From positions 1,240,001 to 1,304,000 of the forward strand of contig CP076040.1 of NCBI GenBank assembly GCA_014529675.2: a stretch of 64,000 nt of DNA. Reading direction: 5' to 3'. Position numbers and translations under genes: made by a program. The stretch's first letter is position 1, and every line of letters starts with the position of its first letter. This stretch comes from Opitutia bacterium ISCC 52 (GTDB lineage: Bacteria > Verrucomicrobiota > Verrucomicrobiia > Opitutales > UBA2995). Positions 1 through 64,000 of this stretch are shown piece by piece. The notes under the pieces were generated by a model, which saw only the letters and a program-made list of their open reading frames with translations, ran no database searches and was not told the DNA's origin.

Positions 1-1777
1 CTTCTCTCAACGCGTGATGCATCAAGTGGGTAGCCGAGTGATTACGTTGAATAGCCAATCGGCGTTCTCGATCCACACTGACGATTACGGGTTCGTCGAC
101 TACAAATTCTACATCCTCTTCTATTCTGTGCAGAATATGACCATGGGAATCACGCGTGGTATCTTTGATTCTGAAACTCTTTGCTCCGGCCTGCAGCAAT
201 CCGGTATCTCCAACCTGACCGCCCATTTCAGCATAAAAAGGGGTTCGCTTCAGTAGCACTAATGATTGGCCATCTTGTTTGATGACTCTCTGCACGGTGG
301 TCTCGTAGTTCTTTAGATTCTTGATGTTGAAGCCTACGAAATCAGTAGCTTCTTCGTCAGAATCGCTGACCACTTCGATCACACTTTTCTTTTGGGCATC
401 CTGGGATCGTTTGCGCTGCTCCTTCATGGCTTTGTCGAAGCCATCTGAATCGACGGTTAGGCCTTTTTCACGAGCAATAAGCTGGGTAAGGTCCAAGGGG
501 AATCCGTAGGTGTCGTAGAGTGTAAACGCTGCTTTCCCGGAAATTTGATTTCCGGCTTCTTGTGTGATTCGATCCAGCAATGCCAGTCCGCGATCGAGCG
601 TTTTTCCAAACGCTTCTTCCTCTGAACGAATGACGCGTTCAATGACTCCTTTTTGTTCAACGAGCTCAGGGTAAACAGGTCCCAGTTTATCCACTACTGT
701 GGGAACTAGTTTTTCGAAGAATCCTGTTTTCAGTCCCAATCCATTACCAAACATGATGGCTCGTCGCAGGATGCGGCGAAGCACATAGTTCCTGCCTTCG
801 TTGCCGGGCAGTATTCCGTCTGCAATGGAACAGGATAAAGTTCGAATATGATCTGCGATGACCCTGAATGCCACATCAACCGATTCCTGGTCCGACATAT
901 TCTCTGCAGACTCGGGAAGGGTGGCTTTGTATTCTTTGCCTGAAAGACTGCTCAGCTCATCAAATATCTCTTGGAATAGATCGCAATTGTAGTTGCTGGG
1001 CGCTTCGCTGAAATCAGTGAAGTTTTTGGTAGTCCCCATGATACCGCAGACGCGTTCGAAGCCCATCCCAGTATCTACGTGCTTCGAGGACAATGGAACA
1101 AAGGTTCTCAGCGGAGTTGCATTGAACTGAATAAATACCAAGTTCCAAATCTCGATGCAGAGCGGTGAATCCTTGTTTACTAAGGCACCCTTCGTATCTC
1201 CTTCTGGAGTCAAGTCGACGTGAAGTTCACTACAAGGACCGCATGGTCCTGTCTCACCCATCATCCAGAAGTTATCCTTCTTATCGCCCATGACAATGTG
1301 GACAAGCGGATCAAGACCCTCGCGTTCGAAAATCTCTTTCCAGAAATCGTAGGCTTCTTGGTCAAACTTTGCCGGATCTCCTTCGTCGGGTTGGTAAACG
1401 GTGGCGTAGAGACGATCCTTGGGGAACTTCCATACTTCGGTGAGCAATTCCCAAGCCCATTCAATCGCCTCTTTTTTGAAATAATCTCCGAATGACCAGT
1501 TGCCGAGCATTTCAAAGAAAGTCTGGTGGTAGGTGTCGAATCCGACGTCTTCCAGGTCATTGTGCTTTCCGCCTGCCCGGATACATTTCTGTGTATCTGC
1601 CACGCGGGTATGCAAGGCTGTCCGCTCTCCCAGGAAATAGGGTACGAAGGGGTTCATGCCCGCATTCGTGAACAACAAATTCGGAGCCGTCGGTAACAAC
1701 GGCGCTGAGGGAACGATCTCGTGTTCCTTGGATTTGAAGAAATCCAGGAATGATTGGCGAATTTCTGAAGATGTCAT
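1..1777 (-). CDS. alaS: Alanyl-tRNA synthetase, N-terminal part (runs off the window)
   Basis: Charges tRNA-Ala with alanine in the cytoplasm. The reverse-strand frame is open from an ATG at 1777 to the window edge, giving about 592 residues of a family usually near 870-900. It begins MTSSEIRQSFLDFF, the standard AlaS start, and contains the class II catalytic-core landmarks FTNAGMNPFVPYFLG and MGETGPCGPCSELH. The editing-domain histidine motif (HSATHLMHHALR) appears near the truncated end. The C-terminal part lies outside the window. leuB lies upstream on the same strand, 109 bp away; no clear terminator separates them. Confidence 0.97.
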   Translation of the reverse strand, partial: MTSSEIRQSFLDFFKSKEHEIVPSAPLLPTAPNLLFTNAGMNPFVPYFLGERTALHTRVADTQKCIRAGGKHNDLEDVGFDTYHQTFFEMLGNWSFGDYFKKEAIEWAWELLTEVWKFPKDRLYATVYQPDEGDPAKFDQEAYDFWKEIFEREGLDPLVHIVMGDKKDNFWMMGETGPCGPCSELHVDLTPEGDTKGALVNKDSPLCIEIWNLVFIQFNATPLRTFVPLSSKHVDTGMGFERVCGIMGTTKNFTDFSEAPSNYNCDLFQEIFDELSSLSGKEYKATLPESAENMSDQESVDVAFRVIADHIRTLSCSIADGILPGNEGRNYVLRRILRRAIMFGNGLGLKTGFFEKLVPTVVDKLGPVYPELVEQKGVIERVIRSEEEAFGKTLDRGLALLDRITQEAGNQISGKAAFTLYDTYGFPLDLTQLIAREKGLTVDSDGFDKAMKEQRKRSQDAQKKSVIEVVSDSDEEATDFVGFNIKNLKNYETTVQRVIKQDGQSLVLLKRTPFYAEMGGQVGDTGLLQAGAKSFRIKDTTRDSHGHILHRIEEDVEFVVDEPVIVSVDRERRLAIQRNHSATHLMHHALRE

Positions 1778-1886
1778 GATAAGAGAAATCGACTGCGGTG
1801 TACTCAGTGAAAGTCAGTCCAAGAGGACAACATTATGCTGCTTCTCGCAGTTTTTAGGATTCTGAGGAGAAGCTTTAGGAGATTTT

Positions 1887-2987
1887 TTATAATCCTGCAA
1901 TAATTGCGGCTTCCATATCTGAGGTGGAGGCTGCATTTCCTCCGAAAGCGATGTCGCCCGTGCGAGTGCCAACTTTGACGGCGGATTCTACGGCTGCTTC
2001 GATCTCATTGGCCGCTGCGTCCAGTCCAAAGCTGTATCGTAGCATCATAGCCGCACTAAGGACCTGGGCACAAGGATTTGCCAGGTTTTGGCCAGCAATA
2101 TCGGGTGCGGTTCCTCCAGCAGGTTCGAATAAGCCAAACGGATGATCTAAACTATTTTTGCCTGCCCCGAGACTGGCGGAGGCCAACATTCCGAGTGAGC
2201 CGCATATCACGGCCATTTCGTCGGACAGAATGTCACCAAACATATTTTCAGTGAACAAGACGTCGAATTGGTTAGGGTCGCGGGCCAATTGCATGGCTGC
2301 GTTGTCCACATACATATGTGAAAGCTCCAACTCAGGGGCCTTTGCAGCGACGTAATCGCTGACGGTCTTGCGCCACAGAACAGAGGTTTCCAAAACATTA
2401 GCCTTGTCTACTGAGCATAGGCGTTTGCCTCGCGACTGGGCAGTTGCAATCGCCACATCTGCAATGCGTTCGATCTCAGACTTCTTGTAAACCATAGTAT
2501 CGATCGCTTCGATATCTCCGTCCTCAAGCTCCTGAGTACTCTTGGGTTGTCCAAAGTAGATGCCTCCAGTGAGCTCTCGGATACAGACAATATCGATGCC
2601 ATTGGGAATACGATCCGTCTTGAGTGGAGACGCTTCTGTAAGTTCAGGATAAAGCAGACCTGGACGAATATTGGCAAAGAGTGAAAAAGCTTTGCGAAGG
2701 GGGAGTAAGGCTGCGCGCTCTGGTTGTTCCTTAGGAGGTAGAGATTCCCACTTTGGGCCTCCAACAGAGCCAAACAGTATGGCGTCTGCATTCTTACAAA
2801 TCTCCAGGGTTGAATCAGGGAGGGCTACACCGTGGTTATCAATGGCGATTCCGCCCACATCAGCGTGCTCGAATTCCAGCTCGAACTGGTGCTTCTCAGC
2901 AACAACCTTCAATACATTGAGGGCTACGTTCATGACCTCGGGTCCGATTCCATCGCCCGGTAAAACAGCAAATTTAAGAGTGCTCAT
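1887..2987 (-). CDS. leuB: 3-isopropylmalate dehydrogenase
   Basis: Oxidative decarboxylation of 3-isopropylmalate in leucine biosynthesis, cytoplasmic and NAD-dependent. The 366-residue length fits the family. Visible motifs are the N-terminal LPGDGIGPEVM, the substrate-binding RELTGGIYFG block, and the metal/NAD site NMFGDILSDEMAVICGSLG, followed by FEPAGGTAPDIAGQ. The start is the ATG at 2987. It is divergent from the metallo-beta-lactamase/ribD group and reads towards alaS. No other leu gene is in the window, so it is not in a classical leu operon here. Confidence 0.97.
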   Translation of the reverse strand: MSTLKFAVLPGDGIGPEVMNVALNVLKVVAEKHQFELEFEHADVGGIAIDNHGVALPDSTLEICKNADAILFGSVGGPKWESLPPKEQPERAALLPLRKAFSLFANIRPGLLYPELTEASPLKTDRIPNGIDIVCIRELTGGIYFGQPKSTQELEDGDIEAIDTMVYKKSEIERIADVAIATAQSRGKRLCSVDKANVLETSVLWRKTVSDYVAAKAPELELSHMYVDNAAMQLARDPNQFDVLFTENMFGDILSDEMAVICGSLGMLASASLGAGKNSLDHPFGLFEPAGGTAPDIAGQNLANPCAQVLSAAMMLRYSFGLDAAANEIEAAVESAVKVGTRTGDIAFGGNAASTSDMEAAIIAGL

Positions 2988-3104
2988 TTGATATCAGTGA
3001 CTTTGAAAAGGCAGGGACACTCTCAGGGAAGAGATGCGAAATCAAGGATCTTGTTAAGTGTCTTTTCAATTGATTCGACTCAGGCCGTCCCCAATCTGAC
3101 AGAG

Positions 3105-3746
3105 ATGAAGTTTTTCTCCCAAGCACTTGGTATGGCAGGCACCAATTTCTATCTCTTTCTCGATGAAGAGTCGAACAAAGCCGTGCTCTTTGATGCCCCT
3201 GAGCAAACCTGGGAATTGTTGGAGCAAGCGAAGCAAGAAATGCCATTTGAGCTGGAGGCGTTATACCTCACGCATGGTCACTGGGATCATATGTGGGATG
3301 CTTCGAAATTCTCTGATGCAGGTGTGCCGGTATACGGGCATAGTGATGATAAAGAGCTATTTGAAAATGCCGAGGCCCAGCGAGCATTCCTGGCGGGTGG
3401 AAACAAGGACCTGAGCTCGGTAAAGATCGACCATTGGATCGAGGTGGGACAACCGCTCACGATTTTGGAGAACCAGGTGGAAGTGCGCCATGTGCCGGGT
3501 CACTGTCCTGGTAATGTGTTGTTTTACCTCGAGGCAATGAAGCTCGCCGTGGTTGGAGATGCTATTTTTGCGGGCAGTATTGGTCGCACGGATTTGCCAG
3601 GTGGTAGTATGGAGGTACTCGAACAATCCATACGGACTCAAATATACACCTTGCCAGACGAAACCCAGCTCCTCTCCGGACATGGTCCTGCAACGACGGT
3701 CGGTCAGGAAAAGGCAACGAATCCTTACGTACCTGACGTGGTATGA
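3105..3746 (+). CDS. Metallo-beta-lactamase fold hydrolase (glyoxalase II-like)
   Basis: Predicted zinc hydrolase of 213 residues. The signature HxHxDH is seen as HGHWDH at residues 57-62, followed by the expected downstream ligands in HVPGHCPGNV, GDAIFAGSIGRTDLPGG and LLSGHGPAT. The family hydrolyses thioesters such as S-lactoylglutathione or related small substrates; the substrate cannot be set from sequence. I chose the ATG at 3105 because the residues before it (from a TTG at 2988) look unlike the family, and MKFFSQALGMAGTNFYLF is a typical start. The stop overlaps the ribD start by 4 bp (ATGA), so translation is probably coupled. Confidence 0.88.
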   Translation: MKFFSQALGMAGTNFYLFLDEESNKAVLFDAPEQTWELLEQAKQEMPFELEALYLTHGHWDHMWDASKFSDAGVPVYGHSDDKELFENAEAQRAFLAGGNKDLSSVKIDHWIEVGQPLTILENQVEVRHVPGHCPGNVLFYLEAMKLAVVGDAIFAGSIGRTDLPGGSMEVLEQSIRTQIYTLPDETQLLSGHGPATTVGQEKATNPYVPDVV

Positions 3747-4843
3747 CGAACGAAGGCTACATGCAGATGGCCTTGGATGAGGCGAAGAAAGGATGGGGGC
3801 TCACTGGGACCAATCCTATGGTAGGGGCGATCATTGTAGAAGGTGGGCAGGTTGTGAGTCTAGGCTATCACGCACGCTTTGGCGGCCCGCATTCTGAAAT
3901 TGAAGTGTTGAATCATCTGGGGCGTAACCCGTCTGCCGATGCGGTCATGTATGTGACTCTGGAACCGTGTTGCAGTACGGGTAAGACCGGTCCTTGTACA
4001 CAAGCGATTATTGATAGCGGCCTTAGAAAGGTTGTTATAGGATCGATTGATCCAGATCCCAGGCATCAAGGACGGGGTATAGCCTTGCTCAATGATGCAG
4101 GTGTTGAAACCGAGGTCGGTGTATTGGAGGGTCCTTGCGAGGATTTGAATCTTATTTTCAATTTTAGTGCCAAGGAAGAACAGCCACTGTTGGCTGCTAA
4201 GACCGCTATCACTTTGGATGGGAAAGTATCTACGCGTAGTGGTAGTTCTCAGTGGATAACAGGCGAGGAGGCACGAGGGGATGTTATGCGATGGCGCAGG
4301 TACTTTCCGGCTATTGCTGTCGGATCTGGGACTGCGTTAGCCGATAATCCAAGTTTGACTAGCCGGTTGGAAGATTCAGTTACGTGTGGAATTCGGTTTA
4401 TTTTTGACCGTCGTCTTAGGACCCTTGAGCAGCTCGACACGCTTAAGATTTATAATGATGCCTTTAACTCGAAGACGATTCTTGTTTGCGGCGATGAGAC
4501 TGATGTTCCGAAGGCCCTTGAATCTAAAGGGATCCGGGTGTGGAAACTTCCACTGAAAAGCGAAGCCTTTTGGAGAGGATTTAGAGAAAAATGCCGTGAG
4601 GAATCCATCCACGGAATCTATTTTGAAGGAGGCCCAGGTTTGTTGAGTGAATTGCTCGGAAATCAAGAGCTGAACTACTTGTTTGCCTACCGAGCGCCCA
4701 AGTTCTTGGCTGACTCGGATGCACCTGCATTTGTGGGAGGACAATCGGTGGATCAAATGTCCGATGCCTATTCTCTGGAAAAGGTTCAGCATGGAACCTT
4801 CGGTGACGACCAACTAACTCGAGGATTTATCAACTATTCTTAA
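3743..4843 (+). CDS. ribD: Riboflavin biosynthesis bifunctional deaminase/reductase
   Basis: Catalyses the second and third steps of riboflavin synthesis: deamination of the pyrimidine intermediate, then NADPH-dependent reduction of the ribosyl chain. The N-terminal cytidine-deaminase-like domain keeps its zinc site (H50 and E52 in PHSEIEV, C76 and C85 in EPCCSTGKTGPC). The C-terminal reductase domain starts near residue 150 with AAKTAITLDGKVSTRSGSS and ends with the FEGGPGLLSELL block. Length 366 fits. It overlaps the upstream hydrolase by 4 bp and is followed after 2 bp by rdgB. No FMN riboswitch was seen upstream. Confidence 0.95.
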   Translation: MTNEGYMQMALDEAKKGWGLTGTNPMVGAIIVEGGQVVSLGYHARFGGPHSEIEVLNHLGRNPSADAVMYVTLEPCCSTGKTGPCTQAIIDSGLRKVVIGSIDPDPRHQGRGIALLNDAGVETEVGVLEGPCEDLNLIFNFSAKEEQPLLAAKTAITLDGKVSTRSGSSQWITGEEARGDVMRWRRYFPAIAVGSGTALADNPSLTSRLEDSVTCGIRFIFDRRLRTLEQLDTLKIYNDAFNSKTILVCGDETDVPKALESKGIRVWKLPLKSEAFWRGFREKCREESIHGIYFEGGPGLLSELLGNQELNYLFAYRAPKFLADSDAPAFVGGQSVDQMSDAYSLEKVQHGTFGDDQLTRGFINYS

Positions 4844-4845
4844 CT

Positions 4846-5457
4846 ATGAGTACGCTCTATTTAGCCACTAATAATGACCACAAAGTTAGGGAACTGTCTG
4901 CCATGTTTGAGCGGGAGGAGTTACCCATAGAAGTAAAAAGCGCGGCCGCTATAGGTGGTATGCCTGAAGTTGAAGAAACTGAATCCACCTTTGTCGGAAA
5001 TGCTACTTTGAAAGTCATGGCTCTAGCTGACCGATTGAGTGAGGGAGAATATGCGTTGGCTGATGATAGTGGAATTGAAGTGGATGCTCTGGATGGCGCA
5101 CCTGGAATTTATTCAGCCCGTTTTGCGGGCGAGGATGCCAGTGATTCTGCAAACTTGGATAAGTTGATTATGCTCATTTCAGGTGTTCCTGAAGAGAATC
5201 GTGGCGCGCAATTTGCCTGCAGTTTAGTGCTGGTAGATCATCAGGGCACTCGCACCCAGTTTTCAGATATTTGCCGTGGGCATCTGATTCCGGAGTCTGT
5301 TGGCGATAATGGCTTTGGATACGATCCTGCTTTTATTCCAGAAGGATATGACAGCACGTTTGGAGAGTTAGATTGGACCGTTAAATCCAGAATCAGTCAC
5401 AGGGCCAAGGCCCTACAGCAACTCGTCAGTTGGATGAGAGAAAACCTGCCGAGTTAA
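4846..5457 (+). CDS. rdgB: XTP/dITP diphosphatase (non-canonical purine NTP pyrophosphatase)
   Basis: House-cleaning enzyme that hydrolyses XTP and dITP to monophosphates, keeping deaminated purines out of nucleic acids. The 203-residue protein begins MSTLYLATNNDHKVREL with the family's N-x-x-K start. It has the core ADDSGIEVDALDGAPGIYSARFAG, the later GFGYDPAFIP block, and SHRAKAL near the end. It follows ribD after 2 bp, completing a three-gene co-directional group. Its stop codon overlaps that of convergent ispH by 3 bp (5455-5456 shared stop bases), an unusually tight tail-to-tail arrangement with no room for a terminator. Confidence 0.95.
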   Translation: MSTLYLATNNDHKVRELSAMFEREELPIEVKSAAAIGGMPEVEETESTFVGNATLKVMALADRLSEGEYALADDSGIEVDALDGAPGIYSARFAGEDASDSANLDKLIMLISGVPEENRGAQFACSLVLVDHQGTRTQFSDICRGHLIPESVGDNGFGYDPAFIPEGYDSTFGELDWTVKSRISHRAKALQQLVSWMRENLPS

Positions 5458-6320
5458 ATGGCTTCCAGCTTCTTGCAGACATCATTGATAATGAAATCGG
5501 GAGTGGACGCTCCTGCCGTTACACCAACTTTCTCAAAGTTAATTATCTCGTCAAGGTCCAGGTCATCCCAGGTTTCGATGTGGTAAGTAGGCAACTTCTG
5601 CTGACGAGCAAGTAAGGCCAATTTCCGTGTATTTGCTGAATGTTTGCCTCCTATCACCACTATGGCCTCAGCTCCTTCGGCTGCTAGTTCGACAACACCT
5701 GTTTGGCGTTCTTTGGTGGCTCCGCAAATGGTGTCCATGATGACAGCTTCCGGGTTATTTATTTTTAGATGCTGAGATAGCTCCTCGAACTCATGGGTGA
5801 ACATGGTCGATTGAGAAACCAGGCAGACAGGGCCAAACTTCGGTAGATTGTCGATGTCTTCTTTGGTCTGTATCACATGACCTTTCCCCTCTGTATACCC
5901 CATCAAACCAATAACCTCTGGGTGTTGAGGATCGCCAAAGATGACGGTTGAATAGCCCTTTTTGGCATGGAGTCTGATTTTGCCAGCGATGATGCCCACA
6001 TCCGGGCAAGTCGCATCGCGGAATTCCATATCAAGATTCTTGAGGTACTTTCGACGATCTGGGGAAATTCCATGGGCACGAACGACCATGATGGGTTCGT
6101 CTTTTTCTTCGTGCGAAACTTCGACTGTCGATTTGCTCTGGTAGTCGCCTACTTCACGAATGCCTTTCTGAGTCAGGCGATCCATCATTTGCTTGTTATG
6201 AATGAGCGGACCGTCTGTGTAAACGGGATGGCGGCCGTCGTTTGCAAACTTTGCGGCTATGTCAATGGCTCTTTCTACGCCCCAGCAAAAACCGGCGCTC
6301 TGAGATCGGATGACTTTCAT
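5454..6320 (-). CDS. ispH: 4-hydroxy-3-methylbut-2-enyl diphosphate reductase
   Basis: Last step of the MEP isoprenoid pathway: reduces HMBPP to IPP and DMAPP with a [4Fe-4S] cluster. The three cluster cysteines are visible at C12 (AGFCWGVERA), C105 (DATCPDV) and C199 (DTICGATKERQ). Substrate-binding histidines are at H41 (LIHNKQ) and H133 (DPQHPEVIG). I place the start at the ATG at 6320 because MKVIRSQSAGFC is the family's usual start; a TTG at 6356 would add 12 poorly conserved residues. The 288-residue product fits. It is convergent with rdgB. Confidence 0.96.
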   Translation of the reverse strand: MKVIRSQSAGFCWGVERAIDIAAKFANDGRHPVYTDGPLIHNKQMMDRLTQKGIREVGDYQSKSTVEVSHEEKDEPIMVVRAHGISPDRRKYLKNLDMEFRDATCPDVGIIAGKIRLHAKKGYSTVIFGDPQHPEVIGLMGYTEGKGHVIQTKEDIDNLPKFGPVCLVSQSTMFTHEFEELSQHLKINNPEAVIMDTICGATKERQTGVVELAAEGAEAIVVIGGKHSANTRKLALLARQQKLPTYHIETWDDLDLDEIINFEKVGVTAGASTPDFIINDVCKKLEAI

Positions 6321-6487
6321 ACCCTCCCTTCTTGAAGCGGAGTTCGACTTTGTCAACGACCACTGATCGATTGAATTATTCCAAATCGTCCAAACTTGAA
6401 AGAGAAGCCATCAAGTTTAGGGCCCTGTTCGTATTGTGACTGGCCAGCTTTTGGGGAAGAGGGGACTTTTAAGCGTATTTTTCATGT

Positions 6488-7027
6488 CTAAAATTCCGAA
6501 ACAGAGGTTTTAATAAATCGGACTGATCCATCGTGAGTAGCTCCCATGCCTTTGAAGAGTGATTCGTAACGATAGTTTAAAGTGAACTCTATGACCTCGA
6601 TGCCAGCGGAGTTGATAATATTGGTAGCAGTTGGTGTGACGAATAAATCCATGGTATGGGATTCAAATTCCCCGTTACCGTTGTCGATGATATCGAGCAG
6701 GATGTTCTTATGGTTCTCCACATTTAGACTTAGGACATCATCAATCTGGATTTCGTCACCCTCTGTTAAAGAAGATATACTTTTTGTGGGAATCGGGTGA
6801 GTCTCCGGGTTCTCCAGAACTTCTATCAGCTTATGGTATTGTACGCCCTTTATCTGCTCCACGTATCCTTGAAGCACCGTTCGAGCAGTATTGTGCATCA
6901 CATTTGAGTGTGCCAGCTTTTGCGTTTGCACGAAAGCGACTGAAGCTGATGTAGCTAGAATGGAGAATACCAGTAATCCCATTATCACTTCCACTAACGT
7001 AAATCCCTTAACATCCCTTTTCTTCAT
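6488..7027 (-). CDS. Type IV prepilin/pseudopilin-like protein
   Basis: A 179-residue protein with a class III prepilin signal: a short basic leader (MKKRDVKG) cleaved before FTLVEV, with glutamate at mature position 5, then a hydrophobic helix of about 20 residues. It would be processed by a prepilin peptidase and assembled into a type IV pilus or type II secretion pseudopilus as a minor subunit. The remainder is not recognisable, as usual for minor pilins. No pilus assembly genes are nearby, so the partner machinery is unknown. Start ATG at 7027. Confidence 0.85.
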   Translation of the reverse strand: MKKRDVKGFTLVEVIMGLLVFSILATSASVAFVQTQKLAHSNVMHNTARTVLQGYVEQIKGVQYHKLIEVLENPETHPIPTKSISSLTEGDEIQIDDVLSLNVENHKNILLDIIDNGNGEFESHTMDLFVTPTATNIINSAGIEVIEFTLNYRYESLFKGMGATHDGSVRFIKTSVSEF

Positions 7028-7157
7028 ACCCCAACTTCCAATTTATATCCTGGGCGAAATTATCCGACTAGATTGTTGGGTAAGACGATAGAGCTGTCTT
7101 AATTTACATCATTTTAAAAATACTTTACAAAAAGTACCGTTTACCTAAATGCCACCT

Positions 7158-7170
7158 GAGGGTTACCCTC
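7158..7170. repeat. 13-bp perfect palindrome between prepilin and TonB-like genes
   Basis: GAGGGT-t-ACCCTC is a perfect inverted repeat within the 237-bp AT-rich gap between the prepilin start and the TonB-like stop. It could be a short operator or a weak terminator stem for the upstream TonB-like gene. No T-tract follows on either strand, so the role is undecided. Confidence 0.35.
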
Positions 7171-7264
7171 TAGTTTATGTAAAGGATAGGAGTGCGGCTT
7201 TACGTGACTATTTTGAATCAGAAACGCTGATCCTCTCATGACCCATCTCCAGACTATTGATCAA

Positions 7265-8023
7265 CTACCTGAAAGTAATAGGCAATTTGACGTGCGTGCG
7301 GACTGCTTTCCGGTTGGCTCGTCCTGGGTGAAATGTGCTTTCGAGAATCGCGTCGATCGCTGCCCGTTCCAGCCCTGGGTGTGGGGAACTGAGGACTCTT
7401 ATTTCAGAAGTGCTTCCGTCTACATTCACATAAAATGAAAGCTGGACGACACCTCCGATTCCTTGTCGTTCAAGATTGGGTGGATACTCTGGGGTCGCCA
7501 TTTTTTTAGGTTTGGGTTGGCGATCTAGTTTGGGCTGACTGAAGTTGCCTTCGCTTATGGTTGGTACCTCGCTAGCCGTGAGGGGAACCATTTTGAGGAC
7601 TGAACCAGAAGAGGAATCTTGGATGTGTAAAACATTGTCCTCGATATGTCCGGAAAAGATCTCCTTCTCGCCACTCTTAATAGAGAATTGGTTGTCCTTT
7701 GCTTCGTAGTCGAAGCGAAAGCTGCGAAAATATTTGGGATAAGGATCGTCGTTGCGTTTGAATTGGATGAGCTGGATGTGTATCCGGTTGTCCCCAGTGA
7801 TTGAAAATTGACGTATGTGATTTCGATAGGCGTCACTGATTTCAGCTGCCGAGCTGTCTCCTGAGGATTTTCCGCTTCGTCTAGACTCGAGTGTGAAATC
7901 AGTGATCTCCTGAATGGATTCTTCTGAATATTTCCAAAAGCCTTCGAGGTCTTCCGCGCTCAATTGAACGCCGAAGCTCGACAGGAAAATAAACAACCCA
8001 ATAGGGGAGAAGCGCTTTTTCAT
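7265..8023 (-). CDS. Exported protein with C-terminal TonB-type domain
   Basis: 252 residues from an ATG at 8023. The sequence is a signal peptide (MKKRFSPIGLFIFLSSFGVQLSA), a central region with LEGFWKYSEESIQEI resembling a lipocalin-like or TIGR03067-style beta domain, a proline-rich linker (SQPKLDRQPKPKKMATPEYPP), and a TonB C-terminal domain (GGVVQLSFYVNVDGSTSEIRV to FHPGRANRKAVRTHVKLPITF). Canonical TonB has an N-terminal membrane anchor and ExbB/ExbD partners; none is seen here, so whether it transduces energy is open. A longer start (8101) would run into the molybdoenzyme gene and is unlikely. Confidence 0.8.
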   Translation of the reverse strand: MKKRFSPIGLFIFLSSFGVQLSAEDLEGFWKYSEESIQEITDFTLESRRSGKSSGDSSAAEISDAYRNHIRQFSITGDNRIHIQLIQFKRNDDPYPKYFRSFRFDYEAKDNQFSIKSGEKEIFSGHIEDNVLHIQDSSSGSVLKMVPLTASEVPTISEGNFSQPKLDRQPKPKKMATPEYPPNLERQGIGGVVQLSFYVNVDGSTSEIRVLSSPHPGLERAAIDAILESTFHPGRANRKAVRTHVKLPITFR

Positions 8024-8039
8024 GCTATCAGTCTTCGGA

Positions 8040-10337
8040 TTACACGATTTGAAATCCTTCTTTCGAGATCGGCATGGTGTGGATACGTTTCCCGGTCGCA
8101 TTGTAGATGGCGTTGGTGACTGCGGCTACCGCCGGAGGGAAGGCGGGCTCGCCGAGTCCGGTGGGTGCGTAGTCCGTGGTTAACCAATGAATGTCGATCT
8201 GCGGTTGTGAAGGCATTCTCAAGAGTGGATAGTCGTCGAAATTCGATTCGCGAACGGCACCTTCTTCGAAAGTGATTTCCTGACCGGCCAAGGTTGAAAT
8301 CGCATCCACGATGGATCCTTCCACCTGGTTTTCGCCACCGCTTTTATTAAGCAGCATGCCCACATCGCAGGAGGCTACTACGCGATCTACTTTTACTCGG
8401 TTGGAACTATCGACCGTCACTTCCGCTACTTCGGCAAAATAGCCGAGGTGGCTATTGTAAAATGACAAGCCCTGGCCTTGGCCCTTTTTCAGCTTACGTC
8501 CCCAGTTCGCTTTCTCAGCGACGTGCTTGGTGACATTGATCGCGCGCTCGGTGTTGAAGTCACGAGCAGTCTTTTTGCCTAGGTGTCTTGGTTGTCCGAA
8601 TTGCTCCAGAAGGAATTCCAGGTGGTCCCGTTCAGCGGCTTCAGCCATTTCGTGGATAAAACTTTGGAATACCCAAGCTACGGAACAAGACGTGGGTGCT
8701 CTCCACCAACCACATGGAATAGTGAGTGGAACTTGATGCGTTTCCATGCGTACGTTTGGAATCTCGGGTGCTTGTATGTTGCCACCTCGAATGCCGCCCC
8801 CGCGTACGGGACGACCATTGTCTTTGTTTGTAAATACAATGGTTCGATCTTGTAATCCCGTCAGCCGGCCTTGTTTGTCCAGAGTGCCTTTGAGGTTGTG
8901 GAATCCTCCGACCCTGAAGAAGTCATGGGCCATGTCGGTTTCCCGGTTCCAGGTCATCTTGATCGGCGCATCCACCTTGTGAGCAATTGCTGCTGCTTCA
9001 CACACCCAGTCGTTGATCAGTCGTCGGCCAAATCCACCTCCTCCGCGGAGTTGTTTGATGACTACGTCTTCTTGCTTAAGACCTAGGATTTTGGAAACCG
9101 GACCGGCAATAGCTTGAGGTGTTTGCGTGGGCGCATAAATCTCCATTTTCCCATTCCGGAACCAGGCAGCACAGTTTTGTGGTTCTAGATTGGAGTGTGA
9201 CAGAAATGGATAAGTGTAGTAGCTATCGACTACCTGATCTGCATCGGCGATGGCTTGGGCCATGTTGCCTGTTTCCTCAGAGGCTGGACCTGGCTTGGAA
9301 GTTACTTCCTTGGCCATTTCCTTAAAGTCTCCCCATGACTCATTGGAGGCTTCGCTTTTGTCCCAGGAAACCTGTAACGCTTTTTCTGCCAGAAACGCTT
9401 GATAGGTGGTTTTGGCAACAATCGCCACACCAGGCTTTAGCTCACCGTCGACGCTATTGCCTTCAATGACGAAAGCATCTACCACACCTGGCAGGTTCTT
9501 CACTTCATCCAGATTGGCGCGTTTGACTTTGCCATAAATGCTAGGGCACTTCACGGAAACGGCGTTCAGCATACCAGGAAGCTGAGTATCGATACCGAAG
9601 AGTGGTTGACCGGTAACCAGAGCGTGATTGTCCACGCCGCCTACAAATTTGCCAAGTAGTTTAAAGTCTTTGCGATCTTTAAAGCTTAAGCTTTTAGGGT
9701 CTGGAATGGCTTGCTTTGCTGCAGCACTGGCCAATTCTCCGTAGCCGAGTGTTTTTCCGTTCGACTTATTGATGACCTGTCCTTGATCGGCTCTACATTG
9801 CGAGGCATTTACTCCCCATTTTTCAGCGGCGGCATTTACGAGCATCGTTCTCGCGGTTGCTCCTGCTTCACGCATTGGTGTCCAGTTGCGAGGGGTGGAT
9901 TGTGATCCACCTGCGGATTGGCGACCGTAACGTTTTTCATCAATATCTGATTGGATAACAGAAACGGATTCCCAAGGTACTTCGAGCTCCTCCGCGATGA
10001 TCATGGGTAGGAAGGTTTTTACCCCTTGCCCAACTTCTGGATTCTTAGCCGCAATGACGACGGTACCGTCGGGTTTGATTTGCACATATGCATTGAGTGC
10101 TGCGGCACCTTTCTTACTGCCGTGATGAGCCGCTTCTGCCCGCGGTGTTCCACCCATCGCAAAGGCTAAGACCAAACCACCTCCTGCTATCCCTGATAAC
10201 TTCAAGAATTGGCGCCGGGCCATGTTGGTATCTACAGAGCTATCGTCCAATTCATCGTAGTCTTTGATTCGCTGAACAAACTCAGCTGGCATATCGACGT
10301 CTGGAATCAACTCGTAGTCATAAAGATCCTTCTTCAT
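8040..10337 (-). CDS. Molybdopterin-dependent aldehyde/isoquinoline oxidoreductase-type large subunit
   Basis: 765-residue molybdenum-hydroxylase large subunit of the xanthine oxidase family, closest in style to isoquinoline 1-oxidoreductase beta (IorB-like). It carries a twin-arginine motif after a 40-residue leader (R41 R42 in [15 protein letters not shown]), so the folded complex is probably exported to the periplasm. Molybdopterin-contact motifs include [11 protein letters not shown] and the C-terminal [20 protein letters not shown] with the catalytic glutamate. It overlaps the 2Fe-2S subunit gene by 4 bp. The substrate cannot be deduced. No cytochrome electron acceptor is encoded nearby. 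Confidence 0.9.
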
Positions 10338-10810
10338 CGTGCACCTCCATTCTCAGCTGCGGTGTGGATGGCTTTGCGGATCCGTTTGTATGTCCCGCAG
10401 CGGCAAATGTTTCCTGCCATCGCATTATCGATATCCTTATCCGAAGGCTTTGGATTGATGGCGAGGAGCGCGGATGCATTCATCATCTGTCCTGCCTGGC
10501 AGTAGCCACATTGAGGGACGTCGTGTTCCATCCAGGCTTCCTGAACCGGATGCAAGGTGTCCTCGTCCTTGGCTAAGCCTTCAATGGTTGTAATCATATG
10601 GCCTTCAACTGCCGACACTGGCGTGCTGCAGGATCGGATGGCTGTCCCGTTTAAGTGGACGGTACAAGCACCACAGAGGCCCTTGCCGCAGCCGAATTTA
10701 GTGCCGACCATGCCGAGATGGTCGCGCAGTGCCCAGAGTAGGGGAGTCGTGGGATCGATGTCATCGATTTCTCGATTTGTCCCGTTAACCTGAATTTGTA
10801 TGGTTGCCAT
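10334..10810 (-). CDS. 2Fe-2S subunit of molybdenum hydroxylase
   Basis: 158-residue partner of the large subunit, resembling IorA/CoxS/XdhA-type proteins. It binds two [2Fe-2S] clusters: a plant-ferredoxin-type site with C41, C46, C49 and C61 ([17 protein letters not shown]) and a helical-bundle site with C101, C104, C136 and C138 (CGYCQAG and ICRCGTY). It passes electrons from the molybdenum centre to an acceptor that is not encoded here. It has no signal peptide, as expected if it is co-exported with the Tat-targeted large subunit. First gene of a two-gene operon, 63 bp from the divergent XdhC-like gene. Confidence 0.93.
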
Positions 10811-10873
10811 AGGGTAATTGAATGAAATGTTTAGATTTTCTAAATAGTCGCTTTAAGTAAGTCAAAGTTCCTT

Positions 10874-11923
10874 ATGCACGAAATTTGGTCACAGCTCAAA
10901 TTATGGATCGAAGCCGAACAAGCTTTTGCCTTGGCTACGGTGGTGAGTGCCCGCAATCCCTCCCCGAGGGGAATTGGATCAGTCTTGGCTATCTCTGCAG
11001 ATGGGAAACACTTTATTGGATCTGTCAGTGCCGGTTGTATTGAGACGGAAGTCATCGAAATGGCTGTCTCATGCGTGGCGGACGGAAAGACCCGTTGGGC
11101 TGAGTTTGGCCCGAGCCAGGGATTTCCCTGGGAAGTGGCATTTTCGTGTGGCGGCAGGATTGGGGTTCGCGTGGAACGCTTTACTTATGAAACCAAGCTA
11201 GTGGCTTCACTGGTTGCGTTGCATGAAGCGCATGGAACTGGCGTATGGTTGTCGGGTGATGGCAAGCAGGCATTGCTACTGGAAGACGGAACAATAACGG
11301 GTGATGAAAGTGACTGGGATGAGTTCACGTTGCAAAAGGCGCGAGAGGTCATGATTAACGAAGGCCACACGTATGAAATTGGGGAAGGTGATTCAAAGAT
11401 ACTCCTGCGATTAATAGCCCAACCCTATCGATTGTTCATTATCGGAGCCGGTCATATTTCCCTTAGCCTGGTTCATTTCGCGAAAGCGCTAAACTACCAG
11501 ACCATCGTCATCGATCCTCGGGAAAGCTTTGCTCAGGAAGAACGCTTCGAAACAAAGCCCGATCATTTGATTCAGAAATGGCCGGAGGTCGCTTTGAAGG
11601 AAATTAGATTCACTCCCTTCGATAGCACGGTGATGCTGGCTCATGATCCGAAGATTGATGATCAAGCTCTGGAGATTGCTTTAAAGAGTGACTGTTCTTA
11701 CGTGGGTGCCTTGGGAAGTCGCACAAGTCACGGAGCTCGTTTGAAGCGATTGTCTGCCAAAGGATTTGATGCGGCTGAGCTGGAACGGATTCATGGACCG
11801 GTCGGTCTTGATATTGGAAGTACTACCCCTGCCGAGATTGCTGTGAGTATTGTAGCTGAAATGGTGCAGCTTAAAAATAAGCAGAGTTTCAAAAATCAGG
11901 TTGAAGATACCGCAAAAGGATGA
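10874..11923 (+). CDS. XdhC/CoxI family molybdoenzyme maturation protein
   Basis: 349 residues. The N-terminal XdhC_CoxI domain (ALATVVSARNPSPRGIGSVLAIS and GSVSAGCIETEVIE) is followed by a Rossmann-like XdhC C-terminal domain (YRLFIIGAGHISLSLVHFAKALNYQTIVIDPR). Family members bind molybdenum cofactor, help sulfurate it, and insert it into xanthine-dehydrogenase-type enzymes. Its position divergent from the hydroxylase subunits and 4-bp overlap with a MocA-like gene support a dedicated cofactor role for that enzyme. Confidence 0.9.
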   Translation: MHEIWSQLKLWIEAEQAFALATVVSARNPSPRGIGSVLAISADGKHFIGSVSAGCIETEVIEMAVSCVADGKTRWAEFGPSQGFPWEVAFSCGGRIGVRVERFTYETKLVASLVALHEAHGTGVWLSGDGKQALLLEDGTITGDESDWDEFTLQKAREVMINEGHTYEIGEGDSKILLRLIAQPYRLFIIGAGHISLSLVHFAKALNYQTIVIDPRESFAQEERFETKPDHLIQKWPEVALKEIRFTPFDSTVMLAHDPKIDDQALEIALKSDCSYVGALGSRTSHGARLKRLSAKGFDAAELERIHGPVGLDIGSTTPAEIAVSIVAEMVQLKNKQSFKNQVEDTAKG

Positions 11924-12525
11924 CCGAAGACGCTGGATCCATTTGCGCCATCATTCTCGCTGCTGGGGAATCTAAGCGTTATGGCCCCGAAAATAAGCTG
12001 TTGGTTGAGTTGGATGGAGTTGCTGTATTGGAACGGGTTGTTCGATGTATCCTACACAGTGGTGTTTCGAAGATTTGTGTAGTGACCGGCGGAGATCACG
12101 AAGCTGTGGTTTCATTGCTCTCAAATTACGAGATCGATTGCGTGAATAATCCTAATTGGAAATCTGGGATGGGTACTTCACTGGCAAAAGGCGTCCAGGG
12201 AATCGATCCACGGGATTTCACGGGGATCATGGTTTGTCTGGGTGACTTGCCTTACCTGGAGCTTGGATCTGTGAAGCGAGTTTTAGCACGATTTTGCGAA
12301 CTGAATCGTAGTCGAGTTGCCCTACCTGTTTATAATGGCAGGCGAGGACATCCGGTTGTGTTTCCAATTTCATATATGGATTCATTAGCCAAGCTGGAAT
12401 GTGATGAGGGAGCCCGATCGATTATCCAGCAAGCGAGTGAGTATTTAGAATTAGTGACGGTTGATTCTGGTGGTGTTGTTCGAGATTTAGATTTGCCAGA
12501 TGATCTGGTAAATGCTGAGAGCTGA
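11920..12525 (+). CDS. MobA/MocA-like molybdenum cofactor nucleotidyltransferase
   Basis: 201-residue NTP transferase. The N-terminal signature AIILAAGESKRYGPENKLLVELDG matches the LAAGxSxRxGxxK motif, with GDLPYLE forming the metal site. Relatives convert Mo-molybdopterin to the dinucleotide form (CTP for MocA, GTP for MobA). Next to XdhC and a hydroxylase of the xanthine oxidase family, cytidylylation is the more likely activity. It is coupled to the XdhC-like gene by a 4-bp overlap. Confidence 0.85.
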   Translation: MTEDAGSICAIILAAGESKRYGPENKLLVELDGVAVLERVVRCILHSGVSKICVVTGGDHEAVVSLLSNYEIDCVNNPNWKSGMGTSLAKGVQGIDPRDFTGIMVCLGDLPYLELGSVKRVLARFCELNRSRVALPVYNGRRGHPVVFPISYMDSLAKLECDEGARSIIQQASEYLELVTVDSGGVVRDLDLPDDLVNAES

Positions 12526-12872
12526 ATGGCTCCTTTAGTTCAAATCTCACGAAACGTTTCGTTATCATTGAACAGAGTTTCCGATTCTCCGCTGCAATTG
12601 TCATCTTTATATATGGTATGTAGAAGCCGTGGCAGTTTAAAGCGACCAGCCTGATAGATACACCGGTCAATGAACTAAGTGGTTTCGAACTCCTATTTGC
12701 CTTTTTCGGATACTCGCAAGAGCTATCCATTATCATAGTCGCGCTCCAGGTGATGGGCGCTTTATTGTTGGTAGTGAATCGAACCAAGTCGATGGGGGTG
12801 CTACTGCTCTTGCCAAGTCTGTCCTTATTGACACTGCACATTTCGACTCCATCTTTACCAATTCCAGAGTAG
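12525..12872 (+). pseudogene. Decayed small membrane protein (DoxX-like)
   Basis: This stretch after mocA has no intact gene, but one forward frame reads as a membrane protein: RFVIIEQSFRFSAAIVIFIYGM, a TAG at 12621-12623, then KPWQFKATSLIDTPVNELSG and FELLFAFFGYSQELSIIIVAL, continuing through two more hydrophobic stretches to a TAG at 12870. The L-x-T-P-x-N-E-L-S-G-F-E pattern is typical of small DoxX-like integral membrane proteins. There is no good start codon, one internal stop and probably a frameshift near the 3' end. Assignment is by memory of the family; decay is seen directly. Confidence 0.5.
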
Positions 12873-13015
12873 CATCAAGTGGGCGCGATCGGCACCGGTT
12901 TGGCCACCGGATATATTTTTTTAAAGCATGGATTCTGTATTCGAATAATAGGGAGGATTTTTGAGGGGACGAGAACGATTTTTAATGACGTTGACCCCTG
13001 CTAGGGCGAATTTAA

Positions 13016-16000
13016 ATGTCGGGACAAAACATGGACTGGAAGGAACAGGCAGCGGAGTTGGAGCGGTTATTACCTGAATGCGAGGTAGCTGTTCAGTGGC
13101 GTGTGCGTGAACAGGTTGAGAGACTGTTGCCTCCCAGAAATCCAAAAGCTGTGGAAAAGAAATTGGCGAGCTTCTTAGCCGATGCTAAAGCGTCTTCCAA
13201 ACGATGCTCCAGGCTTTTAGATTCACTCCCTGATATTACGTTTCCAGATGCATTGCCTATCTCTCAGCACCGGGAAGAGATCCGTCGAACGATTCAAGAG
13301 AATCAGGTCGTGGTCATCGCTGGTGAAACAGGATCCGGAAAAACCACTCAACTTCCGAAGCTATGTTTGGATGCAGGGCGTGGCGTTAAGGGTAAGATTG
13401 CCTGCACGCAGCCGAGAAGGATAGCGGCTTTGTCAGTATCCCAGCGCGTAGCGGAGGAACTGAAAGTTCCCTGGGGAAAAGAGGTCGGGGCCAAAATCCG
13501 ATTTACGGACAAAACAGGAAAGGATACGCGCATCAAATTTCTGACGGATGGCATGCTTCTCTCGGAGATTCATGGAGATCGTCATTTGCTGGAGTATGAC
13601 ACGGTGATCATCGATGAGGCTCACGAGCGAAGCCTCAACATCGACTTCCTTCTGGGCTACATGAATCAGCTTAGGGAAGAGCGACCGGATCTGAAAATTA
13701 TTATAACTTCCGCAACCATCGATACGGAGGCATTTTCAAAAGCCTTTGGCGATGCACCGATCATCGAAGTGTCTGGTCGTATGTTCCCAGTGGACCTGGA
13801 GTATCTGCCGCTGGAGGAATTGCTCCCTGGAACAAGTGCCAATTATTTAGATGGTGCGGTGGCTGCGGTGGAGCAGCTGATTGAGGAACACAATCGTGGG
13901 GATATTTTGGTTTTCTTTCCGGCAGAGAAGGATATCCGGGAAACACGAGATGTATTTATGGGGCGTCGATGGAAGCATGTAGAAATATTTACTCTATTTG
14001 GAAGACTGTCATCAGGCGATCAGCAGAAAGTATTTTCCAGGAGTGGTAACAGGAAGATTATCCTATCTACGAATATAGCGGAGACATCCCTCACGATACC
14101 TGGCATTCGTTTTGTAGTGGATACTGGATACGTGCGCTTAAGTCGGTACAGCGCCGGAACTCGAACGCAGCGATTGCCAATTGAAGCTGTCTCCCAAAGT
14201 AGCGCTAATCAACGGATGGGGCGATGCGGCCGTGTCGAGAACGGTATTTGTACTCGCTTGTATTCAGAAGCGGATTTCCTGAAACGACCTGAATATACAC
14301 AAGCTGAAATACTGCGTTCCAATTTAGCGGCTGTTATTTTGAAGATGCTCGTCTTTGACTTAGGTGATATCGAAACCTTTCCGTTCATTGATCCTCCGAG
14401 TCCAAGAGCCATTCAATCCGGGTACCAGCTTCTGGTTGAGCTGGGGGCCTTGAAAGGTAGAAAAAAAGGTGTCGATGGTCAGGCTTCAGGAGCAGATGCC
14501 AAATATGAATTGACCCCTTTGGGTAAGAAGCTTGCGCACTTGCCGGTGGATCCCACGGTGGGTCGAATGATTCTGGAGGCTAAGGAGGAAGGAGCTTTAG
14601 AGGAAGTTCTGATCATTGCGGCTGGATTGAGTATTCAGGATCCACGTGAACGACCTGAAGAAAAACGCGAGCAGGCGGATCTGATGCATAAGAAGTTCAG
14701 GGATGACTCCTCGGACTTTATTACGCTCTACAATATCTGGGCCGCCTATCACGACGAAACGGAGAAGCTGACGCAAAACCAACTGAGGAAGTTTTGTAAA
14801 AGTCATTTTCTCTCATACCTACGTATGCGCGAGTGGTGGGACATTCATCAGCAATTGCTTTTGGTGATGAAAGACTTGGGTGAATATCGAAAGAGTCGAA
14901 AGAATGTGGATTACATCGCGATTCACCGATCGATTGTTGCCGGGTTGCTCAGCAATGTGTGCATCAAAGATATGGGCAACCACTATCGGGCTGCCCGCAA
15001 TCGCAAGACGATGATCTTTCCCGGTTCGGCCTTGTTTGATAAAAAAGCCAGCCGAGAAATGCGCAAGAAGAAGGCCGGCGAGCAAGCGCGCGATGTGATT
15101 GAAGGGAATACGCCGGACTGGATCGTGGCTTCGGAAATCGTAGAAACCGGCCAAGTCTATGCTCGAACCGTTGCGGGCATCGATCCAGCTTGGTTGGAGA
15201 AACTGGGAGCGCATTTGATCCGACACCGGTACTCAGATCCACGGTGGGATGAAAAGGGTGAACGTGTGGTGGCAAAACAACGGTGCATTTTGTTGGGTTT
15301 GGAAGTGGATGTGAAGCGAGTGGGCTACGTAAAGGTGGATCCGGCCGCGGCGACAGAGATCTTTATTCGTGAAGGCCTGATGGGTGAGAGTTTAAGAACT
15401 CAGCTTAAGTTTCGTGAGAAGAATCAGGCCTTGATTGAACGTGTGGAACAAAAACAGGCACGATCGAGGATGACGGGATTTTTCGGACTCGATGAGGCTT
15501 TGTATCAATTCTACAGCGAGCGTATCAAACAAATGGGTTCGGTGGCCGACATGCATGCCTGGTTGAAGTCCCATCCTGAAGATGATCTGTTAATCTCTGA
15601 GGGAGAATTACTGGGTGAATCGGGAGTCGAAGTTGATGAAGCACAGTTTCCTCAAACCATTCAAACGCCCGAAGGTGAACGTAGACTTCACTACCATTAC
15701 AAACCGGGAGAGGAAAAGGATGGTGCTACACTGAGTCTGCCATTGCATGCTTTCGATTCTTTCCGGCCGGGTGCTCTTGATTGGATTGTTCCAGGTTATC
15801 TGGAAGAGAAGGTGGATGCTTTGCTCCGAGCTTTGCCGAAGGATGTCAGACGGAAGCTTTTCCCTATTGGTGAAAAGGCCAGTGAGATCATGCAGCTTCT
15901 TGAACCTGGAGATTATTCTCTTAGTGAGGCGCTGACAGTCATCGTTAAGGAAAAGTATGATGTGGGTATCCCTTCGGTTGTTTGGGATTATTCGGCGATT

Positions 16001-17104
16001 CCCGATCATTTGAAAGTTCGCTTGGAAGTCGTGAATGAAAATGACGAGGCCATTGCGAGTGCTCGATCGATGGATGACATTTCGGTAGAAGTTAAAGCCA
16101 AAATCAAAGATGCTGAGAAGAAGCACCGGAAATATGAAAAAGATCGGGATGCCTGGTCGGTCGCTCAAAAGAAATGGGGACGAAAAGAGGTCACGGAATG
16201 GGATTTTGGAGATTTACCGGAACGGGTTGAGGTGAGTCATTTGGGTGGAGTACCCGTTTATGGATACCCTGGCCTTGGAAAGGGTGAAAGCGACTGTGAG
16301 GTTCAGGTTTTTAAATCCCTGGCTGAAGCCGATGCATCAACCAGGCAGACTTTACCGAAGCTTCTCGAAAAGGTCCTCCGTTATGAGCTAGCCTGGTTGC
16401 AAAAGGATTTAAGGGATTTGAAGCAATTGGCTCCCTTGTGCGTTACCTTTGTTCATCAGGATACGTTGCTGAAGCATAGCTATGTTCACCTGTGCCGTCA
16501 TCTCTATCGATCTGACCAAGTGTTGCCGCTTAAGCAGAAAGGATTCGAAGAACTGGTGCGACGAATTCGAAATGAGCTAAAAGGCCTTGTTCCTCAATTT
16601 AGTGATTTGCTTAAAATCATTTTTAAGAACCGACAGTTACTTACTGTCGAGAAACGAGGTTATCCTGGAATGTTTGAAGACTTAGCGCAATTAATTCCCA
16701 AGGACTTCTTACTGAAAAGACCCTTCCTCCAACTTAAGGAATATCCTCGCTACTTCGAGGCTATGCAAATCCGTCGCAAGCGGTTCATTAACGATCCTCC
16801 CAAAGATGCTAAACGTGCGGAGGAATTAAATAACTATAAGCAGCAGTATCTGGAGTGGTTGAGTAGTCCCGATTTCCCCAAAGCTGGCCTGGGCTTACTT
16901 AATCAACTCAGGTGGTTGTTGGAGGAGTTTCGTGTGAGCCTCTTTGCTCAGGAATTGGGAACTCCCGTTTCAATCTCGCCCAGGAAAGTGGAAGATCAAA
17001 TCGATAAGATAAAGCGATTGATTAATCCCAACTCATTGGATATCAAACCGAAGTCGAAACCGGTTATCGATTTAAAAGAGTTTAAGATTGGTCGGGATTT
17101 TTAA
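13016..17104 (+). CDS. hrpA: ATP-dependent DEAH-box RNA helicase
   Basis: 1362 residues, the size of E. coli HrpA. Helicase motifs appear in order: Walker A GETGSGKTT (near residue 103), DEAH box in IIDEAHERSLN (near 200), SAT in ITSATIDTEAF, motif V STNIAETSLTIPGI, and motif VI NQRMGRCGRVENG. Next come the helicase-associated winged-helix and OB regions, then the long C-terminal DUF3418 domain. HrpA remodels RNA or RNP and rescues stalled ribosomes in E. coli. It stands alone on its strand, with a decayed gene before it and a 319-bp gap after it. Confidence 0.96.
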   Translation: MSGQNMDWKEQAAELERLLPECEVAVQWRVREQVERLLPPRNPKAVEKKLASFLADAKASSKRCSRLLDSLPDITFPDALPISQHREEIRRTIQENQVVVIAGETGSGKTTQLPKLCLDAGRGVKGKIACTQPRRIAALSVSQRVAEELKVPWGKEVGAKIRFTDKTGKDTRIKFLTDGMLLSEIHGDRHLLEYDTVIIDEAHERSLNIDFLLGYMNQLREERPDLKIIITSATIDTEAFSKAFGDAPIIEVSGRMFPVDLEYLPLEELLPGTSANYLDGAVAAVEQLIEEHNRGDILVFFPAEKDIRETRDVFMGRRWKHVEIFTLFGRLSSGDQQKVFSRSGNRKIILSTNIAETSLTIPGIRFVVDTGYVRLSRYSAGTRTQRLPIEAVSQSSANQRMGRCGRVENGICTRLYSEADFLKRPEYTQAEILRSNLAAVILKMLVFDLGDIETFPFIDPPSPRAIQSGYQLLVELGALKGRKKGVDGQASGADAKYELTPLGKKLAHLPVDPTVGRMILEAKEEGALEEVLIIAAGLSIQDPRERPEEKREQADLMHKKFRDDSSDFITLYNIWAAYHDETEKLTQNQLRKFCKSHFLSYLRMREWWDIHQQLLLVMKDLGEYRKSRKNVDYIAIHRSIVAGLLSNVCIKDMGNHYRAARNRKTMIFPGSALFDKKASREMRKKKAGEQARDVIEGNTPDWIVASEIVETGQVYARTVAGIDPAWLEKLGAHLIRHRYSDPRWDEKGERVVAKQRCILLGLEVDVKRVGYVKVDPAAATEIFIREGLMGESLRTQLKFREKNQALIERVEQKQARSRMTGFFGLDEALYQFYSERIKQMGSVADMHAWLKSHPEDDLLISEGELLGESGVEVDEAQFPQTIQTPEGERRLHYHYKPGEEKDGATLSLPLHAFDSFRPGALDWIVPGYLEEKVDALLRALPKDVRRKLFPIGEKASEIMQLLEPGDYSLSEALTVIVKEKYDVGIPSVVWDYSAIPDHLKVRLEVVNENDEAIASARSMDDISVEVKAKIKDAEKKHRKYEKDRDAWSVAQKKWGRKEVTEWDFGDLPERVEVSHLGGVPVYGYPGLGKGESDCEVQVFKSLAEADASTRQTLPKLLEKVLRYELAWLQKDLRDLKQLAPLCVTFVHQDTLLKHSYVHLCRHLYRSDQVLPLKQKGFEELVRRIRNELKGLVPQFSDLLKIIFKNRQLLTVEKRGYPGMFEDLAQLIPKDFLLKRPFLQLKEYPRYFEAMQIRRKRFINDPPKDAKRAEELNNYKQQYLEWLSSPDFPKAGLGLLNQLRWLLEEFRVSLFAQELGTPVSISPRKVEDQIDKIKRLINPNSLDIKPKSKPVIDLKEFKIGRDF

Positions 17105-17423
17105 TCTTCTTCCTTCAACAATTCTGAGTGAAATAGTAAACTAGCAAGGTTCAGCGCGTTGGTTATGCAGGTTACAATCTTTGAACAGATCATACTCAGA
17201 ATTTCGGGATGACATGCTGAGTCTGTTCCGGTCTGCTTTGCATCCGGTCTTGTCGTCGCAAGGCTCCTCGGAACCTCCCTCCAGATTCAATTACACACAC
17301 AAGTGCGCTCACTCACCTCTCGGTCGTCATCCTCAACATCTCATCTCCGTGAAGAAACTGGATTGGTAAGATCCTTGGACGGCCTCGCTTGACAGTCCAA
17401 GCTCGCCTCTCATTTTAACGGCT
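17105..17423. other. Intergenic region, no gene seen
   Basis: 319 bp between hrpA and dus. Short open frames here have no recognisable content. A TTGACA hexamer lies at 17389-17394, a suitable -35 element for dus, but the -10 match 17 bp downstream is poor and sits almost on the start codon. I see no RNA gene or hairpin of note. Confidence 0.5.
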
Positions 17424-18413
17424 ATGCTTCCCTGGTTTCAGGACGGAAAGTTTCCGCTTTATTTGGCACCGATGGCCGGATTTACCGACATCGGCTTTCG
17501 TACCCTGTGCAAAGAGAAGGGAGCTGATGTGGTCGTTTCTGAGTTTGTGTTGGCCGATGCCATTCTACGTGGAGATTACAAAGTCTGGAACTCGATTGAG
17601 TTTACCGAAGAGCAACGACCCATGGGGGTGCAAATTTTCGGGTCTGAAGCGGACACGATGGCGGATGCAGCCAAGAAAATCGTGGATCGTTTAAATCCTG
17701 ACTTTATCGATCTTAATTTTGGTTGTCCGGCCAAGAAGGTGACCTGCAAAAACGCCGGTTCATCCCTTCTGAAGGACCTACCCCTTTTGGGTGAGATTTG
17801 TCAGGCAGTTGTCCGAGCCCTTCCCGATTGTCCTGTGACTGCAAAAATCCGAATGGGTTGGGACAGCCAAACCATTGTCGCTATCGAAGCGGGCAAAGTT
17901 ATTGAGGATGTAGGTGTCCAGGCTTTGGCGATTCATGGGAGAACCAAAGCACAAGGGTACAAAGGAGATGCGAACTGGGATGTGATCCATCAAGTTGCTG
18001 AATCCATTTCGATCCCGGTAATTGGAAATGGTTCAATTGGTTCCAAATATGATATTTGTAAGCTACGTGAACAGTACTCGATAAGTGGATTGATGGTTGG
18101 CCGAGCTGCCCTTGGTAATCCTTGGTTGTTTCAGGAGCTAAAATATAAAGTAGACGACCGGGTCGCTCCACCTGAGCCTTCAATTGAAGAACGCTGGGAA
18201 TTAGTAGTTCGCTACTCGGAGATTATGAAGGGGCACTACAGTCATTTGCGTGAAGACATGTTGCTGGGGCTAATGAAAGGCCGGATGGTTACTTTTGTCG
18301 CCGGCTTTCCTGGAGCCCGTAAGTTGCGCAATCGGATGAGTCGCCTGAAGTCTTGGGACGAATTATACGCGTTGAGGGATGAGAGCTTGTCCACTGTCGA
18401 GCTGAGAGCTTAA
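17424..18413 (+). CDS. dus: tRNA-dihydrouridine synthase (DusB-like)
   Basis: FMN-dependent enzyme that reduces uridine to dihydrouridine in tRNA D-loops. The 329-residue TIM barrel begins with the FMN-binding LAPMAGFTDIGFRTLC. The catalytic cysteine is in DLNFGCPAKKV, followed by VTAKIRMGWD, LAIHGRTKAQGYKG and the phosphate-binding ISGLMVGRAALGNPWLF. A DusB-type assignment is likely but not certain without comparison. A stem-loop follows within 10 bp of the stop. Confidence 0.93.
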   Translation: MLPWFQDGKFPLYLAPMAGFTDIGFRTLCKEKGADVVVSEFVLADAILRGDYKVWNSIEFTEEQRPMGVQIFGSEADTMADAAKKIVDRLNPDFIDLNFGCPAKKVTCKNAGSSLLKDLPLLGEICQAVVRALPDCPVTAKIRMGWDSQTIVAIEAGKVIEDVGVQALAIHGRTKAQGYKGDANWDVIHQVAESISIPVIGNGSIGSKYDICKLREQYSISGLMVGRAALGNPWLFQELKYKVDDRVAPPEPSIEERWELVVRYSEIMKGHYSHLREDMLLGLMKGRMVTFVAGFPGARKLRNRMSRLKSWDELYALRDESLSTVELRA

Positions 18414-18420
18414 GCATAAA

Positions 18421-18450
18421 AAATCCCGGCTGTTCTTACAACCGGGCTTT
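18421..18450. terminator. Stem-loop between convergent dus and mscS-like genes
   Basis: CCCGGCTG (18425-18432) pairs with CAACCGGG (18439-18446), with one C-A mismatch. An A-run before and CTTT after the stem make it usable from both directions. Confidence 0.65.
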
Positions 18451-18474
18451 GTATCTAAATTGTAACTACCTGTA

Positions 18475-19317
18475 TTAAGAGGCTGCCTGATCGCCGTCGT
18501 TCGAAGGCGCAGGGAACAAGTGTACGTCTGTTTGAGGATAAGGAATGGAAATTCCTTCTTCACCAAAACGATTAAATACTTCCTCTTGCACATCAAAATA
18601 AACGTCCCAGTAATCAGCGGCATTTACCCAAGGGCGAACCACGAAATTAACACTGCTGTCACCGATTTCGGATAAGCCGATGGTGTAAGATGGGTCTTTG
18701 AGAACTCGCTCGTCATCGTTGAGAATGCTTTCAAGAACGCTACGGACTTTCTTTAAGTCGTCGTCATAACCACATCCGATGACCAGATCTACGCGACGCG
18801 TAGGTTTGGTTGAGAAATTGGTGATTGCTCCACCCATGATTTGAGAATTCGGAACAATAATGACCTTGTTGTCTGGTGTGCGCATTACGGTCGTCAGAAT
18901 CGTGATTTCCTCTACGATTCCAAAAACTCCACCGCCATCAACCGCATCACCCTTTTTGAAGGGACGGAACATGATGATGAGCACGCCTGAGGCAAAGTTT
19001 GCCAGAGAGCCTTGTAGAGCCAAACCAACAGCTAAGCCGGCGGCACCAAGAATGGCTACGAAGCCTGTCGTTTTTACACCCAGGTAGTCCAAGGCTGCCA
19101 AAACGACACAGACCATCAGGACCATGTAGACGCCGTTTCCTAGGAACGAAACTAGTGTTTCGTCCATGTTGGCTTTCCCCATGGCCTTATTGACTAGATT
19201 AGTGATTTTGCGAGCTATCCATTTTCCAATTACGAAAATGACGATCGCTACTACTAGTTTGATTAATAAATCTAGGCCGTCTGTTTGAAGCCAGTTTACA
19301 ACTGTATCGATATCCAT
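18475..19317 (-). CDS. MscS-family mechanosensitive ion channel
   Basis: 280-residue small-conductance mechanosensitive channel that releases solutes on hypo-osmotic shock. There are three predicted membrane helices in the first 125 residues. The pore-lining third helix has the Gly/Ala pattern AAGLAVGLALQGSLANFASGVLI, followed by the beta-domain start FRPFKKGDAV and the vestibule domain containing VPNSQIMGGAITNFS. Length matches E. coli MscS. It is convergent with dus. Confidence 0.95.
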   Translation of the reverse strand: MDIDTVVNWLQTDGLDLLIKLVVAIVIFVIGKWIARKITNLVNKAMGKANMDETLVSFLGNGVYMVLMVCVVLAALDYLGVKTTGFVAILGAAGLAVGLALQGSLANFASGVLIIMFRPFKKGDAVDGGGVFGIVEEITILTTVMRTPDNKVIIVPNSQIMGGAITNFSTKPTRRVDLVIGCGYDDDLKKVRSVLESILNDDERVLKDPSYTIGLSEIGDSSVNFVVRPWVNAADYWDVYFDVQEEVFNRFGEEGISIPYPQTDVHLFPAPSNDGDQAAS

Positions 19318-19518
19318 AGTGCTATTGTTGAGTTAATGTGAAGAGATTTTGAACAAGTTCGATTTCCCTATTTTTCCCGGGAACAACTGGTAAAACGGGA
19401 TTACTGTATTTGATTTACCGATACAAAGCGACACTTTTTACAAAGATTTGAAATTGCCTGAATCGTTGGTCAGATTATCTTACTACAATTTATTGTAGAA
19501 TCCCAACATCCTATCATT

Positions 19519-20592
19519 ATGAAACAACCTATATCTTTAGGGACGTTTGTACCTGCAACGCTCTTGGTGAGCTTAATTTTACTCTTTGTTTCTCCGCTCG
19601 TTTTTGCTGGGAAAATTGAAACCAAAGACGGATCCGTTATCAACGGGAAGATTCTTTCGATTGAGGGTGGAGTTATCAAAGTTGAAACCTCCTATGCCGG
19701 AGAGCTTTCCATTAAGAAGTCTGAAGTGGCCGTGTTTTCTTCTGATGAAACGATCAATGTGTCTACAGATGGCGGCAATACCTTCAAGGGAACTGTATCC
19801 GGGGAAGGTGATGCCATCAAGATCGCTGCACAAGGTGGTACGTTTGAAACATCCGTTGGCAATGTAACTGCAGCCTGGCAACCTGGCGAAGATAGCCCGA
19901 AGGAAAAAGCATTGAAGGCCGAGATCGCAGCCAACGAGAGAAAGTGGAAGTTTGACGTGAGCGCGGACATCAGCGGAAAGTCTGGAAACTCTGATCGTTC
20001 AGCGGTAGGTGTTGGAGCCACTGCAGTACTTGAGGGTAAGCAAGACCGACTGATGTTTTATGGATCCATCGATAACGCTGAAGAAAATGATAACACCACG
20101 GCTGATGAGATTAAAGGTGGAATCGATTACTCGTCATTCTTCTTGGACAGCCTCTCTTAGTATGTTCGTGGAGAGATGGAAAAAGATGATATTGAATTGT
20201 TGGATCTCCGAGCGACTGCCGCGTTTGGTATCGGTAAACATGTGATTCGAAAAGACGACCAGAAGCTGGAGTTTCGCGGTGGTCTCGCCTATCGCTATGA
20301 GAACTTTAACGATGGATCTAAGGTGGAGTCGCCAGGTATTGATTTAGCCCTCATTCATTACAAGGAACTCAATTGGGGAACGCTTAATAATCTTCTGACC
20401 TACAATCCATCCTTTGAAGACTTTGGGAATTTCAGAGTCTATCATGAAACGTCACTGGATTTGCCAGTTGGAACGAGTGAGTTTTGGAAGCTACGTATTG
20501 GTGTCAACAACGATTATAATTCTGAGCCAGTCCCTGGCTTGGATGAAATGGATACCACCTACTATGCTCGGTTGCTGCTGACCTGGCGCTAA
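19519..20592 (+). pseudogene. DUF481-type outer-membrane protein interrupted by an in-frame TAG
   Basis: The first 213 codons encode a signal peptide (to VFAG), a region with KIETKDGSVINGKILSIEGG, and the start of a beta-barrel-like DUF481 domain (WKFDVSADISGKSGNSDRS). A single TAG at 20158-20160 interrupts it after FFLDSLS. The same frame then continues with YVRGEMEKDDIELLDLRATA to the end RLLLTWR at 20592, giving about 357 codons in all. DUF481 proteins are expected in the outer membrane; function unknown. A tryptophan codon TGG changed to TAG would explain the break. Re-initiation at the ATG at 20176 would give only the C-terminal half. Confidence 0.8.
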
Positions 20593-20605
20593 GCTCCTAG
20601 GCAGT

Positions 20606-21142
20606 TCAAGTTACTGATTCTTCTCCAAGCCACTTTTTGAGACTCTCAAAGGCTTGGAGGAATAATTGGAAAGCCAGGTCTTCTGGTTTGATATCTTTGG
20701 GGTGCATCCAATGAACCGCCGCAACTTCCTCGGGATCGATGATGGTCTCGGTTGCTGAAGTAGTCGCTGTGTAGAAAAGATCCAAGGTGTCGTAGGTGAT
20801 TCCGCCAAATGCGTATCGGTTCGGAGAGCTACAGAGGTATTTGAGTTTCTCAATGGGGATGCCTACTTCCTCTTTGACTTCCCGGATCAGGCCTTCCTCA
20901 GCCGTTTCATTTCGCTCTAAAAATCTACCCGGTAGTCCTAGCTTTCCCAAACTGGGTTCGTGTGCTCGTTCCGTCATGAGTATTCTCCCTTGGGTATCAC
21001 GAATGAAAACCCCAGCCGCAGACGCGATGTTGGGGTAGAGCTTAAAGTTACAGGAGGTACAATGCCAGGGCTTGAAGGATCCGGCATGGAACGTTTTGGC
21101 CCCGCAGTGAGGGCAGTAGGGGAGCTCTTTAGATTCAGGCAT
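20606..21142 (-). CDS. Nudix hydrolase with N-terminal zinc ribbon
   Basis: 178 residues. An N-terminal zinc ribbon (C10/C13 in YCPHCGAKT, a second pair in WHCTSCNFKLYPN) is followed by a Nudix domain whose box reads GRFLERNETAEEGLIREVKE then EVGI. This matches G-x5-E-x7-RE-x-x-EE-x-G, except that the usual GGF is GRF. The layout resembles NudC-type NADH pyrophosphatases but lacks their N-terminal domain. Substrate unknown. The start overlaps the end of the EamA transporter gene by 8 bp, so the two are probably co-transcribed. Confidence 0.87.
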   Translation of the reverse strand: MPESKELPYCPHCGAKTFHAGSFKPWHCTSCNFKLYPNIASAAGVFIRDTQGRILMTERAHEPSLGKLGLPGRFLERNETAEEGLIREVKEEVGIPIEKLKYLCSSPNRYAFGGITYDTLDLFYTATTSATETIIDPEEVAAVHWMHPKDIKPEDLAFQLFLQAFESLKKWLGEESVT

Positions 21143-22025
21143 TTAAGATGATGAGCAGGACGCCGAAAAAGCCCAGAGTGGCTCCGGCTACTTTTAATGG
21201 GCTAAGTCGCTCTTTGAGGAAGAAGGCTGCCAGGATAAGTGTAAAAAAGACGGATGTTTGATTGAGAATCGAGGCGACTGAAACAGAAGTATATTTAAAT
21301 CCTACAATCCAGGCGAAGAGTGCCAAGTAGGATCCCACAAAGGCTCCGATGAGCATCACCTTCCATGGAAGATGACCTTTGAAGATTTGGATTGAGTGAA
21401 AGACACGTCCTGAAAAAACCGTGAATAGAAATATTCCGGTGGTTCCTCCGAGTAAGCGAATACAGGATACCGTGATTGGAGATGCATCGGTAAGGATCGG
21501 TTTGGTTGATACCATCCCCACTGCCATGAAGAACACCGCAGCAATGCCGATGAGAGTGCCTCTGATCAACTGGTCTTTAGAAATCGCATGCTGTGGCTTC
21601 TGATAGATAGCCAGAAGGATACCTACGAGTATGATGAGGATTCCGACAAGTTGAAGAACTCCAATTTTTTCCTCTAGAAACAGTAGGGAGAGTAGGATGA
21701 CAAAGGGACTGAAAAGACAGGCCAGGATTGCGTTCCGCCCTGCGCCCAGAATCTTTAATGAGTAGAGAAAAAGTGTGTCTCCAACCGCTATTCCCAGCAT
21801 TCCGGATATTATAAGGATGAAGATATCACTGCTTGAAAGCTCTCCCTGTGCATCGAGGTCTGGGAAAGCCAACCAAGTCAGGAAAAAGAGAATCGTCGCG
21901 AACGAGTTCTTAAAGAGGGCCAATTCAATCGCTGGTATGCCGCGTACTGCGACACGAAACAAGATGGTGGCGCTGGCCCAAAAAAGCGCGCACATCAATG
22001 ACCAGGTTTCTCCCCAAAATGGCAT
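21135..22025 (-). CDS. EamA/DMT-family membrane transporter
   Basis: 296-residue inner-membrane protein with about ten hydrophobic helices arranged as two EamA repeats, first MCALFWASATILFRVAVRG and second GTLIGIAAVFFMAVGMV. Helix-packing motifs such as LFLEEKIGVLQLVGILIILVG and FFLKERLSPLKVAGATLG are typical. The superfamily exports amino acids, metabolites or nucleotide sugars; substrate unknown. It lies upstream of, and overlaps, the Nudix gene. Confidence 0.9.
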   Translation of the reverse strand: MPFWGETWSLMCALFWASATILFRVAVRGIPAIELALFKNSFATILFFLTWLAFPDLDAQGELSSSDIFILIISGMLGIAVGDTLFLYSLKILGAGRNAILACLFSPFVILLSLLFLEEKIGVLQLVGILIILVGILLAIYQKPQHAISKDQLIRGTLIGIAAVFFMAVGMVSTKPILTDASPITVSCIRLLGGTTGIFLFTVFSGRVFHSIQIFKGHLPWKVMLIGAFVGSYLALFAWIVGFKYTSVSVASILNQTSVFFTLILAAFFLKERLSPLKVAGATLGFFGVLLIILNA

Positions 22026-22147
22026 CTGGGGATTAGGGGCGGGGGCCTCACTCAGGTCAACGGGTTTTTAGGAGATAGAAGAGGCCTTTTTGTTGCCTTG
22101 GCCGTGGCCTGCCTCCTTGATAATCTAAAATCAAATACTGACTACTT

Positions 22148-22672
22148 ATGAGCATTCATCTGGTGATAACATTTATGGGAAAAGACCAACCTGGATTGGT
22201 TGAGTCGGTCGCTTCAGTGGTGGCCCGCGAGGGGGGCAATTGGCTCGAAAGTAGAATGTCCCATTTAGGTGGGCAATTTGCCGGAGTCTTGCGTGTAGCC
22301 ATTGAAGAAGCAAAGGAAGCCTCCCTATTGAAATCGCTTTTGCAGCTGCAGGAGTCTGGCTTGAGTATTACAGTGAGATCTGAACTAGCTGCTTCAAGTC
22401 AGCTCAAGCGATCCCTTGTGACTTTAGAGCTCCTTGGGAGTGACCAGGTAGGCATTGTAAGTAGAATCAGTGGTTTACTGGCGAGCCTGGATGTTAATGT
22501 CGAGGAACTGCATACAGAACTCACTACGGCCCCGATGTCTGCTGAACTGCTGTTCAAAGCGAGAGGGTTGCTGCAATTACCAGCCAGTTTGGCTCCTGAA
22601 ACGTTACGTGACGAATTAGAGGCTGTGGCCGCTGATTTGATGGTCGACCTGCAACTGCAAAGGGAGATTTAA
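22148..22672 (+). CDS. ACT-domain regulator (GcvR-like)
   Basis: 174 residues with two ACT domains: first LVITFMGKDQPGLVESVASVVAREGGNWLES, second LVTLELLGSDQVGIVSRISGLLASLDVNVEEL. This tandem layout matches GcvR, the glycine cleavage repressor accessory protein, and similar amino-acid-sensing proteins. No gcv genes are nearby, so the regulated pathway is unknown. It is transcribed divergently from the EamA/Nudix pair. Confidence 0.85.
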   Translation: MSIHLVITFMGKDQPGLVESVASVVAREGGNWLESRMSHLGGQFAGVLRVAIEEAKEASLLKSLLQLQESGLSITVRSELAASSQLKRSLVTLELLGSDQVGIVSRISGLLASLDVNVEELHTELTTAPMSAELLFKARGLLQLPASLAPETLRDELEAVAADLMVDLQLQREI

Positions 22673-22762
22673 AGTTTCCAGGTCCTGTTTATTGGGATAA
22701 GTTGATTTTCTTCGAAGGGATTTTGCAGTCCTGGGTGTTATGCTCTTCAAACCCGAATATAT

Positions 22763-23495
22763 ATGAGAATACGTATCCCAAAATCACTTTCCTCTTTCGC
22801 CCTTATTATCCTTATTAATCTTGGTCAAAGCACTGCTTCGACTGCGGTTGAAAACTTTGAATCATTGGAAGTTATCCATTCGGTGCTTCCGGCATATCCG
22901 ACGGGTATGACTTTTGAAGGCATTTTTGACGGATCGGCCCAGGTTATAGTGAATGTAAATGAGCTGGGCGAAGTTGAAGATGTATATCTAGCCTCCTATA
23001 CGCATCCATTGTTTGGGAAATTGGCCGAAGAGTACATCCAGAAATGGAAATTTAAGCCTGCAAAACTCAACGGTGAGCCTCTATCCGTTATTAAGCCATT
23101 TGATTTTAAGTTTGAAGATCGCCGAGGTGTATTTTCAATGGGAATACACGAGGCTGCCGCTTCCAAATTACGGTTCTCTAATTTCGTCAATGGGAAGCGG
23201 ATTTATAGCCCGAGGGAATTGGATGAGATTCCTGAACCCATCTCTATGACAACGCCCTTGTATCCCGCTGAGTTTAAAGGAAAAGGAATCGAAGGTTCTG
23301 CTACCGTTCTTTTCCATATCGATGAAGAAGGGAATATTCGAATGCCTCATGTGACAGAGTATTCTCACGATAGTTTTGGAAAAACGGCGCTGCTCGCCGT
23401 GGATAAATGGAAATTTAATCCCCCCCTTGGTTAATGGGAAGCCGGTTTCTATCCAGGTCCGTCAAGTATTCAAGTTCCAAGAAAATAAGAATTAG
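22763..23495 (+). pseudogene. Secreted protein with two TonB-type domains, frameshifted at a C7 run
   Basis: A signal peptide is followed by two TonB C-terminal-like domains: first SAQVIVNVNELGEVEDV to YIQKWKFKPAKLNGEPLSV, second GSATVLFHIDEEGNIRMPHV to LLAVDKWKFNPP. A stop at 23432-23434 ends the frame after NPPLG. With one C fewer in the run at 23420-23426, the frame continues LVNGKPVSIQVRQVFKFQE to TAG at 23493, completing the second domain. The single-base change at a homopolymer could be a sequencing error. Role unknown; it may be a periplasmic TonB-like adaptor. Confidence 0.8.
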
Positions 23496-23540
23496 AAAGA
23501 CCCGGTAATTTTGCACCCAAACAAACGTTTACCCAATGAG

Positions 23541-23570
23541 TAGGAGGAGTATTGATCTCCTCCTATTTAT
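23541..23570. terminator. Stem-loop between the TonB-like and sigma factor genes
   Basis: A perfect 9-bp stem, TAGGAGGAG (23541-23549) with CTCCTCCTA (23557-23565) and a 7-nt loop, followed by TTTAT. It lies between two convergent genes. Confidence 0.7.
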
Positions 23571-23595
23571 GTTACTTAAGCCTTAAGAGGATATT

Positions 23596-24196
23596 CTAAC
23601 CTGTTGCTTGGTCCGGAGTGGCCGCAATCCGATCTGTCTCTGAAAACTTGGGTAGCAGGGCTCGTTTCAATTGTTTGCGAGTACGGTAGAGGCGAGTTTC
23701 AACGCCCTTAGTGCTACAACCGACTATTTCAGCGATCTCCTTGTAGGAAAGGCCTTCATGCTGGTAGAGTATTAATGTGGTTTTCAGATCGTGCGGAAGG
23801 TTGCTAATTGCCTTTTTTAAGTATTCAACCATGTCGTTGGTCGCTGCGCTCGTGTCGGGGGGTTGGCTCCGAATCAGAAGGATCCGTTTTTACCGTATTT
23901 TCAGACTCTTCAGCTGAATTTCTCATGTTAAGTAAGGCAACTGTAGGGTGGCGTCTTTTCCAGCGGCCAAAGTTGCGGCATTGGTTGGCCAAGGTCGTGA
24001 AAAGCCAAGCTGAAAGGCGGGTATCTGGTCTGAATTTGTCTTTGTTCTTATAGACTTTTACAAAAGTTTCTTGGACGAGGTCTTGTGCATCCGTTTCATT
24101 TTGCACGTAGCGCCATGCAAAGCTGGTTAACGGTCGTTCCCAACGATCCATGATTTCGTTGAGAGCGGAATCTCTTCCGTTTCTCAGCTCCTCCAA
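23596..24196 (-). pseudogene. ECF-type RNA polymerase sigma factor, frameshifted between sigma2 and sigma4
   Basis: The upstream part has a sigma70 region 2 (LTSFAWRYVQNETDAQDLVQ and ETFVKVYKNKDKFRPDTRLS, then AWLFTTLANQCRN). The downstream part has region 4 (LPHDLKTTLILYQHEGLSYKEI, then AEIVGCSTKGVETRLYRTRKQLK). They are in different frames: the first ends in a stop at 23825. Removing one base from the G6 run at 23857-23862 joins them as EPTPDTSAATNDMVEYLKKA. The only plausible start is TTG at 24196, since upstream in-frame codons lead to a stop without ATG. It is the last gene of the anti-sigma/CnrX-like cluster. Confidence 0.85.
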
Positions 24197-24251
24197 GAGT
24201 CGGAGGTCTGTCTGAGTATCGTGGGGCTTGGATTGAGGAAGTTAAAGTCGA

Positions 24252-24704
24252 TTAAGATTCTTCCGGTAGGCTGGTTTTGAAGTCTTTGAGTAATTCGTCG
24301 AATCGGGCCTTTTGATTCACGTTCATTACATCCCCAATTTTAGTTAAAAAGCTTTCAGTAGATGAGTCTCTGGTTTTATCGAGGTCTACCTTATCCTGTA
24401 AGTATTTGTAGAATGCGATGAAATCGATGCGGTCGTTTTCTACGCGTTCTTCTTCAAGAGAAGCGAGCCGTTGTTCCAATACTTGGATTTGTTCCTCCAG
24501 TTGAATGACTTCTGGCTGATGATCTCGGTGCATGGCTACGACCACTTCAAACTGTTCTTCGCTTAAAGACAGATAATCCTGAATCCAGCTCAACTTGCAT
24601 TCCAGGGTATCCTCTTCGCAGGGCTTGAATGAATTGAAATAGAGGGAGTGGGCGAACAGACCAGCGGTCAGGCCCAGGACAATGGTAAGAATGCTGCTTT
24701 TCAC
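24252..24704 (-). CDS. CnrX-like periplasmic sensor protein
   Basis: 150 residues: an N-terminal membrane anchor or signal (MKSSILTIVLGLTAGLFAHSLYF), then a helical region with LSLSEEQFEVVVAMHRDHQPEVIQL and a coiled coil (QIQVLEQRLASLEEERVEND). The hairpin of long helices and the L-x-L-s-x-e-Q pattern match CnrX/ZraP/CpxP-like periplasmic metal or stress sensors. It overlaps the anti-sigma-like gene by 4 bp and precedes the sigma gene, as expected for a sensor/anti-sigma/sigma module. The inducing signal is unknown. Confidence 0.7.
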   Translation of the reverse strand: MKSSILTIVLGLTAGLFAHSLYFNSFKPCEEDTLECKLSWIQDYLSLSEEQFEVVVAMHRDHQPEVIQLEEQIQVLEQRLASLEEERVENDRIDFIAFYKYLQDKVDLDKTRDSSTESFLTKIGDVMNVNQKARFDELLKDFKTSLPEES

Positions 24705-25036
24705 TGTGTGTCCTTCTTTTCTAGAAGCTGAGTCCGAGCTTCAATGAGCTGAATGTAGTTTTGGGCCAGTTCCTCCGTTCGAATACTCGAACTACGATCC
24801 AAGCGAAGTTCTGCAATCAGAATGCCGCAAACGATGCTCGCGGCTACAAAAGCAGTGGCTCCTAATGGCTTTGAAATTATTTCCAGTAGTGGTGATAGCC
24901 AATGTCGATAGGATTGGGCTTTTCTGGAATCTTCCGCAGCTATGCGGGTCCACACACGCTTTTTGAGTTGAGGATCAGAGGCAGGTGCATTCTTCCATTT
25001 CCTCAACAAGAAATCCAATTCGTTTTTATCGCTCAT
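24701..25036 (-). CDS. Putative membrane anti-sigma protein
   Basis: 111 residues with a cytoplasmic basic N-terminal part (LDFLLRKWKNAPASDPQLKK), one membrane helix (GATAFVAASIVCGILIAEL), and a short periplasmic tail. Topology and position before a CnrX-like sensor and an ECF sigma factor suggest an anti-sigma factor. There is no recognisable zinc-finger anti-sigma motif, so this is inferred from context. It is the first gene of the cluster. Confidence 0.6.
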   Translation of the reverse strand: MSDKNELDFLLRKWKNAPASDPQLKKRVWTRIAAEDSRKAQSYRHWLSPLLEIISKPLGATAFVAASIVCGILIAELRLDRSSSIRTEELAQNYIQLIEARTQLLEKKDTQ

Positions 25037-25175
25037 ATTCTATAAGCATAACTATGCATGAGTAATAACCCCGCGGAGAGTCATTACCCTTCAATGAATT
25101 AAGCGAGGTACGAAAAAGCTTCAACAGGATTTATATTTAACCCTGAACTCTTTAAACCGCCGACAATTCTACTAT

Positions 25176-26180
25176 TTAACTCGTGCTGGTCGGGCGGACA
25201 AATGGGGCACTATGCCGATGCGGAGGCGGTGTGATGCCATCCTGTTTAGCCAATAGGTCCTCTGATAACTGAGCATTTGCTCCGGCAATTGCATCTTCAA
25301 CTTGCTTCAGTGTTTTAACTCCCAGTACTACGGAAGACATAGCTTGCTGTGCTAAGGTCCAGGCGACGGTGTATTGAGAAAATGGAATACCTGCTTCTTT
25401 TGCCAATGCTTCAGTGGCTTCTAGCTGATTATAAATGCCTTCTTCAGGATTCGATAGCCAGTTGGGGTTTTCCTGCATCCGGGATCCTTCAGGGATTTCC
25501 TGCCCTCGCTTGTATTTACCGGTTAGCAGCCCACCTTCAAGGATTTGATAGGGTGTGACACCGATGTTGTGCTTGTCGCAAAATTCAAGATCGATGTTGA
25601 AGTGGCGTTTCAGCATACTGTAGGGGATTTGAGAGGACACCGGTTTGGGCCACCCATGTTTATCTGATAACCAGAGCAACTCGCAGAGATCGAAAGCGAA
25701 GTGATTGGACACACCAAAAGATCGGATTTTCCCCTGGCGGACAGCCGTTTCAATCGCACTCAAGGTTGCTTCTAGTGGTGTATGTTTGTCGGGCCAATGA
25801 AGAATGTAGAGGTCGATGTAATCGGTGTTCAGGCGTTTAAGGCTGGCATCCAGCTCTCTTCCAATCGTGGTAGGGGAAAGTCCGGCATCTTGTGGGCCAG
25901 GACCGAGTGGTGCGCCTACCTTGGTCGCGAGGATCACCCGGTCTCTTCTATCTGAAAGAGCTTTTCCGAGTATCTCTTCTGCGACACCGCCCGAAGAGCC
26001 CAATACTCGATTGTAGCCTTCGTAGGCATTTGCCGTATCTATAAAGTTGATACCCAAATCAATGGCTCCATGAGTTAATTTTATCGCATCGGCCCCTTCA
26101 ACAGGCGAACCGTAGGTCATTGTTCCGAGACAAACAGGAGATACAAGAAGGCCACTTGAGCCGAGAGATCGAAATTTCAT
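25176..26180 (-). CDS. Aldo/keto reductase
   Basis: 334-residue NAD(P)H-dependent oxidoreductase with a TIM-barrel fold. The catalytic tetrad is visible as D and Y in FIDTANAYEGY, K in VILATKVGAPLG and H in LYILHWPD. Cofactor-binding elements SQIPYSML and SSVVLGVKTLKQVEDAI follow. It has no signal peptide and so is cytoplasmic. It lies 17 bp downstream of a sulfatase on the same strand and probably belongs to the glycan locus, perhaps acting on a released sugar; this is inferred. Confidence 0.93.
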   Translation of the reverse strand: MKFRSLGSSGLLVSPVCLGTMTYGSPVEGADAIKLTHGAIDLGINFIDTANAYEGYNRVLGSSGGVAEEILGKALSDRRDRVILATKVGAPLGPGPQDAGLSPTTIGRELDASLKRLNTDYIDLYILHWPDKHTPLEATLSAIETAVRQGKIRSFGVSNHFAFDLCELLWLSDKHGWPKPVSSQIPYSMLKRHFNIDLEFCDKHNIGVTPYQILEGGLLTGKYKRGQEIPEGSRMQENPNWLSNPEEGIYNQLEATEALAKEAGIPFSQYTVAWTLAQQAMSSVVLGVKTLKQVEDAIAGANAQLSEDLLAKQDGITPPPHRHSAPFVRPTSTS

Positions 26181-26197
26181 AGGTTATGAGTTTTGGA

Positions 26198-27646
26198 TTA
26201 AAGTCTTGGTGGATTAAATGGCGACGTTGGGACCTGCCCATTGACCGTTTTTCTTAGCTTTGCGCTCAGCTCTCGAATGGTTTTCGTATAAGCTGGGTTT
26301 GATGCTAAATTATTGAACTCGTTAGGGTCTTCAAAGTGATCATAAAGTTCCACTCCTTGCTGGCCTTCATTCCATTCGTTGTAACGCCAGCGATCGGTGC
26401 GAATGCTGGCACCCATGACAGGGAGGCCGTCACCTGGGCGGAGCACTTGGGTGAAAGCTTCGCCTTTCCATTTCTTATTAGGATTGTTGAGCAAGGGGAG
26501 CAGGCTTTTCCCTTCAGCGTCCTTTGGTGATTCCAATCCGCAAAGTTCTGCTATGGTTGGGTAGATATCTACAAACTCGACAATTTGTTTACTGGGCTTG
26601 CCGTTTCCTTTTTGGTTGGGGCTATAAATGATTAAGGGCGCCGAAGCTGATTCCTCAAACAGGCAACGTTTTTGCCAGATGCCATTATGTTCTCCCAGAT
26701 TATAGCCATGGTCACTCCAGAACGCGACAACCGTGTTATCTGCCAGTCCCAGCTCTTCCAAGGCGTCTAATAATCTTCCAACCTGTGCGTCCACAAAGCT
26801 TACATTGGCATAGTAAGCCTGTTTGGCTTTAAGGACATCTTCGATGGCCAGGTTGTAATTGGGGACCGGGTTGTTGTGGGCAAATGCGATTTTTGGGATG
26901 TCTTCTCGATCACCTTCCGGTGCGTAGGGTATTTTGATTTTTTCTATTGGGTAGAGGTCCCAATACTTTTTCGGAGCTACATACGGTGTGTGTGGGCGGA
27001 AAAATCCTGCGGCCAGGAAGAACGGCTTATCTTTATTTTCCTTCATCAGGCGAATAGCCTCCGTGGTTATCATTCCATCCGTTTGCTCCTCATCTGTTCC
27101 TTCTGCAGCCAGCCAACTCAACGCTGCACTGATTTGTCTATGCGGCTCCAGATTGGTGATGAGATGCTCTTCGTCTTTGTCTCGCCCTTTGGGGTTTACT
27201 ACCTGATTCCAAGAAGCGGGATCGTCTAAGCCATTGGTCCCTATTTGTCTGGGGACGCCATAGTGGTATATCTTGCCCACTCGCATGGACTTGTAACCGG
27301 CCTTCTGGAAAAGCTGGGGTAGGGTAACTGCGTTTGGAGCAGCATCTCGAAAGTGAACTTCCAGGTCGTAGACCTTGATCGTATCGGGCCGTAGACCGGT
27401 CATCAGCGATGCACGGGTAGGATTACAAAGGGGTATCTGGCAGTAAGCGTTGTCGAATCGAACTCCCATGTTTGATAGACGATCCAGATTTGGCGTTACA
27501 GCGATCGGATCTCCAAAGCAAGCGATTGAGCTGGTCAGGTCATCCGCGGCGATGAATAGAACGTTTAGTTTCTCTTCTTTAGCGGATAGGGCACCTGAGA
27601 ATACGGAAAGGAGAGTAAGAAAAAGAAATATAGTCAGTCGAACCAT
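26198..27646 (-). CDS. Exported sulfatase, iduronate-2-sulfatase-like
   Basis: 482 residues with a signal peptide ([22 protein letters not shown]). Metal ligands are in [10 protein letters not shown]. The formylglycine site is C74 in [13 protein letters not shown], with Thr in place of the usual Ser/Ala of C-x-S/A-x-R or C-x-P-S-R. Later motifs are GKIYHYG and [17 protein letters not shown] with the second Asp-His metal site. It needs oxidation of C74 to formylglycine; no maturation enzyme is in the window. Likely removes sulfate esters from a polysaccharide in the periplasm. A weak operator-like motif precedes it. Confidence 0.93.
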
Positions 27647-27710
27647 GAAGCGATGGGATTCTTCCAGATTTGAAGAAAATAGACATCGTTTAAAACAAGC
27701 CCGCTTGCTT

Positions 27711-27728
27711 CAAGTGTTTAACTGAATT
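27711..27728. promoter_or_regulatory. Weak LacI-operator-like motif upstream of a sulfatase
   Basis: CAAGTGTTTAACTGAA lies in the 88-bp gap upstream of the 26198-27646 sulfatase. Its core AAGTGTTTAACT matches the reverse complement of the operator candidates at 33397 and 39010 (AACTGTTTAAGT) in 10 of 12 positions. Weaker than the other candidates. Confidence 0.3.
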
Positions 27729-27734
27729 TACAGT

Positions 27735-29183
27735 CTATTTCTTCCAGACCTCGCTCTGTTCGGTAATTGCTACATCCCACGGTTGATCGGGATTGGGATC
27801 GTAAATGGGATCATTGTCCCTCTCAGGAAAGGTGCTGATGAGGTCTGACATGCGAGCGAGTGCAGCTTGGGCCTCAGGATCGCTGCTTGTTATCAGATTC
27901 GTTTGTTCGTCAGGATCAGCCAATACATCGACCAGCTTCTCGGGCTCTTTCTTATGGCTCACATACAGCTTAAAGCGTTTCTCACGAATCACTCGGTCGC
28001 GAAAGGCATAGGCGTTCTCCACACCGTCTTCGGTGAGAGCTGCTTCGTTTCGACCGCCCATGCCAAGCATCCAACTCCGTTGGCTATCTTGGCTTTTGCC
28101 CAGAATGAGGTCGGCGAAGGATTTCCCGTCGTAGGTATAACCCTCTTGGAGCTTTCCGCCTCCGAGTTCCGCAAAAGTGGGTAGCAGATCTGTGACATCG
28201 ATGAGAGCATCTGTCTTCACGCCTTCAGGAACCAATCCCGGGCTGTTGACGATGAAGGGTACGCAGAGTCCTGGTTCAGTTGTACTGGCCTTTGCCCCTT
28301 TTACGGTTCGGCCATTTTGATGGCCGGTAATTTCGCCCGTGGTACCATTGTCAGTGGTCCAGATGATGATAGTGTTGTCGCGAATACCAAGGTCGTCCAA
28401 GGCTTGTACCAATTTTCCCAATACTTTGTCGGTGTAGCGAACCATGGCCTTGTGCTTATCCAGATCGGTTTCGACATCCCGTTCGTCTGGAGTTGTGACG
28501 AATGGAGTATGCGTGAGTACCATGGGGTAGTAGAGGAACATCGGGTCGTCTTTGTTCTTCTTCATGAAGTCGATGAGGAAGTCGACAAACATGGTTTCGC
28601 CGTACTCACCTTCACGGATGAAACTACCTTCTTTGGTATGAATGTAGGGATCCCAGAATCGTTCATCGCTGGGTGGATTATTGCCTTCGCCTCCGGTCCA
28701 CATGCAGTAGTCGTCAAAGCCAATTTCAATCATTGCTTCGGGTTGCACCCGGAAATCGTTAATCTGCCATTTGCCAGCAATGGCCGACTTGTAGCCCGCA
28801 TCTTTCATGACCATGGAAATGCAGGGATTGCGATTCCAGTCGTAATGGGCACCCCCTCCCCAGCGAGGAACGTCCCAATGGTTCACCCAGCCATGACGAT
28901 AGGGATATTGTCCGGTAAGAAATGAAAGTCTGGTAGGGGTGCACTGAGGCATGACATAGGCATTCGAGAACTGCATGCCTCCAGCGGCCAGTTGGTCGAT
29001 ATGGGGTGTTTCGATATTTTCACCACCGTAGGTTGATACCCATTCTTTACCTAAATCATCGACCAGGATAAACAGGATGTTAGGTTTGCTGGAAGGAGAA
29101 CTATTGCTTTCGGAGCAACCAACGAAAATCGATAGAAGCCCAGTTATGAGCGGAAAGAGAACGATAAGTTTAGTGTATTTCAT
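27735..29183 (-). CDS. Sulfatase lipoprotein (arylsulfatase A-like)
   Basis: 482 residues with a lipoprotein signal whose lipobox ends at C23 (SIFVGC), so it is membrane-anchored. Metal-binding FILVDDLGKEW, formylglycine site C81 in PQCTPTRLSFLTGQYP (again C-x-P-T-R), and IWTTDNGTTGEITGHQNGR for the second metal site. Substrate unknown. It sits 22 bp downstream of another sulfatase gene on the same strand. Confidence 0.93.
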   Translation of the reverse strand: MKYTKLIVLFPLITGLLSIFVGCSESNSSPSSKPNILFILVDDLGKEWVSTYGGENIETPHIDQLAAGGMQFSNAYVMPQCTPTRLSFLTGQYPYRHGWVNHWDVPRWGGGAHYDWNRNPCISMVMKDAGYKSAIAGKWQINDFRVQPEAMIEIGFDDYCMWTGGEGNNPPSDERFWDPYIHTKEGSFIREGEYGETMFVDFLIDFMKKNKDDPMFLYYPMVLTHTPFVTTPDERDVETDLDKHKAMVRYTDKVLGKLVQALDDLGIRDNTIIIWTTDNGTTGEITGHQNGRTVKGAKASTTEPGLCVPFIVNSPGLVPEGVKTDALIDVTDLLPTFAELGGGKLQEGYTYDGKSFADLILGKSQDSQRSWMLGMGGRNEAALTEDGVENAYAFRDRVIREKRFKLYVSHKKEPEKLVDVLADPDEQTNLITSSDPEAQAALARMSDLISTFPERDNDPIYDPNPDQPWDVAITEQSEVWKK

Positions 29184-29205
29184 GTTGTGCGAATTTTGAA
29201 ATGGT

Positions 29206-30867
29206 TTACCAGATCTGGGAACGTCTTTTCAGGAGTTCAGGGTATTGGGCATCTAAATCTTTCACTTCCTGTTTGATGGAGAGCAGTTGTTGTTTTAGAT
29301 CTTCCGCAACTTTGGCGTAGGCTGGATCGTTGTAAACGTTTTGTTGTTCGTAAGGATCTTTTTCCATGTCGAACAGCTCCAGCCTAGCTGGAGTAGAAGC
29401 CGGTTTGGTGGCTCCCCAAGAGGAAACCTGGTGCAGGTTGGCTTCGTTAATTTCTTCACCGGGTCCATAGGCCCAGATTTCGTCCATGCGTGGATGGAGT
29501 GCCAATCCGTAATAAAAGATGAGTTTATATCGTTGGGTGCGCAGGGCGTAATGCGCTGGTATGTCGTGATGAGCACGATGCATCCAATAGCGATAGTAAG
29601 TGGATTGCCGCCAATCATCGGGTGTTTGCCCTCTCAGGTTTTGACGGAAAGAACGACCTTGCATGGCTGCGGGAGCTTTTACTCCGGCGAAATCTAGAAT
29701 GGTCGGGGCAAAGTCGACATTGTTGATGATGTCTTTGTTGATACTATTGGCTTCGATTTCTTTTGGGTAGCGGGCGATAAATGGCATGCGCATGGATTCT
29801 TCAAATGCCCAACGCTTATCCACGTGATCGTGTTCACCAAGCATCATGCCCTGGTCGCCGGTGTATATGATCAGGGTATCATCCTCCAAGCCTTCCGATT
29901 TAAGGTAGGCCAGAACCCGACCTACATTTTCATCAACTCCGGCGACGCATCGAAGATAGTCTTTCAAATACCTTTGGTAGGCTGCGCGAGTTTGTTCTTT
30001 CTTGGTCATGCCCGTGATGTCCAACGGACCACCTGGCCAAAAGTCGTTTTGCATGCGAGCTACCCGGTTTCGTATCTGATTGGTTGGACCCAAAGTGCTA
30101 CCGTAATTTCGTGAACCGTCGGAACGATCACTTTTATCTTCAAACAGGCTGTGGGGTTCAGGGATCTCGTCATCTGCATAGAGGTCGTTAAATCGGGGCG
30201 CATTTTCCCAGATGCCATGGGGCGCCTTGAAGTGACACATGAGGAAAAAGGGTTTGTCGTCGTCCCGTTGTTCCTTGAGCCACTTCAGTGTTTCATTGCC
30301 GATTACATCACTGGAATGGCCTTCGTAGGGCTCACCGCCCTCATTGTGGTCTTTCCAAGGTTTTCCTTTCTCTTTGAGAAGAGGGTTAAAGTAGAGGCCT
30401 TGACCGGGGAGGACTTTGTAGTAGTCAAAGCCGATCGGTTCAGAGTGTAGGTGCCATTTTCCTATGATGGCTGTTTCGTAACCCGCCTGTTGCAATTCCG
30501 CTGCTAGGTTGGGTTGGTGGTCGCGATCCCAAGTATCCACGAGGGTCATCAGTCCGTTTACGTGACTGTATTGACCGCTTAGGATAGACGCGCGGCTGGG
30601 CGTGCAAATGGAGTTGGTACAATAAACATTCTTGAGTAATATGCCTTCGTTGGCCAGTTGATCGATATTTGGGGTGGGGCAATATTCTTTCAGGTGACTC
30701 CCATAGCTGCCAATGGCCTGATAGGTATGGTCATCGGACATAATGAAAAGAATATTGGGCTGCGAGTCTTTTGCTTTGACTGATGGTCCCCAAGCTAATG
30801 CGAGACCGGTGAAGATACATAAAACCACCGAGATTGAATGTGGGGGAAAAGTACTTTTCATATTCAT
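29206..30867 (-). CDS. Exported sulfatase (GlcNAc-6-sulfatase-like)
   Basis: 553 residues; the signal region ends near VKAKDS. Metal site FIMSDDHTYQAIGSYG. Formylglycine site C88 in SICTPSRASILSGQYSHVNG, a full C-x-P-S-R motif, then KWHLHSEPIGFDYY and YTGDQGMMLGEHDHVDKRW. The long C-terminal region with YYRYWMHRAHHDIPAHYALR resembles heparan/N-acetylglucosamine-6-sulfatase relatives of bacteria. Two methionines (MNM) make the exact start ambiguous by two residues. First gene of the three-sulfatase run. Confidence 0.93.
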   Translation of the reverse strand: MNMKSTFPPHSISVVLCIFTGLALAWGPSVKAKDSQPNILFIMSDDHTYQAIGSYGSHLKEYCPTPNIDQLANEGILLKNVYCTNSICTPSRASILSGQYSHVNGLMTLVDTWDRDHQPNLAAELQQAGYETAIIGKWHLHSEPIGFDYYKVLPGQGLYFNPLLKEKGKPWKDHNEGGEPYEGHSSDVIGNETLKWLKEQRDDDKPFFLMCHFKAPHGIWENAPRFNDLYADDEIPEPHSLFEDKSDRSDGSRNYGSTLGPTNQIRNRVARMQNDFWPGGPLDITGMTKKEQTRAAYQRYLKDYLRCVAGVDENVGRVLAYLKSEGLEDDTLIIYTGDQGMMLGEHDHVDKRWAFEESMRMPFIARYPKEIEANSINKDIINNVDFAPTILDFAGVKAPAAMQGRSFRQNLRGQTPDDWRQSTYYRYWMHRAHHDIPAHYALRTQRYKLIFYYGLALHPRMDEIWAYGPGEEINEANLHQVSSWGATKPASTPARLELFDMEKDPYEQQNVYNDPAYAKVAEDLKQQLLSIKQEVKDLDAQYPELLKRRSQIW

Positions 30868-30923
30868 AAGTTTAGGCGACTTGGTGAGGATTGAGGAAGC
30901 ACATTATCAATAAAAGTACATAA

Positions 30924-30957
30924 AAAGCCCTCCCCGGTACTCCGCGGGGAGGGCTTT
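30924..30957 (-). terminator. Strong terminator downstream of the TonB-dependent receptor
   Basis: A 13-bp perfect stem (30924-30936 with 30945-30957) built on AAAGCCCTCCCCG, with an 8-nt loop. On the reverse strand it is followed by a T-run. It isolates the receptor from the sulfatases that follow on the same strand. Confidence 0.9.
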
Positions 30958-30979
30958 CCGAACTACAATATATACTAGA

Positions 30980-33259
30980 TTACAAATCGAAAGAGGCTGA
31001 TAACAGAAATGTGCGAGCTTCGTTGGTTGCCGCACGCGAACGGACGTAAAATACGTCGGTTGCGTTGTCGATGTTGAGGCCGAAAGTAACGGGTTGGTCA
31101 CCGATCATAGTTGGGTATCGTGCAAACAAGTTAACTTCGGTGTAACCGTCTTCCGTTACAAAGCGGTTGGCGATATTACCGAATTGCTGGATAGGGCCAT
31201 CTGCGTGAACCACACCACCACCGAAGCGGAGCCCTTCCATGGGTCCATCTTCAACCGTATAGTTTGTGAATAGTGAGAATCGGTGTGGTGTCGCACCTTC
31301 CAGGCGGAGGCCGGTTGCTACATCGCCTACTACTACTGCATCGATCCAGCTATAGGAGGCTACAATGTTCCAGTTTTCCGTTGGATTGTAGAACATTTCC
31401 AGCTCGATGCCTTCACTTTCGTCAGAGGTCACGGATTGATCGGACATAAAAGTGACTGGATTGAAGTCCCGTCGAACAACGTTGTCTTTTTGAATGTTGA
31501 ATGCCGCAATAGATCCACTGAGTCTCCCGTCAGCCAGGTCAATGAATTTGAATCCGACTTCAATGGCATCACTGGTTTGCGCGCCAATAAGTTCACCTGT
31601 ATCAGGGTTTGATCCACTTTGTGGTTCGAATGCATCAGCCATATTGGCAAAGAAGCTTACCGTTTCATTTATGCGATAGACACCGCCTAATTGAAAGTTC
31701 GTGTCACTGCCTTCGAGTGAAGCGTTTGGAAGACCTCCCAGTAAGGTGGATCTTTGGTCGAACTCAGTACGACGAATACCTGCCAGGATATTGAGGCGGT
31801 CTTCCATGAAATACATATTGTCTGTAGCATAGAAGGTATCGATGTCCGTATAGGTGCGGTCATTGTTGTTGGTACGAATACCAAAGGCTCTCAATTCTGC
31901 AGGGCTAGGCACATCGTCTTCCCAGATTTTCACACCGTTGAGAATATCATCTTGGTATAGAAATTGGCGGAATACTTTGCCGGTTCTTGCCTGGATATCT
32001 TCAAGGATTGCCTGTTCGTTCGCTCTAGCTCCACGTAAGCGGTAGCTGCCTTCTCCTCCTGCTGTTGTTTCGGCTTTGCGATAACCAATTAGAAGCTGGT
32101 GTCTCACCGCTCCGGTTTCGAAATCGATGATGTCATTGATCGTATGAACTTCGTCGCTGGATCTGCTTTGGTTTATGGTGTTATTGGCGTCAGATATCTT
32201 ATTGCCTGGGTCAGCAGAATTCGGACTGAAGGTATTGAATTCACGGAAACTAACAACCTGGTGTGTATCGTGGAAGGTATATGTGTATTGTAGGTTGTGT
32301 GTTTCACTGAATGAGTGGCGAAGGCCCATTGTGAGGAAGTTGTTATCGGAATCGAAAATATTCCCAGGTGTGGACGTTACGTATTCTTCAGGAATGAAAG
32401 AGTTGTTGTAGCGAGTGTTCGATTCATTGACTCCATCTACGTTGTCATCGGTGTCTCCGTCTCCATTCAAGTCGGTAGGGGTTCTTTCAAATGACCAGGT
32501 AGCCCGTTGAGTAGGAAATCCTTTCTGATGGTTATCTCCGAACATGAATGAACCTTGGGTTTTATCGGTAAAGTCGTAAGTGCCTGATACTCCGAGGAAA
32601 TTGGTTTCTTGGCCATCCACCCAGCGCCAACCATCGTGGTCTTTGTATTCAGTAAGAACACGCAAACCTAATTTGTCGTTCATTGCACGGATCGTGTAAT
32701 CCAGTTTCACTCCTACACGACTGTTACTACCCGCACTTAAGGTAATGTAACCACCAGCTTCTGCTTTCGGCTTTTTGGTGATGACATTAATGAGTCCTCC
32801 TGGATCCGATTGGCCATACAAAGTATTGGGACCTTTTACTACCTCTATCCGGTCGATGAGGTGGGGAGGAATGTAAAGTCCACCGGTAACACCATCAACC
32901 AACAGGTTCCGGTTACGGAAACCGCGGATGGAAAATGAAGATGGGCGAGTGGCGCCTAAATTGTTCCGCGTCGTTTGTGTAATGGATGTATTGTAATCCA
33001 AAGCCTCGGTGAAATCACCGATCAAGCTATCTTCGAGAAATTCCGAAGTGATAACGTTGATCGACATAGGCACGTTCATCAGCGATGTCCGCATACCTGT
33101 GCCGGAGATGGTTACCGTGGATGCATAACCGCCTTCTTCTTCTTCAACAGAGAATGGGTTAAGTTGATATATATCGTCCTCTTGGGCGAAGCCGGAAACC
33201 CAGCTGAGCGCTAGGGTGCTGGCACCAAGGCACAGCAGTTTATAGTAGTTTTTCATCAT
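30980..33259 (-). CDS. TonB-dependent outer-membrane receptor
   Basis: 759 residues with a signal peptide (to SGFA). The N-terminal plug domain has VTISGTGMRTSLMNVPMSIN, FSIRGFRNRNLLVDGV and VVKGPNTLYGQSDPGGLINV. A long beta-barrel ends in TFLLSASFDL. The family is often labelled siderophore receptor, but its position between three sulfatases and a sulfatase/fucosidase operon suggests oligosaccharide uptake. No SusD-like lipoprotein is adjacent. It is divergent from the second operon and has its own strong terminator and an operator candidate 138 bp upstream. Confidence 0.95.
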   Translation of the reverse strand: MMKNYYKLLCLGASTLALSWVSGFAQEDDIYQLNPFSVEEEEGGYASTVTISGTGMRTSLMNVPMSINVITSEFLEDSLIGDFTEALDYNTSITQTTRNNLGATRPSSFSIRGFRNRNLLVDGVTGGLYIPPHLIDRIEVVKGPNTLYGQSDPGGLINVITKKPKAEAGGYITLSAGSNSRVGVKLDYTIRAMNDKLGLRVLTEYKDHDGWRWVDGQETNFLGVSGTYDFTDKTQGSFMFGDNHQKGFPTQRATWSFERTPTDLNGDGDTDDNVDGVNESNTRYNNSFIPEEYVTSTPGNIFDSDNNFLTMGLRHSFSETHNLQYTYTFHDTHQVVSFREFNTFSPNSADPGNKISDANNTINQSRSSDEVHTINDIIDFETGAVRHQLLIGYRKAETTAGGEGSYRLRGARANEQAILEDIQARTGKVFRQFLYQDDILNGVKIWEDDVPSPAELRAFGIRTNNNDRTYTDIDTFYATDNMYFMEDRLNILAGIRRTEFDQRSTLLGGLPNASLEGSDTNFQLGGVYRINETVSFFANMADAFEPQSGSNPDTGELIGAQTSDAIEVGFKFIDLADGRLSGSIAAFNIQKDNVVRRDFNPVTFMSDQSVTSDESEGIELEMFYNPTENWNIVASYSWIDAVVVGDVATGLRLEGATPHRFSLFTNYTVEDGPMEGLRFGGGVVHADGPIQQFGNIANRFVTEDGYTEVNLFARYPTMIGDQPVTFGLNIDNATDVFYVRSRAATNEARTFLLSASFDL

Positions 33260-33396
33260 GTTCGTTTAGTTTAAGTGAGAAGATTCTGAGATTTGATAGT
33301 CTGGGATGAGACAAGCTGGAGGATAATCCAACTTGGGGGCTTGACTAATGGTATACTATGGTAGGTAGCTGGTCTGATGAGGTAAATCAGTCAACT

Positions 33397-33412
33397 ACTT
33401 AAACAGTTAAGT
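33397..33412. promoter_or_regulatory. Candidate LacI-family operator, receptor side
   Basis: ACTTAAACAGTTAAGT: 6-bp arms ACTTAA/TTAAGT around ACAG. It matches the motif upstream of lacI (39010-39025) in 14 of 16 positions. It is 138 bp upstream of the receptor start. Confidence 0.65.
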
Positions 33413-33608
33413 TTCCTTAAATGCTGGGAAATATATGAGAAATAAAGAGGCGTCCGAGGTATTTAATGTAGGTTTTGGTGTTTGAAGTAGAATTTTTGAA
33501 TGGTCCCAATGTGGGGCTTACATTTGCCATTAATTTCCTTGATATGGAGGGATCTGGCGTAATCAGGTGCTGGATACGCTTTGCTCTAAGCGCTCAAAAG
33601 AGTGGGAA

Positions 33609-33624
33609 GCTTAAATGTTTAAAT
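33609..33624. promoter_or_regulatory. Candidate LacI-family operator, sulfatase side
   Basis: GCTTAAATGTTTAAAT matches the reverse complement of the motif at 33397 (ACTTAACTGTTTAAGT) in 13 of 16 positions. It is 84 bp upstream of the TTG start of the sulfatase. Confidence 0.55.
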
Positions 33625-33707
33625 AAGCCCAAACGCGTAAAAAGTAAAAGGTTCTCCTAGGGCTTGGTAGCTGACGGTACTCATTATATACTCCTCAGTG
33701 TTCTGCT

Positions 33708-35192
33708 TTGAATAAATACAATTTACTTATTATCACCCCCGACCAATTGCGCTCAGACTACCTGAGTAGCTTTGGTCATCCATCTATTGGAACTTCGCAC
33801 ATCGACCGATTAGCCAGCGAAGGTGTCCAATTTGATAACTGTTATTGTCAGTCACCTTTATGTGCCCCTAGTCGGGTCAGTTTTGCTACTAGTACCTATG
33901 TAGGAGAGCATGGTTGTCGTAACTATTGGTCGACGATTGAGCCACACGTGCCAAATCTCGTTTCGACGCTTAAAGGTGAAGGATATACGACCGGTATGTT
34001 CGGTAAGAACCATTTGTTTACTTATGACAAATTGGGTGAAATTTGGGATACCTGTAGCGAAGTGTGTCTGGGGAACTATGACAATCACCCAGACTACAAG
34101 CAGGCTTTCAGTTCTTTCGAGTTAGATCAGAATCATGAATACAATGTTACCGGTCGTCTGACAGACGAAGCGATCGAGTTTATGGGCGAAGTGGATAAGC
34201 CATTTATAAGTTGGATCAACTATCAGGATCCACACCCTGCATTTACCTGTCCCACGCTTTACAAGAATATGTTCGATCCGGCTGATATCGAATTGCCGGA
34301 GTCGTTTCTCAATTTCGATAAAGAAGGACAACCTCAGCGAAACGAAGTGTGGCGCAGACACTCGCAAATGGAAGATTGTAGTGAGGACGATATGCGCCAA
34401 GCGATTGCTACCTACATGGGGCAGATTCGCTATGTGGATGACTGCGTGGGGAAGTTGACTGAGTTTTTAGAGACGAAAGGCTTGGCCGATAACACGGTGG
34501 TCATGTTCTTTTCCGATCATGGGGAGTTGCTTGGTGACTTTGGAATGACTCACAAGCTGCCCGCCTTCTACGATTGCCTGACAAAGATTCCAGTTATCAT
34601 ACGCCACCCTGATGGTCGGTGGGCTGGTTCCCGCTTCGATGGGCTTGCAGAAGAAGTAGACTTAGTGCCTACGCTTTTAGAAATGCTTGGAGTGGAGGCA
34701 CCACCTACGATGGTGGGTCAATCCTGGGTGGAGGCGTTTAACGCAGGAAACACGAATGGAAAAGAGTCCATTCTTTCTGAGGCAGGGGGTGGGGCACCTA
34801 CCGTCAAAGAGCCGATTCCTGGGCATGTGATCAAAGCGCCTCAAATTCCAACCAGCTTCGGTCCAGGCGCCATGATTCGAAAAGGTGACTGGAAACTGAG
34901 CATCTATCACGATGATCAATGCGAGTTATATGATCTATCTGAGGATCCTGATGAACTGAATAATTTGTATGGAGTTGACGAATACGCAGCTATCCAGAAC
35001 GAATTAACCTTGGATCTGATGAAGCGTCTTCTTGGAGTGAAAGTGCGCGATGTCGGGCTGGAATGGCCTACAGAGAAGTACCCGATCGATGTTCGTTTTG
35101 AAGCGCTTCAGAAAAGGCATTTGGATCCATCAAATATTACGGGTTTGAAATCATCTTCCAGTGATATTTCTGTGTCCAAGAAATCAGGTTAA
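33708..35192 (+). CDS. Sulfatase without signal peptide
   Basis: 494 residues starting at TTG 33708 (MNKYNLLIITPDQLRSDYLS); no in-frame ATG lies upstream before a stop. Metal site TPDQLRSDYL. Formylglycine site C52 in SPLCAPSRVSFATS, C-x-P-S-R type but with ATS replacing the usual LTG. Second metal site VVMFFSDHGELLGDFGMTHK. There is no signal peptide or lipobox, so the enzyme appears cytoplasmic, unlike the other sulfatases here. It may desulfate imported mono- or oligosaccharides. It ends 25 bp before the fucosidase start. Confidence 0.9.
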   Translation: MNKYNLLIITPDQLRSDYLSSFGHPSIGTSHIDRLASEGVQFDNCYCQSPLCAPSRVSFATSTYVGEHGCRNYWSTIEPHVPNLVSTLKGEGYTTGMFGKNHLFTYDKLGEIWDTCSEVCLGNYDNHPDYKQAFSSFELDQNHEYNVTGRLTDEAIEFMGEVDKPFISWINYQDPHPAFTCPTLYKNMFDPADIELPESFLNFDKEGQPQRNEVWRRHSQMEDCSEDDMRQAIATYMGQIRYVDDCVGKLTEFLETKGLADNTVVMFFSDHGELLGDFGMTHKLPAFYDCLTKIPVIIRHPDGRWAGSRFDGLAEEVDLVPTLLEMLGVEAPPTMVGQSWVEAFNAGNTNGKESILSEAGGGAPTVKEPIPGHVIKAPQIPTSFGPGAMIRKGDWKLSIYHDDQCELYDLSEDPDELNNLYGVDEYAAIQNELTLDLMKRLLGVKVRDVGLEWPTEKYPIDVRFEALQKRHLDPSNITGLKSSSSDISVSKKSG

Positions 35193-35217
35193 TCTGATGA
35201 CTCCTATCTACTCTATC

Positions 35218-37047
35218 ATGAACCGTATTCTTCTTCTTTTTTCTTCCTTCTTAATAGTGCTCGCTATGAGCAGTGGCTGTCAAAAACAGGTAGAGCAGCA
35301 AGAGGAGGATTTATACGTTATGCCTGAACGTATGGAGGAATGGAATGACTGGCGGTTTGGAATGTTTATTCACTGGGGCGCCTGGTCTCAAACCGAGATT
35401 GGTTACATCTGGAAGATGGTTAATGAGGAGCCTCGCGAGATTGGCGAAACTCGTTTCGATCTCTACAAGACCTTTAATCCAAGCGAGTTTGATCCTAAGA
35501 AGTGGGCACGTGCTGCCAAAGAGGCTGGTATGAAATACGTGGTCTTTGTGACCAAGCATCATGATGGCTTTAATAACTACGACACACAGTTATCGGATTT
35601 AAAAAGTACCAATCCCGAGGTGCCTTACAGCTCCGACCCGAAGGCCGACCTTACCAAGGCAGTAGTGGATGCCTTTCGCGCAGAAGGATTGGCTATTGGT
35701 TTGTATTACTCTCATATAGATTGGTATCATGAGGACGCCCGTTATTTTTCACGTGACTATTGGGACTTTGATCCAAGCCGTATTGATTCGGACCCAGAAT
35801 CCTGGAAGCGCTACGTAGACTTTGAAAGAGGTCAAATCGAGGAGCTACTGACCAACTATGGTAAGATCGATATGCTCTGGTTCGATATTTCCTGGCCGTT
35901 TGCAGAAGGGGGTGAGTTTTCGCATCCACAGGTGGAGAAAGATGTGGAAGATCTCTTGCGTCTAATGAAGAAGCTACAACCGGACCTCATTTTTAATGAT
36001 CGAGGAACCGGAAAGTATGGTGGCTTTTACACGCCTGAGCAGCAGGTGCCCGTTGCGGGGCTGCCGGGGAATTGGGAATCCAACATTACTATAACCAACA
36101 ACCGTGGCTATTGGTACAAGGGTGAAAACGTCAGTGCCAAATCGAATAAAGAGCTTATTCGCATGCTGGTCGATATTGCGTCTAAGGGCGGCAACTTTTT
36201 GATGAATGTGGGGCCTCGTCCCGACGGTGAGCTGTCGCAAACGGAGTACGATGCCCTGGCGCGGGTCGGGGAGTGGATGTCAGTGAGCGGCGTGAGTATT
36301 TACGGTACTCGGAAAGGACAATTCCTTCAATTGGAGTGGGGAAAATCTACCACCAACGGTTCGACCATTTATCTGCACGTTTATGATTGGCCGGCGGATG
36401 GTCAGTTGAGAGTACCTGGTCTTTTAAACGAAGTCTCCAGATCCTATCTACTCGCAGATTCTAGCAAAACGCCACTTTCGGTAACTGCGGATGGGAAAGA
36501 CAAATTGATCACGCTGCCAAGCAGTCCTTCTGATCCCGTGGCGTCAGTGGTAGTTGTTGAAATAGATGGAGAGCCGGAAATAGATAATATATATCGGCAG
36601 CTGGCAAACGAACCAGTCGAGCTGGGCACCTACTTTGCTAATTTGCACAGCAATACTGCGAGCTACAATTTTGGTTGGGCTACTCGTAAAGGAAACTTCC
36701 TTCAGGATATCAAAAGCACTGCCGACAGGATTAGCTGGGAGGTCAGAATAAAAACTCCAGGTAGCTATCGGCTGGATTTGAAATACGCAACTCAGACTGA
36801 CCAGGCAGGTAGCGAGCTTTTCGTCGATGTCGCAGGCCAGACACTCCAACATAAGGTCGTTGGGACAGCCGATTGGACGGGCAATATTTTACAGGTGCAA
36901 CGTCAGGAAATGGATGAAGGGGAGAGGCATAATAACCTGTGGCTGTTCAAGGATTTTGAGCTAGGTGAAATCAAGTTTGAGACCGCCGGGACCTACACGC
37001 TTGTTATCAACCTGAGTCCATTGCTGCCGATTGCCTTATGTTCCTGA
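35218..37047 (+). CDS. GH29 alpha-L-fucosidase lipoprotein, C-terminal frameshift
   Basis: Retaining exo-fucosidase. A lipoprotein-like leader (MNRILLLFSSFLIVLAMSSGC) precedes a GH29 catalytic domain with MEEWNDWRFGMFIHWGAWSQ, FVTKHHDGF and the nucleophile D223 in MLWFDISWP. A C-terminal beta-sandwich follows. I start at ATG 35218 (a GTG at 35161 would overlap the sulfatase). The present frame ends LVINLSPLLPIALCS. Adding one base near 37010 instead gives KPESIAADCLMFLKSATLTPVR ending at 37076, a more natural C-terminus, so an A has probably been lost. The enzyme core is unaffected. Confidence 0.93.
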   Translation: MNRILLLFSSFLIVLAMSSGCQKQVEQQEEDLYVMPERMEEWNDWRFGMFIHWGAWSQTEIGYIWKMVNEEPREIGETRFDLYKTFNPSEFDPKKWARAAKEAGMKYVVFVTKHHDGFNNYDTQLSDLKSTNPEVPYSSDPKADLTKAVVDAFRAEGLAIGLYYSHIDWYHEDARYFSRDYWDFDPSRIDSDPESWKRYVDFERGQIEELLTNYGKIDMLWFDISWPFAEGGEFSHPQVEKDVEDLLRLMKKLQPDLIFNDRGTGKYGGFYTPEQQVPVAGLPGNWESNITITNNRGYWYKGENVSAKSNKELIRMLVDIASKGGNFLMNVGPRPDGELSQTEYDALARVGEWMSVSGVSIYGTRKGQFLQLEWGKSTTNGSTIYLHVYDWPADGQLRVPGLLNEVSRSYLLADSSKTPLSVTADGKDKLITLPSSPSDPVASVVVVEIDGEPEIDNIYRQLANEPVELGTYFANLHSNTASYNFGWATRKGNFLQDIKSTADRISWEVRIKTPGSYRLDLKYATQTDQAGSELFVDVAGQTLQHKVVGTADWTGNILQVQRQEMDEGERHNNLWLFKDFELGEIKFETAGTYTLVINLSPLLPIALCS

Positions 37048-37118
37048 AGTCTGCTACCTTGACGCCGGTTCGCTAGCCATCACATGCTGGCAATTCTCTT
37101 CTGCTATCCCAAAGGCCT

Positions 37119-38756
37119 ATGAAAATCCATATTATCGATTTCCTGATTATCCTCTTGTACTTTATCGGGATCATCTCGCTTGGTTTGTGGATATCGCGAA
37201 GGCAGGCTAAAGGGGGTAGGGAATTCTTCCTGGCTAATAATTCGATGAAGTGGCCTTTCATTGGTGCCTCCTTATTCGCTACCAATATTTCCAGTCAGCA
37301 ATTTGTTGGGCAAGCTGGTTTGGCCTTTTCTGTCGGGATCATTGCCGGTGGTTTTCAGATTGTTGGGGCGACCTGTTTTATCTTTCTTTCCGTCTTTTTC
37401 ATACGCACCTACATGGGGCTGCGTTTGTCAACTTCGCCCGAGTTTTTTGAGAAACGTTACAGTGGCCGTTGCCGAACCATTGTTTCGTTCATGAACCTGA
37501 TGATGATTATTCTGGGTAACATTGCTGCCGCTTTATATGCGGGCGCATTGGTGCTAACGAATCTTCTCGGGTGGGATACGGGCGAACATGCAGAGAAGCT
37601 TTATTGGTTGTCCATTTTCTTAATTGGGATTGCTGCAGGAACTTACACCTTAATGGGAGGGCTTAAGGCCGTCATCTATTGCGATTTTGTTCAAACAGCA
37701 GTCCTTGTTTCGGGAGGAGCTTTCCTTTTGATTTTCGGAATTAATGCGATCGGTGGCTGGGATACGTTGGTAGCAGCCATCGACGGAGATGGCCGACCCA
37801 TGTGGTCTTTGTACCGGCCTTGGGATCACGACTTTGGTTGGTTACCGATGCTTACCGGTGGATTGATTTTAGGAGTGCACGGCCACTGCACAGATCATGA
37901 CTACATTCAGAGAGCTTTATCCGCAGGTAGTCTTTATCATGCGAAGATGGGTGCGCTGTTTGCAGGGATTCTGAAGACCCTGGCGCTATTTGTAATTGCT
38001 GCTCCGGGAGTCGTGGCGGCTCAATACTTTCAAGGTCAAAATACCGGAGTCATCGACAATGCTTATGTGAGCCTGCTTACGAGTGTGATGCCGATTGGTT
38101 TTCTTGGACTTTGCTTAGCGGGTTTACTCGCTGCGATCATGTCCAGTGTTGATTCTGGGCTTTGTGCCTGTGGCTCTCTCTTGGCCTACGACTTTTTTGC
38201 CAAGATCAAGAAAAATGCGACTGAACAGGAGCTGTTAAAGAAAGGGCGAATCATCATGATCGTTCTGTTGATCGCCTGTATGTTTATCGCGCCCTATATT
38301 CGTAATTTCAAAGGGCTCTTTAATTACCTGTTGGCGGTCTGGGCCTTTCTGGCTCCGGGGGTGTTCGTTACCGTGCTCTTTGGGTTGTTTTATAAAAAAT
38401 CTACTGAGAAGGCTGCCTTCTATACTTTGGTGCTTGGTTGTGTTCTAGGCTTCGCTGCTTTCTGCGTTCTAAGTCTGCCAGGTCTTGAAGGAGTAAAGAA
38501 TAGCCTGCCTGCCTTTTATCAGAACAAGCTCAATCTCTCTCCTGTAATCACAGCACTCTGTGCATTGACCATGTATTTGGTTAGCAATTACGGCGGAAGA
38601 ACCGAGCAAGACTATACCAACTTACTTCAAGTGAAGAACCTGTCCGAAGACTTAACCATGAGCGATGAGGAGACAAAAAAATACCGTCGCTTCATGGTTG
38701 TGCTGATCGGCTTTCTTCTAGTCGTAATTGCCTGCTTCTCGCCGCTGTTTTTTTAG
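37119..38756 (+). CDS. Sodium:solute symporter (SSS/SGLT family)
   Basis: 545-residue inner-membrane transporter with about 13-14 helices. It begins IIDFLIILLYFIGIISLGLW and has the SGLT-type stretch GREFFLANNSMKWPFIGASLFATNISSQQFVG, the GTYTLMGGLKAVIYCDFVQT block, and AAIMSSVDSGLCACGSLLAYDFF. Family members import sugars with Na+. Its place just after an alpha-L-fucosidase suggests fucose or another released sugar as substrate. A hairpin follows the stop. Confidence 0.93.
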   Translation: MKIHIIDFLIILLYFIGIISLGLWISRRQAKGGREFFLANNSMKWPFIGASLFATNISSQQFVGQAGLAFSVGIIAGGFQIVGATCFIFLSVFFIRTYMGLRLSTSPEFFEKRYSGRCRTIVSFMNLMMIILGNIAAALYAGALVLTNLLGWDTGEHAEKLYWLSIFLIGIAAGTYTLMGGLKAVIYCDFVQTAVLVSGGAFLLIFGINAIGGWDTLVAAIDGDGRPMWSLYRPWDHDFGWLPMLTGGLILGVHGHCTDHDYIQRALSAGSLYHAKMGALFAGILKTLALFVIAAPGVVAAQYFQGQNTGVIDNAYVSLLTSVMPIGFLGLCLAGLLAAIMSSVDSGLCACGSLLAYDFFAKIKKNATEQELLKKGRIIMIVLLIACMFIAPYIRNFKGLFNYLLAVWAFLAPGVFVTVLFGLFYKKSTEKAAFYTLVLGCVLGFAAFCVLSLPGLEGVKNSLPAFYQNKLNLSPVITALCALTMYLVSNYGGRTEQDYTNLLQVKNLSEDLTMSDEETKKYRRFMVVLIGFLLVVIACFSPLFF

Positions 38757-38784
38757 GAATGGGATGAAGTTTTAATCGTAGGGC

Positions 38785-38800
38785 TCGATGCTTGCATCGA
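38785..38800. terminator. Hairpin after the symporter gene
   Basis: TCGATGC-TT-GCATCGA is a 7-bp stem with a 2-nt loop (probably 4 nt in practice), 28 bp after the symporter stop. There is no clear T-run, so it may belong to the repeat element next to it rather than being a terminator. Confidence 0.4.
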
Positions 38801-38847
38801 TGCCTGTCTTGGTCGTTTGGATGTCTTCGAGGGATTTTTCTTTCTTA

Positions 38848-38916
38848 GGTAGGGCGGGATCGCCGAGCCCGCCGTTGGTGAAAGAGCTTCGGACGGCTCG
38901 GCGATCCGTCCCTACC
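38848..38916. repeat. REP-like inverted repeat pair
   Basis: Two 26-bp arms (38848-38873 and 38891-38916) are inverted copies of each other with about four mismatches. Both contain GGATCGCCGAGCC and end in GGTAGGG/CCCTACC. Each arm is itself partly palindromic. The layout of two REP-type units facing each other with a short spacer resembles REPIN elements mobilised by RAYT transposases. The 330-bp gap 38757-39085 holds no gene. Confidence 0.65.
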
Positions 38917-39009
38917 CAAAACCTATATTGTATAGAACACGCTCATTGAGTTGTTCGGATCAAAGATTCGGAAAAGATGTGTATAAGGTCCTAGCAAGAT
39001 GCCTGTGCT

Positions 39010-39025
39010 ACTTTAACAATTAAGT
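39010..39025. promoter_or_regulatory. Candidate operator upstream of lacI (autoregulation)
   Basis: ACTTTAACAATTAAGT, 61 bp before the GTG start of the LacI-type gene. It is 14/16 identical to the motif at 33397. Confidence 0.65.
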
Positions 39026-39085
39026 AATTTAGTTGTTTCAGCTTGTACTATCTTCACACTGCTGGAGAACATTACGAACTACTCT

Positions 39086-40162
39086 GTGAAGAACTCTCCC
39101 CAAAGAGTGCGACTAAAGGATATTGCGGAAAAGGCTGATTTGAGCGTCGCCGCAGTTTCCATGGCACTGAAAAACCACCGGTCTCTGCCCACCGACACGA
39201 TCGACAGAGTAAAGGCTTTGGCCGATGAAATGGGCTATGCGCCCGACCCTGCTTTATCTGCTCTGGCCGCCCATAGGAGTCGCTTGCGTGTCACAAAAGA
39301 CTTTTCGGTGATTGGCTTGGTATCGAACTGGTCAAGCGAAGATGGCTGGAGTCAATTGCCCAGTGCTCAGGAGGTCATAGAAGGTGCCAAGGCTCGTGCT
39401 CTTGAGTTGGGCTTCACCATCCATCATATGTGGTCGAAGTCTGAAAATCTCTCTCCTTCTCGATTTGATCAGATACTTCAGGCCCGTGGAATTCGTGGTC
39501 TTATCTTGGCCCCCTTTGAAGATCCGGAAGATCGCCTTGAATTTGATTGGAATCAGTACTCGGTGGTGACTGTCGAGAAGCCCTTTAACTATACGCACTT
39601 TCACCATATTATTCAGAATCATTACTCCGACCTATTGTTGGCCTGGCAAAAGATTCGTGAGAGAGGGTATCAGCGAATTGGGCTTGTTGTGCGCGAAGAT
39701 TTATCAAATCGATGGGGGCATCAGTGGGAGTCTGCTCACAGCTTGGCCCAGTTTTCCGCCAATACGCGGGAAGAGACCATTCCTACGCTGCAATTGAAAG
39801 GAACCGAGAAAGATGAACACACGAATATGGTGAAGTCCTGGCTTCAGCTTTTTAAACCTGAAGCAGTGATCAGTCGCTGCGATTGTTTCTTTGAAGCTAC
39901 AACTGATCTAGGCCTTAAAATTCCAGATGATATAGGGTACGTCAGTCTGAATGTCACGGATGATGTCGAAGGCGTTTCAGGGATTCATCAACATCGAGAT
40001 TTGATGGGTGCAACGGCGGTCGATGTTTTAAATAGTCTGCTCCAGCGAAATTTCCGAGGAGAACACGAAGTGTCTGTGGGCACTCAAGTGGATGGTTCCT
40101 GGAAAGATGGAAATACGTTACTCCATCAATTTTCGATTCAATCAGATCATGCGACTAGCTAA
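39086..40162 (+). CDS. LacI-family transcriptional regulator
   Basis: 358 residues from a GTG start. The N-terminal LacI helix-turn-helix and hinge helix (VRLKDIAEKADLSVAAVSMA and LKNHRSLPTDTIDRVKALAD) are followed by a periplasmic-binding-protein-like effector domain (FSVIGLVSNWSSEDGWSQLP to DDIGYVSLNVTDDVEGVSGI). It is probably the sugar-responsive repressor of the neighbouring receptor, sulfatase and fucosidase genes; related 16-bp motifs occur upstream of those genes and of lacI itself. The next gene starts inside its 3' end. Confidence 0.92.
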   Translation: MKNSPQRVRLKDIAEKADLSVAAVSMALKNHRSLPTDTIDRVKALADEMGYAPDPALSALAAHRSRLRVTKDFSVIGLVSNWSSEDGWSQLPSAQEVIEGAKARALELGFTIHHMWSKSENLSPSRFDQILQARGIRGLILAPFEDPEDRLEFDWNQYSVVTVEKPFNYTHFHHIIQNHYSDLLLAWQKIRERGYQRIGLVVREDLSNRWGHQWESAHSLAQFSANTREETIPTLQLKGTEKDEHTNMVKSWLQLFKPEAVISRCDCFFEATTDLGLKIPDDIGYVSLNVTDDVEGVSGIHQHRDLMGATAVDVLNSLLQRNFRGEHEVSVGTQVDGSWKDGNTLLHQFSIQSDHATS

Positions 40163-40847
40163 GACCACTTCTTCGATTATAGGTTTTATTCTGGTTTGTC
40201 ATTGGCAGCTAGCCAGCGCTTACGAGCCCATCAAGGCAGACAAGGGCCTACTACTCTTTGAGGATGACTTCTCCAGATCCGAACTGGGACACGGGTGGAC
40301 CAGCCATCCTAATTCGTTTTTTATAGAGGGGTCGGCCATGAGAGCCACGCAGCTGAAGGATGCCGGACATGGTGCAGTTACCCGTGCGATATTCGATTTT
40401 AAGGACGTTTGGATTTCTTTTGATTTCAAATACGCAGGAGGGGAGCGCTTTAATTTTGTGGTCGATGATAAAAATGACAAAAGCGTGCATGCGGGTCACA
40501 TTTGTAGGCTGACTCTGAACAAGGGCCGAGTGATTGTGCAGGATGATAAAACGGGGACCATGAACCTGAAGATCCGAAGTCAACGGTTGGCAGGTGATTC
40601 CTCTCCAGAATTAGAAAAGCTACTGGAGACCAAGCACTCCGAGATCGACTTCGAGTTCAAAGATGAGCAGTGGTATCACATGGATGTGCTGATTAAGGGT
40701 GATCGCATGGAAGTCCATTTGGACGGGAAATTCCTGCTTGGGCACCAGTCTGAAGGCTTCGCTCATCCCACTAAAACTCAGTTTGGTTTCACTGTGACCG
40801 GGCAGTCCATTTACTACGACAATGTCGTAGCCTGGAGCCTGAAATAG
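40149..40847 (+). CDS. Secreted concanavalin-fold protein (DUF1080-like)
   Basis: 232 residues from the ATG at 40149, overlapping lacI by 14 bp. A signal peptide (MRLAKTTSSIIGFILVCHWQ to ASA) precedes a single jelly-roll domain: LLLFEDDFSRSELGHGWTSH, then WISFDFKYAGGERFNFVVDD, WYHMDVLIKGDRMEVHLDGK and YYDNVVAW. The fold resembles LamG/3-keto-disaccharide hydrolase (DUF1080) domains of Planctomycetes and Verrucomicrobia. It may bind or process glycan in the periplasm; catalytic residues are not evident. Confidence 0.75.
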   Translation: MRLAKTTSSIIGFILVCHWQLASAYEPIKADKGLLLFEDDFSRSELGHGWTSHPNSFFIEGSAMRATQLKDAGHGAVTRAIFDFKDVWISFDFKYAGGERFNFVVDDKNDKSVHAGHICRLTLNKGRVIVQDDKTGTMNLKIRSQRLAGDSSPELEKLLETKHSEIDFEFKDEQWYHMDVLIKGDRMEVHLDGKFLLGHQSEGFAHPTKTQFGFTVTGQSIYYDNVVAWSLK

Positions 40848-40965
40848 GATTCAGCTAGTTTTCCAAATTTTCGGTCCTATAAGTTTCCCGGAATCCCTAA
40901 AAAAAACTCTCGAAAGAGGCCTTGACAGCTTCCGAAAGCTTTACAGAACTAGTCGGCTTACTAGT

Positions 40966-41042
40966 GCATCCCTAGCTCAATTGGATAGAGCACCTGACTA
41001 CGGATCAGGAGGTTGCAGGTTCGACTCCTGCGGGGTGTGCCA
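40966..41042 (+). tRNA. tRNA-Arg (anticodon ACG)
   Basis: 77-nt cloverleaf with encoded CCA. Acceptor GCATCCC pairs with GGGGTGT. The D-arm contains AGCTCAATTGGATAGAGC. The anticodon stem-loop is CCTGA-CTACGGA-TCAGG with ACG at positions 34-36. The T-arm is GCAGG-TTCGACT-CCTGC. It reads CGN arginine codons after A34 to I34 editing. The accessory island starts immediately downstream, so the gene is a likely integration site. Confidence 0.97.
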
Positions 41043-41056
41043 TTTTATGTCCTGAA

Positions 41057-41088
41057 ACCCCTTTGAAATGGGGATTTTTTGTTTTTTG
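41057..41088 (+). terminator. Terminator after tRNA-Arg
   Basis: CCCC (41058-41061) pairs with GGGG (41070-41073), with partial extension through TT/AA in the loop, followed by ATTTTTTGTTTTTT. It starts 15 bp after the tRNA. Confidence 0.65.
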
Positions 41089-41140
41089 GCTTATCCCGCA
41101 TAAAATCCGCATAAACAGCCCCTAAAGAATCTACCCCTAT

Positions 41141-41332
41141 TCACTGCGGTTTATCATCCGGAAACCAGGTGTTCATTCCTGTATCACAGCAGCCGTCAAA
41201 CAAACACGCTTCAGCCTGCTCATTACTCACGTATCCACGGTCGTCCTTTACCCGATCGACGATCGATTCGACGATGCCGTCCAGGGCGATCTTGTTGACC
41301 CCTCGGACCTCGTCTTCTTGGACGGCTAGCAT
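41141..41332 (-). CDS. Hypothetical small acidic protein, possibly a fragment
   Basis: 63 codons from ATG 41332 (MLAVQEDEVRGVNKIALDGI, then VESIVDRVKDDRGYVSNEQA). Not recognised. The open frame extends upstream without a stop to about 41410 as ATIPDGGNRLRKPSHVSR, so the real start may be further up or lost. An overlapping frame begins MDNEESEVLEGLRSP, so a frameshift is possible. Composition is protein-like; the function is unknown. Confidence 0.35.
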   Translation of the reverse strand: MLAVQEDEVRGVNKIALDGIVESIVDRVKDDRGYVSNEQAEACLFDGCCDTGMNTWFPDDKPQ

Positions 41333-41516
41333 CCTCGATACATGGCTAGGTTTCCGGAGACGGTTACCTCCATCGGGGATCGTAGCCCCTCGAGCACTTC
41401 ACTTTCTTCGTTGTCCATTCACTACCTCTACCAATCAACCTGCTGCCAATTCAATTTTAAAGAAAGTCCATCGAAGCAAAAAAATAAATTGCAGAATTAC
41501 ACATCCGACATAAATA

Positions 41517-41687
41517 TCAGACTTGAGCTGCATAAGCTCCTAACTCTTGCTCTGCCAACGCTTTCGTCTCTTCAAACTTTTCAGCCCAACCCGAGAATGA
41601 AACCGAACAAACGACAATAGCCGCGAGGCAACTTACAAATCGGGAGGCAGTGGAAAACATAGCGCGGATCATATCTTCTTTTGACAT
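41517..41687 (-). pseudogene. Sel1-type secreted protein, N-terminal fragment
   Basis: 56 codons: MSKEDMIRAMFSTASRFVSC, then a hydrophobic stretch and AEKFEETKALAEQELGAYAAQV before a TGA. The signal peptide followed by a helix starting a Sel1-like repeat resembles the start of the intact Sel1 protein at 44541-45023. The DNA just upstream of both starts is also similar (CTTTTGACAT followed by GCTACG). It is probably a broken paralogue. Confidence 0.45.
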
Positions 41688-41721
41688 CACAGCTACGCCC
41701 CATTAAGCTCTCTTTTCACCT

Positions 41722-42195
41722 ATGAGATTATTCTCCTTCATCCTACTCCTTCTCAGTCTCTCGCAAGCGGTCTTCTCCCATTCGGGCCGCACCGATTCAA
41801 AAGGGGGACATTGGGATCGGAAGGCAGGAACGTATCACTACCACAATCAGGGAACCACGCCAAGAACCTCTGTTCCCAACTCCCCTAAAGCGTATTCAGA
41901 AAGCTTTTACCAAGAGCTATATGCCAAAAAGCTAGGAGGCAGGACTGAAGTGACTATGCCTGATGGCACTCGCTGCGACATCCTAACGGACACACACGCC
42001 ATTGAAGTGGACTTTGCGGACAAATGGGCAGAGGCCATTGGACAGAGTCTTAATTACGCTATGCAGACAGGCAAGAAGGCTGGCATTGTTCTGGTGCTTA
42101 AAGACAAGGGTGATGAGAAGCACTTGGAGAGACTCAGGAAGATGGCAAGACACTACTCAATGGACATTGAGATTTTTCCGCATAGAGCATTCTAA
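41722..42195 (+). CDS. Secreted YHYH-motif protein with a nuclease-like C-terminal domain
   Basis: 157 residues. A signal peptide (to AVFS) is followed at the mature N-terminus by the YHYH signature HSGRTDSKGGHWDRKAGTYH ending in YHN. The second domain (about residues 70-155) reads TEVTMPDGTRCDILTDTHAI, then EVDFADKWAEAIGQSLNYAM and GIVLVLKDKGDEKHLERLR. The D-x13-E-x-D pattern with a following helix and GIVLVL strand resembles a small PD-(D/E)XK nuclease core. That activity is inferred. A fossil of the YHYH part lies at 46146-46187. Confidence 0.65.
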   Translation: MRLFSFILLLLSLSQAVFSHSGRTDSKGGHWDRKAGTYHYHNQGTTPRTSVPNSPKAYSESFYQELYAKKLGGRTEVTMPDGTRCDILTDTHAIEVDFADKWAEAIGQSLNYAMQTGKKAGIVLVLKDKGDEKHLERLRKMARHYSMDIEIFPHRAF

Positions 42196-42290
42196 ACTGG
42201 CTTTACAGGATTAAGATAACTCTTGCTGTTTCTTTCGGCCCTATGTAGAATAGTTTATCAAATTCATATAGCTAATGTTAACCTGAAAGT

Positions 42291-43034
42291 ATGGAAACTG
42301 AGAAAAGAAATCTAAATAAAGTTAAGCTGTACGTGGCGGCATACACTCTTCTACCGTTCGGGACATTTCTTCTGTACGCAAGACTGGCACAGAAACCTTT
42401 AGATGTGGTTCTACCAATCATCCTCGCTTTTGGAGCTGCAGTAATAATTTGGTCATTTGCAGCGTTTTTTTTGATAAAATGGCTCAAATTAGATCTTTAC
42501 TTCAAAGTTTCAAATGTAGTTTTCAAAAATGTTAGTCTAGCTATCCTGACCCTTCTAGCTCTTGTTTTCTTTTTCATTTTTAATTCTTACTCTGAGTCAG
42601 GTCAGATGGCGGATGATTTTCCCGAGACTAGCGATACCCAATTATCCGGAATTAAGCAAGTTGCCGCCGCTGGAGCGCTGTCTGTAGGGCTTTTTTCTTG
42701 GTATGCTATTGTATCCTTAACAACACTACTAATAGATTATTTTAAAAAACTATATAAAGTCACTAGTAACAAACTTCCGGAAGTTCAAAAATATGCAAAG
42801 GATCAATATGATCAATCCAGCCTTCCTCTTAAGAAGAAACTAACGAGAGAAAAGCTACTCGCTGAGTTAGCGGATCTTGGTGAGGTTGAGCCAGAAAAAC
42901 GTGCGTTCACAAAAGCCGATTATCAGTCCAAGAAAAAAGACATCGATGAAATTGCTGATTTGGAGCGTGAGCTTAAGATCAAAAAGCTTGAGAAAGAGCT
43001 CCGTGAACTTAAAGATGATTCACCACCCAGCTGA
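42291..43034 (+). CDS. Hypothetical multi-pass membrane protein with charged coiled-coil tail
   Basis: 247 residues. There are about four hydrophobic segments (YVAAYTLLPFGTFLLYARL, VVLPIILAFGAAVIIWSFAA, VSLAILTLLALVFFFIFNS, AAGALSVGLFSWYAIVSLTT), then a basic/acidic cytoplasmic tail ending in a coiled coil (ADLERELKIKKLEKELRELK). Not recognised; no enzyme motif seen. It stands alone between the YHYH gene and a convergent phage-like gene. Confidence 0.6.
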   Translation: METEKRNLNKVKLYVAAYTLLPFGTFLLYARLAQKPLDVVLPIILAFGAAVIIWSFAAFFLIKWLKLDLYFKVSNVVFKNVSLAILTLLALVFFFIFNSYSESGQMADDFPETSDTQLSGIKQVAAAGALSVGLFSWYAIVSLTTLLIDYFKKLYKVTSNKLPEVQKYAKDQYDQSSLPLKKKLTREKLLAELADLGEVEPEKRAFTKADYQSKKKDIDEIADLERELKIKKLEKELRELKDDSPPS

Positions 43035-43169
43035 TAAGACAGTGTTATGGTGGTTATTGGCTTGTTGGCCGAATTGTTTGGTGAATGGGATAAAAAGGAG
43101 ATGCGAGGACGTGGGGGAACCCAAAGACCCCCAAGCTCAAAGAACAAAATGCCGTGGGACTGATAGCCA

Positions 43170-43712
43170 TTAGCCCACCATTTGTCCCATCCGTTCTCGC
43201 ACCTTAGCTAGCGTCTTCTCATAGTCTTCTTGGCTAACAACATTCCTAGTGAACGTTGTCTCTTTCCTCCGCTCCTCAATTCGGTGAGCTTGTTGCCAGC
43301 TCTTCTCTTTTGCCGTCGATACGTAATACACATCGCGGAAGTTGGGCTTCAATTTTCCGCTCTCCATACGCTCCCTGACATCCTCAATGATGTCCTCCTC
43401 AAGGCTGTGCAAATTAAGGAATAGCTCCTTGGAAAGCCTCGCCCCAACTTCGGCCCATTTACCCAAATGATCAGCGTACTCCATCAAGGTTTTCTTGATG
43501 GTTTTGTGGCAGATTTTGTGTCGCTTTACCATTTGGCTCTGACTCACGCCTAGACAAAACAGGTAGAGGATTAACCCAACCTTCTCAGGGTTCATCCTGC
43601 TCAAACTCTTAACACGCTCCTCCTGCTTCTTGCTCGCGTACTCATGCACCGCATCAGCGATACTCTCCTTCAACCCTGTGGCTTCCAATATCAAGGTACC
43701 ATTATAGCACAT
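43170..43712 (-). CDS. Phage-like helix-turn-helix protein
   Basis: 180 residues. The central stretch GLILYLFCLGVSQSQMVKRH and KICHKTIKKTLMEYADHLG reads like a helix-turn-helix. The C-terminus EKSWQQAHRIEERRKETTFT resembles the linker of small terminase or DNA-packaging proteins, but no family can be named. It is on the same strand as the terminase genes at 55.6-56.7 kb, so it may come from the same prophage. Starts at ATG 43712. Confidence 0.5.
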   Translation of the reverse strand: MCYNGTLILEATGLKESIADAVHEYASKKQEERVKSLSRMNPEKVGLILYLFCLGVSQSQMVKRHKICHKTIKKTLMEYADHLGKWAEVGARLSKELFLNLHSLEEDIIEDVRERMESGKLKPNFRDVYYVSTAKEKSWQQAHRIEERRKETTFTRNVVSQEDYEKTLAKVRERMGQMVG

Positions 43713-43798
43713 GAACGCCGTGATTGCCCTTGGAAACCCATCCCCTAGGGCAGAAAATTAATCTTCTATGAGGAGGCTTCAGATGGTAATTCTTCTGA

Positions 43799-44332
43799 AT
43801 GAACATTGATCTAAAAAGTGTCTTCTTCGGAGCTTTGCTCGGAGGAGTTTTTGTTGCCGCAGTTTTATCTCTTATGGCTCCCAAATCTGATGGTAATCAG
43901 GCTTATGGTGTCAAACAGGGAGTTATTCTCAAAGGAGGACCGTATTTTAATGAGCAGGAGCAAGTCCTCAATGCATTTGTTGAAGCCTTTGTGGAAGGAA
44001 ATGCGGAAGACTGTTCAGAATTATATAGTGAAGATACAATTTATATGATTCCAGAAACTCCTGTTTTAGAAGGAAGAGATGCCGTCTTTGAGAGTTATAA
44101 AGAATTTTTTAATAACAGAGAATACGAGATTATAGAGATGAAGGAGCCTGTATCAGAAGTTATTAATTTTGGAGACTGGGCTGTGATTAGAGGTACTGGA
44201 ATGGATAAAATCAGATCAACAGACGGAAAAGAGTCTGAGAAGACTTACAAATGGATGATACTTAGTCAGAAGCAAGGTGATGGATCATGGAAAATGAAAT
44301 GGGACATTTTTAATTATGACGCTAATTATTAG
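43799..44332 (+). CDS. Membrane-anchored SnoaL/NTF2-like protein
   Basis: 177 residues. An N-terminal membrane helix (VFFGALLGGVFVAAVLSLMA) is followed by an NTF2-like alpha-beta cone: EQEQVLNAFVEAFVEGNAED, then YSEDTIYMIPETPVLEGRDA, WAVIRGTGMDK and the terminal WKMKWDIFN. SnoaL-like domains bind small ligands or act as cyclases/isomerases; no catalytic pair can be assigned. AT-rich compared with the flanking core genes. Function in the island unknown. Confidence 0.65.
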   Translation: MNIDLKSVFFGALLGGVFVAAVLSLMAPKSDGNQAYGVKQGVILKGGPYFNEQEQVLNAFVEAFVEGNAEDCSELYSEDTIYMIPETPVLEGRDAVFESYKEFFNNREYEIIEMKEPVSEVINFGDWAVIRGTGMDKIRSTDGKESEKTYKWMILSQKQGDGSWKMKWDIFNYDANY

Positions 44333-44479
44333 TTGTTGTAGATTTGAAAGAGTGAGTAGCTATCCCATTTTTTGACATCCAAACTGTAGAGTCTTGGAAG
44401 CATGATGGTAGTGTTTCTGGTGGAGATTGGGAGCTAAATGGCAATTGGCATCAAAGGCACTAAGTAATACCGACAAATA

Positions 44480-44496
44480 GAGGGGAGCGGCCCCTC
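44480..44496. terminator. Short hairpin between convergent SnoaL-like and Sel1-like genes
   Basis: GAGGGG (44480-44485) pairs with CCCCTC (44491-44496) around AGCGG. There is no T-run. A similar GAGCGG/CCGCTC hairpin with the shared AGCGGCC core occurs at 45624-45647. Confidence 0.3.
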
Positions 44497-44540
44497 CTAA
44501 AGAACCGTCCCTCACATGCATTCATTATGCTGCCTAAGGT

Positions 44541-45023
44541 TCACCCTCCCAGCATATTTGGGTGCTTCTTAATAATTTCCCCCAGTATCTGTACAGACTG
44601 TTCCATCTGCTCTTCCGTGAGTTCCTCCTTCAGTTTTGTCAATATTTGCTCCGCACCTTCAATGTGTTTTGCAAAAGCTACTATGGCCCAAACTCGGGCA
44701 GCAACTCTGTCTTTCTCTATCCCCTCGCCGTTAAAGTGCATTTGTGATAAATAGAAAGCAGAACTACCGTCTCCTTCCCTTGCGGCTAGGTTGAACCAAA
44801 GAACTGCTTGCACACTGTCTTTCTCCGCCCCCCAGCCATCTCGGTAAATAGTACCCATCGCCCACATTGAATCAACGTGGCCTGCCTGAGCTGCCTCTCT
44901 AAATAAAGCTACTCTCTCCTCTGATGGCGGCTGATCCTTTTCTTCAGCCAAACAAAAATTAAGTAGCAGGCAACTAACCAGTGATAAAACTAAGGGCTTA
45001 GGAAGCATACCAGCTTTTGACAT
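44541..45023 (-). CDS. Sel1-repeat secreted protein
   Basis: 160 residues. A signal peptide (LVLSLVSCLLLNFCLA) is followed by Sel1-like (TPR-type) repeats: ALFREAAQAGHVDSMWAMGT, then IYRDGWGAEKDSVQAVLWFN and LAAREGDGSSAFYLSQMHFN. The A-x-x-G-x-G/D-x-A-x-W-x-x-A-A spacing is characteristic. Such proteins are exported adaptors for protein-protein contacts. The C-terminal helix is EELTEEQMEQSVQILGEI. A broken relative lies at 41517-41687. Confidence 0.8.
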   Translation of the reverse strand: MSKAGMLPKPLVLSLVSCLLLNFCLAEEKDQPPSEERVALFREAAQAGHVDSMWAMGTIYRDGWGAEKDSVQAVLWFNLAAREGDGSSAFYLSQMHFNGEGIEKDRVAARVWAIVAFAKHIEGAEQILTKLKEELTEEQMEQSVQILGEIIKKHPNMLGG

Positions 45024-45150
45024 AATGGCTACGTCCTGTCTACCCTTCTTTAAAAAAAATATTTCTCTTAGTGGGCGGGGTTTCCTAATAATATGGTTAT
45101 GAAAACAACAGCACTATTTTGTCTCACCGCTTATATCGACGAGTTATTCC

Positions 45151-45531
45151 TTACTTTAGCGACCAGAATGAGACGGATGACTGCTTTGCTATCAGATCGA
45201 CCTCAAAACGGACGAAATTCTGATCCCCATTGGTCACGTAATCCACAAAAAAGACTTTCATTTTGCTACCATTACGAGAGAAAGTCCCCATGTGCGGTGT
45301 ACTCACAGTGTTACCCTCCTCCAAAATAGCTTCAGCAGTTCCAATCACCGTTCCACCTGAACGCTCCCCGCAATCCCCACGGGACGCGTGTTTATACTCA
45401 TGCGTTAGAGTAACAAAGCCATAACCTTCTACCTTGCCCTCCATGAACACTGTCATTGTGTCATTTCTCTGGCCTATGGCCGTTATTGTGAAAGCTCCTG
45501 TTCCATCGGGATTACCTAAATCTAGATTCAT
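45151..45531 (-). CDS. Hypothetical beta-rich protein
   Basis: 126 residues from ATG 45531 (MNLDLGNPDGTGAFTITAIG). Alternating hydrophobic residues (FVTLTHEYKHASRG, KVFFVDYVTNGDQNFVRFEV) suggest beta-strands. No signal peptide and no recognised family. It may be the C-terminal part of a longer gene, or a small island protein. Confidence 0.4.
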   Translation of the reverse strand: MNLDLGNPDGTGAFTITAIGQRNDTMTVFMEGKVEGYGFVTLTHEYKHASRGDCGERSGGTVIGTAEAILEEGNTVSTPHMGTFSRNGSKMKVFFVDYVTNGDQNFVRFEVDLIAKQSSVSFWSLK

Positions 45532-45765
45532 CCCTTACAGTCCTTGTATAAGCCATTCATTGTCAAGGACTGTAGCACTCTGCATGTGACAATAATGCAA
45601 AATACCGTCCTGTGGAAAAGAAAGAGCGGCCCTCCCACAGACCGCTCCCATATCTCTTCTCTGCATTTGCCTGAGGATCGCTCTGCGAGCGTTTCCAAGA
45701 GCTGTACCCCTTATGGGTGGTCTTAGTCATCTAGACTAAGCGTTTGTTCCAGACATCTCGTTAGG

Positions 45766-46173
45766 TTAACTAGCCTCCTCTCTATCGTTTGGCCTGAGGG
45801 TGTGATGGGATAACCACAGCTTCTTCCCCTCATTCCATATGCAGTAATCAACGAGAAGCGGGTGCTTCATTAGCGACATGAACTTTTGGTCGTTCAGGTT
45901 GATCTGTTTTCTGGCGGTCCGTTTGCTCATCTTGTTGCTGTTCGCTTCAATTATTTCCACAAGCCTTTCGGCCTTATCGGTTTTTTCCCGATGCTCTTCC
46001 GTGGTCATAATCTCCAGCATGTTTTCCAAGTGCCACTCAACAATTGAGCAGGCGTTTTCGGCCAACGGGAGATCGATAACAGACACGCCTCTTATCACAG
46101 CGAGGTTTCCCGCCACTCTGATCGCCTGTTCTGGCATAAGGGGTTTTCTCCCATTCAGGCCGAACCGGTTCAA
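45766..46173 (-). pseudogene. C-terminal fragment of a phage/plasmid primase-like (DUF3987-type) protein
   Basis: Convincing protein starts at about MPEQAIRVAGNLAVIRG (near 46138) and runs through ENACSIVEWHLENMLEIMTT, then SKRTARKQINLNDQKFMSLM to the stop at 45766. The E-Q-A-x-R-x-A-G-x-L-A start resembles the C-terminal helical part of DUF3987-like primase proteins of phages and plasmids. The residues before MPEQ come from the antisense of a YHYH fossil, so the 5' part of the gene is missing. Confidence 0.4.
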
Positions 46174-46187
46174 ACGGGGGACATTGA
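46146..46187 (+). pseudogene. YHYH-motif gene fossil
   Basis: The forward frame reads FSHSGRTGSNGGH then TGA. This aligns with FSHSGRTDSKGGHWD at the start of the mature YHYH protein (41776 onward), with high nucleotide similarity across about 40 bp. Sequence on both sides is unrelated, so this is a remnant at a recombination junction. Confidence 0.6.
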
Positions 46188-46269
46188 CCCCCTTGACAGA
46201 GACTTATGGCAACGGTCCTGAAAGAATGCAGAAGGGGTCACCTATTTCTTTCCTGTAGTTTAATTGTAA

Positions 46270-47709
46270 CTACGGATTTGTTCCGAGTTTCCATTCAGTA
46301 AATTGATGTATCTTCTCAGCGTCATTCTGCTTCATCCATGCACGTAAACGGCGATCGAGATCCTGTTGAATCTCTTTCGTTTCGGGTGAGCCAAAAACAT
46401 TCCTCAGCTCATCCGGATCATGGAGCAGATCGTATAACTCATGAGCATTTGGCTTCTTCAAGTGCAGGACCAGCTTCCAGTCATGGGTGCGAATCATACG
46501 CATGGAATCCTCGCTTCCCCGATAGCGTGTGTAAGCGTGCATATCATAGGCATCGTACAAGGCATCCCGCCAAGGAACTGCTTCCCGCCCTTGCAACAGC
46601 GGCAGCAGACTTAGTCCGTCGAGTGGCAACTCCCTGCGTTCAAGTTCGAGCATATGCAGAAACGTAGGGAAGAAGTCCATGAGCGATACCAGTCGATTGC
46701 AAACCGTGCCTGGCTGAACCACGGACGGCCAACGCACGATCAGAGGAACCATGATTGAGGTATCCCACATGTTTGGCCGCCGTAGAGGATTCGCGATCTG
46801 CATTCCATTGCCCTTGCCTTCCAAGCCGCCGTGGTGTCCGACATTGTAGCCGTTATCGCTGGTGAACACCACCATCGTCTTAGCTTGCAAATCGAGTTGT
46901 TCCAACGTCTCCAACAATCGGCCAATGTTGCGATCGACTTGCGTTACGCTGGCGTAGTACTCACGCGTAATCTGCTCCAGGCGTTCGGGCGGCAATCCGT
47001 CGACCTTTGGTAAGGTGAGAGGTTTATCCTCATAGTTCGCCATGTCCTCCTCGGGCACGGGTAGGTAGGCCTTGTGCGGGGCTCGGGTAAAATAGAAAAG
47101 GGCGAATGGCCTGTTTTGGTTTTCATTGATGAAGTCGATCGCGTCGTCGGCGATGAGATTGGCGCAGTATCCCTCGAATTCTCTCTGCTCCCCGTCCTTG
47201 TACATAGTCGGATTGAGCGGGCTGATGCCACCGTCATGAAACCCCATAAAATAGTTGAAACCGTGGTTGGTTGGAAAGTGCTCTTGCTTATGCCCCAGGT
47301 GCCACTTGCCGATCAAACCAGTCTCGTATCCGGCGTCGCGCAACACCTCGGCGATCGTGGTTGTGTCCTGCGAAAGACCATTGAGGATATCTCGCTGAAT
47401 GAAATCATGGACACCCACCCGATGACTGTAACGACCTGTCAATAAAGTGGCCCGCGACGGGGAACACACGGGCTTGGTGTAGGCCTCAGTGAACAGCATC
47501 CCTTCTCTGGCGAGCCGATCCATGTTCGGCGTCACGCATTCTCGATTTCCGTAGACGCCGACCGACCATCGGGCTTGGTCATCCGTGTAGATAAAAAGTA
47601 TATTGGGCTTGGCGCCCTCGGCATGCGCCTGCGGTAGAATCGCGAGCCCCCAAACGGCAATGATCGTGAGCATGTGTTTCACGGGCTTCCAGCGCAATCG
47701 TTTCCTCAT
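46270..47709 (-). CDS. Exported sulfatase (arylsulfatase A-like)
   Basis: 479 residues from ATG 47709 (a TTG at 47736 would add nine residues). The signal peptide ends at PQAHA. Metal site FIYTDDQARWSVGVYG, formylglycine site C82 in KPVCSPSRATLLTGRYSHR, then GKWHLGHKQEHFPTNHGF and VVFTSDNGYNVGHHGG. It is the classic S1 layout with a full C-x-P-S-R. The gene looks GC-richer than its island neighbours, suggesting a separate origin. Divergent from the HEAT-repeat sulfatase. Confidence 0.94.
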   Translation of the reverse strand: MRKRLRWKPVKHMLTIIAVWGLAILPQAHAEGAKPNILFIYTDDQARWSVGVYGNRECVTPNMDRLAREGMLFTEAYTKPVCSPSRATLLTGRYSHRVGVHDFIQRDILNGLSQDTTTIAEVLRDAGYETGLIGKWHLGHKQEHFPTNHGFNYFMGFHDGGISPLNPTMYKDGEQREFEGYCANLIADDAIDFINENQNRPFALFYFTRAPHKAYLPVPEEDMANYEDKPLTLPKVDGLPPERLEQITREYYASVTQVDRNIGRLLETLEQLDLQAKTMVVFTSDNGYNVGHHGGLEGKGNGMQIANPLRRPNMWDTSIMVPLIVRWPSVVQPGTVCNRLVSLMDFFPTFLHMLELERRELPLDGLSLLPLLQGREAVPWRDALYDAYDMHAYTRYRGSEDSMRMIRTHDWKLVLHLKKPNAHELYDLLHDPDELRNVFGSPETKEIQQDLDRRLRAWMKQNDAEKIHQFTEWKLGTNP

Positions 47710-47876
47710 GACGTCTAAACTGGGCGGTTGACCCAATGTTGTCGAATGCCAAAATGCCTTAACCTATTATCGCTCATCAACTGAATGCGCTGGCGACTGG
47801 CTCAGTCGCCCGAACATGACTGCCAGTGTATCCAAACAGAATTGACTTTCTAGGCGTTCTTGGAATTGAATCAACT

Positions 47877-49769
47877 ATGCGTTACCTACTTTACGCGGTT
47901 CAGTTTTTTGTAGCCATTAGCTCTATACTAAACGCTGAACAGGACCGGCCCAACATCCTTTGGATAACCTGCGAGGATTCCAATCCCCATCTTGGAAGTT
48001 ATGGCGACACCTACGCCGTTACCCCGGTTCTCGATCAGTTCGCGACAGAGAGCGTGCGATACACTCAAGCCTTCGCGTATACAGGCGCCTGCTCTCCCAG
48101 TCGCTCGTGCCTTATTACCGGCATATATCCGCTCACCTTAGGCACGCACCAAATGCGAACAACGATGCCTCTTCCGCCGACCGTGCGCTGCTTCCCGACC
48201 TTGCTCCGCGAGGCTGGATACTATACTTCGAACAATTACAAGGAAGATTATCAGTTCGTTGTTCCCTCGGGGACATGGGACGATTCGAGCGACCAGGCTC
48301 ACTGGCGCAATCGCGCTCCGAACCAACCCTTTTTCTCTGTATTCAACTTAAAGGTGACTCATCAAAGCCGCATCTTTGCCGATACGGCTTCCTATCTTGA
48401 AAACACCCGCCGACTGACACCCGAGCAAAGACGCGATCCTAGCCAGCTCACGATTCCACCGATCCATCCGGACACACCAGAGTTTCGCCGGGATTGGGCT
48501 CGTCACTATGAAAATGTGACCGCCATGGATTACCAAGTAGGGGATATATTAGCGGAGCTCAAGGCTGACGGTCTGGCTGACGACACGATCGTTTTCTTTT
48601 TCTCCGACCACGGAACGGGCATGCCCGGTATCAAGATGTGGGCTTGGGGACCTAGCCTTCGCGTTCCGTTAATCATTCGCTTCCCGCCCAAGTGGCGACA
48701 CCTTGCGCCTGCGGCACCCGGCGAAAGCGACGATCGTCTGGTCAGTTTCGTAGACTTCGCGCCAACCGTACTGAGCCTCGCAGGTATTCCTCAGCCACCC
48801 CAATTTCAGGGTTATGCCTTTCTTGGTTCGGACGCGGCGCCTCCACGCGAGTTCATCTTCGGAGGCAAGGATCGTCAAAGCGAGATCACGGATACCATTC
48901 GATACGTGCGCGATCACCGTTTTCAGTACATAAGAAACTTTCGGCCTCACCTGCCACACGGCCAGTTCATGAGTTACAATTGGCGGATGTCTAGTATGCA
49001 ATCTTGGGACAGACACCATCAGGAAGGCAAATTGAGCGGTCCCCCGGCGCGATTTTTCGATAGCGAGAAAGAGACGGAAGAACTCTACGATGTTACCAAC
49101 GACCCATGGCAAGTCTACAATCTGGCTACGAACCCGCGTTACAAAAGCAACCTTAAGCGTCTGCGAACGGAGCTCCGCAACCAGATGGTTTTAGCCAATG
49201 ATCTCGGTTTGTTGCCCGAGAATGAATTACACCGCCGATCCCAAAACCAATCGCCGATGCTAATCGGGAATGACCCACGCCTTAATCCACTTTACCGCCT
49301 TATGCTCGCTGCTGATTTGGCTAATGCTAGGGATCCTGCGAATCTCGATGAATTGGTCTCATTATTGAGCGATAAGGATGCTGCAATACGCTGGTGGGCT
49401 GCCACCGGTCTTCTTTCGCTTGGCGCGACCGCACTCCCGGCTCGGGACGAATTGCTAGCTGCAACTCGGGACACAAGTTCAGACGTACAGCTCGCTGCCG
49501 CCGAAGCGCTCGCTCGTATGGGGGAAACGGATACAGCGTTAGCCACGATTCGGGAACTGCTCAAAGTAGACAATGTATTTACTCGTCTTGCAGCCCTCAA
49601 CTCAGTCGAACGTCTTGGTCCCGCCGCTGTCTCTTTGGTGACCGATGTCCAGAGAGCCGGAATTAGCAACCCAACGCAAAAGGACACTGCTATTTACGTT
49701 GAACGCATGGTCCGCTACCTCCCCGAACGTATCCTCAACAATACACACGAGAAATATGGGCGGTTCTAA
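47877..49769 (+). CDS. Sulfatase with C-terminal HEAT repeats
   Basis: 630 residues from ATG 47877. The signal peptide ends near LNAEQ. Metal site WITCEDSNPHLGSYG, formylglycine site C72 in TGACSPSRSCLITGIYP, and second metal site FFFSDHGTGMPGIKMW. After the sulfatase domain (to about residue 490) come HEAT-like repeats, e.g. LDELVSLLSDKDAAIRWWAA and VQLAAAEALARMGETDTALA. This sulfatase-HEAT fusion is seen in Planctomycetes/Verrucomicrobia. The repeats probably bind a partner or the cell envelope. GC-rich like the divergent sulfatase. Confidence 0.93.
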   Translation: MRYLLYAVQFFVAISSILNAEQDRPNILWITCEDSNPHLGSYGDTYAVTPVLDQFATESVRYTQAFAYTGACSPSRSCLITGIYPLTLGTHQMRTTMPLPPTVRCFPTLLREAGYYTSNNYKEDYQFVVPSGTWDDSSDQAHWRNRAPNQPFFSVFNLKVTHQSRIFADTASYLENTRRLTPEQRRDPSQLTIPPIHPDTPEFRRDWARHYENVTAMDYQVGDILAELKADGLADDTIVFFFSDHGTGMPGIKMWAWGPSLRVPLIIRFPPKWRHLAPAAPGESDDRLVSFVDFAPTVLSLAGIPQPPQFQGYAFLGSDAAPPREFIFGGKDRQSEITDTIRYVRDHRFQYIRNFRPHLPHGQFMSYNWRMSSMQSWDRHHQEGKLSGPPARFFDSEKETEELYDVTNDPWQVYNLATNPRYKSNLKRLRTELRNQMVLANDLGLLPENELHRRSQNQSPMLIGNDPRLNPLYRLMLAADLANARDPANLDELVSLLSDKDAAIRWWAATGLLSLGATALPARDELLAATRDTSSDVQLAAAEALARMGETDTALATIRELLKVDNVFTRLAALNSVERLGPAAVSLVTDVQRAGISNPTQKDTAIYVERMVRYLPERILNNTHEKYGRF

Positions 49770-49904
49770 GTCGATCTCGGCCTAATGCCAAATTCAAAAA
49801 AACATTGGAGTCTATTCCGACTTTATAAAAATCACTCCGAAGGGGCCTAAAGCGGAGCATATGGGATCATGTCTTGACTCTTAATAGAATGGACATCAGA
49901 TAGA

Positions 49905-49930
49905 GGTCATACCTAGAGAAGGGTATGACC
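49905..49930. repeat. 9-bp stem inverted repeat
   Basis: GGTCATACC (49905-49913) pairs perfectly with GGTATGACC (49922-49930) around an 8-nt loop, 135 bp after the HEAT-sulfatase stop. There is no T-run. It could be a terminator or a fragment of a dispersed repeat. Confidence 0.5.
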
Positions 49931-49974
49931 CCGTCTACTGACCTTGTGGCATATTGGGGAGTCAAAAAGATAAC

Positions 49975-50148
49975 ATGGAGGGGCACCGCATTCTCGTGCA
50001 CGCGACCAGCAGCCACTTTCCCCAGTTCGCCAGGAATTTGAATACAGGCAAGCCATTAGGAACGAGTCAGGAAATGATCGTGGCCGAGCAGACGGTTTAC
50101 CACTCGGCGGAGCTACCGTCCCATGTGGTCCTGCCAGTCATTCCGTAA
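49975..50148 (+). pseudogene. C-terminal fossil of a CocE/NonD-type hydrolase
   Basis: The frame reads EGHRILVHATSSHFPQFARN, then LNTGKPLGTSQEMIVAEQTV and YHSAELPSHVVLPVIP and stops. This matches the conserved end of CocE/NonD (X-Pro dipeptidyl-peptidase S15-like) hydrolases: G-H-R-I, S-S-N/H-F-P-x-F-x-R-N-x-N-T-G, Y-H and PSHVVLPVIP. The catalytic part is absent, and upstream sequence is unrelated. Confidence 0.65.
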
Positions 50149-50327
50149 ATGCCAGGTCAACACAGCAAACGAGGCTAGTTCGTAATCAAAAAATAGTTAC
50201 ACAGCAGAGTCTATTGCTACAGACCGAGCGAGGCACCAGGTCGGTGTTGAAGATCCTTGATGATTCACCTACAAAATGAATAATGATCCTTTTTGCGAAA
50301 CTGTCTTCAGATCAACTCTAATTCGAA

Positions 50328-51677
50328 ATGGTTATACGATTAATACACCTTCTGATTGCCCTGGGCGGGTTGATGTCCCTGAACCTGACTGCGGAGAATA
50401 AGCCCAATATCATTGTCATCCTGGCCGATGACATAGGCTTTGAATGTTTAAGTAGCTATGGGAGTGAATTCTACCAAACACCCCATCTGGATGCACTGGC
50501 AGCGGGAGGAGCACGCTTCACACAGGCTTACTCGCAACCCATCTGCACACCTTCACGGGTGAAAATCATGAGCGGGAAATACAATTTCCGAAATCATGAT
50601 GGTTTTGCCACTTACCCCTTCGAAGATGCCACGTTTGCGCAAGTGGCGAAGCAAAACGGATATGCAACTGCGATAGCCGGCAAATGGCAGCTCTCATCCG
50701 GCGATCTGAAAGGTCCGGAAAGAGCCGGATTCGATGAATACTGTTTGTGGCACTTTTCTGAACCGATACTTCCAGGTGCCGATGGTGGGATCCCCGAACC
50801 GTTACCAGAACCATTCACCAGGAAAGGTTCCCGCTACAAGTCGCCCAAACTCTTCGAAAACGGTACCCTATTGGCTGATACGGACGAAAAATATGGGCCC
50901 GATTTAGTAACGGACTTTTTATGCGATTTCATTGAGCGAAAGAAAAACGAACCTTTCCTCGTTTACTACCCCATGATGCTGGTTCACAGCCCCTTTGATC
51001 CAACCCCGGATAGTCCGGACTGGGAAAAGAAGGATCCAAAAAGAGGCAACGGAGAGCACTACCGGGACATGGTCCACTTCATGGATAAAATGGTCGGGAA
51101 AATCACGGCCAAGCTCGAGAAGGAAAACCTCCGCCAGGACACTCTGATACTATTTACCGGAGACAACGGAACCTCGGTGCGGATAACATCGCCTTTTCCA
51201 GGGCGAGGAGAAATTCGCGGTGGAAAAGGCAAAATGATCGATGATGGAAACCGGGTGCCTTTCATTGCCAATTGGCTGGGAACCATAAAACCGAAATCGC
51301 TTGTGCACTCCATGGTAGGATTTGCAGATTTTTACCCGACGATCGCAGAATTAACCGGTTCAAAAATGCCCAATCAAATGGATGGGAAAAGCATTCTTCC
51401 CTTGCTGAAAGGTAACACCGGCAATGCTCGCCCTTGGCTCTTCCAATCCTATTCTGTTCATGGACCCACCACAGCCCCCTTTCGCTGTTTTGCCCGGGAC
51501 GCCGAATGGAAGCTCTATTCGGATGGCTCACTCTACAACGTACCGAATGACTGGTTAGAGGAACATCCGGTAACGGGACATGAAGGGGAAAAGGCCCGCA
51601 AAAAACTACAAAAAATCCTGGATCAGATACTAAAGGATGTTCCCAGAGAATTGATCGATTGGGGATCCTCCGATTGA
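50328..51677 (+). CDS. Exported sulfatase (arylsulfatase A-like)
   Basis: 449 residues. Signal peptide (to SLNLTA), metal site VILADDIGFECLSSYG, formylglycine site C73 in QPICTPSRVKIMSGKYN, then AGKWQLSSGDLKG and ILFTGDNGTSVRITSPFPGR. It resembles the 27735-29183 sulfatase in domain order (AGKWQ, then a FDEYCLWH-type segment), so the two may be paralogues. Followed after 67 bp by a truncated carbohydrate-active gene. Confidence 0.93.
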   Translation: MVIRLIHLLIALGGLMSLNLTAENKPNIIVILADDIGFECLSSYGSEFYQTPHLDALAAGGARFTQAYSQPICTPSRVKIMSGKYNFRNHDGFATYPFEDATFAQVAKQNGYATAIAGKWQLSSGDLKGPERAGFDEYCLWHFSEPILPGADGGIPEPLPEPFTRKGSRYKSPKLFENGTLLADTDEKYGPDLVTDFLCDFIERKKNEPFLVYYPMMLVHSPFDPTPDSPDWEKKDPKRGNGEHYRDMVHFMDKMVGKITAKLEKENLRQDTLILFTGDNGTSVRITSPFPGRGEIRGGKGKMIDDGNRVPFIANWLGTIKPKSLVHSMVGFADFYPTIAELTGSKMPNQMDGKSILPLLKGNTGNARPWLFQSYSVHGPTTAPFRCFARDAEWKLYSDGSLYNVPNDWLEEHPVTGHEGEKARKKLQKILDQILKDVPRELIDWGSSD

Positions 51678-51744
51678 AGCGGCCTACTCGGCAATATCCG
51701 AATGTAAGAGAGATTAAAGGAGAGAGATTAATAATGACAAAAAT

Positions 51745-52479
51745 ATGAAGGTCCTCACTAGAAGCTATATTTTCTGCGTGGCGTTTATTTTGCTCGCATG
51801 TGATCAAAGTTTTTCCGCCGGCTTAGAGAACCGGATGGAGGGTAGTAGAGCAGGTGCCCATCCCTTGATCCATGAAGGTCTTTTGACCAATCCCACTGAA
51901 GGTCTAGTCATTGGCAATGGCGATCTGGCAGCCAGTGTCCAAATTTTTTCCAATGAGCTAAAACTGAATCTTGGCAAGAACGACGTCTGGGACACTCGCT
52001 ATAACAGCCCGAGCAAAACCGAGGAGGTGGCGGTGACGCAGGATGAGCTGATTGCCTATGTGGAAGAGCATGGCGTCGTGTCGCCGAAGTTCTTGGACAA
52101 GCCGAAGAAACAAGGAGAGCCTGTCGTTCATTCGCCGCTTCGGGTAGGTGCGATTCGTATTGCGCATCCGGGATGGTCGGGGACAAAGGCGCGCTCAATT
52201 GTCAGGATCGACCGCGGAACGCTGGAGGCGGAATACCAGTTCCCGAGTGGAACCTTGCGTTTCACTGCCTTTATCCATCGCGAAAAGAATCTCGTCATGC
52301 TTCGCGCTTCGGCGGAAGGACAGGGTATTGGGGGGTTGAATATTGCCGCCTGCCACTGTTGTGCGCTTGTTTCAGAAACGTCCTGCGAGCACTTCAACTG
52401 CTATCTGGATCGTGGTCTTGTTGCGGGAACAATTGAAAAACCTGAACTGGGATATTTCTCTTTTCTATACAATAAATAG
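51745..52479 (+). pseudogene. N-terminal fragment of a secreted glycoside-hydrolase-like protein
   Basis: 244 codons. A signal/lipoprotein-like leader (CVAFILLAC) is followed by LLTNPTEGLVIGNGDLAASVQIF and LKLNLGKNDVWDTRYNSPS. The I-G-N-G-D/x-L and N-K-x-D-x-W-D-x-R elements resemble the N-terminal domain of GH95-like or DUF5703-type enzymes, normally over 700 residues. Natural-looking sequence ends near RASAEGQGIGGL (about 52340); the tail IAACHCCALVSETSCEHFNC looks non-native. Truncated where the R-M cassette begins. Confidence 0.55.
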
Positions 52480-52494
52480 GCGATGGATTAATTC

Positions 52495-53331
52495 ATGAAA
52501 TTCGAAAAACTTCAAAAATTATATTTCAATGCAGACAACGGGGCTTATTCGATAGTCACGAAGGATGAGCGAAAGAAAGGGCAGATAACCATTACTGAAA
52601 ATGACAGTGAGGCAGCGTTGGTTGTAGATCATTTTGGCGAAGATAAAATACCCCGAACCGGATCGAAGGGAAATCCGCTTGTGATTAACGTTCGGGCGAG
52701 AAATGGAACTGAAGGGGTTGGCGAGCTGACGATCAATTTCCCGAAGTCCAAGGGCAACGAACTTCGCGTATACCGGAAAAGTGAATACGGGTTTGATTAC
52801 GAGGCCGGTGAAGTATGGTTTGTGTTTCGGCGAGGGGCAGAACTGGTTATTGGTAGCCTGCCGGAAAACGAATGGCGGAGTATCGGTACAAACGATTCTT
52901 CGGATGCTTACTTTCAGGAAGAAATTGAGAAGCCCGGGTTAGATGCCGTTCCGTCGTTTGTTGAATTTTCAGGCCGGAGGATTCCGAGGGACCCCAGAGT
53001 TTCCAGGCTGGCCCTCGAGCAATCAGGATTTATCTGCGAATACTCAGGCGAACCGACTCCGTTTATTTCAAGAGTTACGGGAAATCCTTATCTGGAGGCT
53101 CATCATTTTATTCCGCTTGGATTACAGGACAGTTTTAACCGAAGCCTGGATTGCGTGGAAAATATCCTGCCGCTCAACCCTTTGTGGCACAGGGCAATTC
53201 ACCATGCCGAGCCCGGCTTCGTTCGGGATATGTTGGATTCGATGTATCCGCAACGGCGGGCTTTTCTGATGGATTGTGGTGTGGATCAGGCGAACTTGGT
53301 GCGTCTCTATGGTGTAGAAGAAATCAGGTGA
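52495..53331 (+). CDS. HNH restriction endonuclease-like protein
   Basis: 278 residues. The N-terminal part (about 1-150) has an unrecognised beta-rich region (LRVYRKSEYGFDYEAGEVWF). The C-terminal HNH domain has FICEYSGEPTPFISRVTGNP, YLEAHHFIPLGLQDSF with H203-H204, N223 in ENILPLNPLWHRAIHH, and H232. Cysteines that usually bind structural zinc are incomplete. The following small DNA-binding-like gene and C5 methyltransferase suggest it is the cleaving enzyme of a type II-like R-M system; the recognition site is unknown. Confidence 0.75.
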   Translation: MKFEKLQKLYFNADNGAYSIVTKDERKKGQITITENDSEAALVVDHFGEDKIPRTGSKGNPLVINVRARNGTEGVGELTINFPKSKGNELRVYRKSEYGFDYEAGEVWFVFRRGAELVIGSLPENEWRSIGTNDSSDAYFQEEIEKPGLDAVPSFVEFSGRRIPRDPRVSRLALEQSGFICEYSGEPTPFISRVTGNPYLEAHHFIPLGLQDSFNRSLDCVENILPLNPLWHRAIHHAEPGFVRDMLDSMYPQRRAFLMDCGVDQANLVRLYGVEEIR

Positions 53332-53353
53332 ACAAATTTACACTTAATCGCGC

Positions 53354-53388
53354 TTGACTACGTGACGTGACGTATGTGACGTTACATC
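53354..53388. promoter_or_regulatory. TGACGT direct-repeat cluster in front of the small R-M gene
   Basis: Within TTGACTACGTGACGTGACG and the following TATGTGACGTTACATCG, the hexamer TGACGT occurs three times and a related TGACT(A) once, over 35 bp and ending 5 bp before the ATG at 53393. The spacing and place are what one expects of an operator bound by a controller protein, plausibly the 69-residue protein encoded next. Confidence 0.5.
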
Positions 53389-53392
53389 GATT

Positions 53393-53602
53393 ATGGCACG
53401 AGGATCTTCAGGTAGAATAGTAATTGATGTGACACCCGAGTTTAAGGACGAGTTATACACCGCCCTGGGGAAAGAGAACAAGACGCTCAAAGAATGGTTC
53501 CTCGATAAGGCGAACCGGTTTTGTGATGAAAGCCGTCAGCCATCCCTGTTCATAGCCGCCGAAGATCAGGCCACATACTCTAGCAAAGATTCCTCAAACT
53601 AA
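53393..53602 (+). CDS. Small DNA-binding-like protein of the R-M cassette
   Basis: 69 residues: MARGSSGRIVIDVTPEFKDE, then LYTALGKENKTLKEWFLDKA. The short beta-strand G-R-I-V-I-D-V followed by two helices is the pattern of ribbon-helix-helix proteins. Similar small proteins (SGRxVIEx..LKxxLYxAL..TLKxWF) often accompany DNA methyltransferases. It may be the controller of the cassette, since a repeat cluster lies directly upstream. Function inferred from context. Confidence 0.65.
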   Translation: MARGSSGRIVIDVTPEFKDELYTALGKENKTLKEWFLDKANRFCDESRQPSLFIAAEDQATYSSKDSSN

Positions 53603-53613
53603 ATCCCGATCTC

Positions 53614-54972
53614 ATGATTGCTCATTCAACTGCTAAAAATAAAATATCTGAGGGAACTCCTTACGCTAAAACCATGCGCGTTAATGGCAAGGTGACTTTT
53701 CAGGCTCCAAGCAAAGGCTCACTCATTATTAACTTTAAAGAAGCCCTTTCCCTTATCCTGGCCACTGAGTCCGCAACAGAGTTTGATATCCACGTGCGCG
53801 AAGAACTTCCCGCTATTGTTTCGCACTGGCTGCAAAATCCGAAAGAAACTCCCGTTCTCCTTGATATGTCGTACCGTGATAAATGGTTGTCGGTAGTCAG
53901 GAGTCACTGCGAATTGAAGGTAATAACATTCGGATTCAATATGCCTAAGGAGCGAAAACACCCTAGGCCAATTCATATCGATTTTTCTGATCTTCCGTTT
54001 CCCCCGGTCGCAAAGCCCAAATTTACTTTTATTGACTTGTTCGCAGGGATTGGAGGATTTCGAATAGCTCTTCAAGGGCTTGGCGGAAAATGTTTGTTTT
54101 CCTCGGAGTGGGATCGCCATGCGAAGGAGACTTATTTTCAGAATTATGGTGAAGTGCCATTTGGAGATATTACTAAGCTTAGTGAAAAAAAACTTATTGA
54201 AAACCCAGTTGATATTCTTGCTGGAGGCTTTCCATGCCAGCCGTTTAGCAGAGCTGGTGTTTCCGCAAGATCCTCTTTGGGGCAAGAGCATGGTTTCTCA
54301 TGCGAGACGCAAGGACAGCTGTTCTTTGATGTCATCTCTATGGCTAAGATCCATAAGCCTAAAATTCTGCTGCTCGAGAATGTTGGTAACTTATTAAGGC
54401 ATGATGGTGGCCATACATTTGCTACCATTAAAGATAGAATTGAGAATGATTTGGGTTACCACTTTTTTAGTTCTGTTTATAACACAAATGTCCTTGTTCC
54501 TCAAAGTCGTGTTCGTTGCATCATTGTTGCATTCAGGGAAAAACCACCAGCAAATTGGGAAATGCCGACGCTTCAAGGAGAACCATTGGCATTAGGAACG
54601 ATTCTTGAAGACCTTCATTACGATTCGAAGTACACTCTCAGCAAAAAAATGTGGGACGGCCACATTCGTCGAAGTAAACGCAACGTGGACCGAGGTGCAG
54701 GGTTCACTGCTTATCCGAAAGATTTGAGTAAACCATCAACAACTCTTGTTGCTCGATATTATAAAGATGGCAAAGAGTGCCTAATTCCTCAGGAGAACCA
54801 CCCTGATCGGATTCCACGAATGCTCACCCAGAGAGAATGTGCAAGATTACAAGGGTTTCCCGAAGAATTTGAATACCACCGGTCTAAGGTCGCTGCTTAT
54901 AAGCAATTCGGAAATGCAGTTCCAGTTCCTCTGGTAAGTGAAGTGGCTAAAGCGGTATTACCTAGGCTGTGA
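53614..54972 (+). CDS. DNA (cytosine-5) methyltransferase with N-terminal extension
   Basis: 452 residues. The C5 methylase motifs are in order: I FTFIDLFAGIGGFRIAL, IV with catalytic C208 in GGFPCQPFSRAGV, VI LLLENVGNL, VIII VPQSRVRCIIV, IX RMLTQRECARLQGFPEEFEY, X YKQFGNAVPVPLV. Motif I begins near residue 135. The first 130 residues (RVNGKVTFQAPSKGSLIINF, then DIHVREELPAIVSHWLQNPK) are an extra domain not typical of the family. Its stop overlaps a GTG start of the next frame (GTGA), suggesting coupling. Confidence 0.95.
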   Translation: MIAHSTAKNKISEGTPYAKTMRVNGKVTFQAPSKGSLIINFKEALSLILATESATEFDIHVREELPAIVSHWLQNPKETPVLLDMSYRDKWLSVVRSHCELKVITFGFNMPKERKHPRPIHIDFSDLPFPPVAKPKFTFIDLFAGIGGFRIALQGLGGKCLFSSEWDRHAKETYFQNYGEVPFGDITKLSEKKLIENPVDILAGGFPCQPFSRAGVSARSSLGQEHGFSCETQGQLFFDVISMAKIHKPKILLLENVGNLLRHDGGHTFATIKDRIENDLGYHFFSSVYNTNVLVPQSRVRCIIVAFREKPPANWEMPTLQGEPLALGTILEDLHYDSKYTLSKKMWDGHIRRSKRNVDRGAGFTAYPKDLSKPSTTLVARYYKDGKECLIPQENHPDRIPRMLTQRECARLQGFPEEFEYHRSKVAAYKQFGNAVPVPLVSEVAKAVLPRL

Positions 54973-55709
54973 AGGGTTTAAAAAGGTATATTGAATCCGC
55001 AGATAAGAGTGGAAATTTTTCTACTACGGAAAGTTCAGTTTATTTCCAAAACAGTAATAATAAGCGGTTTGTTTTACTGATAAATGATCTTGAGGAATAC
55101 CTTAAGTAAATTTGGAGGAATGGAGACCAATTTGATGCACTGTTGGAATCAGATTGGACTTACGAGGAGAGAAAGTATCGGGCGGTTTTCAAAAAAATAT
55201 TAGGGAAGCTTCATCCAAATTCTGTTTCTGCAAACTTAGAGAATCAAACGAAAAGCGTAGTCAGATTACTTGAGCTCTATGCTGGGTTTAGATTGAAGAA
55301 ACCCGTTGATGATGAACTTCGAGATCCCATTGTCTTAAGATCCGAATCATTGGCAAAATTGTATGAAAACAAGGATTTGCAGTATCAGTTTGAGAAATGG
55401 CTACTAGGAGAAGTCGATAGTGAATCCAGTAGAAAGAAGTATAGCAGAGATGCTATTAAATCAACTTTAAGCAGAATTGCTAAATCTAACCTTTATTCAG
55501 TAAGGTCATTCTTGGAATTCAAGCTTCTCAGAGAGAAACTTGAAGCGAATGAAGAATACAAAGATATAAATACTAGAGGAAATGGGATGTACCAATCAGC
55601 GCTTAACCACTATGCTGCTCTCTTGAGCCAAACGCATCGTCAATCTGGTCGTAAAGCATTCGATCCTCCCAGGCGTGAGTCTCGTCTCCGATCACGATGT
55701 GCGGATTGA
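54969..55709 (+). pseudogene. R-M accessory gene, in-frame stop and truncated 3' end
   Basis: From GTG 54969 the frame reads VKGLKRYIESADKSGNFSTT and FVLLINDLEEYLK, then TAA at 55107-55109. It then continues in the same frame IWRNGDQFDALLESDWTYEE to about NHYAALL. The end RESRLRSRCAD is antisense of the terminase gene, so the native 3' end is missing. The part RGNGMYQSALNHY resembles the linker in front of nuclease or ATPase domains of some restriction proteins (G-N-G-x-Y-x-A-L-x-x-Y). Without the stop it would be a helical N-terminal domain lacking its effector. Confidence 0.55.
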
Positions 55710-56271
55710 GTCCATCCATCTTCTTTGTGTCTTTCGACAACGGGACAAACTTATTGCCGAGTGGATTATACCAGACCGACGCCTTGCCGGTCTTGATGCG
55801 CTCTTTCAATCCGGGCGTCACCTCGATCATTCGCTTGGAAGCGTCCCAACAAATAGCGGCTTGGTCTCGTTTGGAAGCGATGGAGTAGATTTCCGCGCCC
55901 GGTTCTTGGTCGGCAGTCAGGCCGAAGATTCCGACGCCTGCGCCCACGGCGGTCTTTCCGTTCTTCCTGGGAATCTCGGTATAGGATTCTTTGTAACGCC
56001 TGCCACCTGTTTTCTTTTGCCAACCGAAGACGCTGCCAATTAAGAAGGTTTGCCAAGGTTCCAAGACGAAAGGCTTCCCGGCGAACTGTCTCCCCTTGTG
56101 ATGTCGGAGCTTCTCGATGAAGTTGATCACCCGATCCCCCGCGTCGGTGTCCCAAACGAACTTGCTCCGCGAAAGGTCGCGAAGGTGTCGCTCGCAAGCT
56201 TGCCGATGATACTTGCACGCGAGGATCTTTTCCTCGGCGATGCCTTCGGCGTATTTAGTTATTGGGTCCAA
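55603..56271 (-). pseudogene. Phage terminase large subunit, truncated
   Basis: 222 codons of a protein normally about 550. The ATPase half is present: WQTFLIGSVFGWQKKTGGRR, then YTEIPRKNGKTAVGAGVGIF (Walker A-like RKNGKT) and HIVIGDETHAWEDR (Walker B). Sequence leaves the family after DQIDDAFGSREQ at about 55615 and stops after three more codons; the nuclease domain is absent. The break coincides with the end of the R-M cassette. It follows the small-subunit gene after 9 bp. Confidence 0.85.
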
Positions 56272-56280
56272 AATGGTTTC

Positions 56281-56742
56281 TTATGAGTCGAAGAATTCCC
56301 CGAACGGATCATCCGCTCCCAGTCCTTCGCTCGTTATTCGTTCGCGTGCAACGGGGGTGCAGCCGAATTGAACAAGATACTTGGAAATCCGATCCTCCTC
56401 TTGCTGAACAATCAAAAGCAAAACGTGCTTCTTGTCTCCGAACTGGCCGGACTCCAAGAGCTTGTTTCCTAATTGCTCGCATGCGTTTTCTAATCGATCC
56501 CAACAACGGCACATCAATTCAAGTGCGGTCAAGTCGGTTTCGGTTAGGGCTCCGATGTTGAGGCACGCCTTGCCGATCGTCTTCCAGAATTCCGCGCCGG
56601 GCTTCTCAAGCGTCTTCGGCGGTTTCGGCAACGTGCTAAGAGAACTTGTCTTCGGCTTTTTCTTGGCGGGCGTGTCTTTCTTACGCTTGGCGATTCCGGT
56701 TAGGTTTCTAACCGAACTGGGTGTGGGCGGTCTTCCTTTCAT
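56281..56742 (-). CDS. Phage terminase small subunit (P27 family)
   Basis: 153 residues. It begins MKGRPPTPSSVRNLTGIAKR, the P27-type start, then a basic linker, then the helical domain (AEFWKTIGKACLNIGALTET and ALELMCRCWDRLENACEQLG). It would bind phage DNA and recruit the large subunit for packaging. Intact and directly upstream of the truncated large-subunit gene. Confidence 0.85.
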   Translation of the reverse strand: MKGRPPTPSSVRNLTGIAKRKKDTPAKKKPKTSSLSTLPKPPKTLEKPGAEFWKTIGKACLNIGALTETDLTALELMCRCWDRLENACEQLGNKLLESGQFGDKKHVLLLIVQQEEDRISKYLVQFGCTPVARERITSEGLGADDPFGEFFDS

Positions 56743-56853
56743 AATATTTTTGGTAAGTTGGATTTTTGGGAAACGGCTATTTCCGCGAAAAAAGTTCTTT
56801 TGTTACGGCGCGGTCTTAGCGGCTTGCTTCCCTAGCTTTTGAATGCCCCCTAC

Positions 56854-57210
56854 CTATATGCCCGCAAGCCTTCTCTTATGGATTTCGAGTTTCTCCTTCA
56901 TCGATCTATATTCGGCTGCTTTTTCCGGGGGATCCCACTGCATGTTGAAGAAGAACCTTTCTTTATGTTCAAGCATCAGATCCTCGAGTTGTTTGACTTG
57001 CAGGCTAATTTGATGGGCGGTTTCTGCCTTGGTTGATTGCTGAATTGCCGCGGGGCCGCTCCCTCCACTTGCCTTGCATTGCTCAATCCTTTTGATGGCT
57101 CTGCCTTTCATCATTGTCCATCTGGTCAAGAGATCGGACAGTTTCGATAGCCAATAGTTTGTCCCTCCCTTTTGCATTTCAGATTCTTTCATGTCGTAGA
57201 AACGTTTCAT
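56854..57210 (-). CDS. Hypothetical phage-like helical protein
   Basis: 118 residues, highly charged and mostly helical (WLSKLSDLLTRWTMMKGRAI and MLEHKERFFFNMQWDPPEKA). Not recognised. It lies 112 bp upstream of the terminase small-subunit gene on the same strand, so it is probably part of the phage packaging region. The first gene on the island side of hpf. Confidence 0.5.
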   Translation of the reverse strand: MKRFYDMKESEMQKGGTNYWLSKLSDLLTRWTMMKGRAIKRIEQCKASGGSGPAAIQQSTKAETAHQISLQVKQLEDLMLEHKERFFFNMQWDPPEKAAEYRSMKEKLEIHKRRLAGI

Positions 57211-57326
57211 GAGTCGACAGTCATCTAGACTCGGATTGAGCTTTAGGAATAACTCCTTCTCTTCCTCTTTAACACTCGCCTATTTCTAGCAGAGCGGAGC
57301 CAGGACTCGGCGTTCCTAGTAAACAA

Positions 57327-57352
57327 AAAACCCCGGCTTTCACCGGGGTTTT
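57327..57352 (-). terminator. Terminator downstream of hpf
   Basis: AAAACCCCGG (57327-57336) pairs with CCGGGGTTTT (57343-57352) around CTTTCA; on the reverse strand a T-run follows. It is 23 bp past the hpf stop and marks the boundary between the core gene and the island. Confidence 0.9.
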
Positions 57353-57374
57353 AAAAGTTAAGGGTTATTTAGCC

Positions 57375-57743
57375 TCAAGCGCTTGCGACCTTGGGTATAT
57401 CGGCCGGGATTTCCACACTGTGGGTATCCTTGCGTTTGACCTTGCTGAGCCGGTGTTTGCGACGAAGCATACGGTCCAGCTTATTGACCATTTCATCGAC
57501 CGATTTGTAGAGGTCTTCGGTTTCCGCGTTAACATTTAAGCCGGGTCCGCGCATCTCGATGTGACCTTTGGCGATGTATTCTTTGAGGTTGGTGACGTTC
57601 TGGTTGTACTCGAGCTCGACCCGAAATCGAATGATTTGATCATCGTGATTAAAAAGCTTTTCGGCCTTTTCGTGCACGATGTGTTTCAGGGAATCAGTGA
57701 GATTGATATGGCGACCAGTGATGATAACGTCAGGATTTGGCAT
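57375..57743 (-). CDS. hpf: Ribosome hibernation promoting factor (short HPF/YfiA family)
   Basis: 122 residues with the HPF/YfiA fold: VIITGRHINLTDSLKHIVHE at the start, IRFRVELEYNQNVTNLKEYI, NVNAETEDLYKSVDEMVNKL, and a basic C-terminal helix RKHRLSKVKRK. It binds the decoding centre of idle ribosomes. It is a short form without the dimerising C-terminal domain of long HPF. The start ATG is at 57743. It has a strong terminator and is the first core gene after the island. Confidence 0.93.
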   Translation of the reverse strand: MPNPDVIITGRHINLTDSLKHIVHEKAEKLFNHDDQIIRFRVELEYNQNVTNLKEYIAKGHIEMRGPGLNVNAETEDLYKSVDEMVNKLDRMLRRKHRLSKVKRKDTHSVEIPADIPKVASA

Positions 57744-57989
57744 AGTTATTTCCTTTTATTTGGAGGTTAGCGAAAAGTGAGACATCCCAATGCTGTTTGG
57801 TATAGAAACGACACAGCTTGGCATGAGAGGAAGGGGACGATGAAAATGGGAAGACGGGCTGAAATAATAAGTCATTTCTGAATTTTAAACGTTAGACGTG
57901 TTGTTCTGAATTTGCAACCTTTCTCGAACTTTTGAAGGTCTGCTTCTTCTGCTTTTAAGTTTTTTTGATCCAATTGCTGTCCTTAATCT

Positions 57990-58790
57990 ATGACTAAACC
58001 TGCTTCAGATGGTTCCGGTGATAAGCCAGAACTTATTGACCCAAATAAATTCCCTTCGTGGATTGTTGAGGAAGATGAGGGCATCCTGGCAATCAACAAA
58101 CCCGGGTTGATTGTCTGTCATCCCTCTAAGCAAGGGCCTTGGTCCAGTTTGATTGGAGCTAGCCGCGAATATTTACAGCAGGAGCTTGTCCATTTGGTTC
58201 ATCGCCTGGATCGGGAAACCAGTGGCATTTGCTTGCTGGCGAAGGACAAGCTTCGTGCTCGGCACTCACAGATGGCTTTTCAGAATCTGCAAGTAACCAA
58301 GGAGTATTTAGCCTTGCTTGAAGGGGAGCTGGAAGAGCCCATCGATGTGAACAATCATTTGGCCAAGGATTTGGAATCTGAAGTCTACATTAAGCAGGCT
58401 GTGAGGAAGTCTCGGACTTCAAAGCGTGCCGAGACCCGGTTTGAGCCGCTGCTCGTACGCAATGGTCACACATTAGTGAGAGTTGTTCCTAAAACGGGGA
58501 GGAAGCACCAGATCCGGATTCACGCGCAGCATCTGGGGTATCCTATTGTAGGGGATAAGATCTATGGTCCGGATGACCGGCTCTACCTGGAATTTATTGA
58601 GCAGGGTTATACGTCAGGTATGGCTGGAATCCTTGGGTTTTATCGGCAGGCTCTACATGCGCACCGTGTGCACTTCGACGCTCCGGAATTTAAACGTAGT
58701 TTCACCGCTCCTTTAGTGGAGGATATGGCCGTGGAAATTAAGAAGCGAATGAACTGTTCCGATGAGGAGCTTGCCCAGCTTATTGGCTGA
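57990..58790 (+). CDS. RluA-family pseudouridine synthase
   Basis: 266 residues. The catalytic motif is HLVHRLDRETSGICLLAKDK with the essential Asp, preceded by AINKPGLIVCHP and followed by RVVPKTGRKHQIRIHAQHLG YPIVGD. It converts specific uridines of rRNA or tRNA to pseudouridine. There is no N-terminal S4 domain, so it is closer to RluA/RluC-core or TruC-like forms than RluD; the target is unknown. It is divergent from hpf and convergent with the polyprenyl synthase. Confidence 0.93.
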   Translation: MTKPASDGSGDKPELIDPNKFPSWIVEEDEGILAINKPGLIVCHPSKQGPWSSLIGASREYLQQELVHLVHRLDRETSGICLLAKDKLRARHSQMAFQNLQVTKEYLALLEGELEEPIDVNNHLAKDLESEVYIKQAVRKSRTSKRAETRFEPLLVRNGHTLVRVVPKTGRKHQIRIHAQHLGYPIVGDKIYGPDDRLYLEFIEQGYTSGMAGILGFYRQALHAHRVHFDAPEFKRSFTAPLVEDMAVEIKKRMNCSDEELAQLIG

Positions 58791-58795
58791 GTCGT

Positions 58796-59821
58796 TTACG
58801 CTGGCAAATGGGATTGTTCCAGCTCATCGAGCTTTTCTCGAAGCAACTGACTGATCGTGGTCAAATTTTGTTTGGCAGGAAGGGTGTCTGGCAGTTCGTC
58901 CAGGGTGTTCACGGCTTTATTCCAAAGGTCCGAAACAAAGGTGATGCCTGCCTCATAGATGCCGTTTGATTCAAGAATTCTTCTTACTTCAGTTCCATTC
59001 CCTGTGCTCAATGCTTCCGTCAGTTGATCGGTAAGGCTTTGGTTTCTTATTTGGAAAAGCTGAATCAAGGGCAAGGTGGCTTTGCCGGTTACTAAATCAG
59101 TGCCTAGCGTTTTCCCAATCTTTGATTCGTCCCCTATGAAATCGGTTAGATCATCATAGGCTTGGTAAGCGATACCCAGTTCTGATCCAAACTTTCTTAA
59201 GGTATCGCAATGTGCTTTGGAATAACCAGACAGTAATCCTCCCAAATAGGTAGAGATTGAGAAAAGCTCTCCCGTTTTCATATCAAGCATCTCCAAATAT
59301 TCGTCGAGCTCGAGCTTCCAGTCGCCACGTCGAAACGTTTGAAGGATCTCTCCTGAGCAAACTCGTCGTGTGGATCTGGATACAAAGCGACAGACTTCCA
59401 CGGTTTCGAATTGGGAGGCCATGTGGAGGGCGTGCGAAAATAAGGCATCCCCTAGCAGCACCGCTGTGTGCTGTCCGTATTTGGAGCTTATCGTAGGTTG
59501 TCCTCGGCGTTTGTCTGCGCCGTCCAGAATATCATCGTGAACCAAGGTGGCAATATGGACCATCTCCACAACGGCCGATACCTGAACTAACTTTTCTAGC
59601 ACTTTTGGATCTTCTCCATCGCCAGAGAGAAAGACCAGCGAAGGTCGAATGCGCTTACCACTGTTTTTAAGGCAGTAATCGACCAGGAAACGTATCTGTG
59701 GCTCAAAGTCCTCTACCTGACCATTCAGGAAGGCGGTCAAATTGGCCATGGGTGCGGCCAAGCGTGCTTGGAGACTTTCTATAGTATAGGTATTCACGGA
59801 GCTTTCCGGAGTTTTTAGCAA
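58796..59821 (-). CDS. Polyprenyl diphosphate synthase (IspB-like)
   Basis: 341 residues. It elongates FPP with IPP to a long all-trans chain for the quinone side chain. Both aspartate-rich motifs are seen: LVHDDILDGADKRRGQPT (DDxxD) and YQAYDDLTDFIGDESKIGKT. The chain length cannot be fixed from sequence. The only start candidates are TTG 59821, GTG 59797 or an internal ATG; I list the longest, but GTG 59797, preceded by GGAAAG, is equally possible. Confidence 0.92.
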   Translation of the reverse strand: MLKTPESSVNTYTIESLQARLAAPMANLTAFLNGQVEDFEPQIRFLVDYCLKNSGKRIRPSLVFLSGDGEDPKVLEKLVQVSAVVEMVHIATLVHDDILDGADKRRGQPTISSKYGQHTAVLLGDALFSHALHMASQFETVEVCRFVSRSTRRVCSGEILQTFRRGDWKLELDEYLEMLDMKTGELFSISTYLGGLLSGYSKAHCDTLRKFGSELGIAYQAYDDLTDFIGDESKIGKTLGTDLVTGKATLPLIQLFQIRNQSLTDQLTEALSTGNGTEVRRILESNGIYEAGITFVSDLWNKAVNTLDELPDTLPAKQNLTTISQLLREKLDELEQSHLPA

Positions 59822-59958
59822 AATGAGGGTAGAACATGTGTTGGAAAGAACAAAGTTTCAAGTAGCGAACGCAAGATGTCTGATCTTAGGTCTATATTTC
59901 TGCAGATCCCGCAATTTGGCTTTGCGATTTTCTAAGAATGGACTGACGATGTTCTCTT

Positions 59959-60417
59959 ATGTCTGACAATGTGATGGAAGGTCTCGGTGATGATCCGGTC
60001 GTTCAATTCTCTGTTTTTCTTGAAAACAAGGTAGGTAGGCTCAGCGAGTTTACCCGCTTGCTGGCAAAGAATTCAATTCACCTCATGGCGATGACGGTCT
60101 TGGATACAACCGATAGTAGCATCGTCCGTATTGTTGTGGATGATCCTGATCAGGCTAGCTCCGTGCTCTTTCTCGAAGGTTATTCCTTTACCCAGACAGT
60201 CGTTTTGGCAGTTGAGCTAATCTCAGCGGAAGAGGTGCCCGCGATGCTCTCTAGTATTCTAGCTGCGGAGATCAACGTTCACTATCTTTATCCGTTCATT
60301 TCTCGTCCAGCTGACCGATCTGCGGTGGTCATGCATCTTGAGGACCTGGATATGGCTGCCAATGTACTGCAATCAAATCAGTTCAATGTGCTATGTCAGA
60401 GTGATATATCCCGTTAG
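59959..60417 (+). CDS. Tandem ACT-domain protein
   Basis: 152 residues with two ACT-like halves: VVQFSVFLENKVGRLSEFTR and LLAKNSIHLMAMTVLDTTDS, then VLAVELISAEEVPAMLSSIL and RSAVVMHLEDLDMAANVLQS. ACT domains bind amino acids and regulate enzymes or transcription. The stand-alone two-domain form is found in Verrucomicrobia and Planctomycetes; its target is unknown. The stop overlaps that of the convergent methyltransferase by 4 bp. Confidence 0.83.
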   Translation: MSDNVMEGLGDDPVVQFSVFLENKVGRLSEFTRLLAKNSIHLMAMTVLDTTDSSIVRIVVDDPDQASSVLFLEGYSFTQTVVLAVELISAEEVPAMLSSILAAEINVHYLYPFISRPADRSAVVMHLEDLDMAANVLQSNQFNVLCQSDISR

Positions 60418-61091
60418 TGGATAGGGCTTGTTTTTCTAAAGACTTGAGAGACCAGCGTTTTCTGTGACAGGAACACAGATTTTTCCATTTTAAATCCCGA
60501 ATTGGATAAGACAGTTTGATAGTCTGCTAGTCTTCGGGGTTTCAAACCAGTCAGCAGACCAAATATTGAGTATAGTAGTCTGAGAGTGACTCGTGCTCTC
60601 CAATTTCCAATCCGAGTATCCGTTGGAATGTGAAACTCTGAAACGAGGAGCTTCCCGTTGGGTTTTAGGCCTCCGCTTATTTTCTCCGCAATGAGTTCAA
60701 GCTGTGCTTGCTCGAAACCATCGAAGAAGAATTGTGCAACCACGACATCAAAGCTCGCGTGATTAACAGAGCACTCTAAGATATTTTGCTGAATGTTGTG
60801 AATGCGGTCTTCTTTAGTTCTGGCATTTCCTCTCCGCTTCTTGGCCTGCTTGAGCATTGAGCTACTGGAGTCAATGGACGTAATTTGAATCTCTGGAAAT
60901 TGCGTTAGCAGGTGTGTTGAGAAGCGTCCATTTCCGTCCCCAAGAAGTAAGGCCTTACTTGCTGATGCAAACTCGCCGATATTCGTCTGGCGGCATCGCT
61001 GCAGTTGCCTTCCCAGCAGTAAGTACTCCCAGAATGAGTAGGAGCTCGCTAGTAATGAATAGTTGGCAGCTTGATGGGCCGTGTCAGTCAA
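60414..61091 (-). CDS. Class I SAM-dependent methyltransferase
   Basis: 225 residues from a TTG start. SAM-binding motif I is ALLLGDGNGRFSTHLL, the acidic post-I is ITSIDSSSSMLKQAKKR, and FDVVVAQFFFDGF follows; LRLLYSIFGLLTGLKPRRL lies further down. The substrate is not recognisable. It follows apt after 11 bp on the same strand, so it is probably co-transcribed, though no functional link is evident. Confidence 0.87.
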   Translation of the reverse strand: MTDTAHQAANYSLLASSYSFWEYLLLGRQLQRCRQTNIGEFASASKALLLGDGNGRFSTHLLTQFPEIQITSIDSSSSMLKQAKKRRGNARTKEDRIHNIQQNILECSVNHASFDVVVAQFFFDGFEQAQLELIAEKISGGLKPNGKLLVSEFHIPTDTRIGNWRARVTLRLLYSIFGLLTGLKPRRLADYQTVLSNSGFKMEKSVFLSQKTLVSQVFRKTSPIH

Positions 61092-61102
61092 AGAAAAGGC
61101 TG

Positions 61103-61642
61103 TTACTCTGTTTCTGAAAACTCAATGAGGCTCATTACTTTCAATCCGGATTCCGCGAGCAATTTGGATCCACCAAGTTCTGGTAAGTCGATCACCGCGC
61201 TGACTTCCACTACGGTTGCATTGAGACGCCTAAACAAGTTACTTGCAGCCAGGAGTGTTCCCCCAGTGGCAATGAGGTCATCTACTATGGCAATGCGTTC
61301 GCCTTTGGTTGCTGAGTCGGTGTGTACCTCGATGGTCGCTTTGCCGTATTCAAGAGAGTAATTTTCGGTGACGGTTTCGAAAGGAAGTTTTCCTTTTTTC
61401 CGAACCAGGATAAAAGGGAGGTTCATTTTGTTGGCTACGGCTCCGCCAATGACGAATCCTCGAGCATCCACTCCTGCAATTCGATCTACGCCTAAAGCTT
61501 GGTAATGGTCGCAAAAGGCATCCACAATAGTGCTGAAGCATTCAGGTGTTTCAAAAAGCGGAGTTACGTCGCGAAATCGTACGCCGGGTTCTGGCCAGTC
61601 GACGACAGTTCTTACATTGGATTTGAGTTCTTCCAGAGTCAT
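61103..61642 (-). CDS. apt: Adenine phosphoribosyltransferase
   Basis: Salvages adenine to AMP using PRPP. The 179-residue protein has the type I PRTase PRPP-binding motif RIAIVDDLIATGGTLLAA, the flexible hood start LEELKSNVRTVVDWPEPGVRF, and GVDARGFVIGGAVANKMNLP. Length and motifs are canonical. It is first gene of a two-gene group with the methyltransferase, 11 bp apart. Confidence 0.96.
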   Translation of the reverse strand: MTLEELKSNVRTVVDWPEPGVRFRDVTPLFETPECFSTIVDAFCDHYQALGVDRIAGVDARGFVIGGAVANKMNLPFILVRKKGKLPFETVTENYSLEYGKATIEVHTDSATKGERIAIVDDLIATGGTLLAASNLFRRLNATVVEVSAVIDLPELGGSKLLAESGLKVMSLIEFSETE

Positions 61643-61705
61643 GGTTGGGAGCAGGTTAGGTGGGGTTCAATTGCAAGCTGGTTCCAGATCAATACATTAT
61701 GAATG

Positions 61706-61737
61706 CAAAAGGGCCTCCCTGATGGGAAGCCCTTTTG
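61706..61737 (-). terminator. Terminator after the coiled-coil membrane protein gene
   Basis: CAAAAGGGC (61706-61714) pairs with GCCCTTTTG (61729-61737), extended by an inner TCCC/GGGA stem; a TTTTG tract lies on the far arm. It is 20 bp past the stop of the 61757-62458 gene. Confidence 0.85.
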
Positions 61738-61756
61738 TTAGAAATTGATAACCAAT

Positions 61757-62458
61757 CTAATTATTTGGATTTGCTTTCAGTTTGGCCTTAATGATCGCAT
61801 GAGCTTGGCGTTTGTATTGGTCGCCACGAACAGCATAGCTGTAATCCCACTCCTCGATTTCTTTATACTTATCCAGCTCGGCACGGAGTTCCGCTTCAAC
61901 GCGTTCCTGCTGAGCGATTGCTTCTCTACGTTTTCTCTCGAGCTCTTCCTGCTGACGCTTGAGCGCATCCGCCTCTTCTTTCGCTTTTCTTACTGCGGCT
62001 TCCGCAGCGGCTAGCTCTTTATCGCGTGTTGCTGAGGCGGATTGGCTTTGTGCTGAAATTTCAGCCTGACGCTTTTCTGCAGCTTCCAAGGATGCCGCTA
62101 ACGCATCCAGACGGGATTTGGTTTCAGCCGCCAGGCGTTCGGCTTCCGCACGGGCGGCTTCTTCAGCTTCCAGACGAGCCGTGACCTCGGCAATCTTCCG
62201 CTTTTGCTCATCCTTGGCTTGTTGGATTTGTAGCTCGGCCATGCGGATGGCTTCTGCTTTTTCAGCTTCCAGGGCTGCGAGTTCAGCAGCTGTCTTTTCT
62301 GATTCTGCTGTATTAGCCATGTCGGAAGCAGCGGAGCTGTTCTCAACGACAGCCTCACCGGCTTCGGAGTTAGAACCCGAAGGTTTTTGCAAAAATAATA
62401 TCCAGCCTGCCAGAGCAAAAATGACAGCGATAACAAGGATGATGGTGTTTTTATTCAT
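61757..62458 (-). CDS. Membrane-anchored coiled-coil protein
   Basis: 233 residues. One N-terminal membrane helix (TIILVIAVIFALAGWILFL) is followed by a Ser/Ala/Glu-rich linker and a long Ala/Glu/Lys-rich coiled coil (about residues 50-200, e.g. EQKRKIAEVTARLEAEEAAR). A conserved-looking C-terminal cap reads EWDYSYAVRGDQYKRQAHAI. Topology suggests a periplasmic or cytoplasmic rod or tether. Not assigned to a named family; such Ala-rich coils recall TolA. Own terminator. Confidence 0.75.
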   Translation of the reverse strand: MNKNTIILVIAVIFALAGWILFLQKPSGSNSEAGEAVVENSSAASDMANTAESEKTAAELAALEAEKAEAIRMAELQIQQAKDEQKRKIAEVTARLEAEEAARAEAERLAAETKSRLDALAASLEAAEKRQAEISAQSQSASATRDKELAAAEAAVRKAKEEADALKRQQEELERKRREAIAQQERVEAELRAELDKYKEIEEWDYSYAVRGDQYKRQAHAIIKAKLKANPNN

Positions 62459-63021
62459 TGGTAACTTGGGTTAAAATGACAGGTCGTGACGCTGACGAAG
62501 GTTACGCTAAACGGTTACGAAGAATTAGGTTAAGGTTGTGGGATTTCGATAGAGGATTTCAGGTTTTACGCGGAATTACAAGGCTATGATGATCTAATTC
62601 CAGAGTCCAAAAAGCGGATTTCCCGCAGGGTTATTAGCTGTTTGTTCTGCTGGTTCCGATGGTCGACCGAATGTAGAGACACATCGTCGAAGGAATTGTT
62701 CTCAATCACGAATGGGGTGTGGCATATTCTGTAAACATGAGCCTCTCCTCAATCGGTCGTGGCTGATCGAAGGTGTAATGGCCGATCACATTTTCTTTCA
62801 ACCAATCGTGATCGCACATCTGAAATCAAATGAGGCCCCGTAGACAGGTAATATTTGTGTTAATTCAATGGATTTGTAGGTTTCCTCTTGTTCCCCGGGA
62901 CACGCTATACCGAAACTTAGCCTCAATAAAATCAGTTGTGTTCCAGGAGTCCCTGATCAAATAATAAATTGAGTTTGGTGTATGGAACTCCAAAGCTAAA
63001 CCGTTATCTCATCTATCCTAT
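62459..63021. other. Intergenic region before sppA, with a possible broken small gene
   Basis: 563 bp. The reverse strand at 62584-62819 reads as protein in two frames (annotated separately). The rest shows no gene, RNA or clear promoter. Confidence 0.5.
62584..62819 (-). pseudogene. Small hypothetical protein, frameshifted
   Basis: From ATG 62819 the frame reads MCDHDWLKENVIGHYTFDQP, then RPIEERLMFTEYATPHS and stops. The overlapping frame continues PFVIENNSFDDVSLHSVDHR, then NQQNKQLITLREIRFLDSGI to a TAG at 62584. One extra C in the CCCC run (near 62714) would join them into about 78 residues. Not recognised. Two adjoining protein-like frames with a homopolymer break suggest a real gene with an indel, but this rests on composition only. 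Confidence 0.35.
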
Positions 63022-64000
63022 ATGTGGCGATTTATTCAAAACACCTTTAGCAGTTTCCTCGGAACGCTGCTCGCTCTTTTCATTCTCGGATTTGGAGGGT
63101 TCTTATTGCTCCTGATCGTGGGGCTTAGCTTTCAGCAGCCGGTAGCTGACATTCCGGACGAAGCGGTGCTGGTCGTGGATCTCTCGATGAGCATCAACGA
63201 TAAGCCCCCTTCGGTTACCTTTGATCAGGCGTTACAGGATGCTATCGCAGGAAGTGCAGTTCCACAACTGGGTTTAAGGAACCTGCTCAATGCCATCAAG
63301 TATGCCAAAACGGATAATGCGATCAAGGGTATCTACCTGACCGGAAATCTACAATCGGTCAATTATGGCTCTGGCTACGCAGCGGTCAAAGAGCTGCGCG
63401 AAGCACTCGAAGACTTTAAAACTACCGGGAAACCGATTCATGCCTACGTTGTAAATGCCATGCAGCGCGATTATTACGTTCTCTCATGTGCCAACAAAGT
63501 GTCCATGAATCCTTTCGGCGAAATGCACTTCAATGGCTTGGGTATTGAGATGATGTTTTATGCGAACGCCTTTGAGAAATGGGGTATCGGGGCTCAACCG
63601 GTTCGTGTGGGTACGTTTAAAGCCGGGATTGAGCCGTATGTTCAAGATCATATGAGTGAAGCCAATCGGGAACAGACCATGGTATTGATCGAAGGTCTGT
63701 GGGATTCCATGGCGAGTGATGTTGCAGAATCACGTGGCATAAATCCTGAAACCTTGGATGAGCTCGTCGGTGCGAATCGATCGTTTGATGCTGAATCTGC
63801 CAAAGCAGCAGGTCTCGTTGACGAGCTGGTATATTTTGATGAGATTTTGGACGAATTAAAACGTTTAGCTGGAGACGACTCCGATGAACGCACTTTCAGT
63901 CAGGTCGATATTGCTTCCTACATTGAAGCGAAACCCATTCATGGTGACCGAGACGCGAACGACGAAATTGCTGTTGTTTATGTCGAAGGGGTTATCGTTG
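63022..64000 (+). CDS. sppA: Signal peptide peptidase SppA (S49), 5' part
   Basis: About 326 codons from ATG 63022 to the window edge; the family is about 600 residues in the long form. An N-terminal membrane helix (LLALFILGFGGFLLLLIVGL) is followed by DEAVLVVDLSMSINDKPPSV and NAIKYAKTDNAIKGIYLTGN. The first S49-type domain contains MNPFGEMHFNGLGIEMMFYA and VRVGTFKAGIEPYVQDHMSE with the lysine equivalent to the E. coli catalytic Lys. The window ends at DEIAVVYVEGVIV, the start of the second domain with the serine. It degrades cleaved signal peptides at the inner membrane. Confidence 0.94.
   Translation, partial: MWRFIQNTFSSFLGTLLALFILGFGGFLLLLIVGLSFQQPVADIPDEAVLVVDLSMSINDKPPSVTFDQALQDAIAGSAVPQLGLRNLLNAIKYAKTDNAIKGIYLTGNLQSVNYGSGYAAVKELREALEDFKTTGKPIHAYVVNAMQRDYYVLSCANKVSMNPFGEMHFNGLGIEMMFYANAFEKWGIGAQPVRVGTFKAGIEPYVQDHMSEANREQTMVLIEGLWDSMASDVAESRGINPETLDELVGANRSFDAESAKAAGLVDELVYFDEILDELKRLAGDDSDERTFSQVDIASYIEAKPIHGDRDANDEIAVVYVEGVIV

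Follow-up and report, generated by a model that had tools for sequence, protein, structure and literature searches.

A 16-nt palindrome conserved with a LacI-family regulator is a putative operator in a verrucomicrobial sulfatase-fucosidase locus

Verrucomicrobiota carry many sulfatases and have been credited with degrading sulfated algal sugars, and PUL-like clusters of GH29 enzymes, sulfatases and transporters have been described in Puniceicoccaceae and Akkermansiaceae (ISME J 2021, PMC8857213). The regulatory layer of these clusters is not treated in the main text of that study, in which "LacI", "regulator" and "transcription factor" have 0 occurrences as word starts, and we found little on how Verrucomicrobiota switch their sulfatase genes on. 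The locus analysed here combines GH29, sulfatase and transporter genes in a similar way and carries a lacI-type gene, raising the question of whether the inverted repeats in front of its genes are operators of the adjacent LacI-family protein. It lies in a 64,000-nt stretch (the window; G000:C1:1240001-1304000) of the single-contig, 4.8-Mb genome of Opitutia bacterium ISCC 52 (G000) and has the following features:

26198..27646, minus strand: sulfatase A (PF00884), possibly in the receptor transcription unit
27735..29183, minus strand: sulfatase B (PF00884), probably in the receptor transcription unit
29206..30867, minus strand: sulfatase C (PF00884), probably in the receptor transcription unit
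30980..33259, minus strand: TonB-dependent receptor (PF00593, PF07715), predicted target via O1
33397..33412, plus strand: O1, ACTTAAACAGTTAAGT, upstream of the receptor
33609..33624, minus strand: O2, ATTTAAACATTTAAGC, upstream of sulfatase D
33708..35192, plus strand: sulfatase D (PF00884), predicted target via O2
35161..37047, plus strand: alpha-L-fucosidase family (GH29-type) protein (PF01120)
37119..38756, plus strand: sodium:solute symporter (PF00474), last gene ahead of O3 and lacI
39010..39025, plus strand: O3, ACTTTAACAATTAAGT, upstream of lacI
39086..40162, plus strand: LacI-family regulator, 358 aa, with a helix-turn-helix (HTH) and a periplasmic-binding-like sensor domain (Pfam)

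Three palindromes and a LacI-family regulator

A 16-nt imperfect palindrome precedes the receptor, sulfatase D and lacI genes and is conserved in these positions, making it a putative operator. The three copies had been picked out in a sequence-only reading at 33397, 33609 and 39010, and we found each of them there, on the strand given. That reading had called them near-identical inverted repeats; inverted repeats they are, while "near-identical" is slightly too strong, the 33609 site differing from the pattern at two positions. Its distances to the genes (138, 84 and 61 bp) likewise place the sites correctly and are each one too high: 137 bases separate O1 from the receptor start codon, 83 separate O2 from that of sulfatase D and 60 separate O3 from that of lacI. 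O1 and O2 are spaced 212 bp apart. With up to three mismatches allowed, the window holds six matches (one site being counted on both strands) against 1.4 expected, a number reached in one of 100 shuffles. A weaker copy proposed at 27711, before another sulfatase gene, did not hold up: the best local position, 27708, in an 88-bp gap with co-oriented sulfatase genes on either side, scores 4.6 compared with 17.7–21.9 for the real sites, and it was dropped from the regulon as noise. A weaker site, ATTTAGTTGTTTCAGC (score 12.2), occupies 39027–39042, its start offset by 17 bp from that of O3, and also occurs in G007.

The regulator has the N-terminal LacI HTH (PF00356, 33.9 bits; cut-off 27) and the periplasmic-binding-like sensor domain (PF13377, 36.4 bits; cut-off 26.5) of the LacI family. 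It scored far below the cut-offs of all 14 NCBIfam equivalog families listed, among them PurR, RbsR, GntR, Cra and GalS. Escherichia coli PurR is its best-scoring relative of solved structure, aligning over residues 10–317 with the same domain plan, but with an E-value no better than about 1e-8, and the PurR equivalog model gives it 45, far short of the cut-off of 501. By eye, no tetramerisation tail is apparent at the C-terminus.

Among the genes of the locus, sulfatase C is probably co-transcribed with the receptor gene, as inferred from their shared strand and the 112-bp gap between them, and sulfatase B stays beside the receptor gene in five other genomes (G235, G211, G243, G378 and G004). 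Matrix scoring of the region upstream of sulfatase A revealed no credible operator of its own. Sulfatase D has no obvious signal peptide, as judged by eye; within family f13, genus g83 retains it together with the operators. The symporter has relatives of about 75% identity in another family. A first look at a sulfatase search of the whole G000 genome gave 352 candidate places, which hints at a very large set.

Frequency in the genome and conservation in the genus

Across the 4.8 Mb of the genome, the pattern ACTTWAACANTTAAGT matches exactly at two positions, both within this locus, and with up to two mismatches at 14, the third site among them. Its reversed control gave 26 matches at two mismatches, so at that stringency the motif is not enriched genome-wide. 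A second consensus, with one mismatch allowed, gave 20 matches in G000 compared with 10 for its control, and 83 compared with 97 when summed over eight genomes of the same family. Background frequency across the genome had been named in the sequence-only reading as evidence that would count against its proposal; it is what we found for lax matches, while exact matches lie almost only at the locus. We therefore rejected a genome-wide regulon, the lax matches being at background (14 versus 26; 83 versus 97). The count in G000 is what speaks for a chance resemblance among AT-rich inverted repeats, as the reversed control is as common as the motif at two mismatches. Set against this is the clustering of three matches (up to two mismatches) within 5.6 kb, with a Poisson P of about 3.5e-7 against the 11 other matches; together with the result for lacI homologues outside the genus (see below), it makes chance an extremely improbable explanation.

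Eight of the 11 other matches lie inside open reading frames and three are intergenic (1,009,470; 615,721; 4,164,977). The first of these, at G000:C1:1009470-1009485 (L106:9471-9486) and hence outside the window, constitutes a fourth site in the genome. It is flanked on one side by a sulfatase gene and on the other by a divergently oriented SDR gene with a receptor gene behind it, and is kept in G007 (sulfatase 95% identical) and G004 (79%) within differing flanking DNA. No lacI gene was seen in the stretch around it. As judged from sequence, this sulfatase/SDR promoter would be a better candidate for an extra regulon member than the 27711 position. The intergenic matches at G000:C1:615721 and 4164977 score 18.2 and 16.9. 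Five further stretches were inspected: in four (L117, L118, L119 and L120), strong sites occur only in unrelated open reading frames or at their edges, and the fifth, L116, contains the 615,721 site. A site scoring 20.6 in G005 (L108:9406), before a YidC-type gene, was taken as background, and some good-looking sites surely are background.

Within the genus, all three sites are found in the same places in G007 (lacI 94% identical) and G005 (75%), with O1–O2 spacings of 202 and 201 bp, respectively. In G005, the intergenic DNA upstream around O3 aligns poorly, and the receptor gene is not seen because the contig begins just beyond O1. G004 has two receptor genes, each preceded by a pair of sites, with spacings of 180 and 200 bp; a search of this genome, which is 75% complete, gave no lacI match at 1e-40. 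G006 has no close lacI orthologue, only a paralogue of the type described below. A decayed locus is seen in G003 (L034:13214-15934), where a lacI remnant lacking about 60 N-terminal residues and containing stops adjoins a truncated sulfatase C; the stretch, fetched to the contig end, contains no match to the receptor, sulfatase D, fucosidase or symporter.

The motif across the order

For a comparison beyond the genus, a matrix was built from the seven distinct sites of G000, G007 and G005, that is, from the window's genus only, and used to score the 250 bp ahead of each of 64 lacI-like genes; a score of at least 12 was counted as a site and the three training rows were excluded. Of the 41 non-training homologues with 43% identity or more, 23 have such a site upstream. 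Matrices with permuted columns equalled the score in none of 200 trials for 22 of these 23 rows and in one of 200 for the remaining row, an out-of-genus outcome that argues against chance. Among homologues below 43% identity, a set that includes G464b at 42.9%, one of 20 has a site (G006 L026; 29% identity, score 12.1). Upstream conservation at orthologues, on which the sequence-only reading had staked its proposal, is thus borne out, with the motif found ahead of lacI homologues from several families within the order.

Eighteen of the 41 rows have no site of 12 at lacI. Six belong to a paralogue group, and in two, G322 and G375, lacI directly follows the symporter gene; the other ten are unexplained (G381, G382, G470, G235b, G376, G464, G540, G344, G423 and G318). 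On a lacI tree of 63 of the 64 rows (G000p was omitted for length), the operator label requires six changes, compared with a mean of 20.6 after shuffling; because six are needed, the operator-bearing lacI genes do not form one clean clade.

The paralogue group bears on the identity of the binding protein. The sites might be LacI-type operators that are bound mainly by another regulator, for instance the paralogue of 55% identity, under shared or swapped control. Such a paralogue is indeed encoded in the same genome, at 3,279,955, the tree joins its group to the window's lacI as sisters (weak support, 90/65), and the block of G322 contains a second LacI-family gene of a different kind. The motif, by contrast, goes with lacI genes of the window-regulator type (P0001-type) across families, and no site of 12 was found upstream of the paralogue gene in any of the six rows. 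Three of them (L036, L037 and L112) instead have TTTGAAACAGTTCAAT or a one-base variant upstream, which suggests, at the level of sequence, that specificity may have changed after a lacI duplication. We thus regard control mainly by another regulator as quite unlikely, and binding by the adjacent LacI-family protein as the preferred reading.

The motif is also conserved before neighbouring receptor and sulfatase genes in other genomes. Five genomes of genus g83 in family f13 (G235, G211, G243, G373 and G378) have the block of receptor, sulfatase D, fucosidase (not in every case), symporter and lacI genes again, with sites both in the divergon between receptor and sulfatase genes and ahead of lacI. 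In other f13 genera, sites were found before lacI genes, receptor genes, sulfatase genes and one fucosidase gene. In several genomes, predicted operators therefore precede genes for sulfatases, fucosidase and receptors, although this survey of 30 loci is descriptive, since the loci were picked for carrying or adjoining sites.

Whole-genome scans for exact consensus matches inform only on confinement to the locus and on the controls, because the genomes were chosen post hoc and the patterns fitted; with that scope, six genomes yielded four distinct positions in three of the six, all at the locus, with one forward and one reverse match of the reversed control in G378, and eight genomes of another family yielded 11 positions, with matches in all eight and none for the reversed control. 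Nine of these 11 positions lie at the lacI locus and two before another TonB-receptor gene. Conserved core-promoter elements or other AT-rich elements would also be expected in promoter regions, where the sites indeed lie, and in this genus the sites are AT-rich. Yet they are palindromic and recur in loci of 59–68% GC, and in the scanned genomes nearly all exact-consensus matches fall at the lacI locus, a restriction not expected of a general promoter element. This explanation is accordingly very unlikely compared with operators of the adjacent regulator.

The two exact-consensus positions away from the lacI locus are strong sites 51 bp apart in G326 (C4:66842-66908; L183:1501-1567), before a TonB-receptor gene (plug domain) on the contig that also carries lacI, at a distance of 57 kb. 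In G360, two loci have an orthologous sulfatase D and no P0001-type lacI in the fetched stretch, and no site of at least 11 was found at either. A different LacI-family gene stands beside sulfatase D at one of the two G360 loci (L166:5174-6196), and another stands between receptor and sulfatase D in G322 (L068:2892-3935), where the P0001-type lacI is also present. These genes may reflect regulator turnover.

Mode of control and operator form

The 16-bp palindromes are very probably operators of the LacI-family protein encoded beside them. Many of its homologues in the order share the motif, and we thus propose a local, autoregulated repressor regulon. Without ligand, a dimer of the regulator would bind O1, O2 and O3, as we infer from LacI-family biology. 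The bound dimer would repress the receptor-sulfatase unit on the minus strand, the sulfatase-fucosidase-symporter unit on the plus strand and its own lacI gene, and a ligand, probably a small sugar freed from the glycan, would release it. The substrate is probably a sulfated, fucose-containing glycan. The sequence-only reading had arrived at much the same picture of LacI operators, autoregulation and a sulfated-glycan regulon, which gains support from the sites before lacI homologues and before receptor and sulfatase genes.

The direction of control might also be the opposite at O1 and O2, with the regulator activating rather than repressing the divergent genes. In favour of this, O1 lies 137 bp from the receptor start codon, and a scan for sigma-70-type promoters in the divergent region found no more than about the number expected by chance and no hexamers overlapping O1 or O2; the same scan found none before lacI. 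Local LacI-family regulators of sugar genes, on the other hand, are mostly repressors, the distance from O3 to lacI is 60 bp, and many f13 genomes have a site abutting lacI. We thus consider activation unlikely and retain repression.

The proposed regulon would belong to a known LacI-family type. Comparative genomics has assigned local LacI-family regulons mostly to sugar catabolism, with operators that are even palindromes of 16–22 nt, mostly 30–140 bp upstream, and with double sites in divergons whose intersite distances peak at multiples of the helical repeat, read as cooperative binding (Ravcheev et al. 2014, PMC4052901). Even palindromes upstream and a double site in a divergon are found here too. 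The seven phyla named in the text of that study do not include Verrucomicrobiota, a term with 0 occurrences there. No verrucomicrobial LacI operator was found in the open-licence PMC literature, an absence that is weak since the search covered that literature only. A defined motif that is linked to a single regulator and maintained between families provides a directly testable operator and a basis for classing sulfatase loci by common control; a promoter bearing it could serve as a reporter for finding the inducing sugar.

The consensus is approximately ACTKAAnCRnTTMAGT, and the symmetrised half-site over gene-proximal sites is A-C-T-(T/G)-A-A-N-C. CA/TG is the centre of each of the 13 sites that lie between genes at the locus in the window's genus. 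These sites do not show the typical, though not required, central CG pair of LacI operators; they represent a minority case in Ravcheev et al. (PMC4052901), in whose text 1173 of 1303 regulators considered have the central CG, 49 differ and 29 are degenerate. CG is the centre of most listed f13 sites and of all those listed from genera g14, g78, g87, g89 and g97.

The asymmetric CA centre gives each site a direction. In nine of nine readable pairs, the CA centres of the receptor and sulfatase sites face each other across the divergon, and in seven of seven CA-type cases the lacI site has CA on the sense strand; these orientations are partly inherited and hence not independent. Thinned by hand to one value per clade and promoter, the spacings of paired sites are 212, 201, 180, 125, 73, 54, 51, 33 and 30 bp; with a helical repeat of 10.5 bp, none of them departs from an integral number of turns by more than 0.25 turn (p = 0.011 for eight values and 0.012 for nine). 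Adding two weaker pairs, of which the 52-bp pair fits and the 46-bp pair does not, gave p = 0.020, and taking one value for each of five groups gave p = 0.13. With rule-based extraction at the same helical repeat, p was 0.015 at score 9 (18 pairs), 0.04 at scores 10 and 11 (14 pairs, in which two 17-bp neighbour pairs misfit) and 0.005 at score 13 (10 pairs). Since p ranges from 0.005 to 0.13 depending on the set, helical phasing is suggestive only. As a tentative proposal, which we put forward with less than even confidence, paired polar operators may stay on the same face of the helix despite a drift from 30 to 212 bp, with the regulator looping or pairing cooperatively across the divergent promoters; looping or cooperation between paired operators would be a suggestive reading of these spacings.

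The E. coli Cra/FruR operator is TGAAWCGNTTCA-like, and f13 sites such as ACTGAATCGCTTAAGT presumably resemble it. Cra/FruR nevertheless differs from the regulator described here in controlling another gene set, and the catabolite repressor/activator model scores the latter at 20.7 against a cut-off of 385.
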